DNA of 64,000 bases, taken from positions 248,001 through 312,000 of the forward strand of contig JARGPL010000015.1 of assembly GCA_029210175.1 (NCBI GenBank), given 5' to 3'. Both the position numbers and the translations under genes were made by a program. Position 1 is the first letter of the stretch; every line of letters starts with the position of its first letter. Shown one piece after another: positions 1-64,000 of this stretch. The notes beneath the pieces are model-generated. The model made no database searches and had not been told where the DNA came from. It worked only from the letters and a program-made list of their open reading frames with translations. Source of the stretch: Minwuia sp. (lineage in GTDB: Bacteria; Pseudomonadota; Alphaproteobacteria; Minwuiales; Minwuiaceae).

Positions 1-223
1 CCCCCGGCATCAGACGCAGCGCATTGGGGGCAGGGGCCTTGGCTGCTGGTGCTGAGGGCATTGTCGCCGCAGCCGTATTCCAGTCACGGAACCCGTGCTG
101 GCGGGCCACGGCCTCCAGTGCCTGGGCGTGGCTCATGCTCTGACCGGTCTCGGCCAGAACGCTGCGCAGACGCTTGGCCTGCTGCTTCATGCTGATGGTG
201 TCTGTCTGCTGGATACCAGACAT
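1..223 (-). CDS. Glyoxalase-related protein, N-terminal part (runs off left edge)
   Basis: A minus-strand frame opens with ATG at 223 behind a GGAGACAAG ribosome-binding site and stays open to the window edge (74 codons seen). The translation contains KQQAKRLRSVLAE, then SMSHAQALEAVARQHGFRDW. This is the helical 'glyoxalase-related' domain pattern (a lysine/arginine-rich helix followed by S-H-x-x-AL-E-x-VA-x-x-x-GF-x-xWN), which occurs alone or in front of a glyoxalase-like domain. The part seen is followed by an Ala/Pro-rich linker, so a second domain probably lies outside the window. Function is unknown. The frame is short, but the start signal and the family pattern agree, so I am fairly confident it is real. 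Confidence 0.6.
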   Translation of the reverse strand, partial: MSGIQQTDTISMKQQAKRLRSVLAETGQSMSHAQALEAVARQHGFRDWNTAAATMPSAPAAKAPAPNALRLMPG

Positions 224-399
224 GGCTTGTCTCCGATCTCGCACACCTGCTGCAAAGGATAGTGGGGGCCTGCGTTGCCACCGATCAGGGCGTGCTGAAA
301 GGTAGACAGTTCGTTCCCGACTTCACCGTTGCCAAAAAGGCATGCAGGCGGCAGGTGTCGGTGACCAAGGCCGCTATATGTTGCGAGACAGGGGTTTCG

Positions 400-1590
400 T
401 CAACCCCGCCACCCGTCGGCGAACCGGATATCGGTCATGCCGACGAAGCGGCGAACACGATCCAGCTCCGCCATCAGCCGCGCATCGCGTTGCCTTGACT
501 GCCGCACGCCCGGTTCCCACCAGATGCGACGGACAGCCAGTGTCCCGGTATCTGCCTGGCGTTTCATGTCGATGCGTCCAACCAGATGCTCCCCCTCCAG
601 CAGCGGAAAAACGTAATATCCGTACTGGCGTTTCGCGGCGGGCGTGAATATCTCGATCCGATAGTCGAACCCGAACAATCGCTCACAACGTTTCCGGTCC
701 CGGATCACCGGATCGAAAGGACTGAGCACACGCAGTCGCGTCGGGGGTTGCATGTCATCGGGATGGAGATCGAGCACCGATGGATCGGCCAGCGCCACCC
801 GAGGGCGCTGGTCGTTGACGCTGTCCACGGTGACTCTGGGATAGGTGTCCCCGGCTTTGGTTTCGCTCCAGCTCTTTGCCTCTGCAGGCGTGATGACACC
901 CCAGAACGCGGCGATCTCGCCCGTCGTCGCAAGGCCCAGCCGTTCAATTGCTGACCGGCAGGCCCAGTCGATGAAGGCCGGTTCGTCGTATGTCTCTTCA
1001 CGGTGTGCGGCAGGAATGACGTTCTCTGTAAGGTCATAGACCTTCTCGAAGCCTTCCCGGTGCCGGACGCAGATCGCGCCGGTTCGCCAGAGATACTCGA
1101 GCGCTGTCTTGGATGGATGCCAGTCCCACCAGCCGCCGCTTGGACGCCCGCCTGGGGCCAGATCGCGCGCCTTCACCGGGCCATTCTGGCGAATGTGGTC
1201 GAGAACCTGTTCGAACTGAGCTTCGAAACCTTCTTCCCGCCAGTTCCGCCAGCGCGCCAGTATCCGCGGGCCGTCGCGCAGGAACCGCCGTCGCCAGATG
1301 GGAAAGAACCGCGAGGGCAGGACCGACGCGTCGTGCGTCCAGTTCTCGAACAGACTGTTCTCACGCTCCAGCAGGGTCTGCAACTGCGCTGGCTGATAGG
1401 TCGTGTTGCGCGCAAACAGGATCATGTGATGCGCACGTTCCACCGTGCTGATGCTGTCGATCTGAACAAATCCAAGCCGGTCTATCAGGCTCTGCAATCC
1501 GTCATTGTCCATCCGGACACGTGGATTTCCGGTCAGCTGCTGACGGTCCAGCAGCACACGGCGGGCGAAGGTGGCATGAACATGGTGCAT
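400..1590 (-). CDS. YcaQ-type winged-helix DNA glycosylase family protein
   Basis: The 396-residue product matches the winged helix-turn-helix family that includes YcaQ (AlkX), an E. coli DNA glycosylase that unhooks interstrand crosslinks. Visible hallmarks are the start of the DNA-reading domain with QIDSISTVERAHHMILFAR (about residues 43-61) and the very typical FENWTHDASVLP block (81-92), followed by an Arg-rich stretch. The length (about 400 residues) is normal for the family. The ATG at 1590 has AGGAAA about nine bases upstream. The gene is divergent from the PAS-domain gene at 1778, and the 187-bp gap probably carries both promoters. The family assignment is firm. Glycosylase activity in this organism is inferred. 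Confidence 0.8.
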   Translation of the reverse strand: MHHVHATFARRVLLDRQQLTGNPRVRMDNDGLQSLIDRLGFVQIDSISTVERAHHMILFARNTTYQPAQLQTLLERENSLFENWTHDASVLPSRFFPIWRRRFLRDGPRILARWRNWREEGFEAQFEQVLDHIRQNGPVKARDLAPGGRPSGGWWDWHPSKTALEYLWRTGAICVRHREGFEKVYDLTENVIPAAHREETYDEPAFIDWACRSAIERLGLATTGEIAAFWGVITPAEAKSWSETKAGDTYPRVTVDSVNDQRPRVALADPSVLDLHPDDMQPPTRLRVLSPFDPVIRDRKRCERLFGFDYRIEIFTPAAKRQYGYYVFPLLEGEHLVGRIDMKRQADTGTLAVRRIWWEPGVRQSRQRDARLMAELDRVRRFVGMTDIRFADGWRG

Positions 1591-1777
1591 GACACTCAGT
1601 TTCCTGTTTGTTCCATGCTTTGTCGAGCCGCTGCGGACATCTCACAGCAATAATGTGACGAGCAACTGCAAGTTAAATGGATTTCTCTGCATTCTACGTA
1701 TGCTAATATTGTGCTGGTCATTCGTTCAGTCACTGTCAGACTGATCTGGACGATAGAGAACAAGGGACAAGCAACAC

Positions 1778-2284
1778 TTGATAAGCATGAGACCCGGCGA
1801 CAACGAGATCACTTCACGGCAATTCGGCCAGATCGATCCGACCAGACTTGGACCTGACTATGCGAAAGTCTTCCGCCGCTGGGCAGATGCGTGCACTGAA
1901 CAGGCATTGACGTCCCGCTCGCTGGTTGACCCTGGCTGGGTGGGGCGCCTGATCAGTTCGGCAATGCTGTTTCAGATAGAAGGTGACGACATGCGTCACC
2001 GCATTGTCGGCCAGCATTTCCTGAGCCAGAACGGGGGATTCGATCCGACGGGACGCACACTGAAAGATCTGTGCGAAACGCGCCCGGTGGCAAGGATTCT
2101 CTATCCCGAATACCAGCGTGTCGTGGCGGAGGCGACGCCGGCAATCGTGTCACTGACCTATCTGACGGTGAAGGAAACGATACGCAGGTGCAGCATCATG
2201 ATCTTGCCCCTGTGCGATCGGAAACCGGCCGACCGTGTGGTCACCCATTTGCTGTCCGTCTATCACTTCGATCCCATTGACTGA
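1778..2284 (+). CDS. PAS-domain protein (PAS_5-like), small stand-alone sensor
   Basis: A 168-residue protein with no output domain. The order of elements fits the PAS_5-type single-domain proteins common in alphaproteobacteria: a 'W' helix (FRRWADAC), a polar loop with a DP motif, a beta strand with RHRIVGQHFLSQNGG, then TGRTLKDL and a C-terminal strand pair (ILPLCDRK, HLLSVYHF). A second protein of the same family lies at 36707-37204. The frame can start at TTG 1778, nine bases after AGGGAC, or at ATG 1787, which lacks a good ribosome-binding site. I keep TTG. An AT-rich patch around 1700-1710 (TAATAT) may be part of its promoter. Ligand and partner are unknown. Confidence 0.6.
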   Translation: MISMRPGDNEITSRQFGQIDPTRLGPDYAKVFRRWADACTEQALTSRSLVDPGWVGRLISSAMLFQIEGDDMRHRIVGQHFLSQNGGFDPTGRTLKDLCETRPVARILYPEYQRVVAEATPAIVSLTYLTVKETIRRCSIMILPLCDRKPADRVVTHLLSVYHFDPID

Positions 2285-2301
2285 AGCAGCGCCAGTTCGG
2301 C

Positions 2302-3039
2302 TCAGACGTGCTGTCCACCGTTGATGTGCACTTCGGCGCCGGTCACGTAGCTGGCTTGCGGAGAGCAGAGGAAATAGATCGTCGAAGCCACTTCCTCCGG
2401 CGTGCCGAGGCGGTGCAGCGGAATGTCTTCCAGCATCTTTTCCGTACCTGGTGACAGGATCGCCGTGTCGATCTCGCCCGGTGCAATGGCATTGACGCGG
2501 ACACCGTGCGGGCCCAGGTCGGCGGCCATTTCACGGGTCAGGGCGGCCAGCGCCGCCTTCGAGCTCGAATAGGCCGATCCGGCGAAGGGATGCACGCGAC
2601 TGCCGGCAATGGACGTCACGTTCACGATGCAGCCCTTTGCGGCCTTCAGCTCGTTGAAAAGGCCCCGTGCCATCAGGACCGGCGCGAACAGATTGACGTT
2701 GAACACATGATGCCAGTCATCCGCTTCCGTGTTCAGGGTGTTCAGCCGACCCCCCTCCGGGCCCTTGGGCGAGATTCCGGCGTTGTTGATCAGGGCATCC
2801 AGCTTTCCGTCGGTCAGCTTCGACCGCAGCAGTTCGATGCCCTGCCGGATGCCGTCCACGTTCGAAAGGTCCAGCTGCACATGATTGTCCAGCCCGCCAT
2901 CCCAGGGGCAATCCTCGGAAAAGGCCTGCCTGGAGACCGTGATGATGCGCCAGCCGGCTGCACCGAAGCGCTTTACCGTGGCGTGCCCGATACCACGACT
3001 GGCACCGGTGAGGATCAGTGTCCGCTGTCGATCTGTCAT
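2302..3039 (-). CDS. SDR family oxidoreductase (FabG-like)
   Basis: A 245-residue short-chain dehydrogenase/reductase. The cofactor motif TGASRGIG is at residues 11-18, NNAG at 85-88, the catalytic Ser near 143 (VTSIAG), and the YSSSK active-site motif at 157-161. The C-terminus has the usual LGTPEEVA...FLCSPQASYVTGAEVHINGG pattern, which is closest to 3-oxoacyl-ACP reductase-like members. The substrate cannot be read from sequence. The start codon overlaps the stop of the upstream cation-efflux gene by four bases (ATGA at 3036-3039), so the two are translationally coupled. pdxH lies further upstream on the same strand. Family confidence is high; the substrate is unknown. Confidence 0.85.
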   Translation of the reverse strand: MTDRQRTLILTGASRGIGHATVKRFGAAGWRIITVSRQAFSEDCPWDGGLDNHVQLDLSNVDGIRQGIELLRSKLTDGKLDALINNAGISPKGPEGGRLNTLNTEADDWHHVFNVNLFAPVLMARGLFNELKAAKGCIVNVTSIAGSRVHPFAGSAYSSSKAALAALTREMAADLGPHGVRVNAIAPGEIDTAILSPGTEKMLEDIPLHRLGTPEEVASTIYFLCSPQASYVTGAEVHINGGQHV

Positions 3040-4055
3040 GCGTCGATCCTACCTGTTTTCTGACCGTCAGAGGGGGTCTGATCGGTATTCGTACTGTCAG
3101 CGCCGGAACTGCCGCTGGTGTCCGCAGCATCCACTTCGGCCCACGTGACGCGGTCGAGTGTATCAGCAAAGTCCTCTGCCCCCGCCGGGTCAAGATGGAC
3201 GAAGACTTCCGTGCCGGGATGAATCTGCTGTACTTCCGCTTCCACCAGATCGGCAATGACATGTGCCTGATAGAGGCGCATGCCGCCATCCAGCTCCACA
3301 TGAATCTGGACAAACGTATCGACGCCGGACTGGCGGGTGCGCAGATCATGCACGGCATCGACGCCGGGGACAGCAACCGCCGCCTCACTGATACGCACAC
3401 GTTCTTCGGGCGGCAGTTCCCTGTCCATCAGCTGATCGAAGGCTGTCATCGCAATGCGCCACGAACCGCGCAGCAGCCAGATGGCGATCATCAGACCGAT
3501 GATCGGGTCAGCCACATGCAGCCCAAAGACACCAGACAGGACCAGCGCAACGATGACGCCAGCGTTCATCGCCAGGTCGCCAGCATAGTGGAGCAGGTCA
3601 GCGCCGATGGCCACCGAACCTGAGCGATTGACCACGAACCGCTGGAACAGCACCAGCAGGAACGTCAGGCCGATGGATACCAGCATGACGATGATGCCGA
3701 TGTTTCCGGCCGTGACGGGCTGCGGATTCGCCATCTGGGCGATGCTTTCCCACACCAGGAAGACGGCTGAACCGGCTATGATAGCGCCCTGGCCCAGGGC
3801 ACCCAGGGACTCGGCCTTGCCGTGTCCGAAACGATGTTCGGCATCTGCCTCGGTCAGGCTGTAGCGGACGGCGAACAGGTTGATCAGCGAAGCCGCCAGA
3901 TCCAGCGTCGAATCGAGCAGGGACCCCAGCAGAGCTGTCGATCCGGTCATGACAAAGGCAAAGGCCTTGATCACGATCAGTACGGACGCTGTCCCTGCCG
4001 ACGCGTAGGTGGCGAGACGCATCAGGCGCTTTGTGCTGTCGGTTGACGGGGGCAT
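3036..4055 (-). CDS. Cation diffusion facilitator (FieF-like metal efflux)
   Basis: A 339-residue CDF transporter exporting divalent cations (Zn, Fe, Mn or Co class) from the cytoplasm in exchange for protons. The transmembrane metal site is complete: D48 and D52 in LLDSTLDLAAS, and H156 and D160 in LLHYAGDLAMN. This is the same D-D-H-D set, at almost the same positions, as E. coli FieF. The C-terminal cytoplasmic domain has several conserved His residues (DAVHDLRTRQSG, QIHVELDG, AHVIADLVEAEV). A Ser/Asp/Thr-rich tail of about 35 residues after the domain is extra. The gene overlaps the following SDR gene by four bases. The metal specificity is not assigned. Confidence 0.85.
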   Translation of the reverse strand: MPPSTDSTKRLMRLATYASAGTASVLIVIKAFAFVMTGSTALLGSLLDSTLDLAASLINLFAVRYSLTEADAEHRFGHGKAESLGALGQGAIIAGSAVFLVWESIAQMANPQPVTAGNIGIIVMLVSIGLTFLLVLFQRFVVNRSGSVAIGADLLHYAGDLAMNAGVIVALVLSGVFGLHVADPIIGLMIAIWLLRGSWRIAMTAFDQLMDRELPPEERVRISEAAVAVPGVDAVHDLRTRQSGVDTFVQIHVELDGGMRLYQAHVIADLVEAEVQQIHPGTEVFVHLDPAGAEDFADTLDRVTWAEVDAADTSGSSGADSTNTDQTPSDGQKTGRIDA

Positions 4056-4084
4056 GGTCGGTTTCTGCTCGTTCCAGGGTGCGG

Positions 4085-4121
4085 GTCAGGCGTTGAAGTC
4101 AGGCGTTGAAGTCAGGCGTTC
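4085..4121. repeat. 13-bp tandem repeat, about 2.8 copies
   Basis: The unit GTCAGGCGTTGAA occurs at 4085-4097 and 4098-4110, followed by a partial copy at 4111-4120. It lies between the pdxH stop (4125-4127) and the start of the cation-efflux gene (4055), so it is in that gene's leader. On the minus strand each unit carries a TGA, echoing the sequence around the pdxH stop. Confidence 0.9.
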
Positions 4122-4124
4122 AGG

Positions 4125-4709
4125 TCAGGGGTAGAGGATCTCGGTCGCCCAGCCATCATCGGCGCGGTGATAGATGTTGCGTTCATGCAGGCGAAAGGGC
4201 TTGTCGCGCCAGAACTCGAACCGCGACGGCACGATGCGGAACCCGGACCAGTGCGGCGGGCGCGGTACATCGCCAATTGCATATTTGGCGGCAAACTTCG
4301 CGATCCGCTTCTCGAATTCGAAACGCCCCTGCATGGGACGGCTCTGATCCGATGCCCAGGCACCGATGCGGCTGTCACGCGGGCGCGACGCGAAATATGC
4401 ATCTGCCTCCGCATCGTCCACCACTTCGACCGGCCCCTGGATGCGGACCTGGCGACGCAGCGACTTCCAGTGAAAGCAGATCCCGGCCTTGCGCGCCGAC
4501 AGCAGTTCCTTGCCCTTGTCGCTTTCAAAGTTCGTGTAGAAGACAAAGCCGCGATCATCGACACCTTTCAGCAGCACCATCCGCACGTTCGGCATGCCTG
4601 TCTCATCCACCGTGGCGACGGCCATGGCGTTGGGGTCATTGGGTTCCTTCTCGCTGGCTTCGGAAAGCCAGTCCTGGAACAGCGCGAATGGATCAGCGGT
4701 CTGCGTCAT
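4125..4709 (-). CDS. pdxH: Pyridoxamine 5'-phosphate oxidase
   Basis: PdxH is the FMN enzyme that oxidises pyridoxine or pyridoxamine 5'-phosphate to pyridoxal 5'-phosphate in the cytoplasm. The 194-residue product has the family signatures: [21 protein letters not shown] near the start (FMN and substrate contacts), [34 protein letters not shown], and the C-terminal [21 protein letters not shown] with the invariant R-x-H-x-R phosphate site. The open frame continues far upstream, but the family N-terminus matches a start at 4709. An alternative ATG is at 4748. The upstream extension of the frame is antisense to rhlE and is a shadow. The downstream same-strand genes are the CDF transporter and the SDR. 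Confidence 0.9.
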
Positions 4710-5090
4710 TGCTCGGGCCTCGGTATCTGAACGGGTGAACGCGAACATAGAGCATTTGATCCCGATCTGTATCCCCGCCACGGCATCCTGTGGATAATTG
4801 TTTGCGTGTGCGAGGGGAATGTGTTCTAAGCGTTCGTACACGCACTGTGCGTAGAGGGCGATTCTGTTCGCTTGCAGTGTGGTAATGCGCGATTTTATTC
4901 GTGAGATCGTTGCCTCGAAACGGCGCCTTGGGCTTGATCCAGGCACACTGGCGCCAGACATCGGCGGCTGATCTACGCAAGCTCTTCCGAACAATGCGTG
5001 CCGGAACCGTTTCACGGGCCATCGTGCCCCTGATGTGTCGGTTCCGGTTGGAATGCGCCCACCGATGGTGGGCCACAGGAAAGTATCGAC
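4710..5090. other. 381-bp intergenic region between divergent pdxH and rhlE
   Basis: No gene is visible. The left half (4710-4900) should hold the pdxH promoter and perhaps that of rhlE, but I cannot place convincing -35/-10 boxes. The right half is the rhlE leader, with the structured segment described separately (5001-5073). Confidence 0.6.
5001..5073 (+). promoter_or_regulatory. Structured 5' leader of the RNA helicase gene
   Basis: Two perfect hairpins precede the helicase start. The first pairs CCGGAACCG (5001-5009) with CGGTTCCGG (5039-5047) and encloses a smaller GGGC/GCCC stem (5016-5019 with 5026-5029). The second pairs GCCCACC (5057-5063) with GGTGGGC (5067-5073) around a 3-nt loop. 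It ends only a few bases before the AGGAAAG ribosome-binding site (5077-5084 region) and the TTG start at 5091. The structures are seen in the sequence. A regulatory role, for example in cold or in autoregulation, is inference. Confidence 0.5.
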
Positions 5091-6446
5091 TTGAAAACTT
5101 TTGATGAACTCGGCCTCGCCGAGAGCCTTCTTCGTGCCGTAAAGGGCGAAGGTTACACCACACCTACACCCATTCAGGCCAAGGTCATTCCGGCCATGCT
5201 GGATGATCGCGACATTCTGGGCACCGCCCAGACAGGCACCGGCAAGACGGCGGCCTTCGTGCTGCCTCTGCTGCAGCGGCTTGCGCTGCATCCGGTTGAG
5301 CGTACGCCGCGCCATTGCGGTGCGCTGATCTTGGCCCCGACGCGGGAACTGGCGGCGCAGATCCGCGACAGCATCCGTGCCTATGGCCGTCACATGAAAC
5401 TGACCGTGGCGCTGGTCGTCGGCGGCGTGAAGCCGTATCCGCAGATCAAGATGCTGAAGCCGGGTGTGGACATCGTTGTCGCGACGCCGGGCCGGCTGCT
5501 GGACCACATGAACACCGGCGCCGTGAAGCTGGACATGGTGGAAACCGTGATCCTGGACGAAGCCGATCACATGCTGGACCTGGGCTTCATGCCTGCGATC
5601 CGTCGCATCATGCACGCGGTGCCGAAGGAACGTCAGACCGCGCTGCTGTCGGCCACCATGCCGAAGCCGATCCGCGTTCTGGCTCAGGATTTCCTGAACC
5701 GCCCGGTCGAGATCGCCGTGGCACCGGTTGCCCAGCCGATCGAATTGATCGACCAGCGCGTGATGATGATCCAGGCCGGCGACAAGCGTCGCGTGCTGGT
5801 GAACGTGTTGAAGGAAGAGGAAGCGGCGCGTGCCATCGTCTTCAGCCGTACCAAGCATGGTGCCGACAAGATCACCAAGCACCTGGAACGTGAAGGCATC
5901 CGCGCTGTCGCCATTCACGGCAACAAGAATCAGTCACAGCGTGATCGGGCGCTCGGTCAGTTTCGCGACGGGCGGGTGAACGTGCTTGTTGCAACCGATG
6001 TTGCTGCACGCGGCATCGATATCGATGACGTCACGCACGTGATCAACTTCGAACTGCCGAATGTGCCGGAATCCTATGTTCACCGTATTGGCCGTACAGC
6101 CCGTGCGGGCAAGAGCGGTGTGGCCATCGCCTTCTGTGATTCAGAGGAACGCGGCCTGCTGCGGGACATCGAACGCCTGATCGCCTTCGATCTGAAGAAG
6201 ACGGACGAAGCAGGTGAGGTTGTCGTGCTGCCCGCCCGCATCGAACAGAAGAAGGGCGGCGGCGGTGCCGGTCGTGGCAGGAAGCCTGGTGGCAACGCGT
6301 CCACCCGTCCGTGGAAGCGGAGCACCGAAGGCAGCCGCAACCCCCGTGGCCGCAATGGCGCACCGGGCGGGTCACGTGACGGTGGCAACGCCAGTCGCGC
6401 AGGTGCACGCCCGGCGAGCAACAAGCCGCGTCGCGCCGCCAGCTGA
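5091..6446 (+). CDS. rhlE: DEAD-box ATP-dependent RNA helicase (RhlE-like)
   Basis: A 451-residue DEAD-box helicase that remodels RNA in the cytoplasm. The motifs are complete: Q-motif (F at 4, TTPTPIQ at 23-29), Walker A AQTGTGKT (46-53), [18 protein letters not shown] (156-159), SAT (187-189), and ARGIDI and [10 protein letters not shown] in the second RecA lobe. The tail from about residue 385 is rich in Arg, Gly and Asn, typical of RhlE-type RNA-binding tails. The start is TTG at 5091, seven bases after AGGAAAG. No in-frame ATG gives the family N-terminus. The neighbours are divergent pdxH and a likely terminator just downstream. RhlE is the best subfamily fit, but other RhlE-group names are possible. 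Confidence 0.9.
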
Positions 6447-6493
6447 TCCGACTGGATCAGGCGTTCTGAATTCTGGACGCTGAACGAAACGCA

Positions 6494-6522
6494 CGGGGTG
6501 TCCGCAAATCGCGGGCACCCCG
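6494..6522 (+). terminator. Probable terminator after rhlE
   Basis: A 12-bp stem with one G-T wobble, CGGGGTGTCCGC (6494-6505) with GCGGGCACCCCG (6511-6522), encloses a 5-nt loop. It lies 48 bp after the helicase stop and just before the 3' end of the convergent dioxygenase pseudogene (6537). The T-tract is poor, so it may act as a bidirectional block rather than a textbook intrinsic terminator. Confidence 0.6.
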
Positions 6523-6536
6523 TCGTGCTTTCGGGG

Positions 6537-7394
6537 TCAGGGCGCTTTTGCAATGACGCCGCGCGGGTCCCCGAACCGGGCCTGCATGACATCGGCAAGT
6601 CCGATACCCTCCGCCGCGATGGCGCCGCCGCTGCGGGTTGTGTATGCGCAGGGCTTGCCTGCCGCGTCGGGTTGCTTGCCGTTGGCCAGATCCCTGGCCA
6701 GCCCCATGATCAGCTTGCGGAACCGCACAACACCTTCGTCCGAGGGGGTCAGCGTCTCCCGCGTCCGATCCGCGATCCGTCCCTGGCTGTCCTGCACGCA
6801 GGCATCCTGCTCCGACAGCCCCGTGATCCCGGTGAACGATTGGGTCTTCTGCGCTTCACGGTCGATCAGATAGTCGTTGGCGCGCCGCCGCAACGGCACG
6901 TAGTCCGCATCGACATCCGCGTGCACGCTGCGCCCGGATGTATAGCGGAACAGTTCCTCTTCATTCAGGGGGCGCCCATCCAGGCCCAGACCATCCCACC
7001 CCATTCACGTACGGGAAAACTGCGGATGCGCGCGGTCTTCATGAAATTGTCGCGCAGGCGACCGGGCACCATGTTCGGAATATCGACACAGCTTCCGTCC
7101 GCGTCGAATTTCCAGCCGTGATAGATGCAGCGCAGGCCGCATTCCTCGTTCCGGCCCCAGAACAGGTCCGCACCCCGATGCGGGCACCGCGGTTCCACCA
7201 GACCGATCTTCCCGTCCGTCTGACGGAACAGCAGCATGTCCTCACCCAGGATCTTCAGCCGCTTCGGTGCTGCATCCGGCTCTGCGACTTCCGCCAGCAG
7301 GGCCACGGGATGCCAGAACTGACGGAACTAGGTTGCCCATGGCAGTGCCTGGTCCCGTCAGGGTCAGCAGCTCATTGTCTGCTTTGCTCAGCAT
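6537..7394 (-). pseudogene. Broken Rieske ring-hydroxylating dioxygenase alpha subunit
   Basis: The gene opens well (GGGGGAGGACCAAA then ATG at 7394) and reads MLSKADNELLTLTGPGTAMGNL. A one-base insertion near 7329 shifts the frame. The next frame (to 6965) reads FRQFWHPVALLAEVAEP and holds the full Rieske site, CPHRGADL then CIYHGWKFD (C-x-H and C-x2-H ligands). Directly after WAWMG, near 6967-6975, it breaks again and resumes in a third frame with a typical C-terminus (NDYLIDREAQKTQSFTGI, RFGDPRG). About 140 residues are missing compared with phthalate 4,5-dioxygenase-like enzymes. The loss covers the mononuclear-iron His-His-Asp site, so no active enzyme can be made. Confidence 0.85.
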
Positions 7395-7526
7395 TTTGGT
7401 CCTCCCCCATCGTGCTGTTCACAGCATATCGAAGCCACGGTCTGCGGCAAATCTGCTATTCAGCAGGGGTGGGCGCCGGACGATTCGGAACGGCCTGCGG
7501 ACGACAGGACCATGGGCGGAACGGGC

Positions 7527-8129
7527 ATGATTGCGCGGCTGAAGGGCAGGGTGGACAGACTGGCCGACGAACACGTCATCATTGACGTGAACGGCGTGGG
7601 CTATCTGGTGTTCTGTTCGGGCCGGACGCTGCAGCAACTGGGCAACATCGGTGACCCGGCGGTGCTGGAGATCGAGACACATGTCCGCGAGGACCATTTC
7701 CATCTCTACGGCTTCGCCGAACTGGCGGAACGAGACATGTTCCTTCTCCTGCAGACCGTGCAGGGCGTGGGGGCCAAGGTGGCGCTGGCGATCCTGTCCG
7801 CCTTGAGCGTCGCGGAGATTCAGGCGGCGATCGCGACAGGTGATGTCGCGCTGCTGACCCGGCCCGCCGGTGTGGGCAAGCGCCTGGCGCAGCGCCTCGC
7901 CAGTGAACTGAAGGAAAAGATGGGCGGCATTGCGCCAACCGCCGGTGCCCCCGTGATTGCCATGACAGGGCCAGTCGAGGCCGCAGCCGATGCCGTCTCC
8001 GCGCTGGTCAATCTGGGATACAGGAAAGCAGAGGCGGAAGTGGCCGTGCGTCGGGCAAAGGCTTCGGTTGGTGAGGGTGCGGATGCCACCACCCTGATCA
8101 CTGCCGGGCTGAAGGCGCTTGCTTCATGA
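7527..8129 (+). CDS. ruvA: Holliday junction DNA helicase subunit RuvA
   Basis: RuvA tetramers bind Holliday junctions and load the RuvB motor during recombination and repair. The family start [10 protein letters not shown] is at ATG 7527, preceded by GGCGGA. The frame also has an ATG at 7512, but its spacing to a ribosome-binding site is poor. The product is 200 residues: an OB-fold domain with [11 protein letters not shown], a pair of helix-hairpin-helix motifs ([38 protein letters not shown]), a variable linker, and a C-terminal domain III ([20 protein letters not shown]) that contacts RuvB. It overlaps ruvB by four bases (ATGA). ruvC, usually immediately upstream in relatives, is absent here. 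Confidence 0.95.
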
Positions 8130-9175
8130 GCGAAGAGCGGCTGATCACCGGTGAAAGGCGCGACGAGGATCTGGGCGAAGCCACCATGCGCCCGCAGGTT
8201 CTGGATGATTTCATCGGTCAGCAAAAGGTCCGCGGCAATCTGGAGGTCTTCATTTCGGCTGCGCGCGGGCGGGCGGAGGCCATGGATCACGTCCTTTTCT
8301 TTGGGCCACCGGGGTTGGGCAAGACCACCCTGGCGCAGATCGTGGCCCGGGAACTGGGGGTCAACTTCCGCGCCACATCGGGGCCGGTGATTGCGCGGGC
8401 AGGGGATCTGGCCGCGATCCTGACGAATCTGGAAGAGCGTGATGTGCTGTTCATTGATGAGATTCATCGCCTTAATCCTGCCGTAGAAGAAATCCTATAT
8501 CCGGCGATGGAAGACTTCCAACTGGACCTGATCATCGGGGAGGGACCGGCAGCCCGATCGGTGAAGATCGACCTGCCGCCGTTCACGCTTGTTGCGGCGA
8601 CGACGCGGTCCGGCCTGCTGACCACCCCGTTGCGCGACCGTTTCGGCATTCCCTGCCGTCTGGAGTTCTACAAGCCCGCTGAACTGGAACGGATCGTGCG
8701 CCGCGGGGCGGAGGTTCTGGGCATGGGTCTGACGCCGGATGGCTGTTCGGAGATTGCCAAGCGCGCCCGTGGCACGCCCCGCGTTGCCGGTCGGCTGTTG
8801 CGCCGGGTCCGCGATTTTGCGGCGGTTGCCGGTGCGGACATGGTGGACCGTGTACGTGCTGATGCTGCCCTGACGCGGCTTGAGGTCGATGCCCTGGGGC
8901 TGGACGGCATGGATCGGCGCTATCTGACCTGCATGGCCCGGTCCTATGGCGGGGGGCCGGTGGGGGTGGACAATCTGGCGGCAGCGCTGTCGGAGCCGCG
9001 CGATGCCATCGAGGACATCATCGAGCCCTATCTGATGCAATTGGCGCTTATTGTCCGGACACCGCGTGGTCGCATGATGACACCCGCTGCCTGGACTCAC
9101 CTGGGACTTGCTGCGCCGAAGCCGGCGGCTGGGGAGCAACCGCTGCTCGACCTGCCGGATACAAGCCATGACTGA
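8126..9175 (+). CDS. ruvB: Holliday junction branch-migration motor RuvB
   Basis: RuvB is the AAA+ hexameric ATPase that drives branch migration with RuvA. The 349-residue product has [12 protein letters not shown], Walker [10 protein letters not shown] (60-68), Walker B FIDEIH with DEIH at 111-114, sensor 1 ATTRSG, the arginine-finger region PLRDRFGI, sensor 2 [17 protein letters not shown], and the C-terminal winged helix with [10 protein letters not shown] and [20 protein letters not shown]. Length and motifs are normal. It is translationally coupled to ruvA (ATGA) and overlaps ybgC by eight bases, making ruvAB and the tol-pal genes one transcriptional unit in appearance. Confidence 0.96.
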
Positions 9176-9644
9176 CACTGATACTGACACCTGCAGCGGC
9201 ATGGGCCGGATAGTGGCAGACGCGCATCTGATGCCGATCCGCGTCTACTGGGAAGACACCGACGCCGGGGCCATCGTCTACTATGCGAATTATCTGAAAT
9301 TCACCGAACGCGCACGCTCCGACATGCTGCGTGTGCTGGGCATCGATCAGCGGGCCATGATGGAGCGTGAATCTGGCGCGATGTTTGCTGTCCGGGATGT
9401 ACAGGCCAGTTATCTGGCCCCGGCGCGTCTTGATGACGATCTTGTCGTCGAAACGCGGCTCACCGAGTTGAAGGGGGCAACGCTGTCCCTGTCGCAGGAT
9501 GTGGTGCGGCAGGGCGACATGCTTGTCAGGACCACGGTCCGCGCGGCATTTATCGGGTTGGACGGACGGCCACGGCGTATTCCGCCGCTGGTCCGTGACC
9601 GGCTGACAGCGTTGACGACACGAGGCGGAGAAGAAAAACAATGA
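9168..9644 (+). CDS. ybgC: Tol-Pal associated acyl-CoA thioesterase YbgC
   Basis: A 158-residue hotdog-fold thioesterase of the 4-hydroxybenzoyl-CoA thioesterase type that habitually opens tol-pal operons. The active-site signature is plain: [20 protein letters not shown], with the catalytic Asp in D-T-D-A-G, followed by [10 protein letters not shown] take ATG 9168 ([13 protein letters not shown]...), which overlaps the ruvB stop by eight bases. The longer frame from 9108 would run far into ruvB. The gene's stop overlaps the tolQ start (ATGA, 9641-9644). The substrate in this organism is not known. In the family, short-chain or phospholipid-linked acyl-CoA or acyl-ACP hydrolysis has been reported. 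Confidence 0.9.
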
Positions 9645-10372
9645 ATCAGGAAGTCATCGCGGCGGGTATCACGGGTTTCGATGCCGCTGATCTGTCCATG
9701 TGGGCGCTGTTCCTGCGCGCGGACATCGTGGTGCAATTGGTGATGGTCGTGCTGCTCGGCGCCTCGATCTGGTGCTGGTCGATCATTTTCGAGAAGTGGG
9801 TCCGTTATCGCCGGGTCTCGCGCCAGGCCGACAGTTTCGAAAAGGAATTCTGGTCGGGTGGTAGTCTGGAAACCCTGTATGACGAGATCGGGGCCAAGGC
9901 GAACCATCCCATGGCTGTGATCTTCTCCGGGGCCATGCGCGAATGGCGACGCACGGCGGAGCGGGGGCTGACGGGCAAGGATCACCTTCGTGCCAGCCTG
10001 CAGGACCGGATCGGTCAGGTCATGCGGATCAGCATCGACCGGGAGATCGAGCGTCTGGAACGTTATCTCGGCGTGCTGGCAACAGTTGGTTCCACGGCCC
10101 CCTTCGTGGGTCTGTTCGGCACCGTCTGGGGCATCATGGACAGTTTCCAGGCGATTGCGGCGACCAAGAACACGTCGCTGGCAGTTGTTGCGCCGGGTAT
10201 TGCGGAAGCGCTCTTCGCCACGGCGCTTGGCCTTGTTGCCGCCATTCCAGCGACCATTGCCTACAACAAGTTCTCCAACGATCTCGGTCGCTACGCCACG
10301 CGCCTGGAAGGGTTTGCGGGTGAATTCTCCGCGATCATGTCGCGGCAGCTGGACGAGGGGGAGAATACCTGA
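9641..10372 (+). CDS. tolQ: Tol-Pal system inner-membrane protein TolQ
   Basis: TolQ is an MotA/ExbB-type proton channel subunit. With TolR it energises TolA to keep the outer membrane constricted at the division site. The 243-residue product has one membrane segment near residues 25-50 (VVQLVMVVLLGASIWCWSIIF), a large cytoplasmic loop, and two further helices around GVLATVGSTAPFVGLFGTVWGIM and GIAEALFATALGLVAAIPATIAYN, the conserved ExbB/TolQ channel core. The start overlaps ybgC by four bases and the stop overlaps tolR by one (TGATG). Confidence 0.95.
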   Translation: MNQEVIAAGITGFDAADLSMWALFLRADIVVQLVMVVLLGASIWCWSIIFEKWVRYRRVSRQADSFEKEFWSGGSLETLYDEIGAKANHPMAVIFSGAMREWRRTAERGLTGKDHLRASLQDRIGQVMRISIDREIERLERYLGVLATVGSTAPFVGLFGTVWGIMDSFQAIAATKNTSLAVVAPGIAEALFATALGLVAAIPATIAYNKFSNDLGRYATRLEGFAGEFSAIMSRQLDEGENT

Positions 10373-10815
10373 TGTCGATCCAGCTTCAGGGGGGCCGGTT
10401 TCAGCGCCGCAAGCGCCACACCCTCATGTCGGAGATCAACGTCACGCCGTTCGTTGACGTCATGCTGGTACTGCTGGTGGTCTTCATGATCGCCGCCCCA
10501 TTGCTGTCCGTTGGTGTACCTGTTGAATTGCCGAAGGCCGTGGCCCCGACACTTCAGGGACTGGATGAGCCGCTGGCCATAACCATCGACAAGGATGGAC
10601 GGATATTCCTGCAGGAAAAGGAAGTCCAGCTGGGTGATCTGGTGCCGAAACTGACCGCCATCACGGACGCGGCACAGGATCGACGCATCTTTGTCCGGGG
10701 TGACCGGACCATCGATTATGGCCGGGTGATGGAAGTCATGGGCACGATCAATGCGGCGGGTTTCACGCGTGTTGCTCTGGTCGCGCAGGCACCGGGGCGC
10801 GTTGACGCAAAGTAA
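10372..10815 (+). CDS. tolR: Tol-Pal system protein TolR (ExbD family)
   Basis: TolR is the single-pass ExbD-like partner of TolQ. Its helix carries the proton-accepting Asp, and its periplasmic domain contacts peptidoglycan. The 147-residue product has LMSEINVTPFVDVMLVLLVVFMIAAPLL, which holds the invariant D-x-M-L-V-L-L motif at the start of the membrane helix, followed by a compact periplasmic domain ending with RVALVAQAPGR. The start ATG at 10372 shares its A with the tolQ stop. A 59-bp gap separates it from tolA, the only real gap in the ruvA-tolB chain. Confidence 0.95.
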   Translation: MSIQLQGGRFQRRKRHTLMSEINVTPFVDVMLVLLVVFMIAAPLLSVGVPVELPKAVAPTLQGLDEPLAITIDKDGRIFLQEKEVQLGDLVPKLTAITDAAQDRRIFVRGDRTIDYGRVMEVMGTINAAGFTRVALVAQAPGRVDAK

Positions 10816-10874
10816 GTTGGTCCGGAATTTTGTCCGGCTCTCGTTGACATGAACAGGGGTAGGCAGAACAGGTC

Positions 10875-11909
10875 GTGATCCGTTCCGTCACAGTGTCGGT
10901 CGTCTTTCACCTCGCCGTTGCAGGCGTGCTGGTGCTCGACCTGCCGTTCTGGAATGACCCCGCCCCGATCATCGCGGAAAACATCGTGACCGTGACGTTC
11001 GAGAACGTCGGGGAGACAACCAACCAGAGAACTGCAGGAACACCTGACGAACCGGTGCCGGATGAGCCGATCAGCGCACCTGATGAGGAGCGCCAGCCAC
11101 CACCGGTCGCAGCACCGCCGCCGCCGCCGCCCGCGCCGTCAACAGATGACGTGGCCGAAGCACCGCCGCCACCGCTGCCGGACCCGGAACCGGTCGCCGA
11201 GCCTCCCGTGCCAGCCCCGCGCCCGACCGTCGAGCTGGAACCGGACGGGACCCTGGCACCGCGCCAGCAGGTGGAGGAGAAGGTTGAGCGGATGGCCCGG
11301 CTGGAGCCGTTGCCCTTGCCCGTGGCCAAGCCGGTCGAGGCACCGAAGCCAGCTCCGCCCCCTGTTCCAAAACCGAGACCGGAGACGATCGCCAAGGCCC
11401 CGGCGGAGGTCGCGAAACCGGTTCCAGAGCCGACACCGAAGCAGGATGAGGAAGCCCTGTTCGATCGTCTTTCTGCCAAGCTGGACCGTCTGAACAAGGA
11501 CAAGCCGAAACCACCGGTGGAGAAGACCGAACGGCGAATATCCGATATCCGCATCGGTGAGGGGGGTGCCGCGCGCAATCGCGTCAGCCAGGTTCTGACC
11601 GTGACCGAACGCGACCTGCTGCGCAGCCACATGGCGCGCAACTGGAGCCCGAACCACGGCGCACCGGGCATTCAGGACATGCGCGCCGATGTGCATCTGT
11701 TCCTGAACCCGGACGGCACACTGGCGCAGGAACCGAAGATCGTGGAGGTTTTTGACGCGGGACAGAACCGCCGCGTCGTGCGGGCGTTCACCGACAGTGC
11801 CGTCCGCGCAGTCTACAAGGCACAGCCATTGCCGATGCCGCCGGCGAAGTTCGAGGAATGGCGCGAGATGGTGTTCACGTTCTCGTTGAAGGAGGTCTAC
11901 GGACAATGA
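10875..11909 (+). CDS. tolA: Cell envelope integrity protein TolA
   Basis: TolA links the TolQR motor to the outer-membrane TolB-Pal complex. The start is GTG at 10875 after an AGG-containing site. The 344-residue product has an N-terminal membrane helix (about residues 4-23), a long Pro/Glu/Lys-rich periplasmic stalk (about 50-215) with runs of PPPPPP and PxPKP, and a C-terminal domain III at about 244-344 (TERDLLRSHMARNW ... DGTLAQEPKIVE ... FTFSLKEVYG). The stop overlaps the next gene, which encodes a lipoprotein with a second copy of this C-terminal domain. The stalk is Pro-rich rather than the Ala/Lys-rich helix of enterobacterial TolA, as is common in alphaproteobacteria. Confidence 0.92.
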   Translation: MIRSVTVSVVFHLAVAGVLVLDLPFWNDPAPIIAENIVTVTFENVGETTNQRTAGTPDEPVPDEPISAPDEERQPPPVAAPPPPPPAPSTDDVAEAPPPPLPDPEPVAEPPVPAPRPTVELEPDGTLAPRQQVEEKVERMARLEPLPLPVAKPVEAPKPAPPPVPKPRPETIAKAPAEVAKPVPEPTPKQDEEALFDRLSAKLDRLNKDKPKPPVEKTERRISDIRIGEGGAARNRVSQVLTVTERDLLRSHMARNWSPNHGAPGIQDMRADVHLFLNPDGTLAQEPKIVEVFDAGQNRRVVRAFTDSAVRAVYKAQPLPMPPAKFEEWREMVFTFSLKEVYGQ

Positions 11910-12343
11910 CCAGGGACCAAGCAAGACAGCCACTGGCCCGTCGGGCAGGACAGGTCACCGGTTTCATCGCAGGCATTATCCTGCTTGCCGGTTGCAGCGC
12001 CATTGGTCCGGGTGGCGCGGAGAAGAAATCCACGCTGTCGCATGAGCAAGCCGTCAAGTCACACGTCACCAGTCACTGGACACCGGATCTCTATTCCGGG
12101 GACCCGGCGGGGATCGTGGTCATGGCGCGGCTGCAATTGAAGCAGGACGGAACCGTTGATGGCGCCCCCGACCTGACTGTCGAAAATGACGGTGGCCAAA
12201 CTGATGCCATAGTTCAGGCGTACGTGGACAGTGTTCGGCTTGCGATCACACGCAGTGAGCCCTTTCCGCTGGCGGCGGATGAACATGCGCTCTGGCGTTT
12301 GATGGAACTGCGTTTCAACCTGAAGGAAGATTCCAGGAAATGA
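11906..12343 (+). CDS. Lipoprotein with a TolA domain III-like fold
   Basis: A 145-residue protein starting at ATG 11906, which overlaps the tolA stop by four bases. It has a signal peptide ending in the lipobox L27-A-G-C30. The mature part is almost entirely a copy of the TolA C-terminal domain. Both share the order helix with H-x-x-x-x-W-x-P, strand with 'DGT', a P-x-hydrophobic strand, a helix with DS-x-R-A, then PFPL/PLPM and a final L-x-F strand ending in LKE. It lacks the TolA membrane helix and stalk. It overlaps tolB by four bases and so is co-translated with the tol-pal genes. It may sit on a membrane leaflet and bind TolB, Pal or colicin-like ligands. The function is inferred only. 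Confidence 0.85.
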
Positions 12344-13683
12344 AGCACTTCAACCCGCTCGGCCCATTGCTGCTCAGTCTCGCGCTCCTGCTTGGCGCGT
12401 TCGTACCGGCACAGGCACAGCTGCGGATCGACATTACCAGCGCGTCGATTGATCCCCTGCCTGTCGCGGTGACCGACCTGCACGGCGAGACCCAGACCAC
12501 ACGGGAACTGGGGCGTGAGATTGCGGAGGTCGTGCGGGGCAACCTTTCGCGTACCAGCATCTTTCGCCTGATCAATCCTGCGGCCTACCTGGAAGGGCCG
12601 GAAGATGTTCTGGTTCGGCCGAACTTCACCAACTGGCGGCCCCTTGACGCGCAGGCACTGGCCACGGGCAGCGTGCGGATCGAAAGCGACGGGCAACTGC
12701 GGACGGAATTCAGGCTGTGGGATGTCTTTGGCGGCAGTCAGCTGACCGGCCTGGTGTTTCGCACCACCCCGGAGAATGCGCGCCGCATCGGCCACATCAT
12801 TTCCGATGCCATCTACAAGCGCCTGACGGGGGAGGAAGGATACTTCGACACGCGGATTGTCTATGTCGCCGAATCCGGCCCGCCGGACCGTCGCGTGAAA
12901 CGCCTGGCGATCATGGACCAGGATTCGGCAAACCACCGTTATCTGACCGATGGCCGCAACCTGGTGCTGACCCCGCGCTTTTCCCCCACGCAGCAGGTCG
13001 TGACCTACATGTCCTATGTGGGCAACCAGCCGCGCGTCTACCTGTACGACATCGACACGGGACAGCAGGAAATCCTGGGCGAGTTCCCGGGCATGACCTA
13101 TGCGCCGCGCTTTGCGCCGGATGGCGAAAAGGTTGTCATCTCCATGGCCCGGAACGGTAATTCCGACATCTATGTCATGGACCTGCGCACCCGGGTGACA
13201 GCCCGCCTGACGCGGCATCTGGCAATCGACACGTCACCCAGCTTCGCCCCGGACGGCGACCGGATGACCTTCAATTCAGACCGTTCCGGCACGCAGCAGA
13301 TCTATACGATGGATGCGGATGGTTCCGACGTGCAGCGGATCAGCTTCGGGGAGGGGCGCTATGCAACCCCCGTATGGTCGCCGCGTGGAGACCTGATCGC
13401 CTTTACCAAGCTGCTGAACCGGCGCTTCTTCATCGGCGTCATTCGACCGGACGGCACTGGTGAACGGATACTGACGGAAAGCTTCCTCGATGAGGGACCG
13501 ACATGGTCACCGAACGGACGGGTGCTGATGTTCTTCCGGCAGGTGCCCGGCGATGACAATGGCCGCGGCGGCTCGGTACGGCTGTGGTCCGTCGATCTGA
13601 CAGGACAGAATCTGCGGGAAATCGATACGCCGATAGATGCCTCGGATCCTGCATGGTCGCCGCTGACGCCGCTGGAGGAATGA
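12340..13683 (+). CDS. tolB: Tol-Pal system periplasmic beta-propeller protein TolB
   Basis: TolB is a periplasmic protein that shuttles between Pal and TolA. The 447-residue product has a signal peptide (about 1-27, ending AQAQ), an N-terminal D1 domain ([28 protein letters not shown]), and a beta-propeller with the repeated blades [31 protein letters not shown], [30 protein letters not shown] and [14 protein letters not shown]. Length is normal. The start overlaps the stop of the TolA-like lipoprotein gene (ATGA). About 200 bp without a gene separate it from pal. That gap contains TTGAAA at about 13812 and a good AAGGAGCTG site before pal. Confidence 0.95.
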
Positions 13684-13880
13684 CCGGACAGGCTGTGAAA
13701 AGGACACATCCATGACACAATGCATGGTTCCGATTCAGCCGTCCTGATGATATGCAGCAGTATCAAGGTCAAAGGGTGGCCGCTCTCTCGTGGCTCGCTC
13801 TGGCGCCTTTTTTGAAAATCTGTCGTTCCCGCAGGGATCTGTCTGACAGGGATAACGGCGCAGCAAGGAGCTGATTCATC

Positions 13881-14429
13881 ATGCCTCACGGGTTTCTGAT
13901 CAAGGCTGGCAGCATGGTTGCCGCACTGGTTCTTCTCGCCGCCTGCGCCGACGAGCCGCCGGCAACCGATGCGTCTGACGCCGGTTCGGGTGGCAACACC
14001 CAGGTCGCTGCGCCGGCTCCCGCTCCGGCCCCGGCGCCCAGGGTTGTTGCCACGCCATCCGGCCCGAAGGAAGGTTCTCAGGAACATTTCGTGCTGAACG
14101 TTGGTGACCGCGTCTTCTTCGGTTTTGATCGCCATGACCTGAACTCCGATGCCCAGGCTGTGCTGCGCCGCCAGGCCGCTTACCTGGCCCGTTACCCGTC
14201 CAAGACCGTTGTTGTGGAAGGCCACGCCGATGAGCGCGGCACCCGTGAATACAACCTGGGTCTGGGTGAGCGTCGTGCCAATTCCGCCAAGGAATATCTT
14301 GTCAGCCTCGGTATCGCACCGTCGCGCATCGCCACGATTTCCTATGGCAAGGAACGCCCGGTTGCGTTGAGCCATAACGAGAGCGGTTGGGCGCAGAACC
14401 GTCGTTCGGTTACTGTCATCGCCAACTGA
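13881..14429 (+). CDS. pal: Peptidoglycan-associated lipoprotein Pal
   Basis: Pal is an outer-membrane lipoprotein whose OmpA-like domain binds meso-diaminopimelate peptidoglycan. The 182-residue product has a lipobox L19-A-A-C22, an Ala/Pro-rich linker (APAPAPAPAP), and the OmpA C-terminal domain with VFFGFDRHDLNSDAQAVL, VVVEGHADERGTREYN (the peptidoglycan-binding E-G-H-x-D-x-x-G-T motif), ERRANSAKEYL and a final QNRRSVTV. A strong AAGGAGC ribosome-binding site precedes the ATG at 13881. A long hairpin follows the gene (14481-14514) and probably ends the ruvA-pal transcript. Confidence 0.95.
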   Translation: MPHGFLIKAGSMVAALVLLAACADEPPATDASDAGSGGNTQVAAPAPAPAPAPRVVATPSGPKEGSQEHFVLNVGDRVFFGFDRHDLNSDAQAVLRRQAAYLARYPSKTVVVEGHADERGTREYNLGLGERRANSAKEYLVSLGIAPSRIATISYGKERPVALSHNESGWAQNRRSVTVIAN

Positions 14430-14480
14430 TGCATCGTCAGGTGGCCTGTCACAGGGCCTGTTGACGAGAAATGTTGCACT

Positions 14481-14514
14481 CGCCTGCCGCTGTTCACCGG
14501 AACGGCGGCGGGCG
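14481..14514 (+). terminator. Probable terminator after pal
   Basis: A 15-bp stem with two G-T wobbles, CGCCTGCCGCTGTTC (14481-14495) with GAACGGCGGCGGGCG (14500-14514), encloses an ACCG tetraloop. Only a weak T-rich stretch (ATTTGCGTT) follows. It lies between pal and cpoB, so it may terminate fully or reduce read-through. A second small perfect hairpin, GTCGCA/TGCGAC at 14547-14562, lies closer to cpoB. Confidence 0.65.
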
Positions 14515-14599
14515 ATTTGCGTTCTGGGACCATGAACCGCATTTTCGTCGCATTTCTGCGACAATGAAGGTGAGGTTCCACCCGGTGCGGGAGATTTCG

Positions 14600-15631
14600 A
14601 TGATTGCAGGACACCGTTCAGGACGATTTCTTTCACTGCTGGCCGCGATCGGGATACTGGTTCCGGCTGCCTCGGCTGTCATGGCGCAGGACATTGCGCC
14701 CCTGAATGACCGCGTGCAGCGGCTGGAACGGTCGGTCAATGATCTGAAGGCCCATGTGCTTGGCGGACGCCCCTTGCCGGATGCACCGTCGGGCAGCGCA
14801 TCACCGCCGCCATCGGGCCAGGTGTCGGAGCGGGCCGATGCTGCAGGCCTGACCGTCAAGATCAACGCGCTGGAACAGGAGATGCGGATCCTGACCAACC
14901 GCATCGAGGAATTCGATTTCAAGCTGCGCCGGATCGACAGCCGCATGACCAAGCTGGTGGAGGATGTCGACTTCCGCCTGACATCCATCGAACGCAACAT
15001 GGCAGCCGCGCCGCCGCCCGGTTCCGGCAATGTGGCTGCCAGCGGCAATGGTCAGGCATCGGGTTCGACCCCCCAGGGCACGCGGGTCCTCGGTCAGGTA
15101 ACACCAGAAGACGTGGCGCGTCTGCCGCAGGGCAGTGCCCCGGCCGGTACAGGTGTCACGGTGCAGGAAACCACCGACAACACCCGCGTTGCCGCAGCAA
15201 CCACCGCTCAGACGCCTGCCGCGCCGATCAACCAGGCCGTTCCGTCGGGGGAACCGCGCGACGCCTACATCCAGGCTTTCAGCCTGTTGCAGACCAAGCG
15301 CTTTGCCGAAGCGGAACAGGCATTCACTGCTTTTCTTGCGCAACACCCGGAACATGAACTGGCAGGCAACGCACAATACTGGCTGGGAGAGAGCCACTAT
15401 GTGCGCCAGGACTATGAGGCGGCGGCATCGGCTTTTCTTACCGGGTACCAGAAGTACCGGACCAGCACGAAAGCCCCTGACAACCTGCTGAAGCTCGGCA
15501 TCACTCTGGTCATTCTGGATCAGAAGCCGGATGCCTGTGCGGTCTTCAACGAACTTTCGGATCGCTATCCCACAGCGGCGAGCAGCATCAAGCGCCGCAT
15601 GCAGCGGGAAAAGGACAAGGCGGGCTGCTGA
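14600..15631 (+). CDS. cpoB: Tol-Pal system protein CpoB/YbgF
   Basis: CpoB is a periplasmic TPR protein that couples peptidoglycan synthesis to Tol-Pal constriction. I start it at ATG 14600 (MIAGHRSGRFLSLL), with GGGAG six bases upstream. This gives a clean signal peptide (about 1-30), whereas the longer frame from 14471 would bury it. The 343-residue product has an N-terminal coiled coil (LNDRVQRLERSVNDLKAHV and MRILTNRIEEFDFKLRRID), a Gly/Thr-rich linker, and a C-terminal TPR block with YIQAFSLLQTKRFAEAEQAFTAFL, AQYWLGESHYVRQDYEAAASAFL and YRTSTKAPDNLLKLGITL. It may be transcribed apart from pal because of the hairpin between them. Confidence 0.92.
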   Translation: MIAGHRSGRFLSLLAAIGILVPAASAVMAQDIAPLNDRVQRLERSVNDLKAHVLGGRPLPDAPSGSASPPPSGQVSERADAAGLTVKINALEQEMRILTNRIEEFDFKLRRIDSRMTKLVEDVDFRLTSIERNMAAAPPPGSGNVAASGNGQASGSTPQGTRVLGQVTPEDVARLPQGSAPAGTGVTVQETTDNTRVAAATTAQTPAAPINQAVPSGEPRDAYIQAFSLLQTKRFAEAEQAFTAFLAQHPEHELAGNAQYWLGESHYVRQDYEAAASAFLTGYQKYRTSTKAPDNLLKLGITLVILDQKPDACAVFNELSDRYPTAASSIKRRMQREKDKAGC

Positions 15632-15636
15632 CTGCC

Positions 15637-16848
15637 ATGACCGAGCTCCGGGCACATTTCGATCAGGCGATGCGGGGTCTTCCTGATCCCGGTCGGGCGC
15701 TGGCTGTCGCTGTTTCGGGTGGCCCTGACAGCATGGCGCTGGTCACCTTGCTGCGGGACTGGGCGACGACCTCGGCACGGGATCTGACGGCTCTGATCGT
15801 GGATCATGGCTTGCGGCGGAACTCAAATGATGAGGCGGCACGGGTCGCCGCGCGCCTGCGATCCATGGGGATCACGGCCAGGGTATTGATCTGGGACGGA
15901 AACAAGCCGACGACCGGCATTCAGGCGGCTGCGCGCGACGCGCGCTACCGGTTGATGCTGGACTGGTGCCGGGCACATGGTGTCAGCAGCCTGTTTCTCG
16001 GCCATCATGCTGATGATCAGGCGGCGACCGTTGCGATGCGGATCGATCATGGCAGCGGCATCGACGGACTGGCGGCAATGCGCCGTGTCGCCCCCCGTGT
16101 CATGCCCGGTGGTACTGTTCACCTGTTCCGCCCGCTGCTCGACACGCCAAAGTCGGCCTTGCTTGCGTTCCTGCAGGATCAGGATGTCGCCTGGGAAGAG
16201 GATCCAACCAACCGGGATCCGCGCTACGAACGCAATCGGACCAACGCGGCAATTGCAGACCATCCGAACCGCGAGCGACATTCGGCGCGGCTGCACCAGC
16301 TCAGCCATCGTGCTGCACGCGCAGCTGACGCCTTGTCGCACATGACGGACAGTGTCTGGCAGGTCCACGCGCGGTCAGGCACCTGCGGCGGGGTGCAGAT
16401 CGACCTGTCTGCGTTCGCTGTGGTGCCCGAAGAGATCCGGCTGAGATTGCTGATCCGCGCCGTTACGCAGGCGGGGGGTATCGAACCCGGCCTGTCGGCA
16501 GCCGAGCGTGCACTCGACCGGATCAGTGCCTCGGGGGCGCTGACCCTGGGCCATGCCGTCATTCGCCATATCGATGGGGAACTGGTGATCACGCGGGAAC
16601 GGCGCAACTTGCCACGTCTTTCCTGGCCGGCCGCGGCAAGAGTCCTCGAATGGGATGGTCGGTTCCGGCTGGAGGCATCTTCCGACATCACGCAATCATT
16701 GACGGTTGGTCCGGGCAGCGCAGAGGACGCGCTGCTGCCCTGCCTCTATCTGGAACAGACGCTGCTGGGCTGCCCGCTGACGGGTCCTGTCGCGCTTCCG
16801 GGGGATGTGAACGTGCGGGCCATGCCCCTGCATCTGCTGTCGGCATGA
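15637..16848 (+). CDS. tilS: tRNA(Ile)-lysidine synthetase TilS
   Basis: TilS attaches lysine to C34 of the CAU-anticodon isoleucine tRNA, making it read AUA. The 403-residue product has the N-type ATP pyrophosphatase loop SGGPDS at residues 27-32 (VAVSGGPDSMAL), then DHGLRRNSNDEA, the TGIQAAARDARY segment, LGHHADDQAAT, and LFRPLLDTPKSAL followed by WEEDPTNRDPRYERNRTR-like sequence (D-P-T-N). Length is normal. It follows cpoB by five bases, as in many proteobacteria, and precedes ftsH. Its TGA stop lies inside a perfect 14-bp palindrome, TGAAACATGTTTCA (16846-16859), of unknown role. Confidence 0.93.
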   Translation: MTELRAHFDQAMRGLPDPGRALAVAVSGGPDSMALVTLLRDWATTSARDLTALIVDHGLRRNSNDEAARVAARLRSMGITARVLIWDGNKPTTGIQAAARDARYRLMLDWCRAHGVSSLFLGHHADDQAATVAMRIDHGSGIDGLAAMRRVAPRVMPGGTVHLFRPLLDTPKSALLAFLQDQDVAWEEDPTNRDPRYERNRTNAAIADHPNRERHSARLHQLSHRAARAADALSHMTDSVWQVHARSGTCGGVQIDLSAFAVVPEEIRLRLLIRAVTQAGGIEPGLSAAERALDRISASGALTLGHAVIRHIDGELVITRERRNLPRLSWPAAARVLEWDGRFRLEASSDITQSLTVGPGSAEDALLPCLYLEQTLLGCPLTGPVALPGDVNVRAMPLHLLSA

Positions 16849-16868
16849 AACATGTTTCAGTGTCGTGA

Positions 16869-16899
16869 CTTGTGATGCGACGAAACGGGACTATCTGAA
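16869..16899 (+). promoter_or_regulatory. Possible RpoH (heat-shock) promoter of ftsH
   Basis: CTTG at 16869-16872 is followed after 17 bp by ACTATCTGAA (16890-16899). The alphaproteobacterial heat-shock sigma consensus is CTTG-N17/18-CYTATNTNNG. The match is exact in the -35 core and spacing and has two mismatches in the -10 (first and last base). It lies upstream of ftsH, a classic RpoH-controlled gene. Confidence 0.45.
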
Positions 16900-17009
16900 C
16901 GACATGCCCTGACCGGTTTGCGGTGGAAACCATGCGGCGCTAGAAGTATCTTTCATTGACGTTCAGACCTGTTGCAACAGGTCACCATGAATTCAAGGAC
17001 ATCGAACAG

Positions 17010-18953
<1,944 letters not shown>

Positions 18954-18991
18954 ACGCCGGACATCAGGAACAGGATCGAACAGGAGACGGG

Positions 18992-19714
18992 GTGAAACGC
19001 GACCTTCAGAATGGCACCGGTCAAACTCCTGCCGGAGGGGCAGGTGGGGAGGTCGATGCGTTTCTGGCCAAGGTCGCGGCCACACCCCCGCCAGGGCATG
19101 GGACCGCACGGCGTGGTCGGCTGATGTTTGCCATGGATGCCACAGCCAGCCGACAGCGCAGCTGGGACCAGGCCCTGCATATCCAGGCGGAAATGTTCGA
19201 GACCACGCGGTCACTTGGTGGGCTGGATATTCAACTGCTGTTCTATCGGGGGTTTGGCGAGTGCAAGGCCAGCACGTGGTTCAGCGACGCCGTGGCCCTG
19301 CGCAATGCAATGCTGAAGGTTCAGTGCCTTGGCGGAAGGACGCAGATCGGTCGTATCCTTTCCCGCGCCCTCAGGGAGACCCGCGACAAGCCGGTGCAGG
19401 CGGTTGTCTTCGTTGGTGACAGCATGGAGGAAGACGCCGATGCACTCTGCCACCAGGCGGGGCAACTCGGGCTTCTGAAAGTGCCGCTGTTCCTGTTTCA
19501 GGAAGGGCACGATGCGGACGCGACCAATGTATTCCGCCAGATGGCACGCCTTTCGGGCGGTGCCTGGTGCCCGTTCGATGCGTCCAGCGCTGACCGGCTG
19601 AAGGAACTGCTGGCGGCGGTGGCGGTCTATGCAGCGGGCGGCCGCAGGGCGCTGGCCGATCATGGGCGCAACAGCCGGGCGGACATTGCAGGGCTGCTCG
19701 AACAGATCAAGTAA
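18992..19714 (+). CDS. vWA-domain protein of unknown function
   Basis: A 240-residue cytoplasmic protein starting at GTG 18992, six bases after AGGAG. From residue 42 it has a von Willebrand factor A fold: strand RGRLMFAMDATASR with D49-x-T51-x-S53 in place of the usual D-x-S-x-S metal site, then LDIQLLFYRGFGECKAS, a GGRTQIGRIL segment where the second metal-site Thr would be, and VQAVVFVGDSMEED where a D lies at the end of strand four. There is no signal peptide or membrane helix. The gene lies 38 bp after ftsH, likely in the same transcript. The partner and role are unknown. Chaperone- or metal-dependent assembly roles are typical of vWA proteins. Confidence 0.75.
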   Translation: MKRDLQNGTGQTPAGGAGGEVDAFLAKVAATPPPGHGTARRGRLMFAMDATASRQRSWDQALHIQAEMFETTRSLGGLDIQLLFYRGFGECKASTWFSDAVALRNAMLKVQCLGGRTQIGRILSRALRETRDKPVQAVVFVGDSMEEDADALCHQAGQLGLLKVPLFLFQEGHDADATNVFRQMARLSGGAWCPFDASSADRLKELLAAVAVYAAGGRRALADHGRNSRADIAGLLEQIK

Positions 19715-19846
19715 CATGACCTGCAGATGGCTTCTGCAAGGGCGGCAAAAGGGCTGGAAATGCACCGGTTTGCAGGCAGGGCTTTCGTTCCTGCCAAGGC
19801 TCGTGTAAGAGACGGCGACACTCAAAAGGGCTGAACGGCAACACCC

Positions 19847-20149
19847 ATGATCATCATTGTTCTTGTCATCCATGTACTGATCGCCATCGCGCTGACCGGC
19901 GTGATCCTGATGCAGCGTTCCGAAGGCGGCGCGCTGGGCATTGGCGGCGGCGGCGGCGTCATGTCCACACGGGGTGCAGGCAACCTGTTGAGCCGTTCGA
20001 CGGCGATGCTGGCGGTGGCGTTCTTTGCGACGTCGATCCTGCTGGCGATTCTGACAGGTAATCGGGGCGAGCCCGATTCGATTATTTCCGCTCCCGCCAT
20101 CAATGCGCCCGCGGAACCGACCGGTCCAGTCGTTCCCCTGTCTGATTGA
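19847..20149 (+). CDS. secG: Preprotein translocase subunit SecG
   Basis: SecG is the small SecYEG subunit that aids protein translocation across the inner membrane. The 100-residue product has two membrane helices: IIIVLVIHVLIAIALTGVILMQ at the start and MLAVAFFATSILLAIL in the middle. They are separated by the conserved glycine-rich loop SEGGALGIGGGG and the NLLSRST segment. A Pro/Ala-rich tail follows. The gap upstream of secG (19715-19846) contains a small perfect hairpin GGCAGG/CCTGCC (19775-19795). pyrG follows after 81 bp. Confidence 0.93.
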   Translation: MIIIVLVIHVLIAIALTGVILMQRSEGGALGIGGGGGVMSTRGAGNLLSRSTAMLAVAFFATSILLAILTGNRGEPDSIISAPAINAPAEPTGPVVPLSD

Positions 20150-21868
<1,719 letters not shown>

Positions 21869-21921
21869 TGGCGACAGGACTGCCGGGCGCAGTCGCAACC
21901 GACTTAGGAAAGAATCACATC

Positions 21922-22776
21922 ATGGCCGATACCGTCAGAAGTACTGGGACCGGCGTGATGACCGTTGGTGACATTCAGATCGGCAATGACCTGCCTCTGG
22001 TGCTGATCGCAGGCCCCTGCCAGTTGGAAAGCCGCCAGCACGCGCTGGAAATGTCCCACGCCATCAAGGAAATCGCGGATCGCGTTGGCATCAGGGCGAT
22101 ATACAAGACCAGCTATGACAAGGCCAACCGGACCAGTGTCGGCGGTGTGCGTGGCATGGGGCTGGAGAAATCCCTGCCGATCTTTGCCGAAATCCGTGAG
22201 GCCACGGGGCTGCCTGTCCTGACCGATGTGCATACGGCAGAACAATGCGCCATCGTGGCAGAGGCAGTCGACGTGATGCAGATACCGGCATTCCTCTGCC
22301 GCCAGACGGACCTGCTGCTGGCCGCAGGTGAAACAGGGTGTGCCATCAATGTGAAGAAGGGCCAGTTTCTCGCCCCCTGGGACATGAAGAATGTCGTCGA
22401 CAAGCTGCGCAGCACCGGTAACGACAACATCTCGGTCTGTGAGCGTGGGGCGAGCTTTGGCTACAACACCCTGGTGACCGACTTCCGTGGCTTGCCGATC
22501 ATGGCGGAACAGACCGGCTGTCCCGTGGTTTTCGATGCGACCCATTCGGTGCAGCAGCCTGGCGGGCAGGGCGGCAGTTCCGGCGGCCAGCGGGAGTTCG
22601 TGCCCGTGCTGGCCCGCGCGGCGGTTGCCGTGGGAATCGCTGCTGTTTTCATGGAAACGCATGAGGACCCGGACAATGCCCCATCGGACGGTCCGAACAT
22701 GGTGCCCATCAACGAAATGGAAGCCCTGCTGCGGCGCCTGATGGCCTTCGATGCGGTTGCCAAATCCACCACTTGA
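21922..22776 (+). CDS. kdsA: 3-deoxy-8-phosphooctulonate synthase
   Basis: KdsA condenses phosphoenolpyruvate and arabinose 5-phosphate into Kdo-8-phosphate for the inner core of lipopolysaccharide. I start it at ATG 21922, behind AGGAAAG, rather than at the GTG at 21868. This yields 284 residues. Motifs are [64 protein letters not shown] and [13 protein letters not shown]. The presence of Kdo synthesis fits a Gram-negative with LPS. Between kdsA and eno is a 141-bp gap that probably holds the eno promoter. Confidence 0.95.
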
Positions 22777-22905
22777 GGCCGACCGATACCGTCCAGGGCT
22801 GCGTGTGCGACAGGAATCGCCTTTGTGCTTTACGCCGTCCTGGTCTACCTGTTCCCGAACGGGTCAATTTTTCTGAACTTCAACGCATCTGAGCGACAAA
22901 CCTGA

Positions 22906-24192
<1,287 letters not shown>

Positions 24193-24237
24193 GCTGCACT
24201 GCTGCGGTCGCAACGCATCAATCCCGTCCTGTGTCCT

Positions 24238-24939
24238 CTACATCGACGCCTTGTAAGGCTCTGGCGATCCTGCGTTCTGAGCTTCGATGGAGCGTCGGGC
24301 CGCCGCACCACGCAGCCTCTGCTTGACCTTGGCGACTGCAGGGCCGTCCAGCTGTTTCAGGCGGGTCGCGGCGGCCTGAAGTGCGTCATCGAAGCTGCCT
24401 GGAACGGCCACCTGATCCAGATACCCGACCTCCACGGCTTCATGCGGACTGTAGAGCCGGGCACCAATCGTCGCCTGCGAAAGCGCCCGGCGGTCGAGGC
24501 AGGCAGATGCCAGTTCGATGGCGAAAACCGGCAGTTCCAACCCGATCGTCGTCTCGTTCAACCCGATGCGGAAATCACCGGTCACGCCGATGCGGTGATC
24601 GCCGGTCAGCGCTAGCAAGGCGCCCGCCGCCACGGCATGACCGGTGACGCCGATCAGAAGCGGCTGCGGGTGCATCCATGCCTTCATCAGCAGACGTGCA
24701 CCGGCCTGCACAAGGGCGGGAACCTGTGAGGCATCGCCCTGAATGACCTTCAGATCGAAGCCACCACAAAGGATACCCTTGCGGCCCCTGATCACAGTGA
24801 TATCTGCCGCCGTTGTCGCCTGGTCGAGGGCATCGGAAAGGTCTCGCATCATCGCGTGACTGAAGGCATTGGCCTTGCCGTCATCCAGCGTGATGGTCGC
24901 TATGTCATCAGCAACATCGAACGTCAGAAGCTCAGTCAC
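24238..24939 (-). CDS. Enoyl-CoA hydratase/isomerase (crotonase) family protein
   Basis: A 233-residue crotonase-fold protein, last gene of the IclR-led operon. The oxyanion-hole glycines are visible in ILCGGFDLKVI and in GHAVAAGALLALTGDHRIG. The region after RIGLNETTIGLELP fits the catalytic area, but which acidic residue acts is uncertain. It is at the short end for the family, without a long C-terminal helix arm. The start overlaps the upstream lyase gene by eight bases. The substrate is probably a CoA thioester produced by the dehydrogenase and hydratase encoded in the same operon. The exact reaction is not assigned. Confidence 0.8.
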   Translation of the reverse strand: MTELLTFDVADDIATITLDDGKANAFSHAMMRDLSDALDQATTAADITVIRGRKGILCGGFDLKVIQGDASQVPALVQAGARLLMKAWMHPQPLLIGVTGHAVAAGALLALTGDHRIGVTGDFRIGLNETTIGLELPVFAIELASACLDRRALSQATIGARLYSPHEAVEVGYLDQVAVPGSFDDALQAAATRLKQLDGPAVAKVKQRLRGAAARRSIEAQNAGSPEPYKASM

Positions 24940-25822
24940 TGAACTGCTCCACCAGGGCCATCAGATTGCGTGCCTGTTTCAGGTGGGGCATGTCCAGCAT
25001 CTTGCCGTCCAGACCAACGGTGCCGAGGCCGGGATTGTCCTCGAACACGGCAATGACCCGTCTGGCGTGGGCGACTTCATCTTCCGTGGGGGTGAATGCC
25101 CGGTTGATCACCTCCGACTGTGCCGGGTGAATGGCGATCTTGCCGATGAATCCTGAATGCCGGTCACGGCTGCATTCCTTCTCCAACCCTTCCAGATCAC
25201 GGAAATCGACAAAGACGACGCCCACCGGCTGCGCGTCGATGGCGCGTGACGTGGTCAGGCACAGGGTCTTGGCGAGCTGGAACGGGGTATCGTAATCGCC
25301 CGTGTCGGGGTGCCTGTTGGTGCTCGCCCCCAAAGCGGCGGCCAGGTCTTCCCCACCCCACGTCAGAGCCGTCAGGCGCGGTGACGGGTTGTCCAGATAG
25401 GTGTGGAAGGTCAGAAGCGACGCCGCAGTCTCCGTCGCCACACAGAGAATGCGGGTGGAACCAAGCTCCAGCCCTTCCCGGGTTTCCAGCGCGGACAGCA
25501 TGGTTGCCAACGTATTCACGTCCGCCGCCGAGTAGACCTTTGGCAACACGATGCCGTTCGGCGCACCTGGCATGACAGCGACCAGATCGGGCAGGGACAG
25601 CGGGGTATCCAGCGGATTGATCCGGACCCAGAGTTCCTGACGCGACCGGTCAGGGTGCGCCTTCAGGAAAGCACAGGTCATTTCCCGTGCGATATCCTGC
25701 CGGTCGTCGGAAACGGCGTCTTCCAGATCCAGGATAAGCGCATCTGCGGCATTGTCCGGCCCCTTGGCGAGCTTGCGCTCGCTGTCTCCGGGGACGAACA
25801 GCCAGGACCGGTTCAGCCTCAT
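24932..25822 (-). CDS. HpcH/HpaI aldolase family CoA-ester lyase (CitE-like)
   Basis: A 296-residue CitE-like lyase of the family that cleaves citramalyl-CoA, malyl-CoA or similar 3-hydroxy-dicarboxyl-CoA esters. Visible motifs are RSWLFVPGDSERKLAKG (substrate CoA site), ALILDLEDAVSDD (metal and CoA contacts), LWVRINPLDTP, VLPKVYSAADV, CVATETAASLL (metal-binding Glu), LTWGGEDLAAALGA (metal-binding Asp) and GKIAIHPAQSEVINRAFTP. It overlaps MaoC by four bases upstream and the crotonase gene by eight downstream. With a CaiB transferase and a MaoC hydratase in the same operon, citramalyl-CoA lyase is an attractive but unproven assignment. Confidence 0.85.
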   Translation of the reverse strand: MRLNRSWLFVPGDSERKLAKGPDNAADALILDLEDAVSDDRQDIAREMTCAFLKAHPDRSRQELWVRINPLDTPLSLPDLVAVMPGAPNGIVLPKVYSAADVNTLATMLSALETREGLELGSTRILCVATETAASLLTFHTYLDNPSPRLTALTWGGEDLAAALGASTNRHPDTGDYDTPFQLAKTLCLTTSRAIDAQPVGVVFVDFRDLEGLEKECSRDRHSGFIGKIAIHPAQSEVINRAFTPTEDEVAHARRVIAVFEDNPGLGTVGLDGKMLDMPHLKQARNLMALVEQFSD

Positions 25823-26268
25823 GCCTTTTTCTTCATGAAAGCGGTGCGCACGCAGTAGGCGACTTCCTCATTGCGCTGGTTGAAGCCGTAATGCTCGAAC
25901 ACGACCATGCCGGCGTTGGGGCGCGACTTGCTCTCGCGCTTGCTCTGCACCTTGGTCACCGCACGGACGGTATCGCCATGGAAGACGGGCTTGGCGAACC
26001 GCACATCGGTCATGCCGAGGTTGGCAATCGTGGTGCCCAGCGTGGTGTCATTGACCGTCACGCCGATGACGAGGCCCAGCGTGAACAGGCTGTTGACGAT
26101 CCGCTGGCCGAATTCGGTGCCCTTGGAGAATTCCTCGTCCAGGTGCAGCGGCTGCGGATTGTGTGTCATGGCGCAGAACATGATGTTGTCCATCTCCGTG
26201 ACCGTGCGGGTCAGGGCATGATTGAATTCCATGCCCACTTCGAATTCCTCGTAATACAGTCCGGCCAT
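25819..26268 (-). CDS. MaoC-family dehydratase (single hotdog)
   Basis: A 149-residue MaoC-like (R)-hydratase. The active-site block reads MTHNPQPLHLDEEFSKGTEFGQRIVNSLFTLGL, i.e. the N-P-x-x-x-H variant of the D-x-N-P-x-H hydratase motif, which is typical of MaoC proteins acting on branched or dicarboxylic CoA esters. A GGGGAGGAAAC ribosome-binding site precedes ATG 26268. The stop overlaps the lyase gene (ATGA). A 62-bp gap separates it from the CoA-transferase upstream. Itaconyl-CoA or mesaconyl-CoA hydration is a plausible reaction given the neighbours. Confidence 0.85.
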   Translation of the reverse strand: MAGLYYEEFEVGMEFNHALTRTVTEMDNIMFCAMTHNPQPLHLDEEFSKGTEFGQRIVNSLFTLGLVIGVTVNDTTLGTTIANLGMTDVRFAKPVFHGDTVRAVTKVQSKRESKSRPNAGMVVFEHYGFNQRNEEVAYCVRTAFMKKKA

Positions 26269-26330
26269 CGTTGTTTCCTCCCCAGAGTTGAATGGCGTGA
26301 TCAGCAGCGACCATCATTCGCCGTATTGCC

Positions 26331-27548
26331 TCAGTTTTCCAGCGCTGCCTTGATGCGGGCGGCATCATAACCCAGTTCGTTCAGGATTTCGGTCCCGTGT
26401 TCCCCAAGGTTTGGGGCCGGGCGCGTCGGTGCAGGTTGTGTTTCCGACCAGGTGGCGGGCACCGCCATCTCGCGCAGCGTGCCCTCCGTCGGATGCTCGA
26501 CCGTGCCGAAGAACCCGACCGCGGCCAGATGCGGATCGGCAATCAGTGCGTCGAGATCATTCAGCGGCATTGCCGGAACGTCCAGCCTGTCGAAGATGTC
26601 CAGCCAGTCCGCTGTGGTGCGGGTGGTCAGCAGTTCGGCAAGTTCGCGATACAGGCTGCCGATGTGCTCGGTGCGGCTGGTCATGCTGGCGTAGCGCGGG
26701 TCGGCATCGAACTCGGCCTCCCGTCCCATGTCGCGGAAGAAGTCACGCCAGTGCCTGTCGGTGTAGAGCATGACACAGACATGCCCGTCCCGGGTGGGGA
26801 AGGGGCGACGATCCGGCACCAGCATGCGGTTGTAGCCGCTGGGTCCAAGGGCCGGGACGAAGGTTTCACCCCCCATGTGATCACCCAGAACGAAGCTGGC
26901 CATCATCTCGAACATCGGCATGTCGATGCGCTGCCCCAGACCGGACCGCAACTGATGGACCAGGGCTGCATTGATCTGCCCGACGGCCCACAGCGCGACC
27001 CCCCGGTCGACAAGTGCCGTGGGCGCATAAGCAGGCGGCTGACCGTTTGCCCGGTGGCTGAGTGCCGGAATGCTGACGGCCCCCTGTATCAGGTCATCAA
27101 AGGCCGGTTTCGTTGCATAGGGGCCAGCTTGCCCGAAGCCGAACAGACCGGCATAGATCAACCGCGGATTCAGGGCCTGCACGGTTTCCCAGCCAAGTCC
27201 GAGGCGGGCCATCACCTGCGGGCGGCGGTTGTAGAGCAGCACGTCCGCCGTGCGCAGCAGGTCCAGCATGGCGGCGTGACCCGCAGGCTGTTTCAGGTCC
27301 AGCACGATGCTGCGTTTGCTGCGATTCACGTTCAGGAAGATGGTGCCCATGCCGGGATTGCGCATCGGGCCGATGCCACGGACGGGATCACCGCCCGGTG
27401 CCTCCACCTTGATCACGTCCGCGCCCATGTCCCCCAGGATCTGGCTGGTGTAGGGGGCCATCAGCATGTTGGACAGGTCTATGACACGAATGCCGGCCAG
27501 CGGACGGGCGCCGCTGACTGCTGTTGCTGCGGGGGTGGTCAACGTCAA
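26331..27548 (-). CDS. CaiB/BaiF family CoA-transferase
   Basis: A 405-residue class III CoA-transferase that moves CoA between acyl groups. The family pattern is clear: PLAGIRVIDLSNMLMAPYTSQILGDMGADVIKVEAPGGDPVR at the start, then NRSKRSIVLDLKQPAGHAAMLDL, and the catalytic Asp in KPAFDDLIQGAVSI. The C-terminus has DRLDVPAMPLNDLDALIADPHLAAVGFF and LGEHGTEILNELGY, also typical. It overlaps the acyl-CoA dehydrogenase by four bases. It would activate the operon's carboxylic acid substrate using succinyl-CoA or another donor. Confidence 0.9.
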   Translation of the reverse strand: MTLTTPAATAVSGARPLAGIRVIDLSNMLMAPYTSQILGDMGADVIKVEAPGGDPVRGIGPMRNPGMGTIFLNVNRSKRSIVLDLKQPAGHAAMLDLLRTADVLLYNRRPQVMARLGLGWETVQALNPRLIYAGLFGFGQAGPYATKPAFDDLIQGAVSIPALSHRANGQPPAYAPTALVDRGVALWAVGQINAALVHQLRSGLGQRIDMPMFEMMASFVLGDHMGGETFVPALGPSGYNRMLVPDRRPFPTRDGHVCVMLYTDRHWRDFFRDMGREAEFDADPRYASMTSRTEHIGSLYRELAELLTTRTTADWLDIFDRLDVPAMPLNDLDALIADPHLAAVGFFGTVEHPTEGTLREMAVPATWSETQPAPTRPAPNLGEHGTEILNELGYDAARIKAALEN

Positions 27549-28711
27549 TAGGACTTCGGCAGACCCAGCACCCGCTCCGCCACGTAGCAGAGGATCAGGT
27601 GGGGCGTGATGGGCGCGATCCGGTGGATCAGGGCTTCGCGCAGGTAGCGTTCGACGTGATATTCCTTGGCATAGCCCATGCCGCCGTGGGTCAGGATTGC
27701 CGCGTTGCAGGCCTTGAATGTGGCTTCGCCCGCCAGATACTTGGCGGCATTGGCATAGGCACCACTGTCTTCGCCACGGTCGTAGAGTTGGGCGGCGCGG
27801 AATACCACCAGGTTGGCAGCCTCAAGCTCCATCCAGTTTTCCGCCAGTGGATGCTGAATGGCCTGGTTCATGCCGATCGGTCGACCAAACACCTCGCGCT
27901 CATTTGCATAGTTGGTGGCTCGGCGCAGCGCGGCACGACCGAGGCCCACCAGGCCAGCAGCGATCAGGATGCGTTCAGGGTTGATGCCATGCAGCAGGTA
28001 GCGGAATCCCTTGCCCTCCTCACCGATGCGGTCCTCCACCGGAATCTCCATGCCATCGAAGAACACCTGATTGGAATCGACGCACTTGCGGCCCATCTTG
28101 TCGATTTCGCGGATTTCCACCTTTGATCGATCCAGGTCGGTGAAGAACAGGCTGAGGCCGTCGATGGGCTTCTCGGTGTTTTCCTCATCCGTGGTCCGGG
28201 CGATCAGCATGATCTTGTTGGCCACCTGGGCGGTGCTGATCCAGGTCTTCTGGCCGTGCACCACGTATCGGTCGCCCTTGCGCACGGCCCGGGTCTTCAG
28301 ACGGGTGGTGTCGAGGCCGGTATTCGGCTCGGTCACGCCGAAACAGGCAATGTCATCGCGCTTGATCACGGGTGGCAGCATCCGCCGCTTCTGATCCTCG
28401 GTGCCATAGCGCACGACAGGGTTGAGACCGAAGATACCGAGGCTGACAGAGGAAACACCGCCATTGCCCGCACCGGACTGCGAAATCGCCTGCATCAGAA
28501 TCGCGGCCTCCGTGATGCCCAGGCCGGATCCGCCATATTCTTCAGGCATTGCGATGCCCATGAATCCCTGATCGGCGATGGCACGGCAGAAATCCTCCGG
28601 GAACGCACCGTCCGAATCCCGCGCCAGCCAGTACTCATCGCTGAAATTGGCACACAGACGTTCAACGCTGTCACGGATCTGCAGTTGTTCCGGTGTGAAA
28701 TCGATGCTCAT
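27545..28711 (-). CDS. Acyl-CoA dehydrogenase
   Basis: A 388-residue FAD-dependent acyl-CoA dehydrogenase that introduces an alpha-beta double bond and passes electrons to ETF. Motifs include MPEEYGGSGLGITEAAILMQAI, CFGVTEPNTGLDTTRLKTRAV (FAD site), QKTWISTAQVANKIMLIART, and the C-terminal GGMGYAKEYHVERYLREALIHRIAPITPHLI. It lies 30 bp after the iclR gene, with a GGGGAGGGGC ribosome-binding site, and overlaps the CoA-transferase downstream (ATGA). A substrate such as a branched short-chain acyl-CoA is possible but not readable from sequence. Confidence 0.9.
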   Translation of the reverse strand: MSIDFTPEQLQIRDSVERLCANFSDEYWLARDSDGAFPEDFCRAIADQGFMGIAMPEEYGGSGLGITEAAILMQAISQSGAGNGGVSSVSLGIFGLNPVVRYGTEDQKRRMLPPVIKRDDIACFGVTEPNTGLDTTRLKTRAVRKGDRYVVHGQKTWISTAQVANKIMLIARTTDEENTEKPIDGLSLFFTDLDRSKVEIREIDKMGRKCVDSNQVFFDGMEIPVEDRIGEEGKGFRYLLHGINPERILIAAGLVGLGRAALRRATNYANEREVFGRPIGMNQAIQHPLAENWMELEAANLVVFRAAQLYDRGEDSGAYANAAKYLAGEATFKACNAAILTHGGMGYAKEYHVERYLREALIHRIAPITPHLILCYVAERVLGLPKSY

Positions 28712-28741
28712 GAAAATGCCCCTCCCCAGGGTCAGCGATCG

Positions 28742-29584
28742 TTAATGCTCAGTTTCATTGGTGGCGTCCGGCGCAGGCAGGAAGCCGAAGGACTGGCAGC
28801 GGGCGGCAGCACGTTGGATCGCCGCCTCATTGTCCACAGCCGCTCGCCGCATCCGCTCGCTCGGGCCCGCAATCAACACTGTCGCGGCAACGGTACCATT
28901 CGGTCCGAACACAGGCACGGCCAGGCCGCTGGCGCCGGAAACGCGTTCATCTGCCGTGCGCGACAGATGGTCAGCGCGGATGCGACCGAGCTCAGCCCGC
29001 AATGCGTGCTTGTCCGTGATAGTGGATGGTGTGAACTTCTGGCATTCGATGCCATCAAGAACAGTTTCGAGACGGGCAGGGGACATGAACGCCAGCAGAA
29101 GCTTGCCGCCCGCAGTGCAGTGCAGTTCACGCTGCACTCCTGTTTCCACCGCGTAGCGAATGGGGTTCGGGCTCTCCACCCGATCCAGATAGGTGATCAT
29201 GCGCTGGTCGGCGGACAACGCGCCGAGGACCGCAGTCTCACCCGTGGCGGCCACCAGTTCCGTCAGCACAGGCCGCAGGATCCCCACCATCTGTTCACTG
29301 AACACGGCATTGGTGGCCAATCGCAGGAAACGATCCCCCAGCGCATAGGCACCATCCGCATCACGAACAACGCAGCCTTCCTGTCGCAAGCCCTGCAAGA
29401 GTCCCAGCAGGCTGGACTTCGGGGTGCCTGTGGCGTCCGCCATGTCACTCAGGCTGACGCTCTGCGTTCCCCCGGCGCGTGCAGCGACCAGCCGTTCCAG
29501 AATCAGCAGGATCCGCCCGATGGACTGCGGTGCTGCGCGTCTGCTGGCGCTTTCATCAGGTCGCTGAGCAAGGTTTGTTCGCAT
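28742..29584 (-). CDS. IclR-family transcriptional regulator
   Basis: A 280-residue IclR-type regulator: an N-terminal winged helix (about 20-85: SIGRILLILERLVAARAGG, SVSLSDMADATGTPKSSLLGLLQGLRQEGCVVRD) and a C-terminal effector domain (ETAVLGALSADQRMITYLDRVES, HCTAGGKLLLAFMS, SGASGLAVPVFGPNGTVAATVLIAGP). It is the first gene of the CoA-thioester operon. The only possible start, ATG 29584, has no Shine-Dalgarno sequence and lies inside the palindromic operator (29576-29612). It may be translated leaderless and is very probably autoregulated together with the operon. Confidence 0.88.
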   Translation of the reverse strand: MRTNLAQRPDESASRRAAPQSIGRILLILERLVAARAGGTQSVSLSDMADATGTPKSSLLGLLQGLRQEGCVVRDADGAYALGDRFLRLATNAVFSEQMVGILRPVLTELVAATGETAVLGALSADQRMITYLDRVESPNPIRYAVETGVQRELHCTAGGKLLLAFMSPARLETVLDGIECQKFTPSTITDKHALRAELGRIRADHLSRTADERVSGASGLAVPVFGPNGTVAATVLIAGPSERMRRAAVDNEAAIQRAAARCQSFGFLPAPDATNETEH

Positions 29585-29612
29585 ATGCGAAGACTATGCG
29601 AATATGCGAACA
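29576..29612 (-). promoter_or_regulatory. Operator of the iclR operon: palindrome plus repeats
   Basis: The outer inverted repeat is TGTTCGCATA (29576-29585) with TATGCGAACA (29603-29612). Inside is the perfect palindrome TTCGCATATGCGAA (29578-29591). The half-site TATGCGAA occurs three times in direct orientation (29584, 29595, 29603). The iclR ATG (29584) lies in the left arm, so a bound protein would cover the start of transcription or translation. Confidence 0.75.
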
Positions 29613-29669
29613 GGCTGCAAGATCGATTGCTCGACCCAGGACCTTGATCGTTCCACTGTTGGATTGCAT

Positions 29670-29744
29670 CACCAGCCCGTTCCCCCGCCCGGCCACCCAT
29701 TCAGGATGATCCAGTGGGTGGCCGGGCGGGGGAACGGGCTGGTG
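29670..29744. repeat. Perfect 30-bp inverted repeat with 15-nt loop
   Basis: Positions 29670-29699 and 29715-29744 are exact reverse complements over 30 bp. The arm is very GC-rich (CACCAGCCCGTTCCCCCGCC... from the left). It lies after the DMT-exporter stop (29770) and before the iclR operator. Neither side has a T-tract, so it is not a textbook terminator. It could block transcription, or be a REP-like or mobile palindromic unit. Confidence 0.9.
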
Positions 29745-29769
29745 CGATTCCATCATTTGATGGACAGAT

Positions 29770-30636
29770 CTAGGTTCGCGCCTGTCTGGCCATCTGGGCC
29801 TCCCGACGGGTGGTATAGACCGTAGCGACGAAGATGATTGCGGCACCGGCCCACATCCACGGATCAGGGATCTCTGAGAACGCCCACCAGGCAAGCGCGA
29901 CCGACAGGGGCAGGCGCACGAAGTCGAACACCTGCGCCAGACTGGCGTCACCGGCAGAGATCGCGCGCTGGATGCCGTACATGTTCATGTTGGCGGCGAT
30001 GCCCAGCCCGATGATCCAGAGCCATTCCTCACCCTGTGGCACCTGCCAGAAGATCACAGCGGGCACCAGCGAGATCGGCAGATTGAAGATCGACAGCATC
30101 AGGATGACCAGGGCGGGTTCTTCAGTCGCTGACAGTTTCTTGCCAAAGATCACGACAAACCCGAACAGGATCGATGACCCGATGGCAAGGATGGCACCAA
30201 GGCTGATGGCTTCCTGGCCGGGCCGCAGCATCACCAGCACGCCGATAAAGCCCACCAGCAGGGCACCGATCCGCCGTGGACCAACCTTTTCCTTCAGCAT
30301 CACGGCGGCGAGCAGGGTGGTGAACAGGGGCGCCGTGAAGGTGATCGCCGTGGCTTCGCCGATGGGGATCAATACAGCCGACCAGAGCAGCATCAGGGAC
30401 GAGGCCACCATCACCACCGAGCGCATGGCGAACAGGGGCAGGCGCGCTGTCTTCATCGCACCGAAGCCGACCCGCATGATCCAGGGCGCGAACATCAGGA
30501 TGGAGAAGATGCTGCGCCAGAAATTCAGGACGAAGGGATCAAGGCTCGCCGACAGATGCCGGACAATGACCATGATCAGGGAAAAGCCGATCGCGCCAAA
30601 CAGCATCCATGCTGCGACGATCAGGGGGCGAGGCAT
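29770..30636 (-). CDS. DMT/EamA-family transporter
   Basis: A 288-residue inner-membrane protein with ten predicted helices in two EamA repeats. Recognisable segments are MLFGAIGFSLIMVIVRHLSASLDPFVLNFWRSIFS, GEATAITFTAPLFTTLLAAVMLKEKVGPRRIGALLVGFIGVLVMLRPG (the typical end of the first repeat) and the second repeat around VFDFVRLPLSVALAWWAFSE. Such proteins export metabolites or amino acids; the substrate is unknown. The stop TAG is followed by the 30-bp palindrome. The gene begins 13 bp after the gshA stop, on the same strand, so it may be co-transcribed with rsmE-gshA. A related gene lies at the right edge (63517). Confidence 0.88.
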   Translation of the reverse strand: MPRPLIVAAWMLFGAIGFSLIMVIVRHLSASLDPFVLNFWRSIFSILMFAPWIMRVGFGAMKTARLPLFAMRSVVMVASSLMLLWSAVLIPIGEATAITFTAPLFTTLLAAVMLKEKVGPRRIGALLVGFIGVLVMLRPGQEAISLGAILAIGSSILFGFVVIFGKKLSATEEPALVILMLSIFNLPISLVPAVIFWQVPQGEEWLWIIGLGIAANMNMYGIQRAISAGDASLAQVFDFVRLPLSVALAWWAFSEIPDPWMWAGAAIIFVATVYTTRREAQMARQART

Positions 30637-30648
30637 GATCCCGCGCGA

Positions 30649-32034
30649 TCAGTAAGCGAATTCGCGGAACACATGGCGCACATCGCCGTTCCACGCACCG
30701 TGGAACCTGGCCAGCAGTTCCTCCGCCGGGGTCTGGCCCGACTCGACAATGCGTTTCAGCGGGCCGACGAAATGGCGCTCATCCTGGCCCATGGCGTCTT
30801 CGCGATTGCGATTGATCAGTCCGCGTTCTGCAATGGCCACCGCATCGCGGGCGATATCCAGCACGGTACGCCCGCCGGGGGCCGGAGCCTTCAGGCCATG
30901 GGTCGGCACGGCATCGCGCAGAGCGTCAATGTCGGCAGCCGTCCAGTCACGGATCAGGGCAGAAGCTTCGCCCCGCGCTGCATCGTCATACAGCAGACCC
31001 ACCCAGAATGCCGGCAGGGCGCAGATGCTGCGCCAGGGTCCGCCATCCGCGCCACGCATTTCCAGGAACCGCTTCATGCGCACTTCCGGGAACAGTGTGG
31101 TCAGGTGATTGTCCCAATCCTTGATCGTCGGCTTCTCGCCGGGCAGGGCGGGCAGTTTACCAGCCAGAAAGTCGCGGAACGACTGGCCCGCCGCCTCGAT
31201 GTACTTTCCGTCGCGAAACACGAAGTACATCGGCACGTCGAGGGCATAGTCGGCATATTGCTCGAACCCGAATCCTTCATCGAAGACGAAGGGCAGGTTG
31301 CCGCTGCGGTCAGGGTCGGTATCGGTCCAGACGTGACTGCGGCTGCTGACCATGCCCGTCGGCTGGCCCTCCCTGAACGGCGAATTGGCGAACAGCGCCG
31401 TCGCGATCGGCTGCAAAGCCATTCCGATGCGGAATTTCTCGACCATGTCAGCTTCGGATGCGAAATCCAGATTCACCTGAATGGTGCAGGTGCGGAACAT
31501 CATGTCGAGGCCCAGGTTGCCCTTGATCTGCATGTACCGGCGCATGATGTCGTAGCGCGCTTTCGGCATCATCGCGATCTCGTCGCGGCGCGCCAGCGGG
31601 TGATGCCCAAGGCCGATGAAGCCGATGCCGAGCTCGGTGGAAACTTCCTTGACCTGCTCCAGATGGGTGTTCACCTCGCCGCAGGTCTTGTGCAGGGTCG
31701 GCAGCGGTGCGCCGGAAAGTTCCAGCTGCCCGCCGGGTTCCAGGCTGATGGCCTGACCGTCCATGTACATGGCGACCGCATAGCCACCTTCGATGACCGG
31801 TTCCCAGCCGAACCGTTCCATGCCCTGGAACAACGCCTTGATCCCCGCCGGGCCTTCGTAGGGAATGGGGGCCAGGGTTTCCAGGTTGAAACCGAATTTC
31901 TCATGCTCCGTCCCGATGACCCACTTGTCAGCGGGTTTGCAGCCGGATGCGAGGAAATCAACAAGCTGCGCCCGGTCCTCCACGGTGGTTGTGGAATGGG
32001 CGCGGGCTTCCTCGCTATCCAGCATGGTCGACAT
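30649..32034 (-). CDS. gshA: Glutamate-cysteine ligase (plant/alphaproteobacterial type)
   Basis: GshA makes gamma-glutamylcysteine, the first step of glutathione synthesis. I start at ATG 32034 (MSTMLDSEEARAH), with GGAG eight bases upstream; the longer frame to 32289 overlaps rsmE and is not real. The 461-residue product has the family blocks WVIGTEHEKFGFNLETLAPIPYEG, SLEPGGQLELSGAPLPTLHKTC, GIGFIGLGHHPLARRDEIAMMPKARYDIMRRYM, MMFRTCTIQVNLDFASEADM, and LFPEVRMKRFLEMRGADGGPW. This GshA group is shared by plants and alphaproteobacteria and differs from E. coli GshA. rsmE lies directly upstream. Confidence 0.93.
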   Translation of the reverse strand: MSTMLDSEEARAHSTTTVEDRAQLVDFLASGCKPADKWVIGTEHEKFGFNLETLAPIPYEGPAGIKALFQGMERFGWEPVIEGGYAVAMYMDGQAISLEPGGQLELSGAPLPTLHKTCGEVNTHLEQVKEVSTELGIGFIGLGHHPLARRDEIAMMPKARYDIMRRYMQIKGNLGLDMMFRTCTIQVNLDFASEADMVEKFRIGMALQPIATALFANSPFREGQPTGMVSSRSHVWTDTDPDRSGNLPFVFDEGFGFEQYADYALDVPMYFVFRDGKYIEAAGQSFRDFLAGKLPALPGEKPTIKDWDNHLTTLFPEVRMKRFLEMRGADGGPWRSICALPAFWVGLLYDDAARGEASALIRDWTAADIDALRDAVPTHGLKAPAPGGRTVLDIARDAVAIAERGLINRNREDAMGQDERHFVGPLKRIVESGQTPAEELLARFHGAWNGDVRHVFREFAY

Positions 32035-32131
32035 GGGCGGTTTCTCCCCGAAGGCTTGTTCTGTTTGACGCGAACTTAGGGCGCAGCGCAGACGGATGGA
32101 AGGGCGCACGAGAGGGATGCGCCCATGCGGC

Positions 32132-32890
32132 TCAGTCTGGCCAGCCCGCGTCACCCCCGCGCCAGTCGCCCTGGTGCGCCTGCCAAAGGGCCAGCATGGC
32201 GAAAACCGCCGTATCGGCACGCAACAACCGCGGCCCCAGACTGACAGGGACACAGTCGGCCAGGCTGCGCACGAGTTCCTTCTCTTCATTCGTGAAACCG
32301 CCCTCCGGACCGATCAGAACGGCAGCGGGCCGGGCTGATTCGCGGGCCAGTGACTGCAGGGCCTGTGCTATCGGGGTCGCGGACGCCCGCTCATCAGCAA
32401 ACAAGAGTGTCCGGCCACGCGGCCAGGCCCCGACAGCGGACCTGAGGTCCAATGGCTCGGTCACCTCCGGTACGCTCAGGCGTTCGCACTGCTCTGCCGC
32501 TTCACGCGCATTTGCGCGCAGGCGATCCACATTGACCCTGCTGACCACCGTCCGGTGTGTGATGACCGGCATGATCCGTGACACCCCAAGCTCTCCCGCC
32601 TTTTCGGCAATCGTGTCCACCCGCTTGCCCTTGATGGGCGCGAACAGCAGCCACAGGTCAGGCTCCGGCGTCTGCGGGCGCAATTGCTCGGTCAGTTCCA
32701 TCTCTGCACCCTGGCGGGTCATGTGGTCGATGACTGCGCGCCATTCCCCGTCCCGCCCGTTGAACAGCTTCACGGTTGCCCCGGCGCCGAGGCGGAGCAC
32801 CTTGGCCAGATAATGATGCTGGTTGCCCGTCAGGGTCAGGGGCTGGTTCGCCAACAGGTCCTGATCCACGAACAATCGGGGTTCGGTCAC
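32132..32890 (-). CDS. rsmE: 16S rRNA m3U1498 methyltransferase RsmE
   Basis: RsmE methylates N3 of U1498 in 16S rRNA. The 252-residue product has the PUA-like N-terminus (HHYLAKVLRLGAGATVKLFNGRDGEWRA), LLFAPIKGKRVDTIAEKAGELGVSRIMPVITHRTVVSRVN, the AAEQCERLSVPEV block, and the SPOUT trefoil knot with LIGPEGGFTNEEKELV, VSLGPRLLRADTAVFAMLALWQ. The order rsmE-gshA is recurrent in alphaproteobacteria. The gene is divergent from the amidohydrolase at 33000. Confidence 0.93.
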   Translation of the reverse strand: MTEPRLFVDQDLLANQPLTLTGNQHHYLAKVLRLGAGATVKLFNGRDGEWRAVIDHMTRQGAEMELTEQLRPQTPEPDLWLLFAPIKGKRVDTIAEKAGELGVSRIMPVITHRTVVSRVNVDRLRANAREAAEQCERLSVPEVTEPLDLRSAVGAWPRGRTLLFADERASATPIAQALQSLARESARPAAVLIGPEGGFTNEEKELVRSLADCVPVSLGPRLLRADTAVFAMLALWQAHQGDWRGGDAGWPD

Positions 32891-32999
32891 GGATGCGCAT
32901 CCTCTGCATGGGCGCAGTGAACGTGCGGGCTGTTCCGGGGCCCGCCGCTTTGCTGATAAGGTTCAGGGTTCAATTGGCAGGTCGGGGGAGGGAAGCGCA

Positions 33000-34172
33000 A
33001 TGCCCTATGCAACAGGTCGACTTTATCATGATGCGGACGCACACATCATGGAGACGGCGGATTGGCTGCGTGACTATGCCGATCCCGGTTTCCGCGACCG
33101 GCTGCCCGACATCACCACGGGCCTTCTTGCACCGGGTGAGGACAAGCGTGTGCTGGACGACCTGGCGCTGCAGGCTGACGATGCGTTCCGCGCCGAGGAC
33201 GAGGCGGAACTGATGAACCGCAAGAACTGGCGGGCCATTGGCGCGACCCTGAAACAGGACAGGCCAAAGGCGCTTGATCTGCTGGGGTTCGCGTCGCAAC
33301 TGGTCTTCAACACCTTCACCAACAAGCCGATGCAGGAAGCGGAGCATGGCAAGGATGGCGATTACGCCTATGCCATGGCAGACGCTCACAACCGGGGCAT
33401 GTTCGATTTCTGCAGCGTCGACCGGCGCCTGCTGACAACCGCCTACCTGCCGATCATGGATCTGGAACGGGCACCTGGCATGGCCGGGCAACTGATCCGG
33501 GATGGCGCGCATTCGCTGATGATCGCCGCCGCCTGCCCGAAGGATCACAGCCCCAGCCACGTGGCGCTGGACGCGGTCTGGGCGCAGGCGGAGGAGGCTG
33601 GCGTGCCGATCGTCTTCCACGTCGGCTCGGGCGGGCATTTCTTCGATCGGAGCTATTTCGCCAACGGCCTGCCGATGGAGAAGGACTTCCATGGCGGGGC
33701 CGAGAATTTCCGCTCCATCGACTACATGGCGATCCCGAACCCGGTCATGCAGACCCTTGCCACCATGATCCTGGACGGGGTGATGGAGCGGTTCCCGAGG
33801 CTGAAGTTCGGCGTGATCGAGCAGGGAGCAAGCTGGCTGCCCAGCTGGATGCGCTATCTCGACAGCGCCTATGACGCTTTCCTGCGCCACGAACAGCGCC
33901 TGCAGAAACTTTCCATGCGCCCGTCCGAATATGTGCGGCGCCAGATCCGGGCAACGCCTTACCCAACCGAGGACGTGGGCTGGATCGCGGCGCAGGCCGG
34001 GGATGCGGTGTGCCTGTTCTCGTCGGACTATCCGCACGTCGAGGGCGGGCGGAATCCGCTGGGCCGGTTCGAGGCTTCGCTGGCCAACGCGTCCGAGACA
34101 ACGCGGGAGCAGTTCTTCTCGGCCAATTTCGCGGACCTGATGGGGCCATCGTTGCAACGGGCACTGAATTGA
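33000..34172 (+). CDS. Amidohydrolase-family protein (amidohydrolase_2 type)
   Basis: A 390-residue TIM-barrel metallohydrolase or decarboxylase. The N-terminus YHDADAHIMETADWL carries the metal-binding D-x-H variant. Further on are GVPIVFHVGSGGHFF (strand-5 His), RLKFGVIEQGASWLPSWM and the conserved Asp in FSSDYPHVEGGRNPLGRFEASL. The C-terminal EQFFSANFADLMG is typical of the group with 4-oxalomesaconate hydratase- and decarboxylase-like members. Start ATG 33000 has GGGGGAGGGAA directly upstream. The gene leads a short plus-strand set with a crotonase and a CoA-binding protein. The substrate is unknown. Confidence 0.85.
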   Translation: MPYATGRLYHDADAHIMETADWLRDYADPGFRDRLPDITTGLLAPGEDKRVLDDLALQADDAFRAEDEAELMNRKNWRAIGATLKQDRPKALDLLGFASQLVFNTFTNKPMQEAEHGKDGDYAYAMADAHNRGMFDFCSVDRRLLTTAYLPIMDLERAPGMAGQLIRDGAHSLMIAAACPKDHSPSHVALDAVWAQAEEAGVPIVFHVGSGGHFFDRSYFANGLPMEKDFHGGAENFRSIDYMAIPNPVMQTLATMILDGVMERFPRLKFGVIEQGASWLPSWMRYLDSAYDAFLRHEQRLQKLSMRPSEYVRRQIRATPYPTEDVGWIAAQAGDAVCLFSSDYPHVEGGRNPLGRFEASLANASETTREQFFSANFADLMGPSLQRALN

Positions 34173-34271
34173 CCTTTTCTAAGGATCAGCCCAGACCGCC
34201 GCCGTTGACGCTTCTGTTGGCGCACCGGGCGCTCTAGAATGATCGAGAGCATGAATGTGGGGGAGAAACCA

Positions 34272-35078
34272 ATGTCCGCTGAAAATGCCATTGCGAATGA
34301 AGACATCCTGCTGCGGGAGGATCGCGGGCCGGTCACCTGGCTGACCCTGAACCGCCCCGATGCCTTCAACAGTCTGTCGACGGATCTGATGACGCGAGTT
34401 CAGACCGAACTTGATGCGCTGGCCGACGACCGGTCGTGCCGGGTGATTGTCATCGCAGGCGCGGGCAGGGGGTTCTGCGCCGGGCACGACCTGCGCGAAG
34501 TGCGCGGCCATCAGCAGGATCAGCCCTTCATCAAGGCGATGCTGGATCAGTGTTCCACCATGATGCAGTCCATCGTGAACCACCCGAAGCCGATCATCGC
34601 GCGGGTGCATGGTGTTGCCACGGCAGCAGGCTGTCAGCTGGTGGCGAGCTGTGATCTGGCCATTGCTGCAGACAGCGCGAAGTTCGCCACGCCGGGCGTG
34701 AACATCGGTCTGTTCTGTCATACGCCCATGGTCGCGCTGGGCCGTAATGTCAGCCGCAAGCACGCCATGGAAATGCTGCTGACCGGGGAATTGATGTCAT
34801 CCGATGACGCGGTGCGGTTTGGACTGATCAACCGGACCGTGACTGCCGATGCACTGGATGATGCTGTCATGGCGATGGCGGGAACGATCGCGTCCAAATC
34901 GTCCTATACGCTGAAGATCGGCAAGGAAGCTTTCTATCGTCAGATGGAAGCGCCGGACCTCAACCACGCCTACGATTATGCCGCCGGTGTGATGTTGCAG
35001 AACATGGTGGCGCACGACGCGAATGAAGGAATCCAGGCCTTCATCGACAAGCGCGACCCGGTCTGGGAGGACCGTTGA
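34272..35078 (+). CDS. Enoyl-CoA hydratase family protein
   Basis: A 268-residue crotonase-fold protein, starting at ATG 34272 behind GGGGAG. The earlier ATG at 34239 lacks a ribosome-binding site. The oxyanion-hole motifs are GRGFCAGHDLREV and HGVATAAGCQLVASCDLAIA. TPGVNIGLFCHTPMVALGRNVSRKHAMEMLLTGE replaces the usual catalytic Glu region (GLFCHTP), which points to an isomerase- or atypical hydratase-like activity as in echA-type 'enoyl-CoA hydratase' paralogues. It ends three bases before the CoA-binding protein gene, suggesting co-transcription. Confidence 0.85.
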   Translation: MSAENAIANEDILLREDRGPVTWLTLNRPDAFNSLSTDLMTRVQTELDALADDRSCRVIVIAGAGRGFCAGHDLREVRGHQQDQPFIKAMLDQCSTMMQSIVNHPKPIIARVHGVATAAGCQLVASCDLAIAADSAKFATPGVNIGLFCHTPMVALGRNVSRKHAMEMLLTGELMSSDDAVRFGLINRTVTADALDDAVMAMAGTIASKSSYTLKIGKEAFYRQMEAPDLNHAYDYAAGVMLQNMVAHDANEGIQAFIDKRDPVWEDR

Positions 35079-35081
35079 AAC

Positions 35082-35594
35082 ATGACCGGGACCTCAGGTG
35101 AGGCGATGATCCACGACAGCTACAGCGATGCCTACATTCGCGAGATCCTGCACACCGTGAAGACGGTCGCCATGGTGGGGGCCAGCGCGAACTGGAACCG
35201 ACCAAGCTTCTTTGCCATGAAGTACATGCAGGAAAAGGGCTATCGGGTCATTCCGGTGAACCCGAAGGAAGCTGCCGCCGGTACGGTCATCCTGGGGGAA
35301 CCTGCGGTCGCGACGCTGGACGACATCGGTGTGCCGATCGACATGGTTGATTGCTTCCGCAATTCGGACGCCATTCCCCCGATTGCGGATGACGCCATCC
35401 GGCTGGGCGCGAAGGTCCTCTGGCTGCAGCTGGGGGTCCGCCACGACACGGCAGCGGCCAAGGCCGAAGCCGCCGGTCTGAAGGTTGTCATGAATCGCTG
35501 CCCGAAGATCGAGTATGGGCGCCTGTCGGGAGAAATCGGCTGGTTCGGCGTGAACACGGGCGTGATCTCATCGCGTCGCCGCCGTGTGGTCTGA
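35082..35594 (+). CDS. CoA-binding domain protein (Rossmann fold)
   Basis: A 170-residue stand-alone CoA-binding protein. The pattern is standard: VKTVAMVGASANWNRPSFFAMKYMQEKGYRVIPVNPKEAAAG, with the G-A-S nucleotide loop, then GEPAVATLDDIGVPIDMVDCFRNSD and AKVLWLQLGVRHDTAAAKAEAAGLKVVMNRCPKIEYGRL. This family includes E. coli YccU. Its role is not established; CoA or acyl-CoA sensing is likely. Start 35082 follows the crotonase stop by three bases, and an in-frame ATG at 35106 is the alternative. Its 3' side was convergent with the PAS gene before the IS element inserted. Confidence 0.85.
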   Translation: MTGTSGEAMIHDSYSDAYIREILHTVKTVAMVGASANWNRPSFFAMKYMQEKGYRVIPVNPKEAAAGTVILGEPAVATLDDIGVPIDMVDCFRNSDAIPPIADDAIRLGAKVLWLQLGVRHDTAAAKAEAAGLKVVMNRCPKIEYGRLSGEIGWFGVNTGVISSRRRRVV

Positions 35595-35669
35595 CACGAA
35601 ACCAATGAGCCGGAAGTGAGAGCCGTCGGTCATGCCATCACGGATGCAGCAATCTAGAGCAGATTCAAT

Positions 35670-36269
35670 CTACTCGGGTTCATATCCGGCGGCCTGGAAG
35701 TAGTTTCTGCACTCGTCGGGTGAGAAGGCCTTGATGCAGTTGGCGACGGTGTCCCAAAGCTCGTCGATGGTTCGTGCTGCAGCTTTCCGCAGCAGGGCCT
35801 TGAGTTTCGAGAAGGCCATCTCGATGGGGTTGAAGTCGGGGCTGTAGGGCGGCAGGAACAGCAGCCGTGCGCCCGCCGCTTCTATGGCCTCGCGGATGCC
35901 GCTGACCTTGTGAGATGGAAGGTTGTCCATCACCACCACATCACCGGGCCGTAGTTCGGGTGCAAGCACCTGCTCGGCATATGCCCTGAAGGCGTCGCCG
36001 TTCATCGGGCCATCAAGCAGCATCGGTGCCGCCATGCCGCCCAGCCGCAGACCGGCAGTGAAGGTGGTGGTCTTCCAGTGACCGTGGGGAACCGCGGCGC
36101 GGCACCGCTCGCCACGCGGGCTACGCCCCCGAAGCCGTGCCATCTTCGTTGAGGCGGCGGTCTCGTCGATGAAGATCAGCTTCTCAGGCTCAAGATCGGG
36201 CTGGGCGTCGAACCAGGCCTCGCGGCGGCTCAGGACGTCCGCGCGCTGTTGCTCGGCGGCGTGCGCCGT
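35670..36269 (-). CDS. IS630 transposase, catalytic part (second frame)
   Basis: The DDE catalytic half of the IS630 transposase. The frame is open from 36269 ([20 protein letters not shown]) through the first catalytic Asp ([10 protein letters not shown]), the second ([11 protein letters not shown]) and the Glu ([15 protein letters not shown]). There is no good internal start before ATG 36143, which lies after the first Asp, so a full-length enzyme needs a +1 shift from the upstream frame at AAAAAGG (36276-36270). This may be programmed, as in other IS630 members, or a disabling mutation. Confidence 0.8.
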
Positions 36270-36615
36270 CCTTTTTGAATGTCACGCCGCGCTTGTCGAG
36301 GAAGTACCAGATTGTCGATGGAACGACGTGAATGTCGTGCTTCTCGGCAAGGCACTCACCGATCTCCGTCAGCGTGATGTCCGGTTGTTCGGAGATCAGA
36401 GCCAGAATGAACCCCTCATGCGGATCCAGCCGGGAGCGCGATGGTTGGCCCTGCTTGCGTGGCCTCGTCTCACCGGTCTCCCGATAACGGCGATGCCACT
36501 TGATCGCCGTAGAGATACCTACCCTGAAGCGCCTCGCCGCCTCACGCGCCGAAACACCTTCTTCCACCGCCTCAATCACACGCCAACGCAGATCGACACC
36601 AAGGCTTCTGGTCAT
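36190..36615 (-). CDS. IS630 transposase, DNA-binding part (first frame)
   Basis: Starts at ATG 36615 behind the strong GGAGGTTGGG. The product carries two helix-turn-helix units: [37 protein letters not shown] and [34 protein letters not shown]. This is the normal N-terminus of IS630 transposases, which bind the terminal repeats. After FKK the reading frame drifts into a nonsense Arg-rich tail, while the proper continuation is one base away (second frame). Confidence 0.82.
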
Positions 36616-36706
36616 CCCAACCTCCAAGCGAATCACTGAAACCAGTGAATCAGCCAGAAGCCGTCAGGTGAATCCCGAATCCGATTCTGCGTTCAATGAA
36701 GGTGCT

Positions 36707-37204
36707 CTAGTCATCAATGATGGCCATGAAATCTGCCGTCACCAGGATCTGATCGGCGGAGCAACCGTCCGTTGACAGGGGCAGGGCCACCAGTTCACAG
36801 CGCTTGAAGTCCCTGTACTGCCCGACATACGGCATCGGGCGGGTGCAGGGCAGTCCGCGTTCAGCCGTGGATCGCAGCAATTCCCAATACTCGCCCGGCC
36901 CCATCTGGTGCGGCAGTTCGCTGACGCGAAGTCCCTTCAGCGGTCCCGCCATGTTCTCGTCGATCTGGGTTCCGGTCAGACGATAGACGAAATCCAGCGG
37001 ATCACGTTCCACCCCCAGAATCATGAGATTGGGTATGAATTCGACAATCGCCATGGGGTTGAGATCCTGCCGCAATGGCCAGATCCTTTCCCCACGAATG
37101 GATTCCCAGTAATTCAGCGTTCCGCGTGTGACGTCGGAAGACAATTGCTCCCAGACTTCACTCACCGCGTCCCTGATCTCCGGCTCGCGTGCCTTGTTCA
37201 ACAT
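36707..37204 (-). CDS. PAS-domain protein (PAS_5-like), stop codon at IS target site
   Basis: A stand-alone PAS_5-type protein of 165 residues starting at ATG 37204 (MLNKAREPEIR); a TTG one codon later has better spacing to the AGGA. Hallmarks are LNYWESIRGERIWPLRQDLNPMAIVEFIPNLMILGVERDP (split here), FVYRLTGTQIDENMAGPLKGLRVSEL and a C-terminal ELVALPLSTDG strand. The TAG stop spans the TA target duplication and the first base of the IS element. The pre-insertion sequence would also have read TAG, so the protein is intact. It is related to the protein at 1778-2284. Its ligand is unknown. Confidence 0.75.
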   Translation of the reverse strand: MLNKAREPEIRDAVSEVWEQLSSDVTRGTLNYWESIRGERIWPLRQDLNPMAIVEFIPNLMILGVERDPLDFVYRLTGTQIDENMAGPLKGLRVSELPHQMGPGEYWELLRSTAERGLPCTRPMPYVGQYRDFKRCELVALPLSTDGCSADQILVTADFMAIIDD

Positions 37205-37452
37205 ATCCTGCCCGGTCGTTGGTGGTCGATACCGGGGCCAATTTTGCGGTCCCGAACACAAAACACGCACAGTTCGGGATTTATTCGAAAAAATGTGATG
37301 GCCATCATGCATTTTTCCTGATGCATGGAGATCGAACAGGCTGATAGCCCTGAGAGCCACCGCGTCAAGCCGGGCGTTGACGATTGATTAACTTCTGCGT
37401 GCTTCACTGGCAGCATGACGTTGGTTCTTTTCATCAACCGGGGCCTTGCCCG

Positions 37453-38463
37453 ATGATCGGCGCTCTTCAGGGTCCGCGCACGGACAGTCTTTCGCAGGCT
37501 GCCCGAACCTTGCCTGGCAATGCGGCGGCCAATGCGCGTGGTGGCGATTCCCGTGCAGGCGACGCGCGCAACAGTTCCGGAACGGCGGCCTTTCAGGAAA
37601 CGCGTGGGACGTCAGTTGCTGCGGGCACCCTGATTGCTGCCCAGATTGCAGCAAGTGCTGAAAAGCAGCCGCTCGAGCGGACGGGAACTGATCCGAAACA
37701 GTCCATTACGGACGGCACGGAATTGACTGCGCAGGAACGCGAGCAGGTCAAGGAACTGCAGGCCCGCGATCGGGAGGTGCGCACCCATGAGCAGGCGCAT
37801 GCGACCGCTGGGGGACAATATGCAGGATCACCCGAATACGAGATGGAACAGGGGCCTGACGGCCGCAGCTATGCGGTCGGGGGGCATGTGTCCATAAGCA
37901 CCAGCCCGATTGCCGGTGACCCTCAGGCGACCATTGCCAAGATGGACGTCGTCAAACGTGCCGCACTTGCCCCCGCTGAACCATCCGGGGCGGATCGCAG
38001 TGTCGCGGCAGATGCCGATGCAAAACGCGCTGACGCCAGAGCGGAACTGACAGCCATGCGCGCCGAGGAACAGAAGGCCGCGCTGGAAGGTGATCGGGAG
38101 GCGGAAGCTTCAGATGCCGCCCCGGTGATCGGACCGGATGCGTCGCGCCCGGACGGGCGAGCTGAAGGGCGACCGGAACCCGGTGGTCGCCCTGACGGGC
38201 CGCCAGCATTCGGCCCGGGAATGATCGATCCGTTTGCGCGCAGTGGCAGTGACAGTGGGAGTGACAGCGGCAGTGAGCCGCGTGGCGGCAGCCGTTTCGG
38301 CGATGACCGCGACGGCGAGGATGCCGGTCTGGCGCAGCGCCGCGATGATCAGACATCGCGCGACTTCGCTGCATTCCTGAGCCAGACGGACAGTCAGCGT
38401 GCCCGCGCCGACCTTCAGCCCGGCCTTTCCGCCCAGCGTCAGAGCATCGACATCCGCCTCTGA
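37453..38463 (+). CDS. SprA-related putative metalloprotease-like protein
   Basis: A 336-residue protein starting at ATG 37453. The central domain (about residues 90-205) is the SprA-related family core: ELTAQEREQVKELQARDREVRTHEQAHATAGGQYAG, with an H-E-x-x-H zinc-protease-like motif (HEQAH), then GPDGRSYAVGGHVSISTSPIAGDPQATIAKMDVVKRAALAPAEPSGADRSVAA. The N-terminus is Ala/Gly-rich. The C-terminus is low in complexity, Gly/Asp/Arg-rich with (GSDS)n. No signal peptide or membrane segment is seen. The function of the family is unknown; zinc-dependent catalysis is inferred from HEQAH. Confidence 0.78.
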   Translation: MIGALQGPRTDSLSQAARTLPGNAAANARGGDSRAGDARNSSGTAAFQETRGTSVAAGTLIAAQIAASAEKQPLERTGTDPKQSITDGTELTAQEREQVKELQARDREVRTHEQAHATAGGQYAGSPEYEMEQGPDGRSYAVGGHVSISTSPIAGDPQATIAKMDVVKRAALAPAEPSGADRSVAADADAKRADARAELTAMRAEEQKAALEGDREAEASDAAPVIGPDASRPDGRAEGRPEPGGRPDGPPAFGPGMIDPFARSGSDSGSDSGSEPRGGSRFGDDRDGEDAGLAQRRDDQTSRDFAAFLSQTDSQRARADLQPGLSAQRQSIDIRL

Positions 38464-38515
38464 TCCTGCCTGGGTTCCCGGCTGATCCTCAATGACCAGC
38501 CCTGCGATCGGGGCT

Positions 38516-39823
38516 TCAGCCCACGATCGACGGCAAGTAGAGAACGATCTCCGGTACGGCGATCAGTGCGACGATGACGATCAGATCCGCCACCAGGAAC
38601 CAGGCGATGCCGCGGAAGATCAGGCCCGTCGAGGCAAGATCGCCGACCACCCCCTTGATCACGAAGACGTTCAATCCGATGGGCGGTGTGATCATGCCGA
38701 TTTCCAGGAACTTGGTCAGCAGCACCCCGAACCAGATCAGGCTGAAGCCTGCCGTGTCGATGATCGGCAGCAGAATCGGCAAGGTCAGCAACATGGCGCC
38801 GATAGGCTCCAGGAACATGCCAAGCAGCAGATAGATCAGGGAGATGCCGATCAGAAGCATCAGCGGGTCTGCGCCCATGGCCGTGACGGCATCCGACAGG
38901 TAGTCACCTGAACCGCTGAAGGCCAGGAAACGCGTCAGCATGCTTGCGCCAATGGCGATGATGAACAGCGACGCGGATGTCAGCAGGGTTTCCGTCAGTG
39001 CGTCGCGGAAACTCACCCAGGTCAGCGAACCCTTCAGGGCAGCAATGATGGTCGCGATCGCGGCACCGACGGCACCCGCCTCGGTCGGGGTGAAGGCACC
39101 GGAGAACAGGCCGCCAAAGACACCAGCCATCAGCAGCAGCACCGGCCAGGTATCCTTCAGGGCGCTTACCTTTTCGCCGAGGGGGATTTCCTCGTAAAGC
39201 GTTGGTGCAAGTTCCGGCTTCAGCTTGACCCGGATCAGAATGACGGCGATGTAGCCGAATGCGGTCAGCAGACCGGCCCCTACACCACCCAGGAAAAGCG
39301 CGCTGATGGGCACTTCGGCAATGATGCCATAAAGGATCATCAGAATGGAGGGCGGTATCAGCGCCCCGATGGTGCCAGCCGCTGCGACAGTCCCCGTCGC
39401 CAGGGAAGCGTCGTATCTGTGGCGCATCATTTCCGGTACGGCGATCCGGCCCATGGCGGCAGCGCAGGCAACCGACGAACCGGTAACCGCGGCAAAGCCT
39501 GCAGCACCGAAGACCGTGGCGATGGCGAGACCACCGGGCAGGCGTGACATCCACATTCGGGCTGCATCGAACATGCCCTTGGTCAGTCCGGCGTGATAGC
39601 AGAGGAAACCCATCAGCAGGAACATGGGCACCGAACTGAGCTGCCAGGTGGCCGCGAAGCTGTAGGGGATGACGCCGATCGAACCCCAGGCGGCGCGTTC
39701 GCCGGCCAGGACCCAGATACCGACGAATGACACGCCGATCAGGCAGACTCCGATCGGGACACGAAGTGCAATGAGAGTGAGCAGGATTCCGATCCCAGTG
39801 AAACCGATCTGTACGTCGGACAG
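38516..39823 (-). CDS. dctM: TRAP transporter large permease (DctM), apparent CTG start
   Basis: The large membrane subunit of a TRAP transporter that imports a carboxylate with sodium. The frame opens just after the dctQ stop. The best start is CTG at 39823, five bases after a perfect AGGAGG (39829-39834). This gives 435 residues and restores the first helix (IGFTGIGILLTLIALRVPIGVCLIGVSF). The GTG at 39733 would cut it off, and no ATG exists between. Recognisable segments are VPMFLLMGFLCYHAGLTKGMFDAARMWM, GSSVACAAAMGRIAVPEMMRHRYD, GTLGALIPPS-like GTIGALIPPSILMILYGIIAE, and TPTEAGAVGAAIATIIA. Confidence 0.85.
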   Translation of the reverse strand: MSDVQIGFTGIGILLTLIALRVPIGVCLIGVSFVGIWVLAGERAAWGSIGVIPYSFAATWQLSSVPMFLLMGFLCYHAGLTKGMFDAARMWMSRLPGGLAIATVFGAAGFAAVTGSSVACAAAMGRIAVPEMMRHRYDASLATGTVAAAGTIGALIPPSILMILYGIIAEVPISALFLGGVGAGLLTAFGYIAVILIRVKLKPELAPTLYEEIPLGEKVSALKDTWPVLLLMAGVFGGLFSGAFTPTEAGAVGAAIATIIAALKGSLTWVSFRDALTETLLTSASLFIIAIGASMLTRFLAFSGSGDYLSDAVTAMGADPLMLLIGISLIYLLLGMFLEPIGAMLLTLPILLPIIDTAGFSLIWFGVLLTKFLEIGMITPPIGLNVFVIKGVVGDLASTGLIFRGIAWFLVADLIVIVALIAVPEIVLYLPSIVG

Positions 39824-39832
39824 GGCTGCCTC

Positions 39833-40354
39833 CTATTCAGATGTCTGACCGGGTGCGCCAGGCTGCGCGCGACCGGTGATGTAAGAAATGAACTTGAACA
39901 CGAGCACAAGCACCATCAGGCTGGCACCGATCGGCAGCAGGTAATGCCCTGGCCAGATCAGAACCTTTGTGCCCTGTTCCATGATGAAGGACCCCAGGTC
40001 CTGCTTGTTGTAGGCATCATTGAAGCCACGATAGGCCAGCAGGCCGAAGACAAGGCCCGACAGAACGTAGGTCAGGCCGTTGATGTGGTGTTGCACGCGC
40101 AACGGAAAGAGTTCCGTCAGCACCTCGACCGAAATGTGCGCATTGCGCCGCTCTGCCAGAGCAAGCGGCAGGAACGCAACCACCACCATGTAATAGTTTG
40201 ACACCATCGTTATGGTTGCCGGAACGGGCGCGAAGAAGACGAACTTCCCCACCACGTCCGCTGTTATGTGTACCATCATCAGGCCAACGGCTATCGAACC
40301 GATGACGCTGGTCAAATTCACGGCCCTTCCGAGCCAGCGATCAACAAAATCCAT
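39833..40354 (-). CDS. dctQ: TRAP transporter small permease (DctQ)
   Basis: The small membrane subunit of the TRAP transporter. I take ATG 40354 (MDFVDRWLGRAVNL), giving 173 residues with four membrane helices: IGSIAVGLMMVHITADVVGKFVF, ITMVSNYYMVVVAFLPLALAERRNAHISVEVL (the typical DctQ loop H-I-x-V-E-V-L), INGLTYVLSGLVFGLLAYRG and WPGHYLLPIGASLMVLVLVFKFI. The longer frame to 40471 reads through the intergenic hairpin. The stop overlaps the ribosome-binding site of dctM. Confidence 0.88.
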   Translation of the reverse strand: MDFVDRWLGRAVNLTSVIGSIAVGLMMVHITADVVGKFVFFAPVPATITMVSNYYMVVVAFLPLALAERRNAHISVEVLTELFPLRVQHHINGLTYVLSGLVFGLLAYRGFNDAYNKQDLGSFIMEQGTKVLIWPGHYLLPIGASLMVLVLVFKFISYITGRAQPGAPGQTSE

Positions 40355-40390
40355 CCGAACCTGTCCTGTCTGGAAGACTGCATGAAAGAC

Positions 40391-40426
40391 GGCGGCCCCT
40401 GCAGACATGCATCCACAGGGGCCGCC
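40391..40426 (-). promoter_or_regulatory. Hairpin between dctP and dctQ (likely attenuator)
   Basis: A perfect 11-bp stem, GGCGGCCCCTG (40391-40401) with CAGGGGCCGCC (40416-40426), with a 14-nt loop. It lies between the binding-protein gene and the small permease gene. It probably lowers transcription into, or protects, the binding-protein message, giving more binding protein than membrane subunits. Confidence 0.65.
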
Positions 40427-40442
40427 GCGCCACTGAAATCGC

Positions 40443-41588
40443 TCAGTTCCTGCCGTAGGTCGACAGGTCAACCTTGGACATGATCTCGTTCCAGTAGAGA
40501 TCGGCCAGAGCGTCCGGGTCGTCTGCCATGCCAGCGGTCAGACCCTTGTATTTTTCGACCAGTTCGGAAATCTTGGCGATCTTCGCATCGACATTTTCCA
40601 GACCGTAGTCGTTGGCGAACTGTTCGGAGATCACGGCCAGGTCCGATTTCACGAACTCTTCGGACATCTTCAGCATTTCAGCCGTTGGTTCGATGACCTC
40701 AATGCCCTTGCCCGGCGCATCATTCAGATTGCGCATAGCATCGGCATAGTACTTCCAGGTCAAGTCAGCCGAAGACTGGGCAGAAGCCTTGAAGATGGCC
40801 TTGCGCTGGTCATCGGTCAGTTCCCCCCAGACATCGCGGTTGATGCTGTTGGTCGCCACACCGGCGAAGACACCACCGGGGATCCTGGTGGTGATGTACT
40901 TGGTCACATCGAAGAGCTGCAGGTTCGACAACTCGGTGGCGGAAACCATGGCGCAATCGACGACACCCTGCGCCATCGCCTCGTAGATGTCATTGCCGGG
41001 TACGGACACCTTGGTGCCACCCACTGCCTCGGCCCAGCGACCGAAGTTGGCAGCGCCCGAGCGATACTTCTTGCGCTCCAGGTCCGCCATCGAGCGGATG
41101 GGCGTCGTGCAATGCAGGATGTAGGTCGGGCTGGCACCGGTCCCCAGATAGACTTGATTCTGGCGCTTCTGTTCGACCAGGCATTCCGGGCAATGCAGGA
41201 AGGCGTATTCCGTCATCGCCGCACCCATGGCTGTGCCCGGGCTTTCGATCTGCTTGCCGGTCGTGGACAACATCGAAAGGTTGGCTGCCAGATTGAGTTC
41301 CGCAAACTCGGCGGGATAGTAGGGCGGCAGCACGTAGCCCATGTCGGCAATGCCGTCACGGATGCCCGGCGGCGTCTCCTTCAGGTTCAGCAGCGACATC
41401 GAGAATACCTTCACTTTTAGGTCGCTGGTTGCCTCCACGTTCCTGGCGAATTTCTCCAGCGCGTAGACCGCAGCACTGCCTGTCGGAAAGCCGACCGCGA
41501 GTTTCAACGTTTCTGCTGCCTGTGCCGCGCCTGCGGACACGAGCATTGCGGCACCTGTGGCCGCGAGAACTGTCTTTCTTCCTAGCAT
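40443..41588 (-). CDS. dctP: TRAP transporter substrate-binding protein (DctP family)
   Basis: A 381-residue periplasmic binding protein with a signal peptide (about 1-24, ending GAAQA). The fold signature is ETLKLAVGFPTGSAAVYALEKFARNVEATSDLKVKVF at the start, then the central ligand loop SMADLERKKYRSGAANFGRWAEAVGGTKVSVPGNDIYEAMAQGVVDCAMV, where the conserved Arg (YRSGA) normally clamps a carboxylate. It has an unusual C-P-E-C pair plus two other Cys in the first lobe. RBS AAGGAAC precedes the ATG. The substrate is unknown; a keto acid or an aromatic-derived acid would fit the neighbouring monooxygenase. Confidence 0.85.
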   Translation of the reverse strand: MLGRKTVLAATGAAMLVSAGAAQAAETLKLAVGFPTGSAAVYALEKFARNVEATSDLKVKVFSMSLLNLKETPPGIRDGIADMGYVLPPYYPAEFAELNLAANLSMLSTTGKQIESPGTAMGAAMTEYAFLHCPECLVEQKRQNQVYLGTGASPTYILHCTTPIRSMADLERKKYRSGAANFGRWAEAVGGTKVSVPGNDIYEAMAQGVVDCAMVSATELSNLQLFDVTKYITTRIPGGVFAGVATNSINRDVWGELTDDQRKAIFKASAQSSADLTWKYYADAMRNLNDAPGKGIEVIEPTAEMLKMSEEFVKSDLAVISEQFANDYGLENVDAKIAKISELVEKYKGLTAGMADDPDALADLYWNEIMSKVDLSTYGRN

Positions 41589-41615
41589 CCTGGTTCCTTC
41601 TAGTTTGAACGTTAC

Positions 41616-41652
41616 GCCCGTTCGGGCTTTGCTCCGGTCAGTGGCTCCGGAG
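41616..41652 (-). promoter_or_regulatory. Twin hairpins upstream of dctP
   Basis: Two perfect short hairpins lie between the VOC gene and dctP: GCCCG/CGGGC (41616-41627) and CTCCGG/CCGGAG (41632-41652). They may slow read-through from the VOC gene or shape the dctP leader. Confidence 0.4.
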
Positions 41653-41666
41653 ATCGAGCAAGGGTT

Positions 41667-42155
41667 TCAATCCTTGAGAAATTCCATGAACTCCACAACA
41701 ACGCCGTCAGGATCCTTGGCACAGAAGAACTTCTGGCGGGACCCGCCCATGTCGATCAGCACCGGTTCAGTTAACGGTTCCGCCCCGGCGTCCGTCAACT
41801 GCTGCCATGCACTGGCGACATCGCCGACCCGGAAGCAGATTCGGGCAATTCCGACATGGGCAAGGTGCGGATAGGCCTGGCCTGTGGCCTTGGGTTCGAT
41901 CCACTCGATCAGGTCGATGCGTGCGGAGCGCGGATTGTCGCCCAGCATCAGCATGCGGGCCCGAGCCTTTGAACCGCTCGGCAACCCGAGAGCGGGACCA
42001 AGGACCAGATCACCCAGAACGTCGGACGCATCCCCGTCGCTGCCAGCATTGAAGTCGATCACATCCCGGAAACCCAGCAACCTGTAAAACGGCAGGGAGC
42101 GTTCCAGGTCGGTGCAGTTGATATTGATGTGGAACACCTGCGAAGTGTCGAGCAC
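41667..42155 (-). CDS. VOC (glyoxalase/dioxygenase superfamily) protein
   Basis: A 162-residue two-module VOC-fold protein. The N-terminal module has VFHININCTDLERSLPFYRLLGFRDVIDF (the His in HINI is a metal ligand position), and the second has HLAHVGIARICFRVGDVASAWQQL (metal His) and the final DPDGVVVEFMEF (metal Glu). The metal set H-H-E looks complete, so it may be a lyase, isomerase or dioxygenase. It heads a minus-strand run with the TRAP genes and is divergent from the flavin monooxygenase, which suggests a shared catabolic task. The substrate is unknown. Confidence 0.82.
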   Translation of the reverse strand: MLDTSQVFHININCTDLERSLPFYRLLGFRDVIDFNAGSDGDASDVLGDLVLGPALGLPSGSKARARMLMLGDNPRSARIDLIEWIEPKATGQAYPHLAHVGIARICFRVGDVASAWQQLTDAGAEPLTEPVLIDMGGSRQKFFCAKDPDGVVVEFMEFLKD

Positions 42156-42222
42156 GCATCTATCCTCCCCAGGACGAATCTGGCGCTTACAATACGCATC
42201 AGTAGAAAAAAATGCAAAACGG

Positions 42223-42228
42223 TATAAT
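42223..42228 (+). promoter_or_regulatory. -10 box (TATAAT) upstream of the monooxygenase
   Basis: A perfect TATAAT sits 109 bp before the monooxygenase ATG in the AT-rich centre of the divergent region. No clear -35 box is seen at the right spacing, so an activator may be needed. On the other strand, TTGCAT and TATTGT with a 17-bp spacer could serve the VOC-TRAP operon. Confidence 0.35.
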
Positions 42229-42336
42229 TATCCCCTGGTCGATAGGGGGCGAAGATGCATTCCTGCGGATCGCTGATGCGCTGCGGGATGCCGCAAAGTT
42301 CCGGGGAACCGGCGAAATTGAAAGGGAACGATCATC

Positions 42337-43968
42337 ATGGGGAATGACACCAACGGGGCAGTCGCTGACTGTGATGTGGTCGTGGTCGGCGCCGGTTTCG
42401 CCGGAATCTATGCGCTGTGGAAGGCTGAACAGCGCGGGCTGACCGTGCGGGGGTTCGAGCGCGGTTCGGAGGTGGGGGGCACCTGGTACTGGAATGCCTA
42501 TCCGGGCGCGCGCTGTGATGTCGCCAGCTACAATTATGCCTACTTCTTTGACAACGAGATCGTGCGGGAGTGGAACTGGTCCGATGTCTGCTCGAATCAG
42601 GAGGAGATTCAGCGGTACCTCAGCTTCGTCGCCGAGAAGTGCAACGTCACCCGGCTGATCACATTCGACACCAGGGTGGAGGCCGTAAGTTATGACGCGG
42701 CATCGGCCTTGTGGACGGTCCAGACAGCGGACGGGGAGACGGTGGTCTGCCGTTATGTGGTCCTGGCCGTCGGGGCCTTGTCGGAGCCCAAGGCCCCGGA
42801 CATCGAGGGCGTGGACAGCTTTGCCGGAGAAGCCCACTTCACGTCGAGCTGGCCGCGGGATCGCGTGGTCGACATGAAAGGCAAACGGGTTGGTGTGATC
42901 GGCACCGGCTCTTCCGGCGTGCAGTGCGTCCCCGAAATCGCCAAGGTCGCGAGCGACGTCTTTGTCTTCCAGCGCACCGCCAACTTTGTCACTCCGACCC
43001 TGTCTGGTCCGATGGACCCCGAGGTGGTGGAGACCATGCGGCAGGATCCAGGGGCAGTGCGCAAGGAACTTCGCAGCACCTATGGCGGCAACCAGCCGCT
43101 CTATATCGGACCCGACCGGTTCAATGATCTGGATGAGGCGGGACGCGAGAAGGCACTTTGGCACGCCTGGGAGCAGCGGGAAGTCGCGCTCGCGTTCTGG
43201 GATTCGCATCTGCCGGAAGCGAACGCTGCCATCTCCGAGTTCATTCGCCAGCGCATGCTTGAAGTGGTCAAGGATCCGTGGACCGCAGACAAGCTGGTCC
43301 CCTGGGATCATCCCTATGGCGGCAAGCGGCCTTGCCAGAGCGATGTCTACCTGCAGACCTACAATCAGCCACATGTGCGCCTCATCGCCCTGCGCGAGAC
43401 TCCGATCGAGAAAATCGTGCCCGAAGGAATCGTGACCTCGGCTGAGACGATCCCGCTGGATGTCATTGTCTACGCGACCGGGTTCGACGCACTTTCCGGA
43501 CCTGTCCGTGCCCTGAACATCACCGGCATCGATGGCGTTTCGATGGGCGACATCTGGGCCGACGGGCCGGTCAATTACCTGGGCACCATGGTCCATGGCT
43601 TTCCGAACCTGTTCCTGCCATCGAGTGCCATGTCCCCGTCAGTGCTGTCGAACATGGCAACGCTTGCCGAACAACAGATAGATTTCATCTTCGACACGAT
43701 CAGATGGCTCGATTCCAACGATCAGGCCGGATTGCACCCTTCGTCGGATTCACAGGACTTCTGGCGCGACGAAACCCTGCGCTTCGCCAAGCGTGTCCCC
43801 GGCGCCCTGACCACGGAAAGTTGGTACAACGGTGCCAATATTCCCGGCAAGCCGCGCCGCTACATGGTCTATCGCGGGGGCTTCAATCGATACCATGAAG
43901 CCTGTTACGCGGAGCTGGACAGCGGCTTCAAGGGGTATGAGCTGCTGTCGGCTTCAGCCGCGCAGTAG
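42337..43968 (+). CDS. Flavin-containing monooxygenase (Baeyer-Villiger-like)
   Basis: A 543-residue class B flavoprotein. The FAD motif is VVVVGAGFAGIYALWKAEQRGL, followed by the characteristic EVGGTWYWNAYPGARCDVASYNYAYFF. The second Rossmann motif is VGVIGTGSSGVQCVPEIA. Where Baeyer-Villiger enzymes have F-x-G-x-x-x-H-x-x-x-W-P, this protein has F-A-G-E-A-H-F-T-S-S-W-P, i.e. the His is one place early and Phe is in its position. YATGFDALSGPVRALNITGIDG and YLGTMVHGFPNLFLPS complete the family pattern. It probably inserts oxygen into a ketone, but the altered motif leaves this uncertain. The gene is divergent from the VOC-TRAP operon. Confidence 0.85.
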   Translation: MGNDTNGAVADCDVVVVGAGFAGIYALWKAEQRGLTVRGFERGSEVGGTWYWNAYPGARCDVASYNYAYFFDNEIVREWNWSDVCSNQEEIQRYLSFVAEKCNVTRLITFDTRVEAVSYDAASALWTVQTADGETVVCRYVVLAVGALSEPKAPDIEGVDSFAGEAHFTSSWPRDRVVDMKGKRVGVIGTGSSGVQCVPEIAKVASDVFVFQRTANFVTPTLSGPMDPEVVETMRQDPGAVRKELRSTYGGNQPLYIGPDRFNDLDEAGREKALWHAWEQREVALAFWDSHLPEANAAISEFIRQRMLEVVKDPWTADKLVPWDHPYGGKRPCQSDVYLQTYNQPHVRLIALRETPIEKIVPEGIVTSAETIPLDVIVYATGFDALSGPVRALNITGIDGVSMGDIWADGPVNYLGTMVHGFPNLFLPSSAMSPSVLSNMATLAEQQIDFIFDTIRWLDSNDQAGLHPSSDSQDFWRDETLRFAKRVPGALTTESWYNGANIPGKPRRYMVYRGGFNRYHEACYAELDSGFKGYELLSASAAQ

Positions 43969-43973
43969 TCCGA

Positions 43974-45323
43974 TCAGACCAGCTGGCCCCAGAGGTCGTA
44001 ATGATCGGCTTCCGTTATCTCGACCCGCACCATGTCGCCCGGTTCCAGTTCGGTCTGGCCATTGATGAAGACACAGCCGTCGATGTCCGGGGCATCAGCC
44101 TTTGAGCGGCCAATGGCACCGTCCTCATCGACCTCATCGATCAGGACCTCGTATTCCCAGCCGATCTTCTGCTTCATCCGGGCTTCACTGATGGTCTGCT
44201 GGGCCTGCATGAAGCGGTGCCAGCGTTCTTCCTTCACCTCTTCGGGGACGGGATCGGGCAGGTCGTTGGCAGCGGCTCCGGCCACTGGCTCGTAGCGGAA
44301 GCAGCCGACACGATCCAATTGCGCTTCCTGCAGCCAGTCGAGCAGGAACTGGAAGTCCTCTTCGGTTTCCCCCGGAAAACCGACGATGAATGTCGACCGC
44401 AACGTCAGATCCGGCACATCGCGGCGCCAGCTCTTGATCCGGTCCAGTGTCTTTTCCTGCGCCGCGGGACGGCGCATGGCCTGCAACACGGACGGGCTGG
44501 CGTGCTGGAACGGAATGTCGATGTAGGGAAGGATCTTCTCCTCCGCCATCAGCGGAATAAGCTTGTCCACGTGCGGGTAGGGGTAGACGTAATGCAGCCG
44601 AACCCAGATGCCGAAGCGCCCCAGCGCCTCAGCCAGGTCGACCACATGGGCGCGAACCTGCTCGCCATGCCAGGGGGTCGCAGCATGGCGGATGTCAACG
44701 CCATAGGCCGACGTATCCTGCGAGATCACCAGCAGTTCCTGCACGCCCGCTTCCACCAGTCGCTCAGCCTCGTACATCACCTTGGCTGCCGGGCGGCTGA
44801 CCAGCTTGCCGCGCAAGTCAGGAATGATGCAGAACTTGCACGAATGGTTGCAACCTTCTGAAATCTTGAGATATGCGTAGTGCCGAGGCGTCAGTTTCAG
44901 CCCTGCTTCGGGCACCAGGTTGAGCCATGGTTCATGGGCAGGGGGGACATGGGCATGTACCGCCTCCACCACCTGTTCGTACTGATGCGGACCGGTCACG
45001 GCCAGCACACCAGGGTGGGACTGGCGGATCGCCGCCTCATCGACACCCATGCATCCGGTGACGATGACCCGCCCGTTCTGGGCCATGGCCTCACCGATGG
45101 CTTCCAGGCTCTCTGCCTTGGCGCTGTCCAGAAACCCGCAGGTGTTCACGACAACCGCGTCGGCGTTCGCATAGTCAGGGGACAGTTCGTACCCTTCGGC
45201 ACGCAGTGAGGTGATGATCCGTTCCGAATCCACCAGCGCCTTGGGGCAGCCGAGGGAAACGATGCCGATCTTCGGCGCGGCGGAACCGCTGCCTGAAGCA
45301 GTCTTGTCAGAAGCTGTTGTCAT
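43974..45323 (-). CDS. rimO: Ribosomal protein S12 methylthiotransferase RimO
   Basis: RimO methylthiolates Asp89 of ribosomal protein S12 using two Fe-S clusters. I start at ATG 45323 ([10 protein letters not shown]), giving 449 residues. The N-terminal domain has [37 protein letters not shown] and [12 protein letters not shown] (three cluster Cys). The radical-SAM motif is [18 protein letters not shown] (C-x3-C-x2-C). The C-terminal TRAM domain ends with [17 protein letters not shown], a typical RimO ending that separates it from MiaB. It ends six bases from the monooxygenase stop (convergent). Confidence 0.94.
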
Positions 45324-45657
45324 GGTCGCGCTTCTACGCGAGGTCGGCATGGAGGGAAAGGGTCTGGTAGTGAGCGCCGGATGCCTTTGACCGAAGATTT
45401 CCGAACCGCCTGCTGCTGACGGCATATCCAGAGATGATGGCGACCGCCGCAGACGCGCAGTGGAATTCTGCTACTGATTATCATGAGCGAAAGTATTCAT
45501 CAAACATCGCCCAATCAAGAATCGACCATGACAGGAAACAGTTCTACCTGTGGAACAGGTTCTTTGAAGAACACGAGGGCACCAGTCATGGCTGCAGATA
45601 CCTTTAGGTCGACACCAACCGAGACCGAAGTACTGGCAATGAGCGCCGCTGATTTCG
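45324..45657. other. 334-bp stretch without an intact gene
   Basis: This region lies upstream of rimO and of the molybdopterin-oxidoreductase remnant. It contains a weak 65-codon frame (45483-45680, no ribosome-binding site, no recognisable family) and a small perfect hairpin GTTCTT/AAGAAC near 45560-45575. I take it as decayed sequence plus the rimO promoter. Confidence 0.5.
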
Positions 45658-46590
45658 TTGCCGGGTCAGGACACGGCTGAACTTGCGGCCACGATAAGAC
45701 GCTATGCGGAACTCTGCGCCAGACCGGATGCCAGCGGATACCGGCCCAAGGTCGCCTTCGTTTCCAGCATGGGCGTCAACCAGTCGACGGGCAGTTATGG
45801 CTTTTCCACCAACCTGAACTTGCTGCTGCTGACCGGCAATGTCGGGCGCAAGGGTGCTGGGTCGATGCGTATTGCCGGGCAGTCGAATGCCACCAGCGAG
45901 CTGATGATGGGCTTCAACGGGCGGAAGCTGGTGTTCAACCATGACCCGGCAGAGGAAACCCATCGGCAGGCGTTGTCCGATATTCTAGGCATTCCGGTCG
46001 AGAACATTCCCGACCACAAGGGCACGCCGGTATCACAGATGTCAGAGGATGACCGCATCTGCTGCTTCATCTTCGTCGGCACCCAGATGACCAAGAACAT
46101 GCCCCGCGTCGGTCACTGGACCCGGCGCATGGGCCGGTCGTTCAACATTGTCATCGACAGCTTCCTGGGCGAAGGCGTGCTGGAGCATGCGGACGTGCTG
46201 CTGCCGTCCATGACCTATGTGGAGCGGACAGGCGTCATCCAGCGCGGTGACCGGACCCTGCAATTGCAGCAGCAATTGAGTGTGCCGCCGGAGAACGCCT
46301 GGGCGGATGCGGAAATCCTCGCCCGGCTGGCCGTGAAGATTGCCGAGCGGCTGCGCAATCGCGACAAGATCATGCCCGACCGGGTGTTTGACCATCTGGT
46401 GCAGGTCAGCCGCGATCTGGACCTCTACTGCCGCCTCCACAATGCGGAAGGGGAGGCAATCAGCCACGACATGCTGCGCGCCAACGCCGACATGGGCGTG
46501 CAGTGGGGCGGCGATGGCCGCTACAGCACCGATCAGGACGAAGGCGCCGTCTTCCCCGGCCTGCAGGGTCAGGAAAAGACGAGAGCATCA
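45658..46590 (+). pseudogene. Molybdopterin oxidoreductase remnant (5'-truncated)
   Basis: About 290 residues match the middle-to-late part of a molybdopterin-bis-guanine-dinucleotide enzyme: VAFVSSMGVNQSTGSYGFSTNLNLLLLTGNVGRKGAGSMRIAGQSNATSELM, then CCFIFVGTQMTKNMPRVGHW and VLLPSMTYVERTGVIQRGDRTLQLQQ. The order and the 'VLLP...E+.G' block are those of the nitrate reductase/formate dehydrogenase-type family. The N-terminal Fe-S domain and the first molybdenum domains are missing, since there is only a TGA and unrelated sequence before 45658. The frame also runs on into the next gene without its own C-terminal domain. It cannot be functional. Confidence 0.75.
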
Positions 46591-47483
46591 TGCACCCGAT
46601 CCTGTCCGACTTCGTCGGCGGCGTCGCGATCCCCTGTGCAGGCGATGTGCCGGCGCATTTCCTGGGCATCTCGCCCGCCGACATCGGCTCGGCGCTGCTT
46701 GTCCATTCCCGCGCCATCGGCAATAGCGCGCTGCTGATGGTGAACCGCACCACCAACCGCGCCGTGCGGTTGGATGTGATCACCGGTGTGCTGCCCAAGG
46801 ACCGCGAACTGACGAAGCTGCGCGGCCTGGTGATCAACCGCAAGCGCGCCGCGACGGGCAAGGAGCATTGCCGCTTCTTCGACCGGCTGGGGGAACTGAT
46901 CGTCGATTACGTCCGCACCGGCGACGCCAACTTCGAGATATCCGGCCCCGTCGAGCTGGACTGGGAGGAATATCGCGAGAAGCTTTCCTTCTCCCCCGCC
47001 AACAAGTCCGGTTTCGTGAAGTATCTGGTGCATCAGAATATCTCGCCCGACCTGGCTCAGGCCTTCAGCGACCTTGGCATCATCGATGCCACCAAGGACG
47101 CGAAGGCGATCGAGGACATTCGCACCTGCCCGGACCGCGATACCCCGTCACCGGCCCTGTTCGACCCCGATCAGCTCTACGCCGGAACCCTGTCGGAACG
47201 GGTGGGCCGCGTGGTGGAGCGGGTGATCGCCCCGGTGCTGGCCAACGACGGCGGCCGCCTCGACGTGCTGGAAATCGACGAGAGCATCGGTGAATTGCGC
47301 GTGCGCTTCGTCGGCAGCTGTTCCAACTGTCCCTATTCGCTGCTGTCCATGTAACAGATCGTCAAACCAAGCCTGCGCGCCATCCCCGGCATTCAGCGCG
47401 TCGTCCACCGCGCCAAGGCCCGCGAAGGCGAAGTCTTCAAGCTGGCGTCGGGTGCGAAGGCCGAGGGCGGGATCAGGGCCTGA
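46590..47483 (+). pseudogene. NifU C-terminal-domain gene with premature stop
   Basis: From ATG 46590 (MHPILSDFVGGVAIPC) the frame runs to TAA 47352, then continues without change as QIVKPSLRAIPGIQRVVHRAKAREGE to TGA 47483. The last third is a NifU-type Fe-S scaffold domain: NDGGRLDVLEIDESIGELRVRFVGSCSNCPYS, with C-x2-C. The continuation after TAA is the normal end of that domain, so a single base change (for example AAA to TAA) has truncated it. The N-terminal 170 residues are not recognised. The gene sits behind the molybdopterin-oxidoreductase remnant and may have been its maturation partner. This part might still be made as a truncated protein. Confidence 0.7.
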
Positions 47484-47617
47484 CACCGGTTCCGCTGCAT
47501 TCCGGCACACTTCTCTCTTTTTCAGCAGACAAGCCACTCTCCCTGTGGTGTTACCCTTGACCGTCTGAGCGGATCGCTGGTGACATCAGCCAGATTGTTG
47601 GTACGGGGACATGCGCC

Positions 47618-49984
47618 ATGAGCGAGAGAGACACTCATCTCAAGACCATTGAGCAGCGGCTGCTGTGGCTGTCTCACTGGATGATCCACAACGCCAACCA
47701 CCTGCGGCCCAAGGAGGGCGGCATCAAGATCGGCGGGCATCAGGCATCGTCGGCGTCCATGGTGTCGATCATGACGGCGCTGTATTTCTCGGCGCTGAGG
47801 CCGGAGGACCGCGTGGCGGTGAAGCCGCATGCGTCGCCGATCTTCCATGCGATTCAGTACCTGATGGGGCAGCAGACGCGTGCGCGGATGGAGGACTTCC
47901 GCGGCTATGGCGGCGTGCAGTCCTATCCATCCCGCACCAAGGACGTGGATGACGTGGATTTCTCCACCGGTTCGGTGGGGCTCGGCGTCGCGATCACGTC
48001 GTTTGCATCGCTGGTGCAGGACTATGTTTCGGCGAAGTCCTGGGGATCGGACATTCCATTGGGCCGCATGGTGGCGCTGGTGGGTGATGCCGAACTGGAT
48101 GAGGGCAATGTCTACGAATGCCTGCAGGAAGGCTGGAAGCACGACCTGCGCAACACCTGGTGGATCATCGACTACAACCGCCAGTCCCTCGACGGAATAG
48201 TCCGGGAAGGGCTGTTCAGCCGGATCGAGAAGATCTTCGAGGCCTTTGGCTGGGACGTGGTACGCGTCAAGTACGGCCACCTGCAGCGCGCTGCGTTCGA
48301 GGAGCCGGGCGGCGACAAGCTGCGGGACTGGATCGATGCCTGTCCGAACCAGCTCTACGCAGCGCTGACGTTCATGGGCGGCGCGATCTGGCGCGAGAGG
48401 CTGATGGATGCGCTGGGGGATCAGGGCGATGTTACCGCGCTGATCAACGGGCGCAGCGATGCGGAACTCGCGGCCCTGATGGAAAACCTGGGCGGCAATT
48501 GCGTGCAGACCATGGCCGACGCCTTCGACGCCATCGATCACGACCGCCCGGTCTGTTTCCTGGCCTACACGATCAAGGGCTGGGGCACGCCGATTGCCGG
48601 CCACAAGGACAACCACGGTGGCCTGATGAACAAGACCCAGATGGCGGCCTGGCAGAAGCACATGGGCGTGCCGGAAGGTGAGGAGTGGGAAAAATTCTCG
48701 ACCGTTCGCGACCCCGGCGCGCTGCAGGAATTCCTTGACGGTGTGGCGTTCTTTGCGCGGGGACGGCGCCGGTATGCGGACGCCACCATTGCCTCACCGG
48801 CCATCGATGTCGCCTCTGACAGGGAAGTTTCCACCCAGACGGCATTCGGCAGGATTCTCGACCAGCTGGCCAAGGGCAACGGCGATCTGGCGGACCGCAT
48901 CGTCACCATGTCACCGGACGTGACCGGCACCACCAGCCTCGGCCCCTGGGTCAACCGGCGGAAGCTGTTTGCCCGGACAGAACAGGCGGACACCTTCATT
49001 GCGGAGAACATTCCCTCCACCGCGAAGTGGGAATTCGCACCGCAAGGCCAGCACATCGAACTGGGCATCGCGGAGATGAACCTGTTTCTGCTGCTGGGCG
49101 CGGCGGGGTTGTCGCATTCCCTGTTCGGCAAGCGGCTGATCCCTGTCGGCACGGTCTACGACCCTTTCGTCGCGCGGGGTCTCGATGCCCTGAACTATGC
49201 CTGCTACCAGGATGCACGGTTCATGATTGTCGGCACGCCATCGGGCATCACGCTGGCGCCGGAGGGCGGGGCGCATCAGTCCATCGGCTCACCGCTGATC
49301 GGCATGGCGCAGGATGGATTGGCCGCGTTCGAGCCTGCGTTCGTCGACGAACTGGCCATCATCATGCGCTGGGCCTTCGAATACATGCAGAATGATGGGG
49401 AGGGCGACCCGGACGAGCGCACCTGGCTGCGAGATGAGACCGGCGGCTCCGTCTATCTGCGCCTGACCACCAACCCGCTGGAACAGCCGGGCAGGCGGCC
49501 CAACCCGGACTTTGCGCAGAACGTCATCGATGGTGCCTACTGGATGCGCCCGCCCGGTCCCGGTTGTGAACTGGTCGTGGCCTATCAGGGCGCGGTGGCG
49601 AATGAAGCCATCGAAGCCGCCGGCAAGCTGGCCCAGCATCACCGCGATGTGGCGGTGCTGGCCGTGACCTCCGCCGATCGGCTGAACGCGGGCTGGACCG
49701 CTGCACAACGGGACCGCAGCCGGGGCAACCGCAGTGCCAGCAGCCATGTGGAAACCCTGTTCTCGGCCCTGCCGTCCCACTGCGCGGTCCTGACCGTCAC
49801 GGATGGCCATCCGGCAACGCTCTCATGGTTGGGCGCGGTTGGCGGTCACCGGACAATCCCGCTGGGCGTGGAACATTTTGGCCAAACCGGCACCGTCGCC
49901 GACCTCTACCGCCACTTCGGTCTGGACTCAGCATCCATTGCCCGGTCGGCCAACAATGCCTTGAAGAAGCCCGGGGAACGATAG
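47618..49984 (+). CDS. AceE-like (homodimeric) 2-oxoacid dehydrogenase E1 / transketolase family
   Basis: A 788-residue thiamine diphosphate enzyme. The N-terminal half has GGHQASSASMVSIMTALYFSALRPEDRV, HASPIFHAIQYLMG, and the TPP-magnesium motif VALVGDAELDEGNVYECLQEGWKHDLRNTWWIIDYNRQSLDG (G-D-x-E then N-x-x-x-x-D-x-N). The C-terminal half has GQHIELGIAEMNLFLLLGAAGLSH and LAPEGGAHQSIGSPLIG. This is the homodimeric pyruvate dehydrogenase E1 (AceE/MdeB) architecture, about 90 residues shorter than enterobacterial AceE. No E2 or E3 gene lies nearby. A role on 2-oxobutyrate or another 2-oxoacid is possible. Confidence 0.82.
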   Translation: MSERDTHLKTIEQRLLWLSHWMIHNANHLRPKEGGIKIGGHQASSASMVSIMTALYFSALRPEDRVAVKPHASPIFHAIQYLMGQQTRARMEDFRGYGGVQSYPSRTKDVDDVDFSTGSVGLGVAITSFASLVQDYVSAKSWGSDIPLGRMVALVGDAELDEGNVYECLQEGWKHDLRNTWWIIDYNRQSLDGIVREGLFSRIEKIFEAFGWDVVRVKYGHLQRAAFEEPGGDKLRDWIDACPNQLYAALTFMGGAIWRERLMDALGDQGDVTALINGRSDAELAALMENLGGNCVQTMADAFDAIDHDRPVCFLAYTIKGWGTPIAGHKDNHGGLMNKTQMAAWQKHMGVPEGEEWEKFSTVRDPGALQEFLDGVAFFARGRRRYADATIASPAIDVASDREVSTQTAFGRILDQLAKGNGDLADRIVTMSPDVTGTTSLGPWVNRRKLFARTEQADTFIAENIPSTAKWEFAPQGQHIELGIAEMNLFLLLGAAGLSHSLFGKRLIPVGTVYDPFVARGLDALNYACYQDARFMIVGTPSGITLAPEGGAHQSIGSPLIGMAQDGLAAFEPAFVDELAIIMRWAFEYMQNDGEGDPDERTWLRDETGGSVYLRLTTNPLEQPGRRPNPDFAQNVIDGAYWMRPPGPGCELVVAYQGAVANEAIEAAGKLAQHHRDVAVLAVTSADRLNAGWTAAQRDRSRGNRSASSHVETLFSALPSHCAVLTVTDGHPATLSWLGAVGGHRTIPLGVEHFGQTGTVADLYRHFGLDSASIARSANNALKKPGER

Positions 49985-49996
49985 GCCACCACTGCC

Positions 49997-51925
49997 TCAG
50001 CTTGCGATGGCGTCGGGGAGGGCGCCCGGTGCTTCAATCGATTGTTTCTCCTCCCGCTCCGCCTGCTGGCGTTGCCACATGGCGGCATAGAGGCCGTTCT
50101 GGCCGAGCAGGGTTGCGTGGTTGCCCCGCTCCGCGATGCGCCCCTGATCCAGCACGATGATCTCGTCGGCCTCCACAACAGTGGACAGGCGATGCGCGAT
50201 CATCAGGGTGGTGCGGCCTGCAGATACCGCTTTCAGCGCCCGCTGGATCTCGCGCTCCGTGGCTGTGTCGAGAGCAGATGTGGCCTCGTCGAAGATCATG
50301 ATGCCGGGATCCTTCAGCATCATGCGGGCGATGGCGACGCGCTGTTTCTCGCCGCCGGACAGTTTCAGCCCGCGTTCGCCGACCATGGTCTTCAGACCGT
50401 CAGGCAGGTTGCCGATCAGGGTGCGCAACTGGGCCTGATCGATGGCCCGGTCGAGTGCCGCGTCATCGGCGTCCAGATCGCCGTAACGGATGTTGTGTTC
50501 CAGCGTGTCGTTGAACAGCACCACGTCCTGCGGCACCACACCGAGGTGGCGACGGAGGGACTTCTGCGTCACGTCGCGAATGTCGGTGCCATCGATGGTG
50601 ATGCGACCTGCACTGACATCGAAGAACCGGAACAGCAACCGGGTCAGGGTGGACTTGCCGCCGCCCGATGACCCGACCACGGCAACCGTCTTGCCCGCGG
50701 GCACATCGAAGGAGATGCCGGTCAGCACCGTGCGGCGCGTGTCATAGCCGAAATGCACGTCCTCGAACCGCAGGTTCCCGCCGGTGAAGCTCAGGGTCGG
50801 GGCGTTCGGGCGGTCCTCCACCTCCACGTTGCGATCCAGCAGGTTGAACATCTTCTCCATGTCCGTCAGGCTCTGCTTCACCTCGCGGTAGACCATGCCC
50901 AGCAGGTTGAGCGGCATGTAGAGCTGGATCAGGAAGGCGTTGACCAGCACGAAGTCACCGATGGTCATGGTGCCGGCAACAACGCCCTGTGCTGCCATGG
51001 CCATGACGATGACCAGCCCGAGGGAGACGATGAATCCCTGGCCGGTGTTGAGGAACGCCAGACTGACCTGGGACTTGACGGCTGCGGTCTCGTAATGGGC
51101 GAGGCGTCCGTCGAACCGGTTCACCTCGAAGTCCTCATTGGCGAAGTAGCGCACGGTCTCGAAGTTCAGCAGACTGTCGACGGCGCTGCCGTTTGCCTGT
51201 TCATCGCGCTTGTTCATCTCGCGACGGATGCCGATGCGCCATTCGGTGACGATGAAGGTGAAACCGATGTAGCCCACCACGGTCGCAAACGTCGCGATGG
51301 CGAACCAGACATTGTACTGGATCACCAGGATGGTGCAGAAGATAAGGGCCTGACCAATGGTCGGCAGTACATTGAAAAGCGCCATCCGAAGCAGGAAATC
51401 GATGGCCTTCGCGCCCCGGTCGATGACCTGATGCAGCGCGCCTGTGCGACGTTCGGTGTGAAAGCGATAGGACAGTTCGTGCAGCCGACGGAACACCTGT
51501 CGCCCGACATTGCGCGCCGCCCGCTGACCAACAGCGGAGAACACGGCATCCCGCGCCTGCGCCAGGCCCTGTTGCACCACGCGTGCCGTGCCATAGGCCA
51601 CGACAAAGGCAACCGCCACGAACAGGGTCTGGCTTGCACCGTCCAGGGCATCGACCGCTTCCTTCAGCAGGAACGGCACACCGGCGCCAGCGGCGATGGA
51701 GCAGGCAAGACAGAAAGCGGCAACGAGAATGCGGATTTTCGGGCCACGTTCCCCCTTCGGCCAGAGATAGGGCAACAGACGGATCAGAACGGCCCACTCT
51801 AGCGGGCCGGGGGTGTCGCTCGACGTACTGTTGCGCAAGGGTTTCTCCGGAAAAGGGACCCCCGCAACATGGCGCGGCGGGGAAGGAAATTCCAGTCCAG
51901 GCCTGTCGGGGCCATCGAGTACCAC
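49997..51925 (-). CDS. ABC exporter of the ATM1/HMT1 type (fused permease-ATPase)
   Basis: A 642-residue half-transporter. The membrane domain has six helices and the ATM1-class features GTARVVQQGLAQARDAVFSAVGQRAARNVGRQVFRRLHELSYRFHTERRTGAL, VDSLLNFETVRYFANEDFE and VYREVKQSLTDMEKMFNLL. The ATPase has Walker A VVGSSGGGKSTLTRLL (S-S-G-G-G-K-S), signature LKLSGGEKQRVAIARMML, Walker B IMIFDEATSALD and the switch His in MIAHRLSTV. Such proteins export glutathione persulfide, metal-glutathione or heavy-metal conjugates. Glutathione synthesis (gshA) is encoded in the same window. The start at ATG 51925 is uncertain. Confidence 0.88.
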   Translation of the reverse strand: MVLDGPDRPGLEFPSPPRHVAGVPFPEKPLRNSTSSDTPGPLEWAVLIRLLPYLWPKGERGPKIRILVAAFCLACSIAAGAGVPFLLKEAVDALDGASQTLFVAVAFVVAYGTARVVQQGLAQARDAVFSAVGQRAARNVGRQVFRRLHELSYRFHTERRTGALHQVIDRGAKAIDFLLRMALFNVLPTIGQALIFCTILVIQYNVWFAIATFATVVGYIGFTFIVTEWRIGIRREMNKRDEQANGSAVDSLLNFETVRYFANEDFEVNRFDGRLAHYETAAVKSQVSLAFLNTGQGFIVSLGLVIVMAMAAQGVVAGTMTIGDFVLVNAFLIQLYMPLNLLGMVYREVKQSLTDMEKMFNLLDRNVEVEDRPNAPTLSFTGGNLRFEDVHFGYDTRRTVLTGISFDVPAGKTVAVVGSSGGGKSTLTRLLFRFFDVSAGRITIDGTDIRDVTQKSLRRHLGVVPQDVVLFNDTLEHNIRYGDLDADDAALDRAIDQAQLRTLIGNLPDGLKTMVGERGLKLSGGEKQRVAIARMMLKDPGIMIFDEATSALDTATEREIQRALKAVSAGRTTLMIAHRLSTVVEADEIIVLDQGRIAERGNHATLLGQNGLYAAMWQRQQAEREEKQSIEAPGALPDAIAS

Positions 51926-51951
51926 TATGGCATCGTATCAACCTGTGCAGT

Positions 51952-52488
<537 letters not shown>

Positions 52489-52618
52489 TCCCTTCAGTAC
52501 CAGAAAACCTGACGCGCCCCACAGGGGCTCTTGCCACAAGGGGTAGTTCAGGCGCACACCGGCAGGCAACCGAAAAACCGCAGCCGGGAACCGCTGCCTT
52601 GCATCAGGGACCCCGCCC

Positions 52619-52948
52619 ATGCACTACCTGTATCTGTTCATCGCCATCGTGGGGGAGGTTGCGGGCACCACCGCACTGAAGGCGACCGAGGGGTTCAGCA
52701 AGCCGCTGCCCACGGTTTTCGCGCTTGCCTGTTACGGGGTGGCATTCTTCATGCTCAGCCTGTCGCTGGAACGGTTTTCCATCGGCGTGCTCTATGCCGT
52801 GTGGTCAGGTCTCGGGATTGTTCTGATCGCCGGTTTCGGTTGGGCTGTGCATGGCGAGCGGCTGGATGCGCCGGCCCTCATCGGTCTCGGCCTGATCATC
52901 GCCGGTGTTCTGACGATCCACCTGTTTTCGGCCTCAGCGACGCACTGA
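52619..52948 (+). CDS. SMR-family multidrug efflux protein (EmrE-like)
   Basis: A 109-residue four-helix small multidrug resistance protein. The first helix carries the essential Glu (IAIVGEVAGTTALKATEGF, E at residue 13 like E14 in EmrE). Further features are FALACYGVAFFMLSLSLERFSIGVLYAVWSGLGIVLIAG, the conserved A-x-A-V-W-x-G-x-G signature (here LYAVWSGLG), and ALIGLGLIIAGVLTIHLFS. It exports cationic, lipophilic compounds in exchange for protons. The start is ATG 52619. Confidence 0.88.
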   Translation: MHYLYLFIAIVGEVAGTTALKATEGFSKPLPTVFALACYGVAFFMLSLSLERFSIGVLYAVWSGLGIVLIAGFGWAVHGERLDAPALIGLGLIIAGVLTIHLFSASATH

Positions 52949-52975
52949 CCCGCCAGCTGGCTGCAAATGTGCAGC

Positions 52976-53647
52976 TCAGTCGGCGAGGTCAACGATGTGG
53001 GTGAATCCACCCTTGCCGTCCGGCTGGAAATCAACCTGCACGGTGATGGAATTACCGCACATCCTGACCTGCCAGTACTCACGCCACTTGCGCTCGGCCA
53101 GTGGCAGTGCCTCGGTCCCGTCGCGATAGCCGACAAAGGCTGTTTCGATGATTTCGCGCTGGCCTGACGGGCAGTCCTTGCCCATGCGTGCGTTGGCAAT
53201 CGTGACGACGGGCAGGGATGCATCCATCTGCAGCTCCGCGCTGGCACGGGTATCGCCAGGCAGCAGGGACGTGAATTCCGGGGCGCCATCTGGGCGGGCG
53301 ACGACAAGGACGTTGTGCAGGACGTCGATCCCACACCGGTTGATCTGGATCTGCTCGCGCCATTCCCCCCAGATCGGCCAGGCCGTGCCTGCCTTGAATA
53401 CGGGTTTGACCCGCAGGCGCACCTGCTTGCGATCCGCACCAGTCAGCAATTGAACGCATTCCGGTGCAATCTGCCGTTCCACCAGATTGATCTGCTGTCC
53501 CAGCGCATCGACGTAGTTCTGGTCCTTCAGAAAGATCCTGAAAGGCTCCGACCATTCCTGATCGACCTGGGCCATCGCGGCCCGCCCGCCTGGCAGGGCC
53601 GCAAGTACCAGCAGTGTCAGGGCGACAAGGAACCGGGCAGGGGACAT
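52976..53647 (-). CDS. Secreted protein of unknown function
   Basis: A 223-residue protein with a signal peptide (about 1-27, ending AAMAQ), then a soluble domain. It has no recognised family. It has four Cys after the signal (PECVQLL, INRCGID, KDCPSGQ, QVRMCGN), spaced like two disulfide pairs, and a repeated 'VRLRVKPVF/TVQVDFQPDG' strand pattern. The gene starts four bases after the valS stop, so it is very likely co-transcribed with it. I did not recognise homologues by eye. Confidence 0.65.
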   Translation of the reverse strand: MSPARFLVALTLLVLAALPGGRAAMAQVDQEWSEPFRIFLKDQNYVDALGQQINLVERQIAPECVQLLTGADRKQVRLRVKPVFKAGTAWPIWGEWREQIQINRCGIDVLHNVLVVARPDGAPEFTSLLPGDTRASAELQMDASLPVVTIANARMGKDCPSGQREIIETAFVGYRDGTEALPLAERKWREYWQVRMCGNSITVQVDFQPDGKGGFTHIVDLAD

Positions 53648-53651
53648 GTGA

Positions 53652-56285
<2,634 letters not shown>

Positions 56286-56447
56286 GGCCGAACCTTCTGT
56301 CTGATATCGTGAATCCGGTGAATGGCGGCCAGTCGGGGACAGCCTGCGCGCGGGTAGCTCTATGTGTCGTCGCATGGCAGGTCAAGCACGGCGGCAATCA
56401 GGCTTCCGCGCGTCCCCCCAACCGGCGGACATGGATATAGTCCTGCG

Positions 56448-59225
56448 ATGAACCCGCCCGATTCGAAAATCATGCTGCCCGACTGCCCCGCCGTCGCCCT
56501 GAGCGGGCGCGGCATCGTGCGCGTCACCACAGACGGTGAGATCGAAAACCTGGACTCCAGGGCAGCGGGCGCGGCCCTGCGTGGTGACCCGCCATTGCTG
56601 GTGAACATGCCCAATGTGGCGCGGCGGCTGGGGGTCGCATCGTTCGCGGCCTATGACGTGCTGGAGCTGTTCGCCTTTGCCCGACCAGCCACCTTCTGTC
56701 TGCCGACCGCAGACGGCCTGATGCGCGCACTGACCCTTCCCGATCTGGGCCATCCGCCAGATCCGTCGCAGTTGTTTGAAGCGGCGGCGACCCTGCTGCA
56801 CGATCTGTCCCTGACCCCGGCGGCGCAGAAGGATCGGGCTTCTGCGCTGGCGAAAGCGATGGCGGACGGCGGCTGGCCCTGGGCGGAACCGGTACTGCGG
56901 GCGCTGGGCGTTGCCGCAGGCGGTGGCCGTCATCGGGGACTGGATGCCTGGACCCAGGTGGCGGATTTTCCCGATGTCGCGCCGCTGCCTCCGGCCGGCC
57001 ATGCGCCGGTTGAACCCATCGAGGCGCTGGACCGTCTGCGCCAGATGCTGGACGCGGATGCGGAAGAACGACCGGAACAGCGCGACTACGCCGCCCGCGC
57101 TGCCCGTGCGTTCGCGCCGAGGGAACGGATCGATGAGCCGCACGTGGTGCTCGCAGAAGCCGGAACGGGTACCGGCAAGACGCTGGGGTATGTTGCCCCG
57201 GCATCTGTCTGGGCCGAAAAGAACGGCGGCTCGGTCTGGTTGTCGACCTACACGAAGAACCTGCAACGTCAGCTGGATCAGGAACTTGACCGGTTGCATG
57301 CGGATCCTGTCCGCAAGGCGGAGAAAGTGGTGATCCGGAAAGGTCGGGAGAATTACCTCTGCCTGCTGAACTTTCAGGAGGCCGTGCAGGGCGGCGCCGC
57401 AAGGCGCGCCGACATCGTGCCCCTGGCACTGATGGCGCGCTGGATCGAGGCGACGCGGGATGGTGATCTGGGCGGTGGCGATTTCCCGTCCTGGCTTGTC
57501 ACCCTGTTCGGAACCGCGAAGACGGTGGCCCTGGCCGACCGGCGGGGCGAATGCGTCTTCTCCGCCTGCGATCATTATCGGAAGTGCTTCATCGAGAATG
57601 CGCGTAGACGATCGGAACGCGCGGAGATCGTCATTGCCAACCATGCACTGGTGCTGATCCGCGCGGTCCAGCAATCCGCAGATGAGCAGCGTGCCAGCCG
57701 CTTTGTCTTCGACGAGGGGCATCACCTGTTCGACGCGGCGGATGCGGCGTTTGCGGCAGAACTCTCAGGGCAGGAAACCGCTGAGCTGCGGCGCTGGATC
57801 CGTGGCGCGGAAGACGGCGCGCGGGGCAGGGCGCGTGGACTGACGCGGCGGATCCAGGACCTGATTGTCGGTGATGACAAGGCAACCGAGGCCCTGGACC
57901 GGGCCACACATGCAGCGCGCATCCTGCCGGGCTTTGACTGGCAGACACGGTTGCGCGGCGAGAACCCGAACGGCGCGACGGAAGCCTTTCTGGCCATTCT
58001 GCGCCAGCAACTTCGGGCCAGGTCCGAATATCCCGATGACGCCTATGGCCTGGAATGCGAAACCGACCCGCTGGTTGACGGGCTGGTCGCCGCATCGCGC
58101 AGCCTGGTACAGGCGCTGGAGGACATCAGGGTGCCACTGAAGGACCTGAAGCAGACCTTGCTGGACCGGCTGGATGATGAAGCTGACGAACTGCCGACGG
58201 GCGAACGGGTCAGGATCGAGGCCGCAGTCAGCGGACTGGACTATCGCGCCGGCAATCTGCTGACGGCCTGGATTTCGATGCTGCAGGGGCTTGGCGGGCC
58301 GCGTGCTGACGGTTTCATCGACTGGTTCGCGCTGCGCCGCATTGGGGGGCGGGAAGTGGATGTGGCCTATCATCGCCACATGCTGGACCCCATGCGCGCC
58401 TTCGCCGAGGTTGTACTGAAACCTGCCCACGGCGTCCTGATCACGTCTGCCAGTCTGCGTGACCGCTCCGATGGGGATGACTGGGCCACGGCGGAAGCAC
58501 GGACGGGCCTGAACCATCTCGTGCAACCGGCGGAGCGCATCAGCGTCCCGTCGCCCTTCGATTATGGCAAGCAGACACGCATTCTTGTCGTGACGGACGT
58601 CAGGCGCGACCGGGTTGATGAGATCTCTGCCGCCTACAGGGAACTGTTCCTGGCATCCGATGGCGGTGCGATTGGCCTGTTCACCGCAATTCGTCGGTTG
58701 CGTGCCGTGCATGAAAGACTGGTCGGCCCGCTGGAAGATCATGGGCTGCCGCTCTACGCGCAGCATGTTGACCCGATCGATACGCCAACACTGGTCGATA
58801 TCTTCCGGGCGGAGGAGGATTCGTGCCTGCTCGGCACGGATGCGGTGCGTGACGGCGTCGACGTGCCAGGCAAGTCGCTCCGCCTGATCGTCTTTGACCG
58901 GGTGCCCTGGCCGCGACCCGACATCATGCACAAGGCCCGGCGGGAGGCATTTGGCAAGGGCGTCCATGATGACATGCTGACACGACTGAAACTGAAACAG
59001 GCGTTCGGTCGCCTGTTGCGCAGGCACAGTGATCGCGGGGTCTTCGTCATCCTGGATTCACGGCTGCCGACCCGGCTTTGTGATGCTTTCCCGTCCGATG
59101 TCACGGTGGAGCGCGTTGGCCTGGCCGAGGCGGTGGCAACAACGCGCGCATTCCTGTCACGACAGACAGAGGCGGATGCCACGACACCAGATGACGCGAA
59201 CATAGACGACGGCAGCGTCACCTGA
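56448..59225 (+). CDS. DinG-type ATP-dependent DNA helicase with Fe-S domain
   Basis: A 925-residue SF2 helicase of the XPD/DinG group. Start ATG 56448 (MNPPDSKIMLP). Motif I is VLAEAGTGTGKTLGYVAPA. The iron-sulfur cysteines are C in GRENYLCLLNF and then C-x4-C-x5-C in GECVFSACDHYRKCF, 64 residues later, which matches the spacing of E. coli DinG (C-x4-C-x5-C). The DEAH box is FVFDEGHHLFDAAD. The C-terminal lobe has LGTDAVRDGVDVPGKSLRLIVFDRVPWPRPD and KLKQAFGRLLRRHSDRG. The first 200 residues before motif I form an extra N-terminal region not seen in E. coli DinG. It unwinds structured or R-loop DNA. Confidence 0.9.
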   Translation: MNPPDSKIMLPDCPAVALSGRGIVRVTTDGEIENLDSRAAGAALRGDPPLLVNMPNVARRLGVASFAAYDVLELFAFARPATFCLPTADGLMRALTLPDLGHPPDPSQLFEAAATLLHDLSLTPAAQKDRASALAKAMADGGWPWAEPVLRALGVAAGGGRHRGLDAWTQVADFPDVAPLPPAGHAPVEPIEALDRLRQMLDADAEERPEQRDYAARAARAFAPRERIDEPHVVLAEAGTGTGKTLGYVAPASVWAEKNGGSVWLSTYTKNLQRQLDQELDRLHADPVRKAEKVVIRKGRENYLCLLNFQEAVQGGAARRADIVPLALMARWIEATRDGDLGGGDFPSWLVTLFGTAKTVALADRRGECVFSACDHYRKCFIENARRRSERAEIVIANHALVLIRAVQQSADEQRASRFVFDEGHHLFDAADAAFAAELSGQETAELRRWIRGAEDGARGRARGLTRRIQDLIVGDDKATEALDRATHAARILPGFDWQTRLRGENPNGATEAFLAILRQQLRARSEYPDDAYGLECETDPLVDGLVAASRSLVQALEDIRVPLKDLKQTLLDRLDDEADELPTGERVRIEAAVSGLDYRAGNLLTAWISMLQGLGGPRADGFIDWFALRRIGGREVDVAYHRHMLDPMRAFAEVVLKPAHGVLITSASLRDRSDGDDWATAEARTGLNHLVQPAERISVPSPFDYGKQTRILVVTDVRRDRVDEISAAYRELFLASDGGAIGLFTAIRRLRAVHERLVGPLEDHGLPLYAQHVDPIDTPTLVDIFRAEEDSCLLGTDAVRDGVDVPGKSLRLIVFDRVPWPRPDIMHKARREAFGKGVHDDMLTRLKLKQAFGRLLRRHSDRGVFVILDSRLPTRLCDAFPSDVTVERVGLAEAVATTRAFLSRQTEADATTPDDANIDDGSVT

Positions 59226-59278
59226 CACATTACGCATAGCGAACATTGCTGACCTGACGAAGATGGAGCCTGCACCAG

Positions 59279-59695
59279 ATGCCCGACAAGATGAGCCCGC
59301 ACAGCGCCCTGATCCACGTGATGGTTCTGGTGGCCTGCGCCGACAAGGAAATGGCCGAGCAGGAAGTCATTCTGATGAGCGAGATGATCCGTATCCTGCC
59401 GGTCTTCCGCAACTACGATGTGGACGACGCACTGGCCCGGGACGCGGAAAGCTGCCTGGGGTATCTGGAAAAGGAAGACGGCGTCGATCTGCTGATGCAG
59501 GACGTGGCCGATGTCCTGCCGCCTCGCCTCGCCGAAACGGCCTATGCACTCGCCTGTGACGTCGCCGCCGCCGATGGGGACGTCAGCCAGGTGGAGCTGG
59601 AAATCCTGATGATCGTGCGCCAGACGCTGGGTGTCGGTCGGCTGCCCGCCGCAGCCATCGAACGCGGTGCCCGTGCCCGCGCGATGACGCTTTAG
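59279..59695 (+). CDS. TerB-like protein
   Basis: A 138-residue all-helical protein of the TerB/TerB-N-like tellurite resistance fold. Two similar halves each carry an acidic, metal-type loop: VACADKEMAEQEVILMSEMIRIL and ACDVAAADGDVSQVELEILMIVRQTLGV (A-D-G-x-x-x-x-x-E, the typical TerB calcium-like site). It starts 53 bp after the helicase gene. The family is linked to membrane stress and metal sensing rather than simple tellurite resistance. The function here is unknown. Confidence 0.82.
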   Translation: MPDKMSPHSALIHVMVLVACADKEMAEQEVILMSEMIRILPVFRNYDVDDALARDAESCLGYLEKEDGVDLLMQDVADVLPPRLAETAYALACDVAAADGDVSQVELEILMIVRQTLGVGRLPAAAIERGARARAMTL

Positions 59696-59757
59696 GGACG
59701 ACATGACGGTGGCCGGTACAGGCAACCGAACGACTTTCTGTTTCTGGGGAGGGACAC

Positions 59758-60993
59758 ATGGCTGAACATTTCGACGAATTGGAAACCCGCGATCCGCAGC
59801 AGCGAGAAGAAGACCTGATGGCTGCCCTGCCGGGACAGGTGGCGCTGGCGAGGACCAACAGCACGTTCTTCGGCAAGCTGTATGCGGACATCGATCCGAT
59901 GGCGATCAAGACCCGTGAAGCGCTGAGGCAGCTGCCTGTCATCCGCAAACCCGATGTTCAGGATGCCCAGAATGCCGAACCGCCGTTTGGTGGTCTGAAT
60001 GCGGTGCCAGTGGGGGACATGGCGCATGTCTACATGTCGCCCGGACCGATCTTCGAACCCGATGGCGCGCAACGCGATCACTGGCGCTACGCCCGCGCGC
60101 TCTATGCCGCCGGGTTCCGCCGTGGCGACATTGTCCACAACACCCTGTCGTACCACCTGACACCTGCGGGGATGCTGGTGGAAACCGGTTGCCGCGCCAT
60201 TGGCTGCGCGGTCTTCCCCGGCGGTGTCGGCAATACCGAAATGCAGGTTGATGCCATCGAGCGGCTGAAGCCCACCGCCTACGCGGGCACCCCGTCGTTC
60301 CTGCGGATCCTGCTGGAGAAAGCCGACGAGATGGGCCGCGATACCTCATCCTACAAGAAGGCGTCCGTCGGGGCCGAACCACTGCCGCCGTCCCTGCGCA
60401 AGTGGTTCGAGGATCGGGGCATCCAGACGACACAGGGTTACGGTACTGCGGATGTCGGCCTGATTGCCTATGAGTCGCTGCCGGTTGACGGCATGCTGCT
60501 TGACGAAGGCCTGATCCTGGAAATCTGCCGCCCCGGCACCGGCGAACCGGTGGAAGAGGGGGAGGTCGGCGAAATCGTTGTCACCACCTTCAACCCGATC
60601 TATCCGCTGATCCGCTATGGCACCGGCGACATGACGGCTGTGCTGCCTGGCACCAGCGCCTGTGGCCGCACCAGTACCCGCATCAAGGGCTGGATGGGCC
60701 GCGCGGACCAGTCGTGCAAGGTGCGGGGCATGTTCGTTCATGCCAAGCTGGTGGGCGAGATCGTCGGGCGCCACGCCGAGGTCGCCAAGGCCCGCTTTGT
60801 CATCACCAACCCCGACAACCGCGATCAGATGCTGTTGAAGGTCGAGGCCGGCAAGGGCGACGCCGCCCTGCTGGACGCCCTGAAGCAGTCGGTCACCACT
60901 GTCACCAAGCTGCGTGGCGAGGTCGAGATCGTGGCACCGGGCAGCCTGCCGAACGACGGCATCGTGGTCGAGGACGCGCGAACATTCGACTGA
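59758..60993 (+). CDS. Phenylacetate-CoA ligase-like AMP-forming enzyme
   Basis: A 411-residue PaaK-like acyl-adenylate-forming enzyme, start ATG 59758 behind GGGGAGGGACAC. The family features are ELETRDPQQREEDLMAALPGQVALA, the acyl-binding LSYHLTPAGMLVETGCRAIGCAVFPGGVGNTEMQ, AGTPSFLRILLEKADE, TTQGYGTADVGLIAYES, GEIVVTTFNPIYPLIRYGTGDMTAVLPG and GRADQSCKVRGMFVHAKLVGEI. It activates a carboxylic acid to its CoA thioester. The normal early phosphate loop (S/T-rich, SSGTTG) is not evident: 'HVYMSPGPIFEPDG' lies in its place. This places it in the divergent sub-group found with aromatic or lipid catabolism. Confidence 0.82.
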   Translation: MAEHFDELETRDPQQREEDLMAALPGQVALARTNSTFFGKLYADIDPMAIKTREALRQLPVIRKPDVQDAQNAEPPFGGLNAVPVGDMAHVYMSPGPIFEPDGAQRDHWRYARALYAAGFRRGDIVHNTLSYHLTPAGMLVETGCRAIGCAVFPGGVGNTEMQVDAIERLKPTAYAGTPSFLRILLEKADEMGRDTSSYKKASVGAEPLPPSLRKWFEDRGIQTTQGYGTADVGLIAYESLPVDGMLLDEGLILEICRPGTGEPVEEGEVGEIVVTTFNPIYPLIRYGTGDMTAVLPGTSACGRTSTRIKGWMGRADQSCKVRGMFVHAKLVGEIVGRHAEVAKARFVITNPDNRDQMLLKVEAGKGDAALLDALKQSVTTVTKLRGEVEIVAPGSLPNDGIVVEDARTFD

Positions 60994-61004
60994 AGACGTG
61001 GGCG

Positions 61005-61153
61005 GGCGCACAGGCGCGAGTGCGCCGCAACATCAGCAAAGCATGGACACCGGGACTTCGCCCGGCGTGACAGTGTTGCGTGTGCTGTCAGATGCAACGG
61101 CGCACTCGAACGCTGAAATGCCGGGCACGTCGATCAGGCCAGCAGGCGGCCTG
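61005..61153. other. Compact multi-hairpin intergenic element
   Basis: Between convergent genes. The outer stem CGAGTGCGCCG (61017-61027) pairs with CGGCGCACTCG (61098-61108), 11 bp perfect, with a further 4 bp beyond a small internal loop. Inside are CCGGG/CCCGG (61050-61065) and TGACAG/CTGTCA (61068-61090). An alternative 7-bp hairpin GGCGCAC/GTGCGCC (61005-61026) competes with the outer stem. CAGGCC/GGCCTG (61135-61153) follows and is succeeded by TTATCCCTG. Confidence 0.6.
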
Positions 61154-61163
61154 TTATCCCTGT

Positions 61164-61958
61164 CTAAGAAAGCACGTCCAGCAGGTCGTCATGCAGGTTC
61201 GGGCCGGACGCGATGACATTGCGGTGGCGGGGGCGCTTCAGGTTGTAGGTGAAGCCTTCGTTGGTGTTTGTCGTGCAACGCGCGCCTGCCTCCGTCAGGA
61301 TCAGGTCGGCGGCGGCAATGTCCCAGTCATGCTTGCCCGCCATCGAAATGGCCGCATCGAAGCGGCCTGACGCCACCAGCACCATGCGGTAGGCGATGGA
61401 GTTCATCCAGGTGCAGAGCATGTCATCGGCATGTTTTGGCCAGGTGAAGTATTCCATGTTGCGCTTGGCTGTCAGGTAGTGGGCTTCGCCCGTGTCGGCG
61501 ACCTGGCTGGGTGTGATGCGCTGGCCGTTGAGGCGCGCACCGGCCCCCAGTGCAGCCTCGAAGAACTCATCCTTGGCCGGATTGTAGACAGCGCCGAGGA
61601 TCGGCTTGCCATCTTCGACCAGAGCGACGCAGACCGTGAATTCAGGCACGCCCCGCATGAAGGCGCGGGTGCCATCGATCGGGTCAGCGATCCAGACCCG
61701 CTTCCGGTCCATCCGCGACGGGTCGTCCGCCGTTTCCTCCGACAGCCAGCCATAGTCGGGCCGGGCCTCCGTCAGGCGCTGTTTCAGCAGGGTATCGACG
61801 GCAATGTCCGCCTCCGTCACCGGATGGTCATTGCCCTTGTCCCAGGTTTTCAGCTCGGTATCGAAGAAGTCGAGTGCCACGGCACCGCCGCGACGTACGG
61901 CGTCGAGCAGCAGGCTATGGTCATCACGCAGGTCGGCAGGGATGCTTGCCATCGTCAA
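61164..61958 (-). CDS. cysQ: 3'(2'),5'-bisphosphate nucleotidase / inositol monophosphatase family (CysQ-like)
   Basis: A 264-residue Mg-dependent phosphatase. The metal-site motifs are WLSEETADD (E), IADPIDGTRAFMRG (D-P-I-D-G-T) and WDIAAADLILTEAGAR (W-D-x-A-A). CysQ hydrolyses 3'-phosphoadenosine 5'-phosphate in sulfur metabolism. The inositol monophosphatase branch is an alternative. The start overlaps the pmbA stop by four bases. The pmbA-cysQ pair is recurrent in alphaproteobacteria. It is convergent with the PaaK-like gene across the hairpin element. Confidence 0.88.
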   Translation of the reverse strand: MTMASIPADLRDDHSLLLDAVRRGGAVALDFFDTELKTWDKGNDHPVTEADIAVDTLLKQRLTEARPDYGWLSEETADDPSRMDRKRVWIADPIDGTRAFMRGVPEFTVCVALVEDGKPILGAVYNPAKDEFFEAALGAGARLNGQRITPSQVADTGEAHYLTAKRNMEYFTWPKHADDMLCTWMNSIAYRMVLVASGRFDAAISMAGKHDWDIAAADLILTEAGARCTTNTNEGFTYNLKRPRHRNVIASGPNLHDDLLDVLS

Positions 61959-63322
61959 TTGCCTGCCACGGTCATGCCATCCACCCGCAAGGTCGGTGCA
62001 TTCGTGGCATAACGGAACGTCAGATCATCTGCCGGGGTCAGCTGCAGGAACATGTCCTTCAGGTTTCCGGCAATCGTCATTTCGGACACCGGGAAAGCGA
62101 TCTCCCCGTTCTCGATCCAGAACCCGGCGGCGCCACGGCTGTAGTCGCCAGTGACTCCATTCACACCAAAACCAATAAGTTCAGTGACATAGAACCCAGT
62201 GCCAACATCCCGGATCAGATCGGCCACGGCTGTCTGGCCGGCGGCAAGGTAAAGATTAGACGTGCCCGGAGACGGTGGGCCACCGGTTCCGCGTGATGCA
62301 TGGCCAGTGGTTTTCAGCCCGAGCTGCCGGGCGGTGGCGCAATCCAGGATCCAGCTTTGCAGGCGTCCATCCTCGATCAATGCCAGTTCCTTGCCAGCGA
62401 TGCCTTCACCATCGACGGCGCGCGACCGCATCCCGCGCGCGCGCAGCGGATCATCCACGATCCGGATACCGCTCGCGAAAAGCTGATCGCCCATCCTGTC
62501 CTTCAGGAACGAACTGCCCCGGGCCACGGTTGACCCGTTGATGGCACCGGCAAGATGACCGACGAGGCTGGAGGCCACGCGCGGATCGAACACCACAGGC
62601 ACCTTGCCCGATGCCATCTTGCGCGCGCCGACGCGTCGCACGGCCTTTTCGGCGGCGGTCCGGCCAATGCCAGCCGCGTCGCCCAGTTCCGACATGTGTC
62701 GCACGGAACTGTAATCGTAGTCCCGTTCCATATGCCCTTCGCCGTCTTCGGCAATCACCGAGCAGGACAGGCTGAAGCTGGAAGTGGAATAGGCGGCGCC
62801 GAAGCGAATACCGTCACCACGGATGGCAAGCGCTACACAGCCTGCTCCATATCCGGACGACGCCCCTTCGGACTGTTTCACGCCCTTGATCTGCAGCGCA
62901 GACTCCTCGGCAATGCGGGCACTTTCGATCAGGCTCTCGACGTCAGGAACCGTTGGATCATAAAGGTCCAGATCAGGCACGCTGGCTGCAATCTGGTCCG
63001 CGTCGGCGATACCACACCAGCGATCTTCCGGGCTGGCCTTGGCCATGGCAATGGCACGGGCGGCCAGTTCATCCATCATGTCGGATTTGAGGTCGGTGGA
63101 AGAGACAACAGCCTGCTGCTTGCCGATCAGGCAACGCAGTCCGACGTCGAAACTCTCGGAACTCTCGATATCCTCCGGCTTGCCCTGACGATAGGACGCG
63201 CCAAGGGACCGGCTCTCAACCATAACGGCGTCAGCCGCATCGGCACCGCCCTTCAAGGCCCGGCCCAGCAGATCATCCAGCATTTCGAGGGCCCGGGATT
63301 CAGCGGTGTCGCGATTGGTCAT
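61955..63322 (-). CDS. pmbA: TldD/PmbA-family peptidase subunit PmbA
   Basis: A 455-residue TldE/PmbA-type protein, the non-metal partner of the TldD-TldE metalloprotease that processes small peptides such as microcin and CcdA-type antitoxins. The family blocks are VMVESRSLGASYRQGKPEDIESSESFDVGLR, VVSSTDLKSDMMDELAARAIAMAKASPED, KMASGKVPVVFDPRVASSLVGHLAGAINGSTVARGSSFL, GKELALIEDGRLQSWILDCATARQLGLKTTGHA and YVTELIGFGVNGVTGDYSRGAAGFWIENGEIAFPVSEMTIAGNLKDM. There is no HExxxH, consistent with PmbA. TldD itself is not in this window. Confidence 0.9.
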   Translation of the reverse strand: MTNRDTAESRALEMLDDLLGRALKGGADAADAVMVESRSLGASYRQGKPEDIESSESFDVGLRCLIGKQQAVVSSTDLKSDMMDELAARAIAMAKASPEDRWCGIADADQIAASVPDLDLYDPTVPDVESLIESARIAEESALQIKGVKQSEGASSGYGAGCVALAIRGDGIRFGAAYSTSSFSLSCSVIAEDGEGHMERDYDYSSVRHMSELGDAAGIGRTAAEKAVRRVGARKMASGKVPVVFDPRVASSLVGHLAGAINGSTVARGSSFLKDRMGDQLFASGIRIVDDPLRARGMRSRAVDGEGIAGKELALIEDGRLQSWILDCATARQLGLKTTGHASRGTGGPPSPGTSNLYLAAGQTAVADLIRDVGTGFYVTELIGFGVNGVTGDYSRGAAGFWIENGEIAFPVSEMTIAGNLKDMFLQLTPADDLTFRYATNAPTLRVDGMTVAGN

Positions 63323-63516
63323 GCGTGAGGATTCCTGATCTGTTGCTGACCGTCATATAGGCGCGTCGGGGCGACTGTCACAAGGGGGGCAGGTGCGGAA
63401 GCAACGCCGTGACGCCGCATCCGCGTGTTTCAGGCATGCACGCAGGACATGGGCCATGTTCATGGCGTGTAAGGGACTTTGTGGTTTATGAAGATGCTTC
63501 AGGGTGCCCTCGGTCA

Positions 63517-64000
63517 ATGTCATTTGCACTCGCATCGCGCCTGTTTGGCGCAGAAATCGGACCCGTTGTGATAGAGAAGTTCGAGAAACTGCCAGGCAAT
63601 GTGCGTGGCGCACTTTGGCTGCTTGTTGCTGGTATATTCCTGTCTGCGATGGGCGTTTTCATCAAGATGGCGGCGGAGGAACTGCATCCGTTCCAGATCG
63701 CCTTCTTTCGTGCGTTTCTCGGACTCTGCATCGTCGCACCCTTCGCGCTGCGCCATGGCTTTGGTGCGGTCCGGACCACACGCCCGACGCTGCATCTGAT
63801 CCGCGGCCTGATCGGTGGCGTGGTCATGCTGTGCATGTTCTACGCGGTGGCCAACCTGCCGCTTGCCGATGTCACCGCGCTCAGCTTCACGAAGCCCCTG
63901 TTCCTGATTCCGCTGGCTGTCATCTTCCTGGGGGAGAAGGTGAAGATGCGCCGCACGATCGCGACTGCTGTCGGTTTCATCGGTGTGATCATCATGCTGC
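63517..64000 (+). CDS. DMT/EamA-family transporter, N-terminal part
   Basis: An open frame from ATG 63517 to the window edge, 161 codons seen (MSFALASRLFGAEIGPVVIEKF...). The first EamA repeat is clear: GALWLLVAGIFLSAMGVFIKMAAEELHPFQIAFFRAFLGLCIVAPFALRHG, then LIRGLIGGVVMLCMFYAVANLPLADVTALSFTKPLFLIPLAVIFLGEKV and the start of the next helix. The start ATG is poorly supported by a ribosome-binding site. An in-frame GTG at 63568 is an alternative. It is divergent from pmbA and related to the exporter at 29770-30636. The substrate is unknown. Confidence 0.85.
   Translation, partial: MSFALASRLFGAEIGPVVIEKFEKLPGNVRGALWLLVAGIFLSAMGVFIKMAAEELHPFQIAFFRAFLGLCIVAPFALRHGFGAVRTTRPTLHLIRGLIGGVVMLCMFYAVANLPLADVTALSFTKPLFLIPLAVIFLGEKVKMRRTIATAVGFIGVIIML

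Follow-up and report, generated by a model that had tools for sequence, protein, structure and literature searches.

The 64,000-nucleotide stretch of Minwuia sp. DNA analysed here (the window) contains a tol-pal operon in the usual gene order, with one extra gene, which we call X, between tolA and tolB. All features described below lie on the + strand. We take the order to be ybgC-tolQ-tolR-tolA-X-tolB-pal-cpoB; most of these gene names are our own assignments from general knowledge of the operon, and TolB is identified by its PF04052 match. The genes that we presume to be tolQ (9641..10372), tolR (10372..10815), pal (13881..14429) and cpoB/ybgF (14471..15631, ORF as listed) occupy positions that are conserved in relatives. 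The tolA gene (10875..11909) has a GTG start and encodes a proline-rich stalk followed by domain III (TolA III) at 11550-11906. The tolB gene (12340..13683) encodes a protein with the mature N-terminus QLRIDIT. X itself (11906..12343, stop included), delimited by its ORF and by BLAST, encodes a predicted secreted protein of 145 aa that consists of TolA III only.

In the window X is joined to both neighbours by ATGA overlaps, one between the tolA stop and the X start (11906..11909) and one between the X stop and the tolB start (12340..12343). We compared the five operons known to us that contain X. The gene lies between tolA and tolB in each of them, and none of the five reading frames has an internal stop. 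The earlier note on this DNA had proposed translational coupling at both ends of X. This holds up on the tolB side, where the overlap is kept in all five operons, but not on the tolA side, where only two of the five have an overlap and the other three have a spacer of 16-17 nt (counted by eye). The overlapping stop and start codons suggest that X may be translated in step with TolB.

Sequence and fold of X

Pairwise BLASTP aligned residues 33-141 of X with residues 227-340 of the window TolA (E 4e-15, 32% identity). When X was compared with its own genome, TolA III was the sole other strong match (E 4.7e-10), the third match having an E-value of 0.74. Profile-profile comparison of the five X proteins with 11 TolA III domains gave an E-value of 3.3e-23 and a probability of 99.5. 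The TolA-III-like domain spans X residues 43-141 (12032..12328), as judged from BLAST, the structure model and the PDB matches.

Searched by sequence with the X profile, the PDB yielded neither TolA nor TonB chains; the top matches were designed trefoil proteins (E 0.001), picked up via a repeated 15-residue stretch. The window TolA III alone likewise retrieved no TolA chain by sequence, and a broader TolA profile matched 6s3w and 1lr0 weakly (E 0.033 and 0.035). As sequence searches missed or barely found the TolA chains, a fold search was needed. The X model, built from an alignment of two X sequences alone (pLDDT 73.6, pTM 0.69), has the order alpha-beta-beta-alpha-beta. Among 207 Foldseek matches in the PDB the first 12 were TolA or TonB/HasB C-domains, and the best was P. 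aeruginosa TolA III, 1lr0 (E 1.4e-3, probability 1.00, TM 0.54, normalised to the query length); no match in the list had an E-value of 1e-3 or lower. VIA-align superimposed the X model on 1lr0 with Z 10.4 and rmsd 5.1 over 100 aligned positions. The first 21 of its 36 rows were TolA/TonB-type C-domains, with Z from 10.4 to 5.1, and the next was a designed protein at 4.1. A model of the window TolA III, built from two near-identical rows, had a pLDDT of 50.8. The assignment of X to TolA III, which the earlier note had made by eye, is thus borne out by homology and by fold.

X scores below the curated cut-offs of NCBIfam TIGR02794 (12.2 bits, cut-off 59.45) and Pfam TonB_2 (16.8, cut-off 22). 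Together with the PDB sequence search by the X profile, these scores could be read to mean that the likeness to TolA III is due to chance or that the X ORF is not a gene. However, both family models also place the real TolA of the window below cut-off (33.5 for TIGR02794 and 21 for TonB_2), and TolA III shares with X the failure to find a TolA chain in the PDB by sequence. The own-genome match, the profile comparison, the fold match and the tree described below concur in refuting this explanation, to which we assign practically no probability. By sequence comparison, the resemblance of X to TolA III is far above chance.

Positions 11906..11995 encode a predicted type-II (lipoprotein) signal with the lipobox L-A-G-C30 and Ser at +2; on re-reading the sequence, we found the ORF, the coordinates and the lipobox of X as claimed earlier. 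L-A-G-C with Ser at +2 is present in X of the window and of genome G005, that is in two of the five orthologues (signals judged by eye). Under the +2 rule of E. coli, Ser at this position would route a lipoprotein to the outer membrane. The X proteins of G001, G002 and G003 start with what by eye is a Sec-type signal ending in A-A-L-A, with no lipobox. Their mature parts contain no cysteine, and G001 has one inside the signal peptide. The idea of a lipid-anchored copy of the domain is therefore supported for the window protein, but it does not extend to the orthologues in general. We predict that the signal peptide directs export of X in all five species, yielding a lipoprotein in that of the window and in its closest relative, and a soluble protein in the three others.

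The sequences of all five X proteins lack the periplasm-spanning stalk (domain II), and none has a TolA-type inner-membrane helix or, by eye, a His in its hydrophobic stretch, in agreement with the earlier description of the window protein. In TolA, the N-terminal helix carries the motor-contact motif S-H-L-S (PMC12905483). Since stalk and helix are missing in all five proteins and the anchor varies, what they have in common is a free TolA tip with an export signal.

We then compared individual residues, numbered as in the window TolA, with their conservation counted over 51 TolA-type sequences. W257, D280-G281, A312, P318, W329 and F336, which are found in 44 to 51 of the 51, are kept in all five X proteins; W329 and F336 flank beta3. 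All five have lost R311 (51/51 in TolA-type sequences), A309 (47/51) and R303 (42/51), as well as G262 (50/51), a loop residue whose alignment is less certain. Helix 2, in turn, contains conserved residues specific to X. At the pair of positions on the C-terminal helix, at least one residue is hydrophobic in 45 of the 51 TolA-type sequences and both are in 43 (some rows being cut short), whereas X has Asp/Glu-Ser in all five cases and a hydrophobic residue in none. In the window, the corresponding tail K-E-D-S-R-K (12323..12340) aligns with K-E-V-Y-G-Q of TolA. Loss of the hydrophobic pair may open the binding groove, may mean another ligand, or may in part be a consequence of the tolB start region lying over the end of X. 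The loss of near-universal TolA residues, as seen in the alignment, warns against assuming that X makes the same TolB/Pal contact.

Distribution, origin and selection

The order was sampled with nine genomes of one family and three genera. X is present in five of them, all belonging to the window's genus (five of its seven genomes), so that the extra gene is found in tol-pal operons other than that of the window. The two genomes of the genus that lack X, G004 and G006, have tolA directly before tolB. TolA was found three times in G004, on contigs C4, C15 and C37 with the same score, probably through assembly duplication.

Of 385 genomes drawn from the class, at least 224 contain a match to the X profile at E <=0.01, counted among the matches listed. 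Three genomes among these listed matches reach 1e-60, all of the window's genus, and the others score like TolA. In a sample of 142 class genomes, a TolA-III match was found in 128 and a TolB_N match in 134; both lie within 4 kb on one strand in 111 genomes, with a median gap of 114 nt, and 16 genomes have both unlinked. Two TolA tips before TolB were detected in two of the 111, G000 and G003, both from the window's genus. The absence of X outside the genus refers to this sampled 142-genome comparison, and tandem tips were searched within the class. A different insertion was seen in G108 (L079:1640-2530), where a Fic/Doc-family gene (PF02661, E 1e-8) unrelated to X and a small upstream ORF lie between tolA and tolB, in a gap of 1078 nt.

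To place X among its relatives, we used a tree of 56 domain-III sequences, five from X and 51 TolA-type. Fifteen of the latter come from tol operons whose gene order was determined, that of the window among them; of the remaining 36, 32 have tolB in the same locus. All five X sequences group together (100/100), and jointly with the nine TolAs of their own family they take one side of a branch (100/99.6); these values come from a bootstrap that, by the program's warning, had not settled. The stem branch of X is long, with 2.03 changes per column. As to the duplication point, a subclade or the genus versus the family, the alternatives received AU p-values of 0.17 and 0.20. As X groups in the tree with TolA of the same family, sequence, fold and tree together show that it is a paralogue of TolA III that has diverged, retaining the globular tip but neither the motor anchor nor the stalk. 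A cysteine pair (R/K/Q-C-W ... C-x-P) found in five of six TolA III from other families (one alignment) is absent from all nine TolA III of the window's family and also from X, in line with an origin within the family. A mobile origin was rejected, as tblastn gave no plasmid match and PHROGs one chance-level match (E 0.24), and so was a defence origin, PADLOC returning 0 families.

Selection was estimated from the four species pairs with unsaturated synonymous change; six other pairs had dS >1.1 and were not used. The omega of X was 0.30, 0.28, 0.26 and 0.24, with bootstrap upper limits of 0.52, 0.55, 0.50 and 0.45. For TolA III, the same four pairs gave 0.035, 0.14, 0.13 and 0.006, so that the X value is 2 to 40 times higher. 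These results indicate that X is maintained under purifying selection, weaker than that on TolA III, and that it does not evolve neutrally.

Synonymous change is lowest in the last codons of X, over the tolB start region (P 0.03). A 21-nt stretch, CAAACTGAYGCCAYAGTTCAG (12197..12217), is nearly invariant among the five X genes, even at synonymous sites; G003 has one further base difference, and P is 0.012-0.15 depending on the window size of the calculation. An internal tolB promoter within X was considered and rejected, as the search, which covered sigma-70-type sites only, found none at 11800-12450. An RNA hairpin was likewise rejected, with unremarkable z values of -0.91 at the 21-nt stretch and 0.62 at the tolB start region.

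The weaker constraint, the low synonymous change at the tolB start and the unconserved type of anchor are all features expected if X were what is left of a tandem duplication under relaxed constraint, retained chiefly because tolB translation depends on it. We consider such a relic improbable. The upper limits of omega lie at 0.45-0.55 in the four pairs, both kinds of signal peptide look intact, and five of five proteins retain the residues W257, D280-G281, A312, P318, W329 and F336 in frames free of stops.

Comparison with known systems

X resembles the TolA III of its family in sequence, fold, operon and position in the tree. It differs in having a signal peptide and neither inner-membrane helix nor stalk, and in the loss of R311 and the C-terminal hydrophobic pair. 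We know of no TolA III homology in CpoB. CpoB/YbgF is a Tol-Pal accessory whose anchoring varies, like that of X: of 70 Proteobacteria, 20% have a form predicted to be a lipoprotein and the others do not (PMC12204202). Unlike X, it is widespread. VreA of the PUMA3 signalling system of P. aeruginosa is, as X, a natural and predicted periplasmic protein with a C-domain modelled as TolA/TonB-like, but it also has an N-terminal receptor-signalling domain and belongs to a sigma-factor system rather than to tol-pal (PMC2729926).

Two ORFs within the class are similarly stalkless, with a start that by eye is signal-peptide-like and one TolA/TonB-type C-domain. The first (L077:2984-3469, G047) encodes 161 aa with a lone TolA-III-like domain that matches the TolA profile at E 4.5e-20 and has no Pfam match; its neighbours we take to be ABC transporter genes. 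The second (L083:766-1122, G144) encodes about 115 aa with a lone TonB_2-type C-domain. In contrast to X, both belong to other families of the class and to other neighbourhoods, outside tol operons. A 2025 survey of force transducers describes the operon organisation as conserved, typically with a single tolA (PMC12204202). In the literature searched, which covered few subscription papers, we found no description of a tol-pal operon with a second TolA tip. A free TolA/TonB-type C-domain has precedents in VreA and the two stalkless ORFs.

Possible roles of a motor-free TolA tip

TolA III binds the TolB N-terminus by parallel strand augmentation, with the C-terminal helix displaced (PMC7066135, PMC7391070). 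As described in PMC7391070, this hold on the disordered TolB N-terminus is weak, with a Kd of about 40-200 uM; the motor then pulls TolB off Pal, and for TolA III itself there is dispute over whether it contacts Pal. All five species with X have the mature TolB sequence QLRIDIT, by comparison the TolA-binding strand. Relatives without X have an N-terminal strand of the same kind, which does not track X.

X may occupy, by beta-strand augmentation, the TolB N-terminal strand normally gripped by TolA III; what it occupies would be this strand or another TolA-III ligand. Lacking a motor, it could grip TolB but could not transmit a pulling force. By capping, parking or competing for TolB, it would tune the amount of TolB that energised TolA pulls off Pal. 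Without the hydrophobic pair on the C-terminal helix, the groove of X is predicted to be less self-covered.

A laboratory construct offers a comparison. In E. coli, co-expression of TolAIII with a signal sequence increased the release of periplasmic protein to the medium (PMC6195910). The same source calls TolAIII a pore, and in its experiments the periplasmic protein escaped even without TolAIII when expression was high, and a cytoplasmic marker leaked too. The construct (pTA3Y, rbp-tolAIII) is a secreted free TolA tip with the same architecture as the soluble X (PMC6195910). It was engineered and overproduced, whereas X is a natural, diverged protein encoded within the tol-pal operon, and in two species it is a predicted lipoprotein. 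As X has this architecture in a form that is diverged and tied to TolB synthesis, we tentatively favour a role on the TolB side, in which X, a TolA tip without a motor and probably synthesised together with TolB, would act as a competitor or cap. The TolA-III homology, the fold, the branch shared with family TolA (100/99.6), the X/tolB overlap in five of five operons and an omega below 1 are consistent with such a role. Against it, the loss of R311 and G262 and the replacement of the C-terminal pair mean that TolB binding of the TolA kind may be gone, the change in the tail could partly come from the overlapping tolB start region, and X is absent from four of the nine genomes of the order.

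The main rival, followed by the coupling relic considered above and then by a decoy, is that X has acquired a new envelope partner (CpoB, Pal, TolA itself or an outer-membrane protein) and acts as a Tol-Pal accessory rather than as a TolB competitor. The stem of 2.03 that precedes the X family, the loss of R311, G262, A309 and R303 in all five proteins and the X-specific residues conserved in helix 2 speak for such a change of partner. Set against this are the stop/start overlap with tolB in every X operon and the retention in five of five of W329 and F336 around beta3, which would be expected if a TolB-type ligand were still bound. We regard a new partner as possible but rather unlikely.

X could also be a decoy that soaks up phage coat or bacteriocin domains entering via TolA III. 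Free TolAIII reportedly caused detergent sensitivity and colicin tolerance (Levengood-Freyermuth, 1993), and we count the tolerance in favour of a decoy. We know of no parasite of these bacteria, which counts against it. Strand addition is how phage g3p and colicin A attach to TolA III (PMC7391070), and X evolves faster than TolA III. However, its whole-gene omega is below 1, with no sign of positive selection over the gene as a whole, PADLOC found 0 families, and the tolB overlap fits a TolB role better. A decoy function is very improbable in our judgement.

Returning to the TolB-side role, a more specific and more speculative version, which as a whole we think unlikely, would make X a domesticated TolB-coupled antagonist that holds the TolB N-terminus in a groove left open by the lost helix residues and so sets the Tol pull on Pal during division, free in the periplasm or at the outer membrane depending on the species. 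Little is understood as yet about the activation of the Tol system (PMC12905483). As a free TolA tip that occurs in nature and is linked to TolB production, X would offer a ready tool for probing the TolA-TolB contact and a candidate natural regulator of it; it would also show how a force transducer yields a paralogue that is unable to transmit force.
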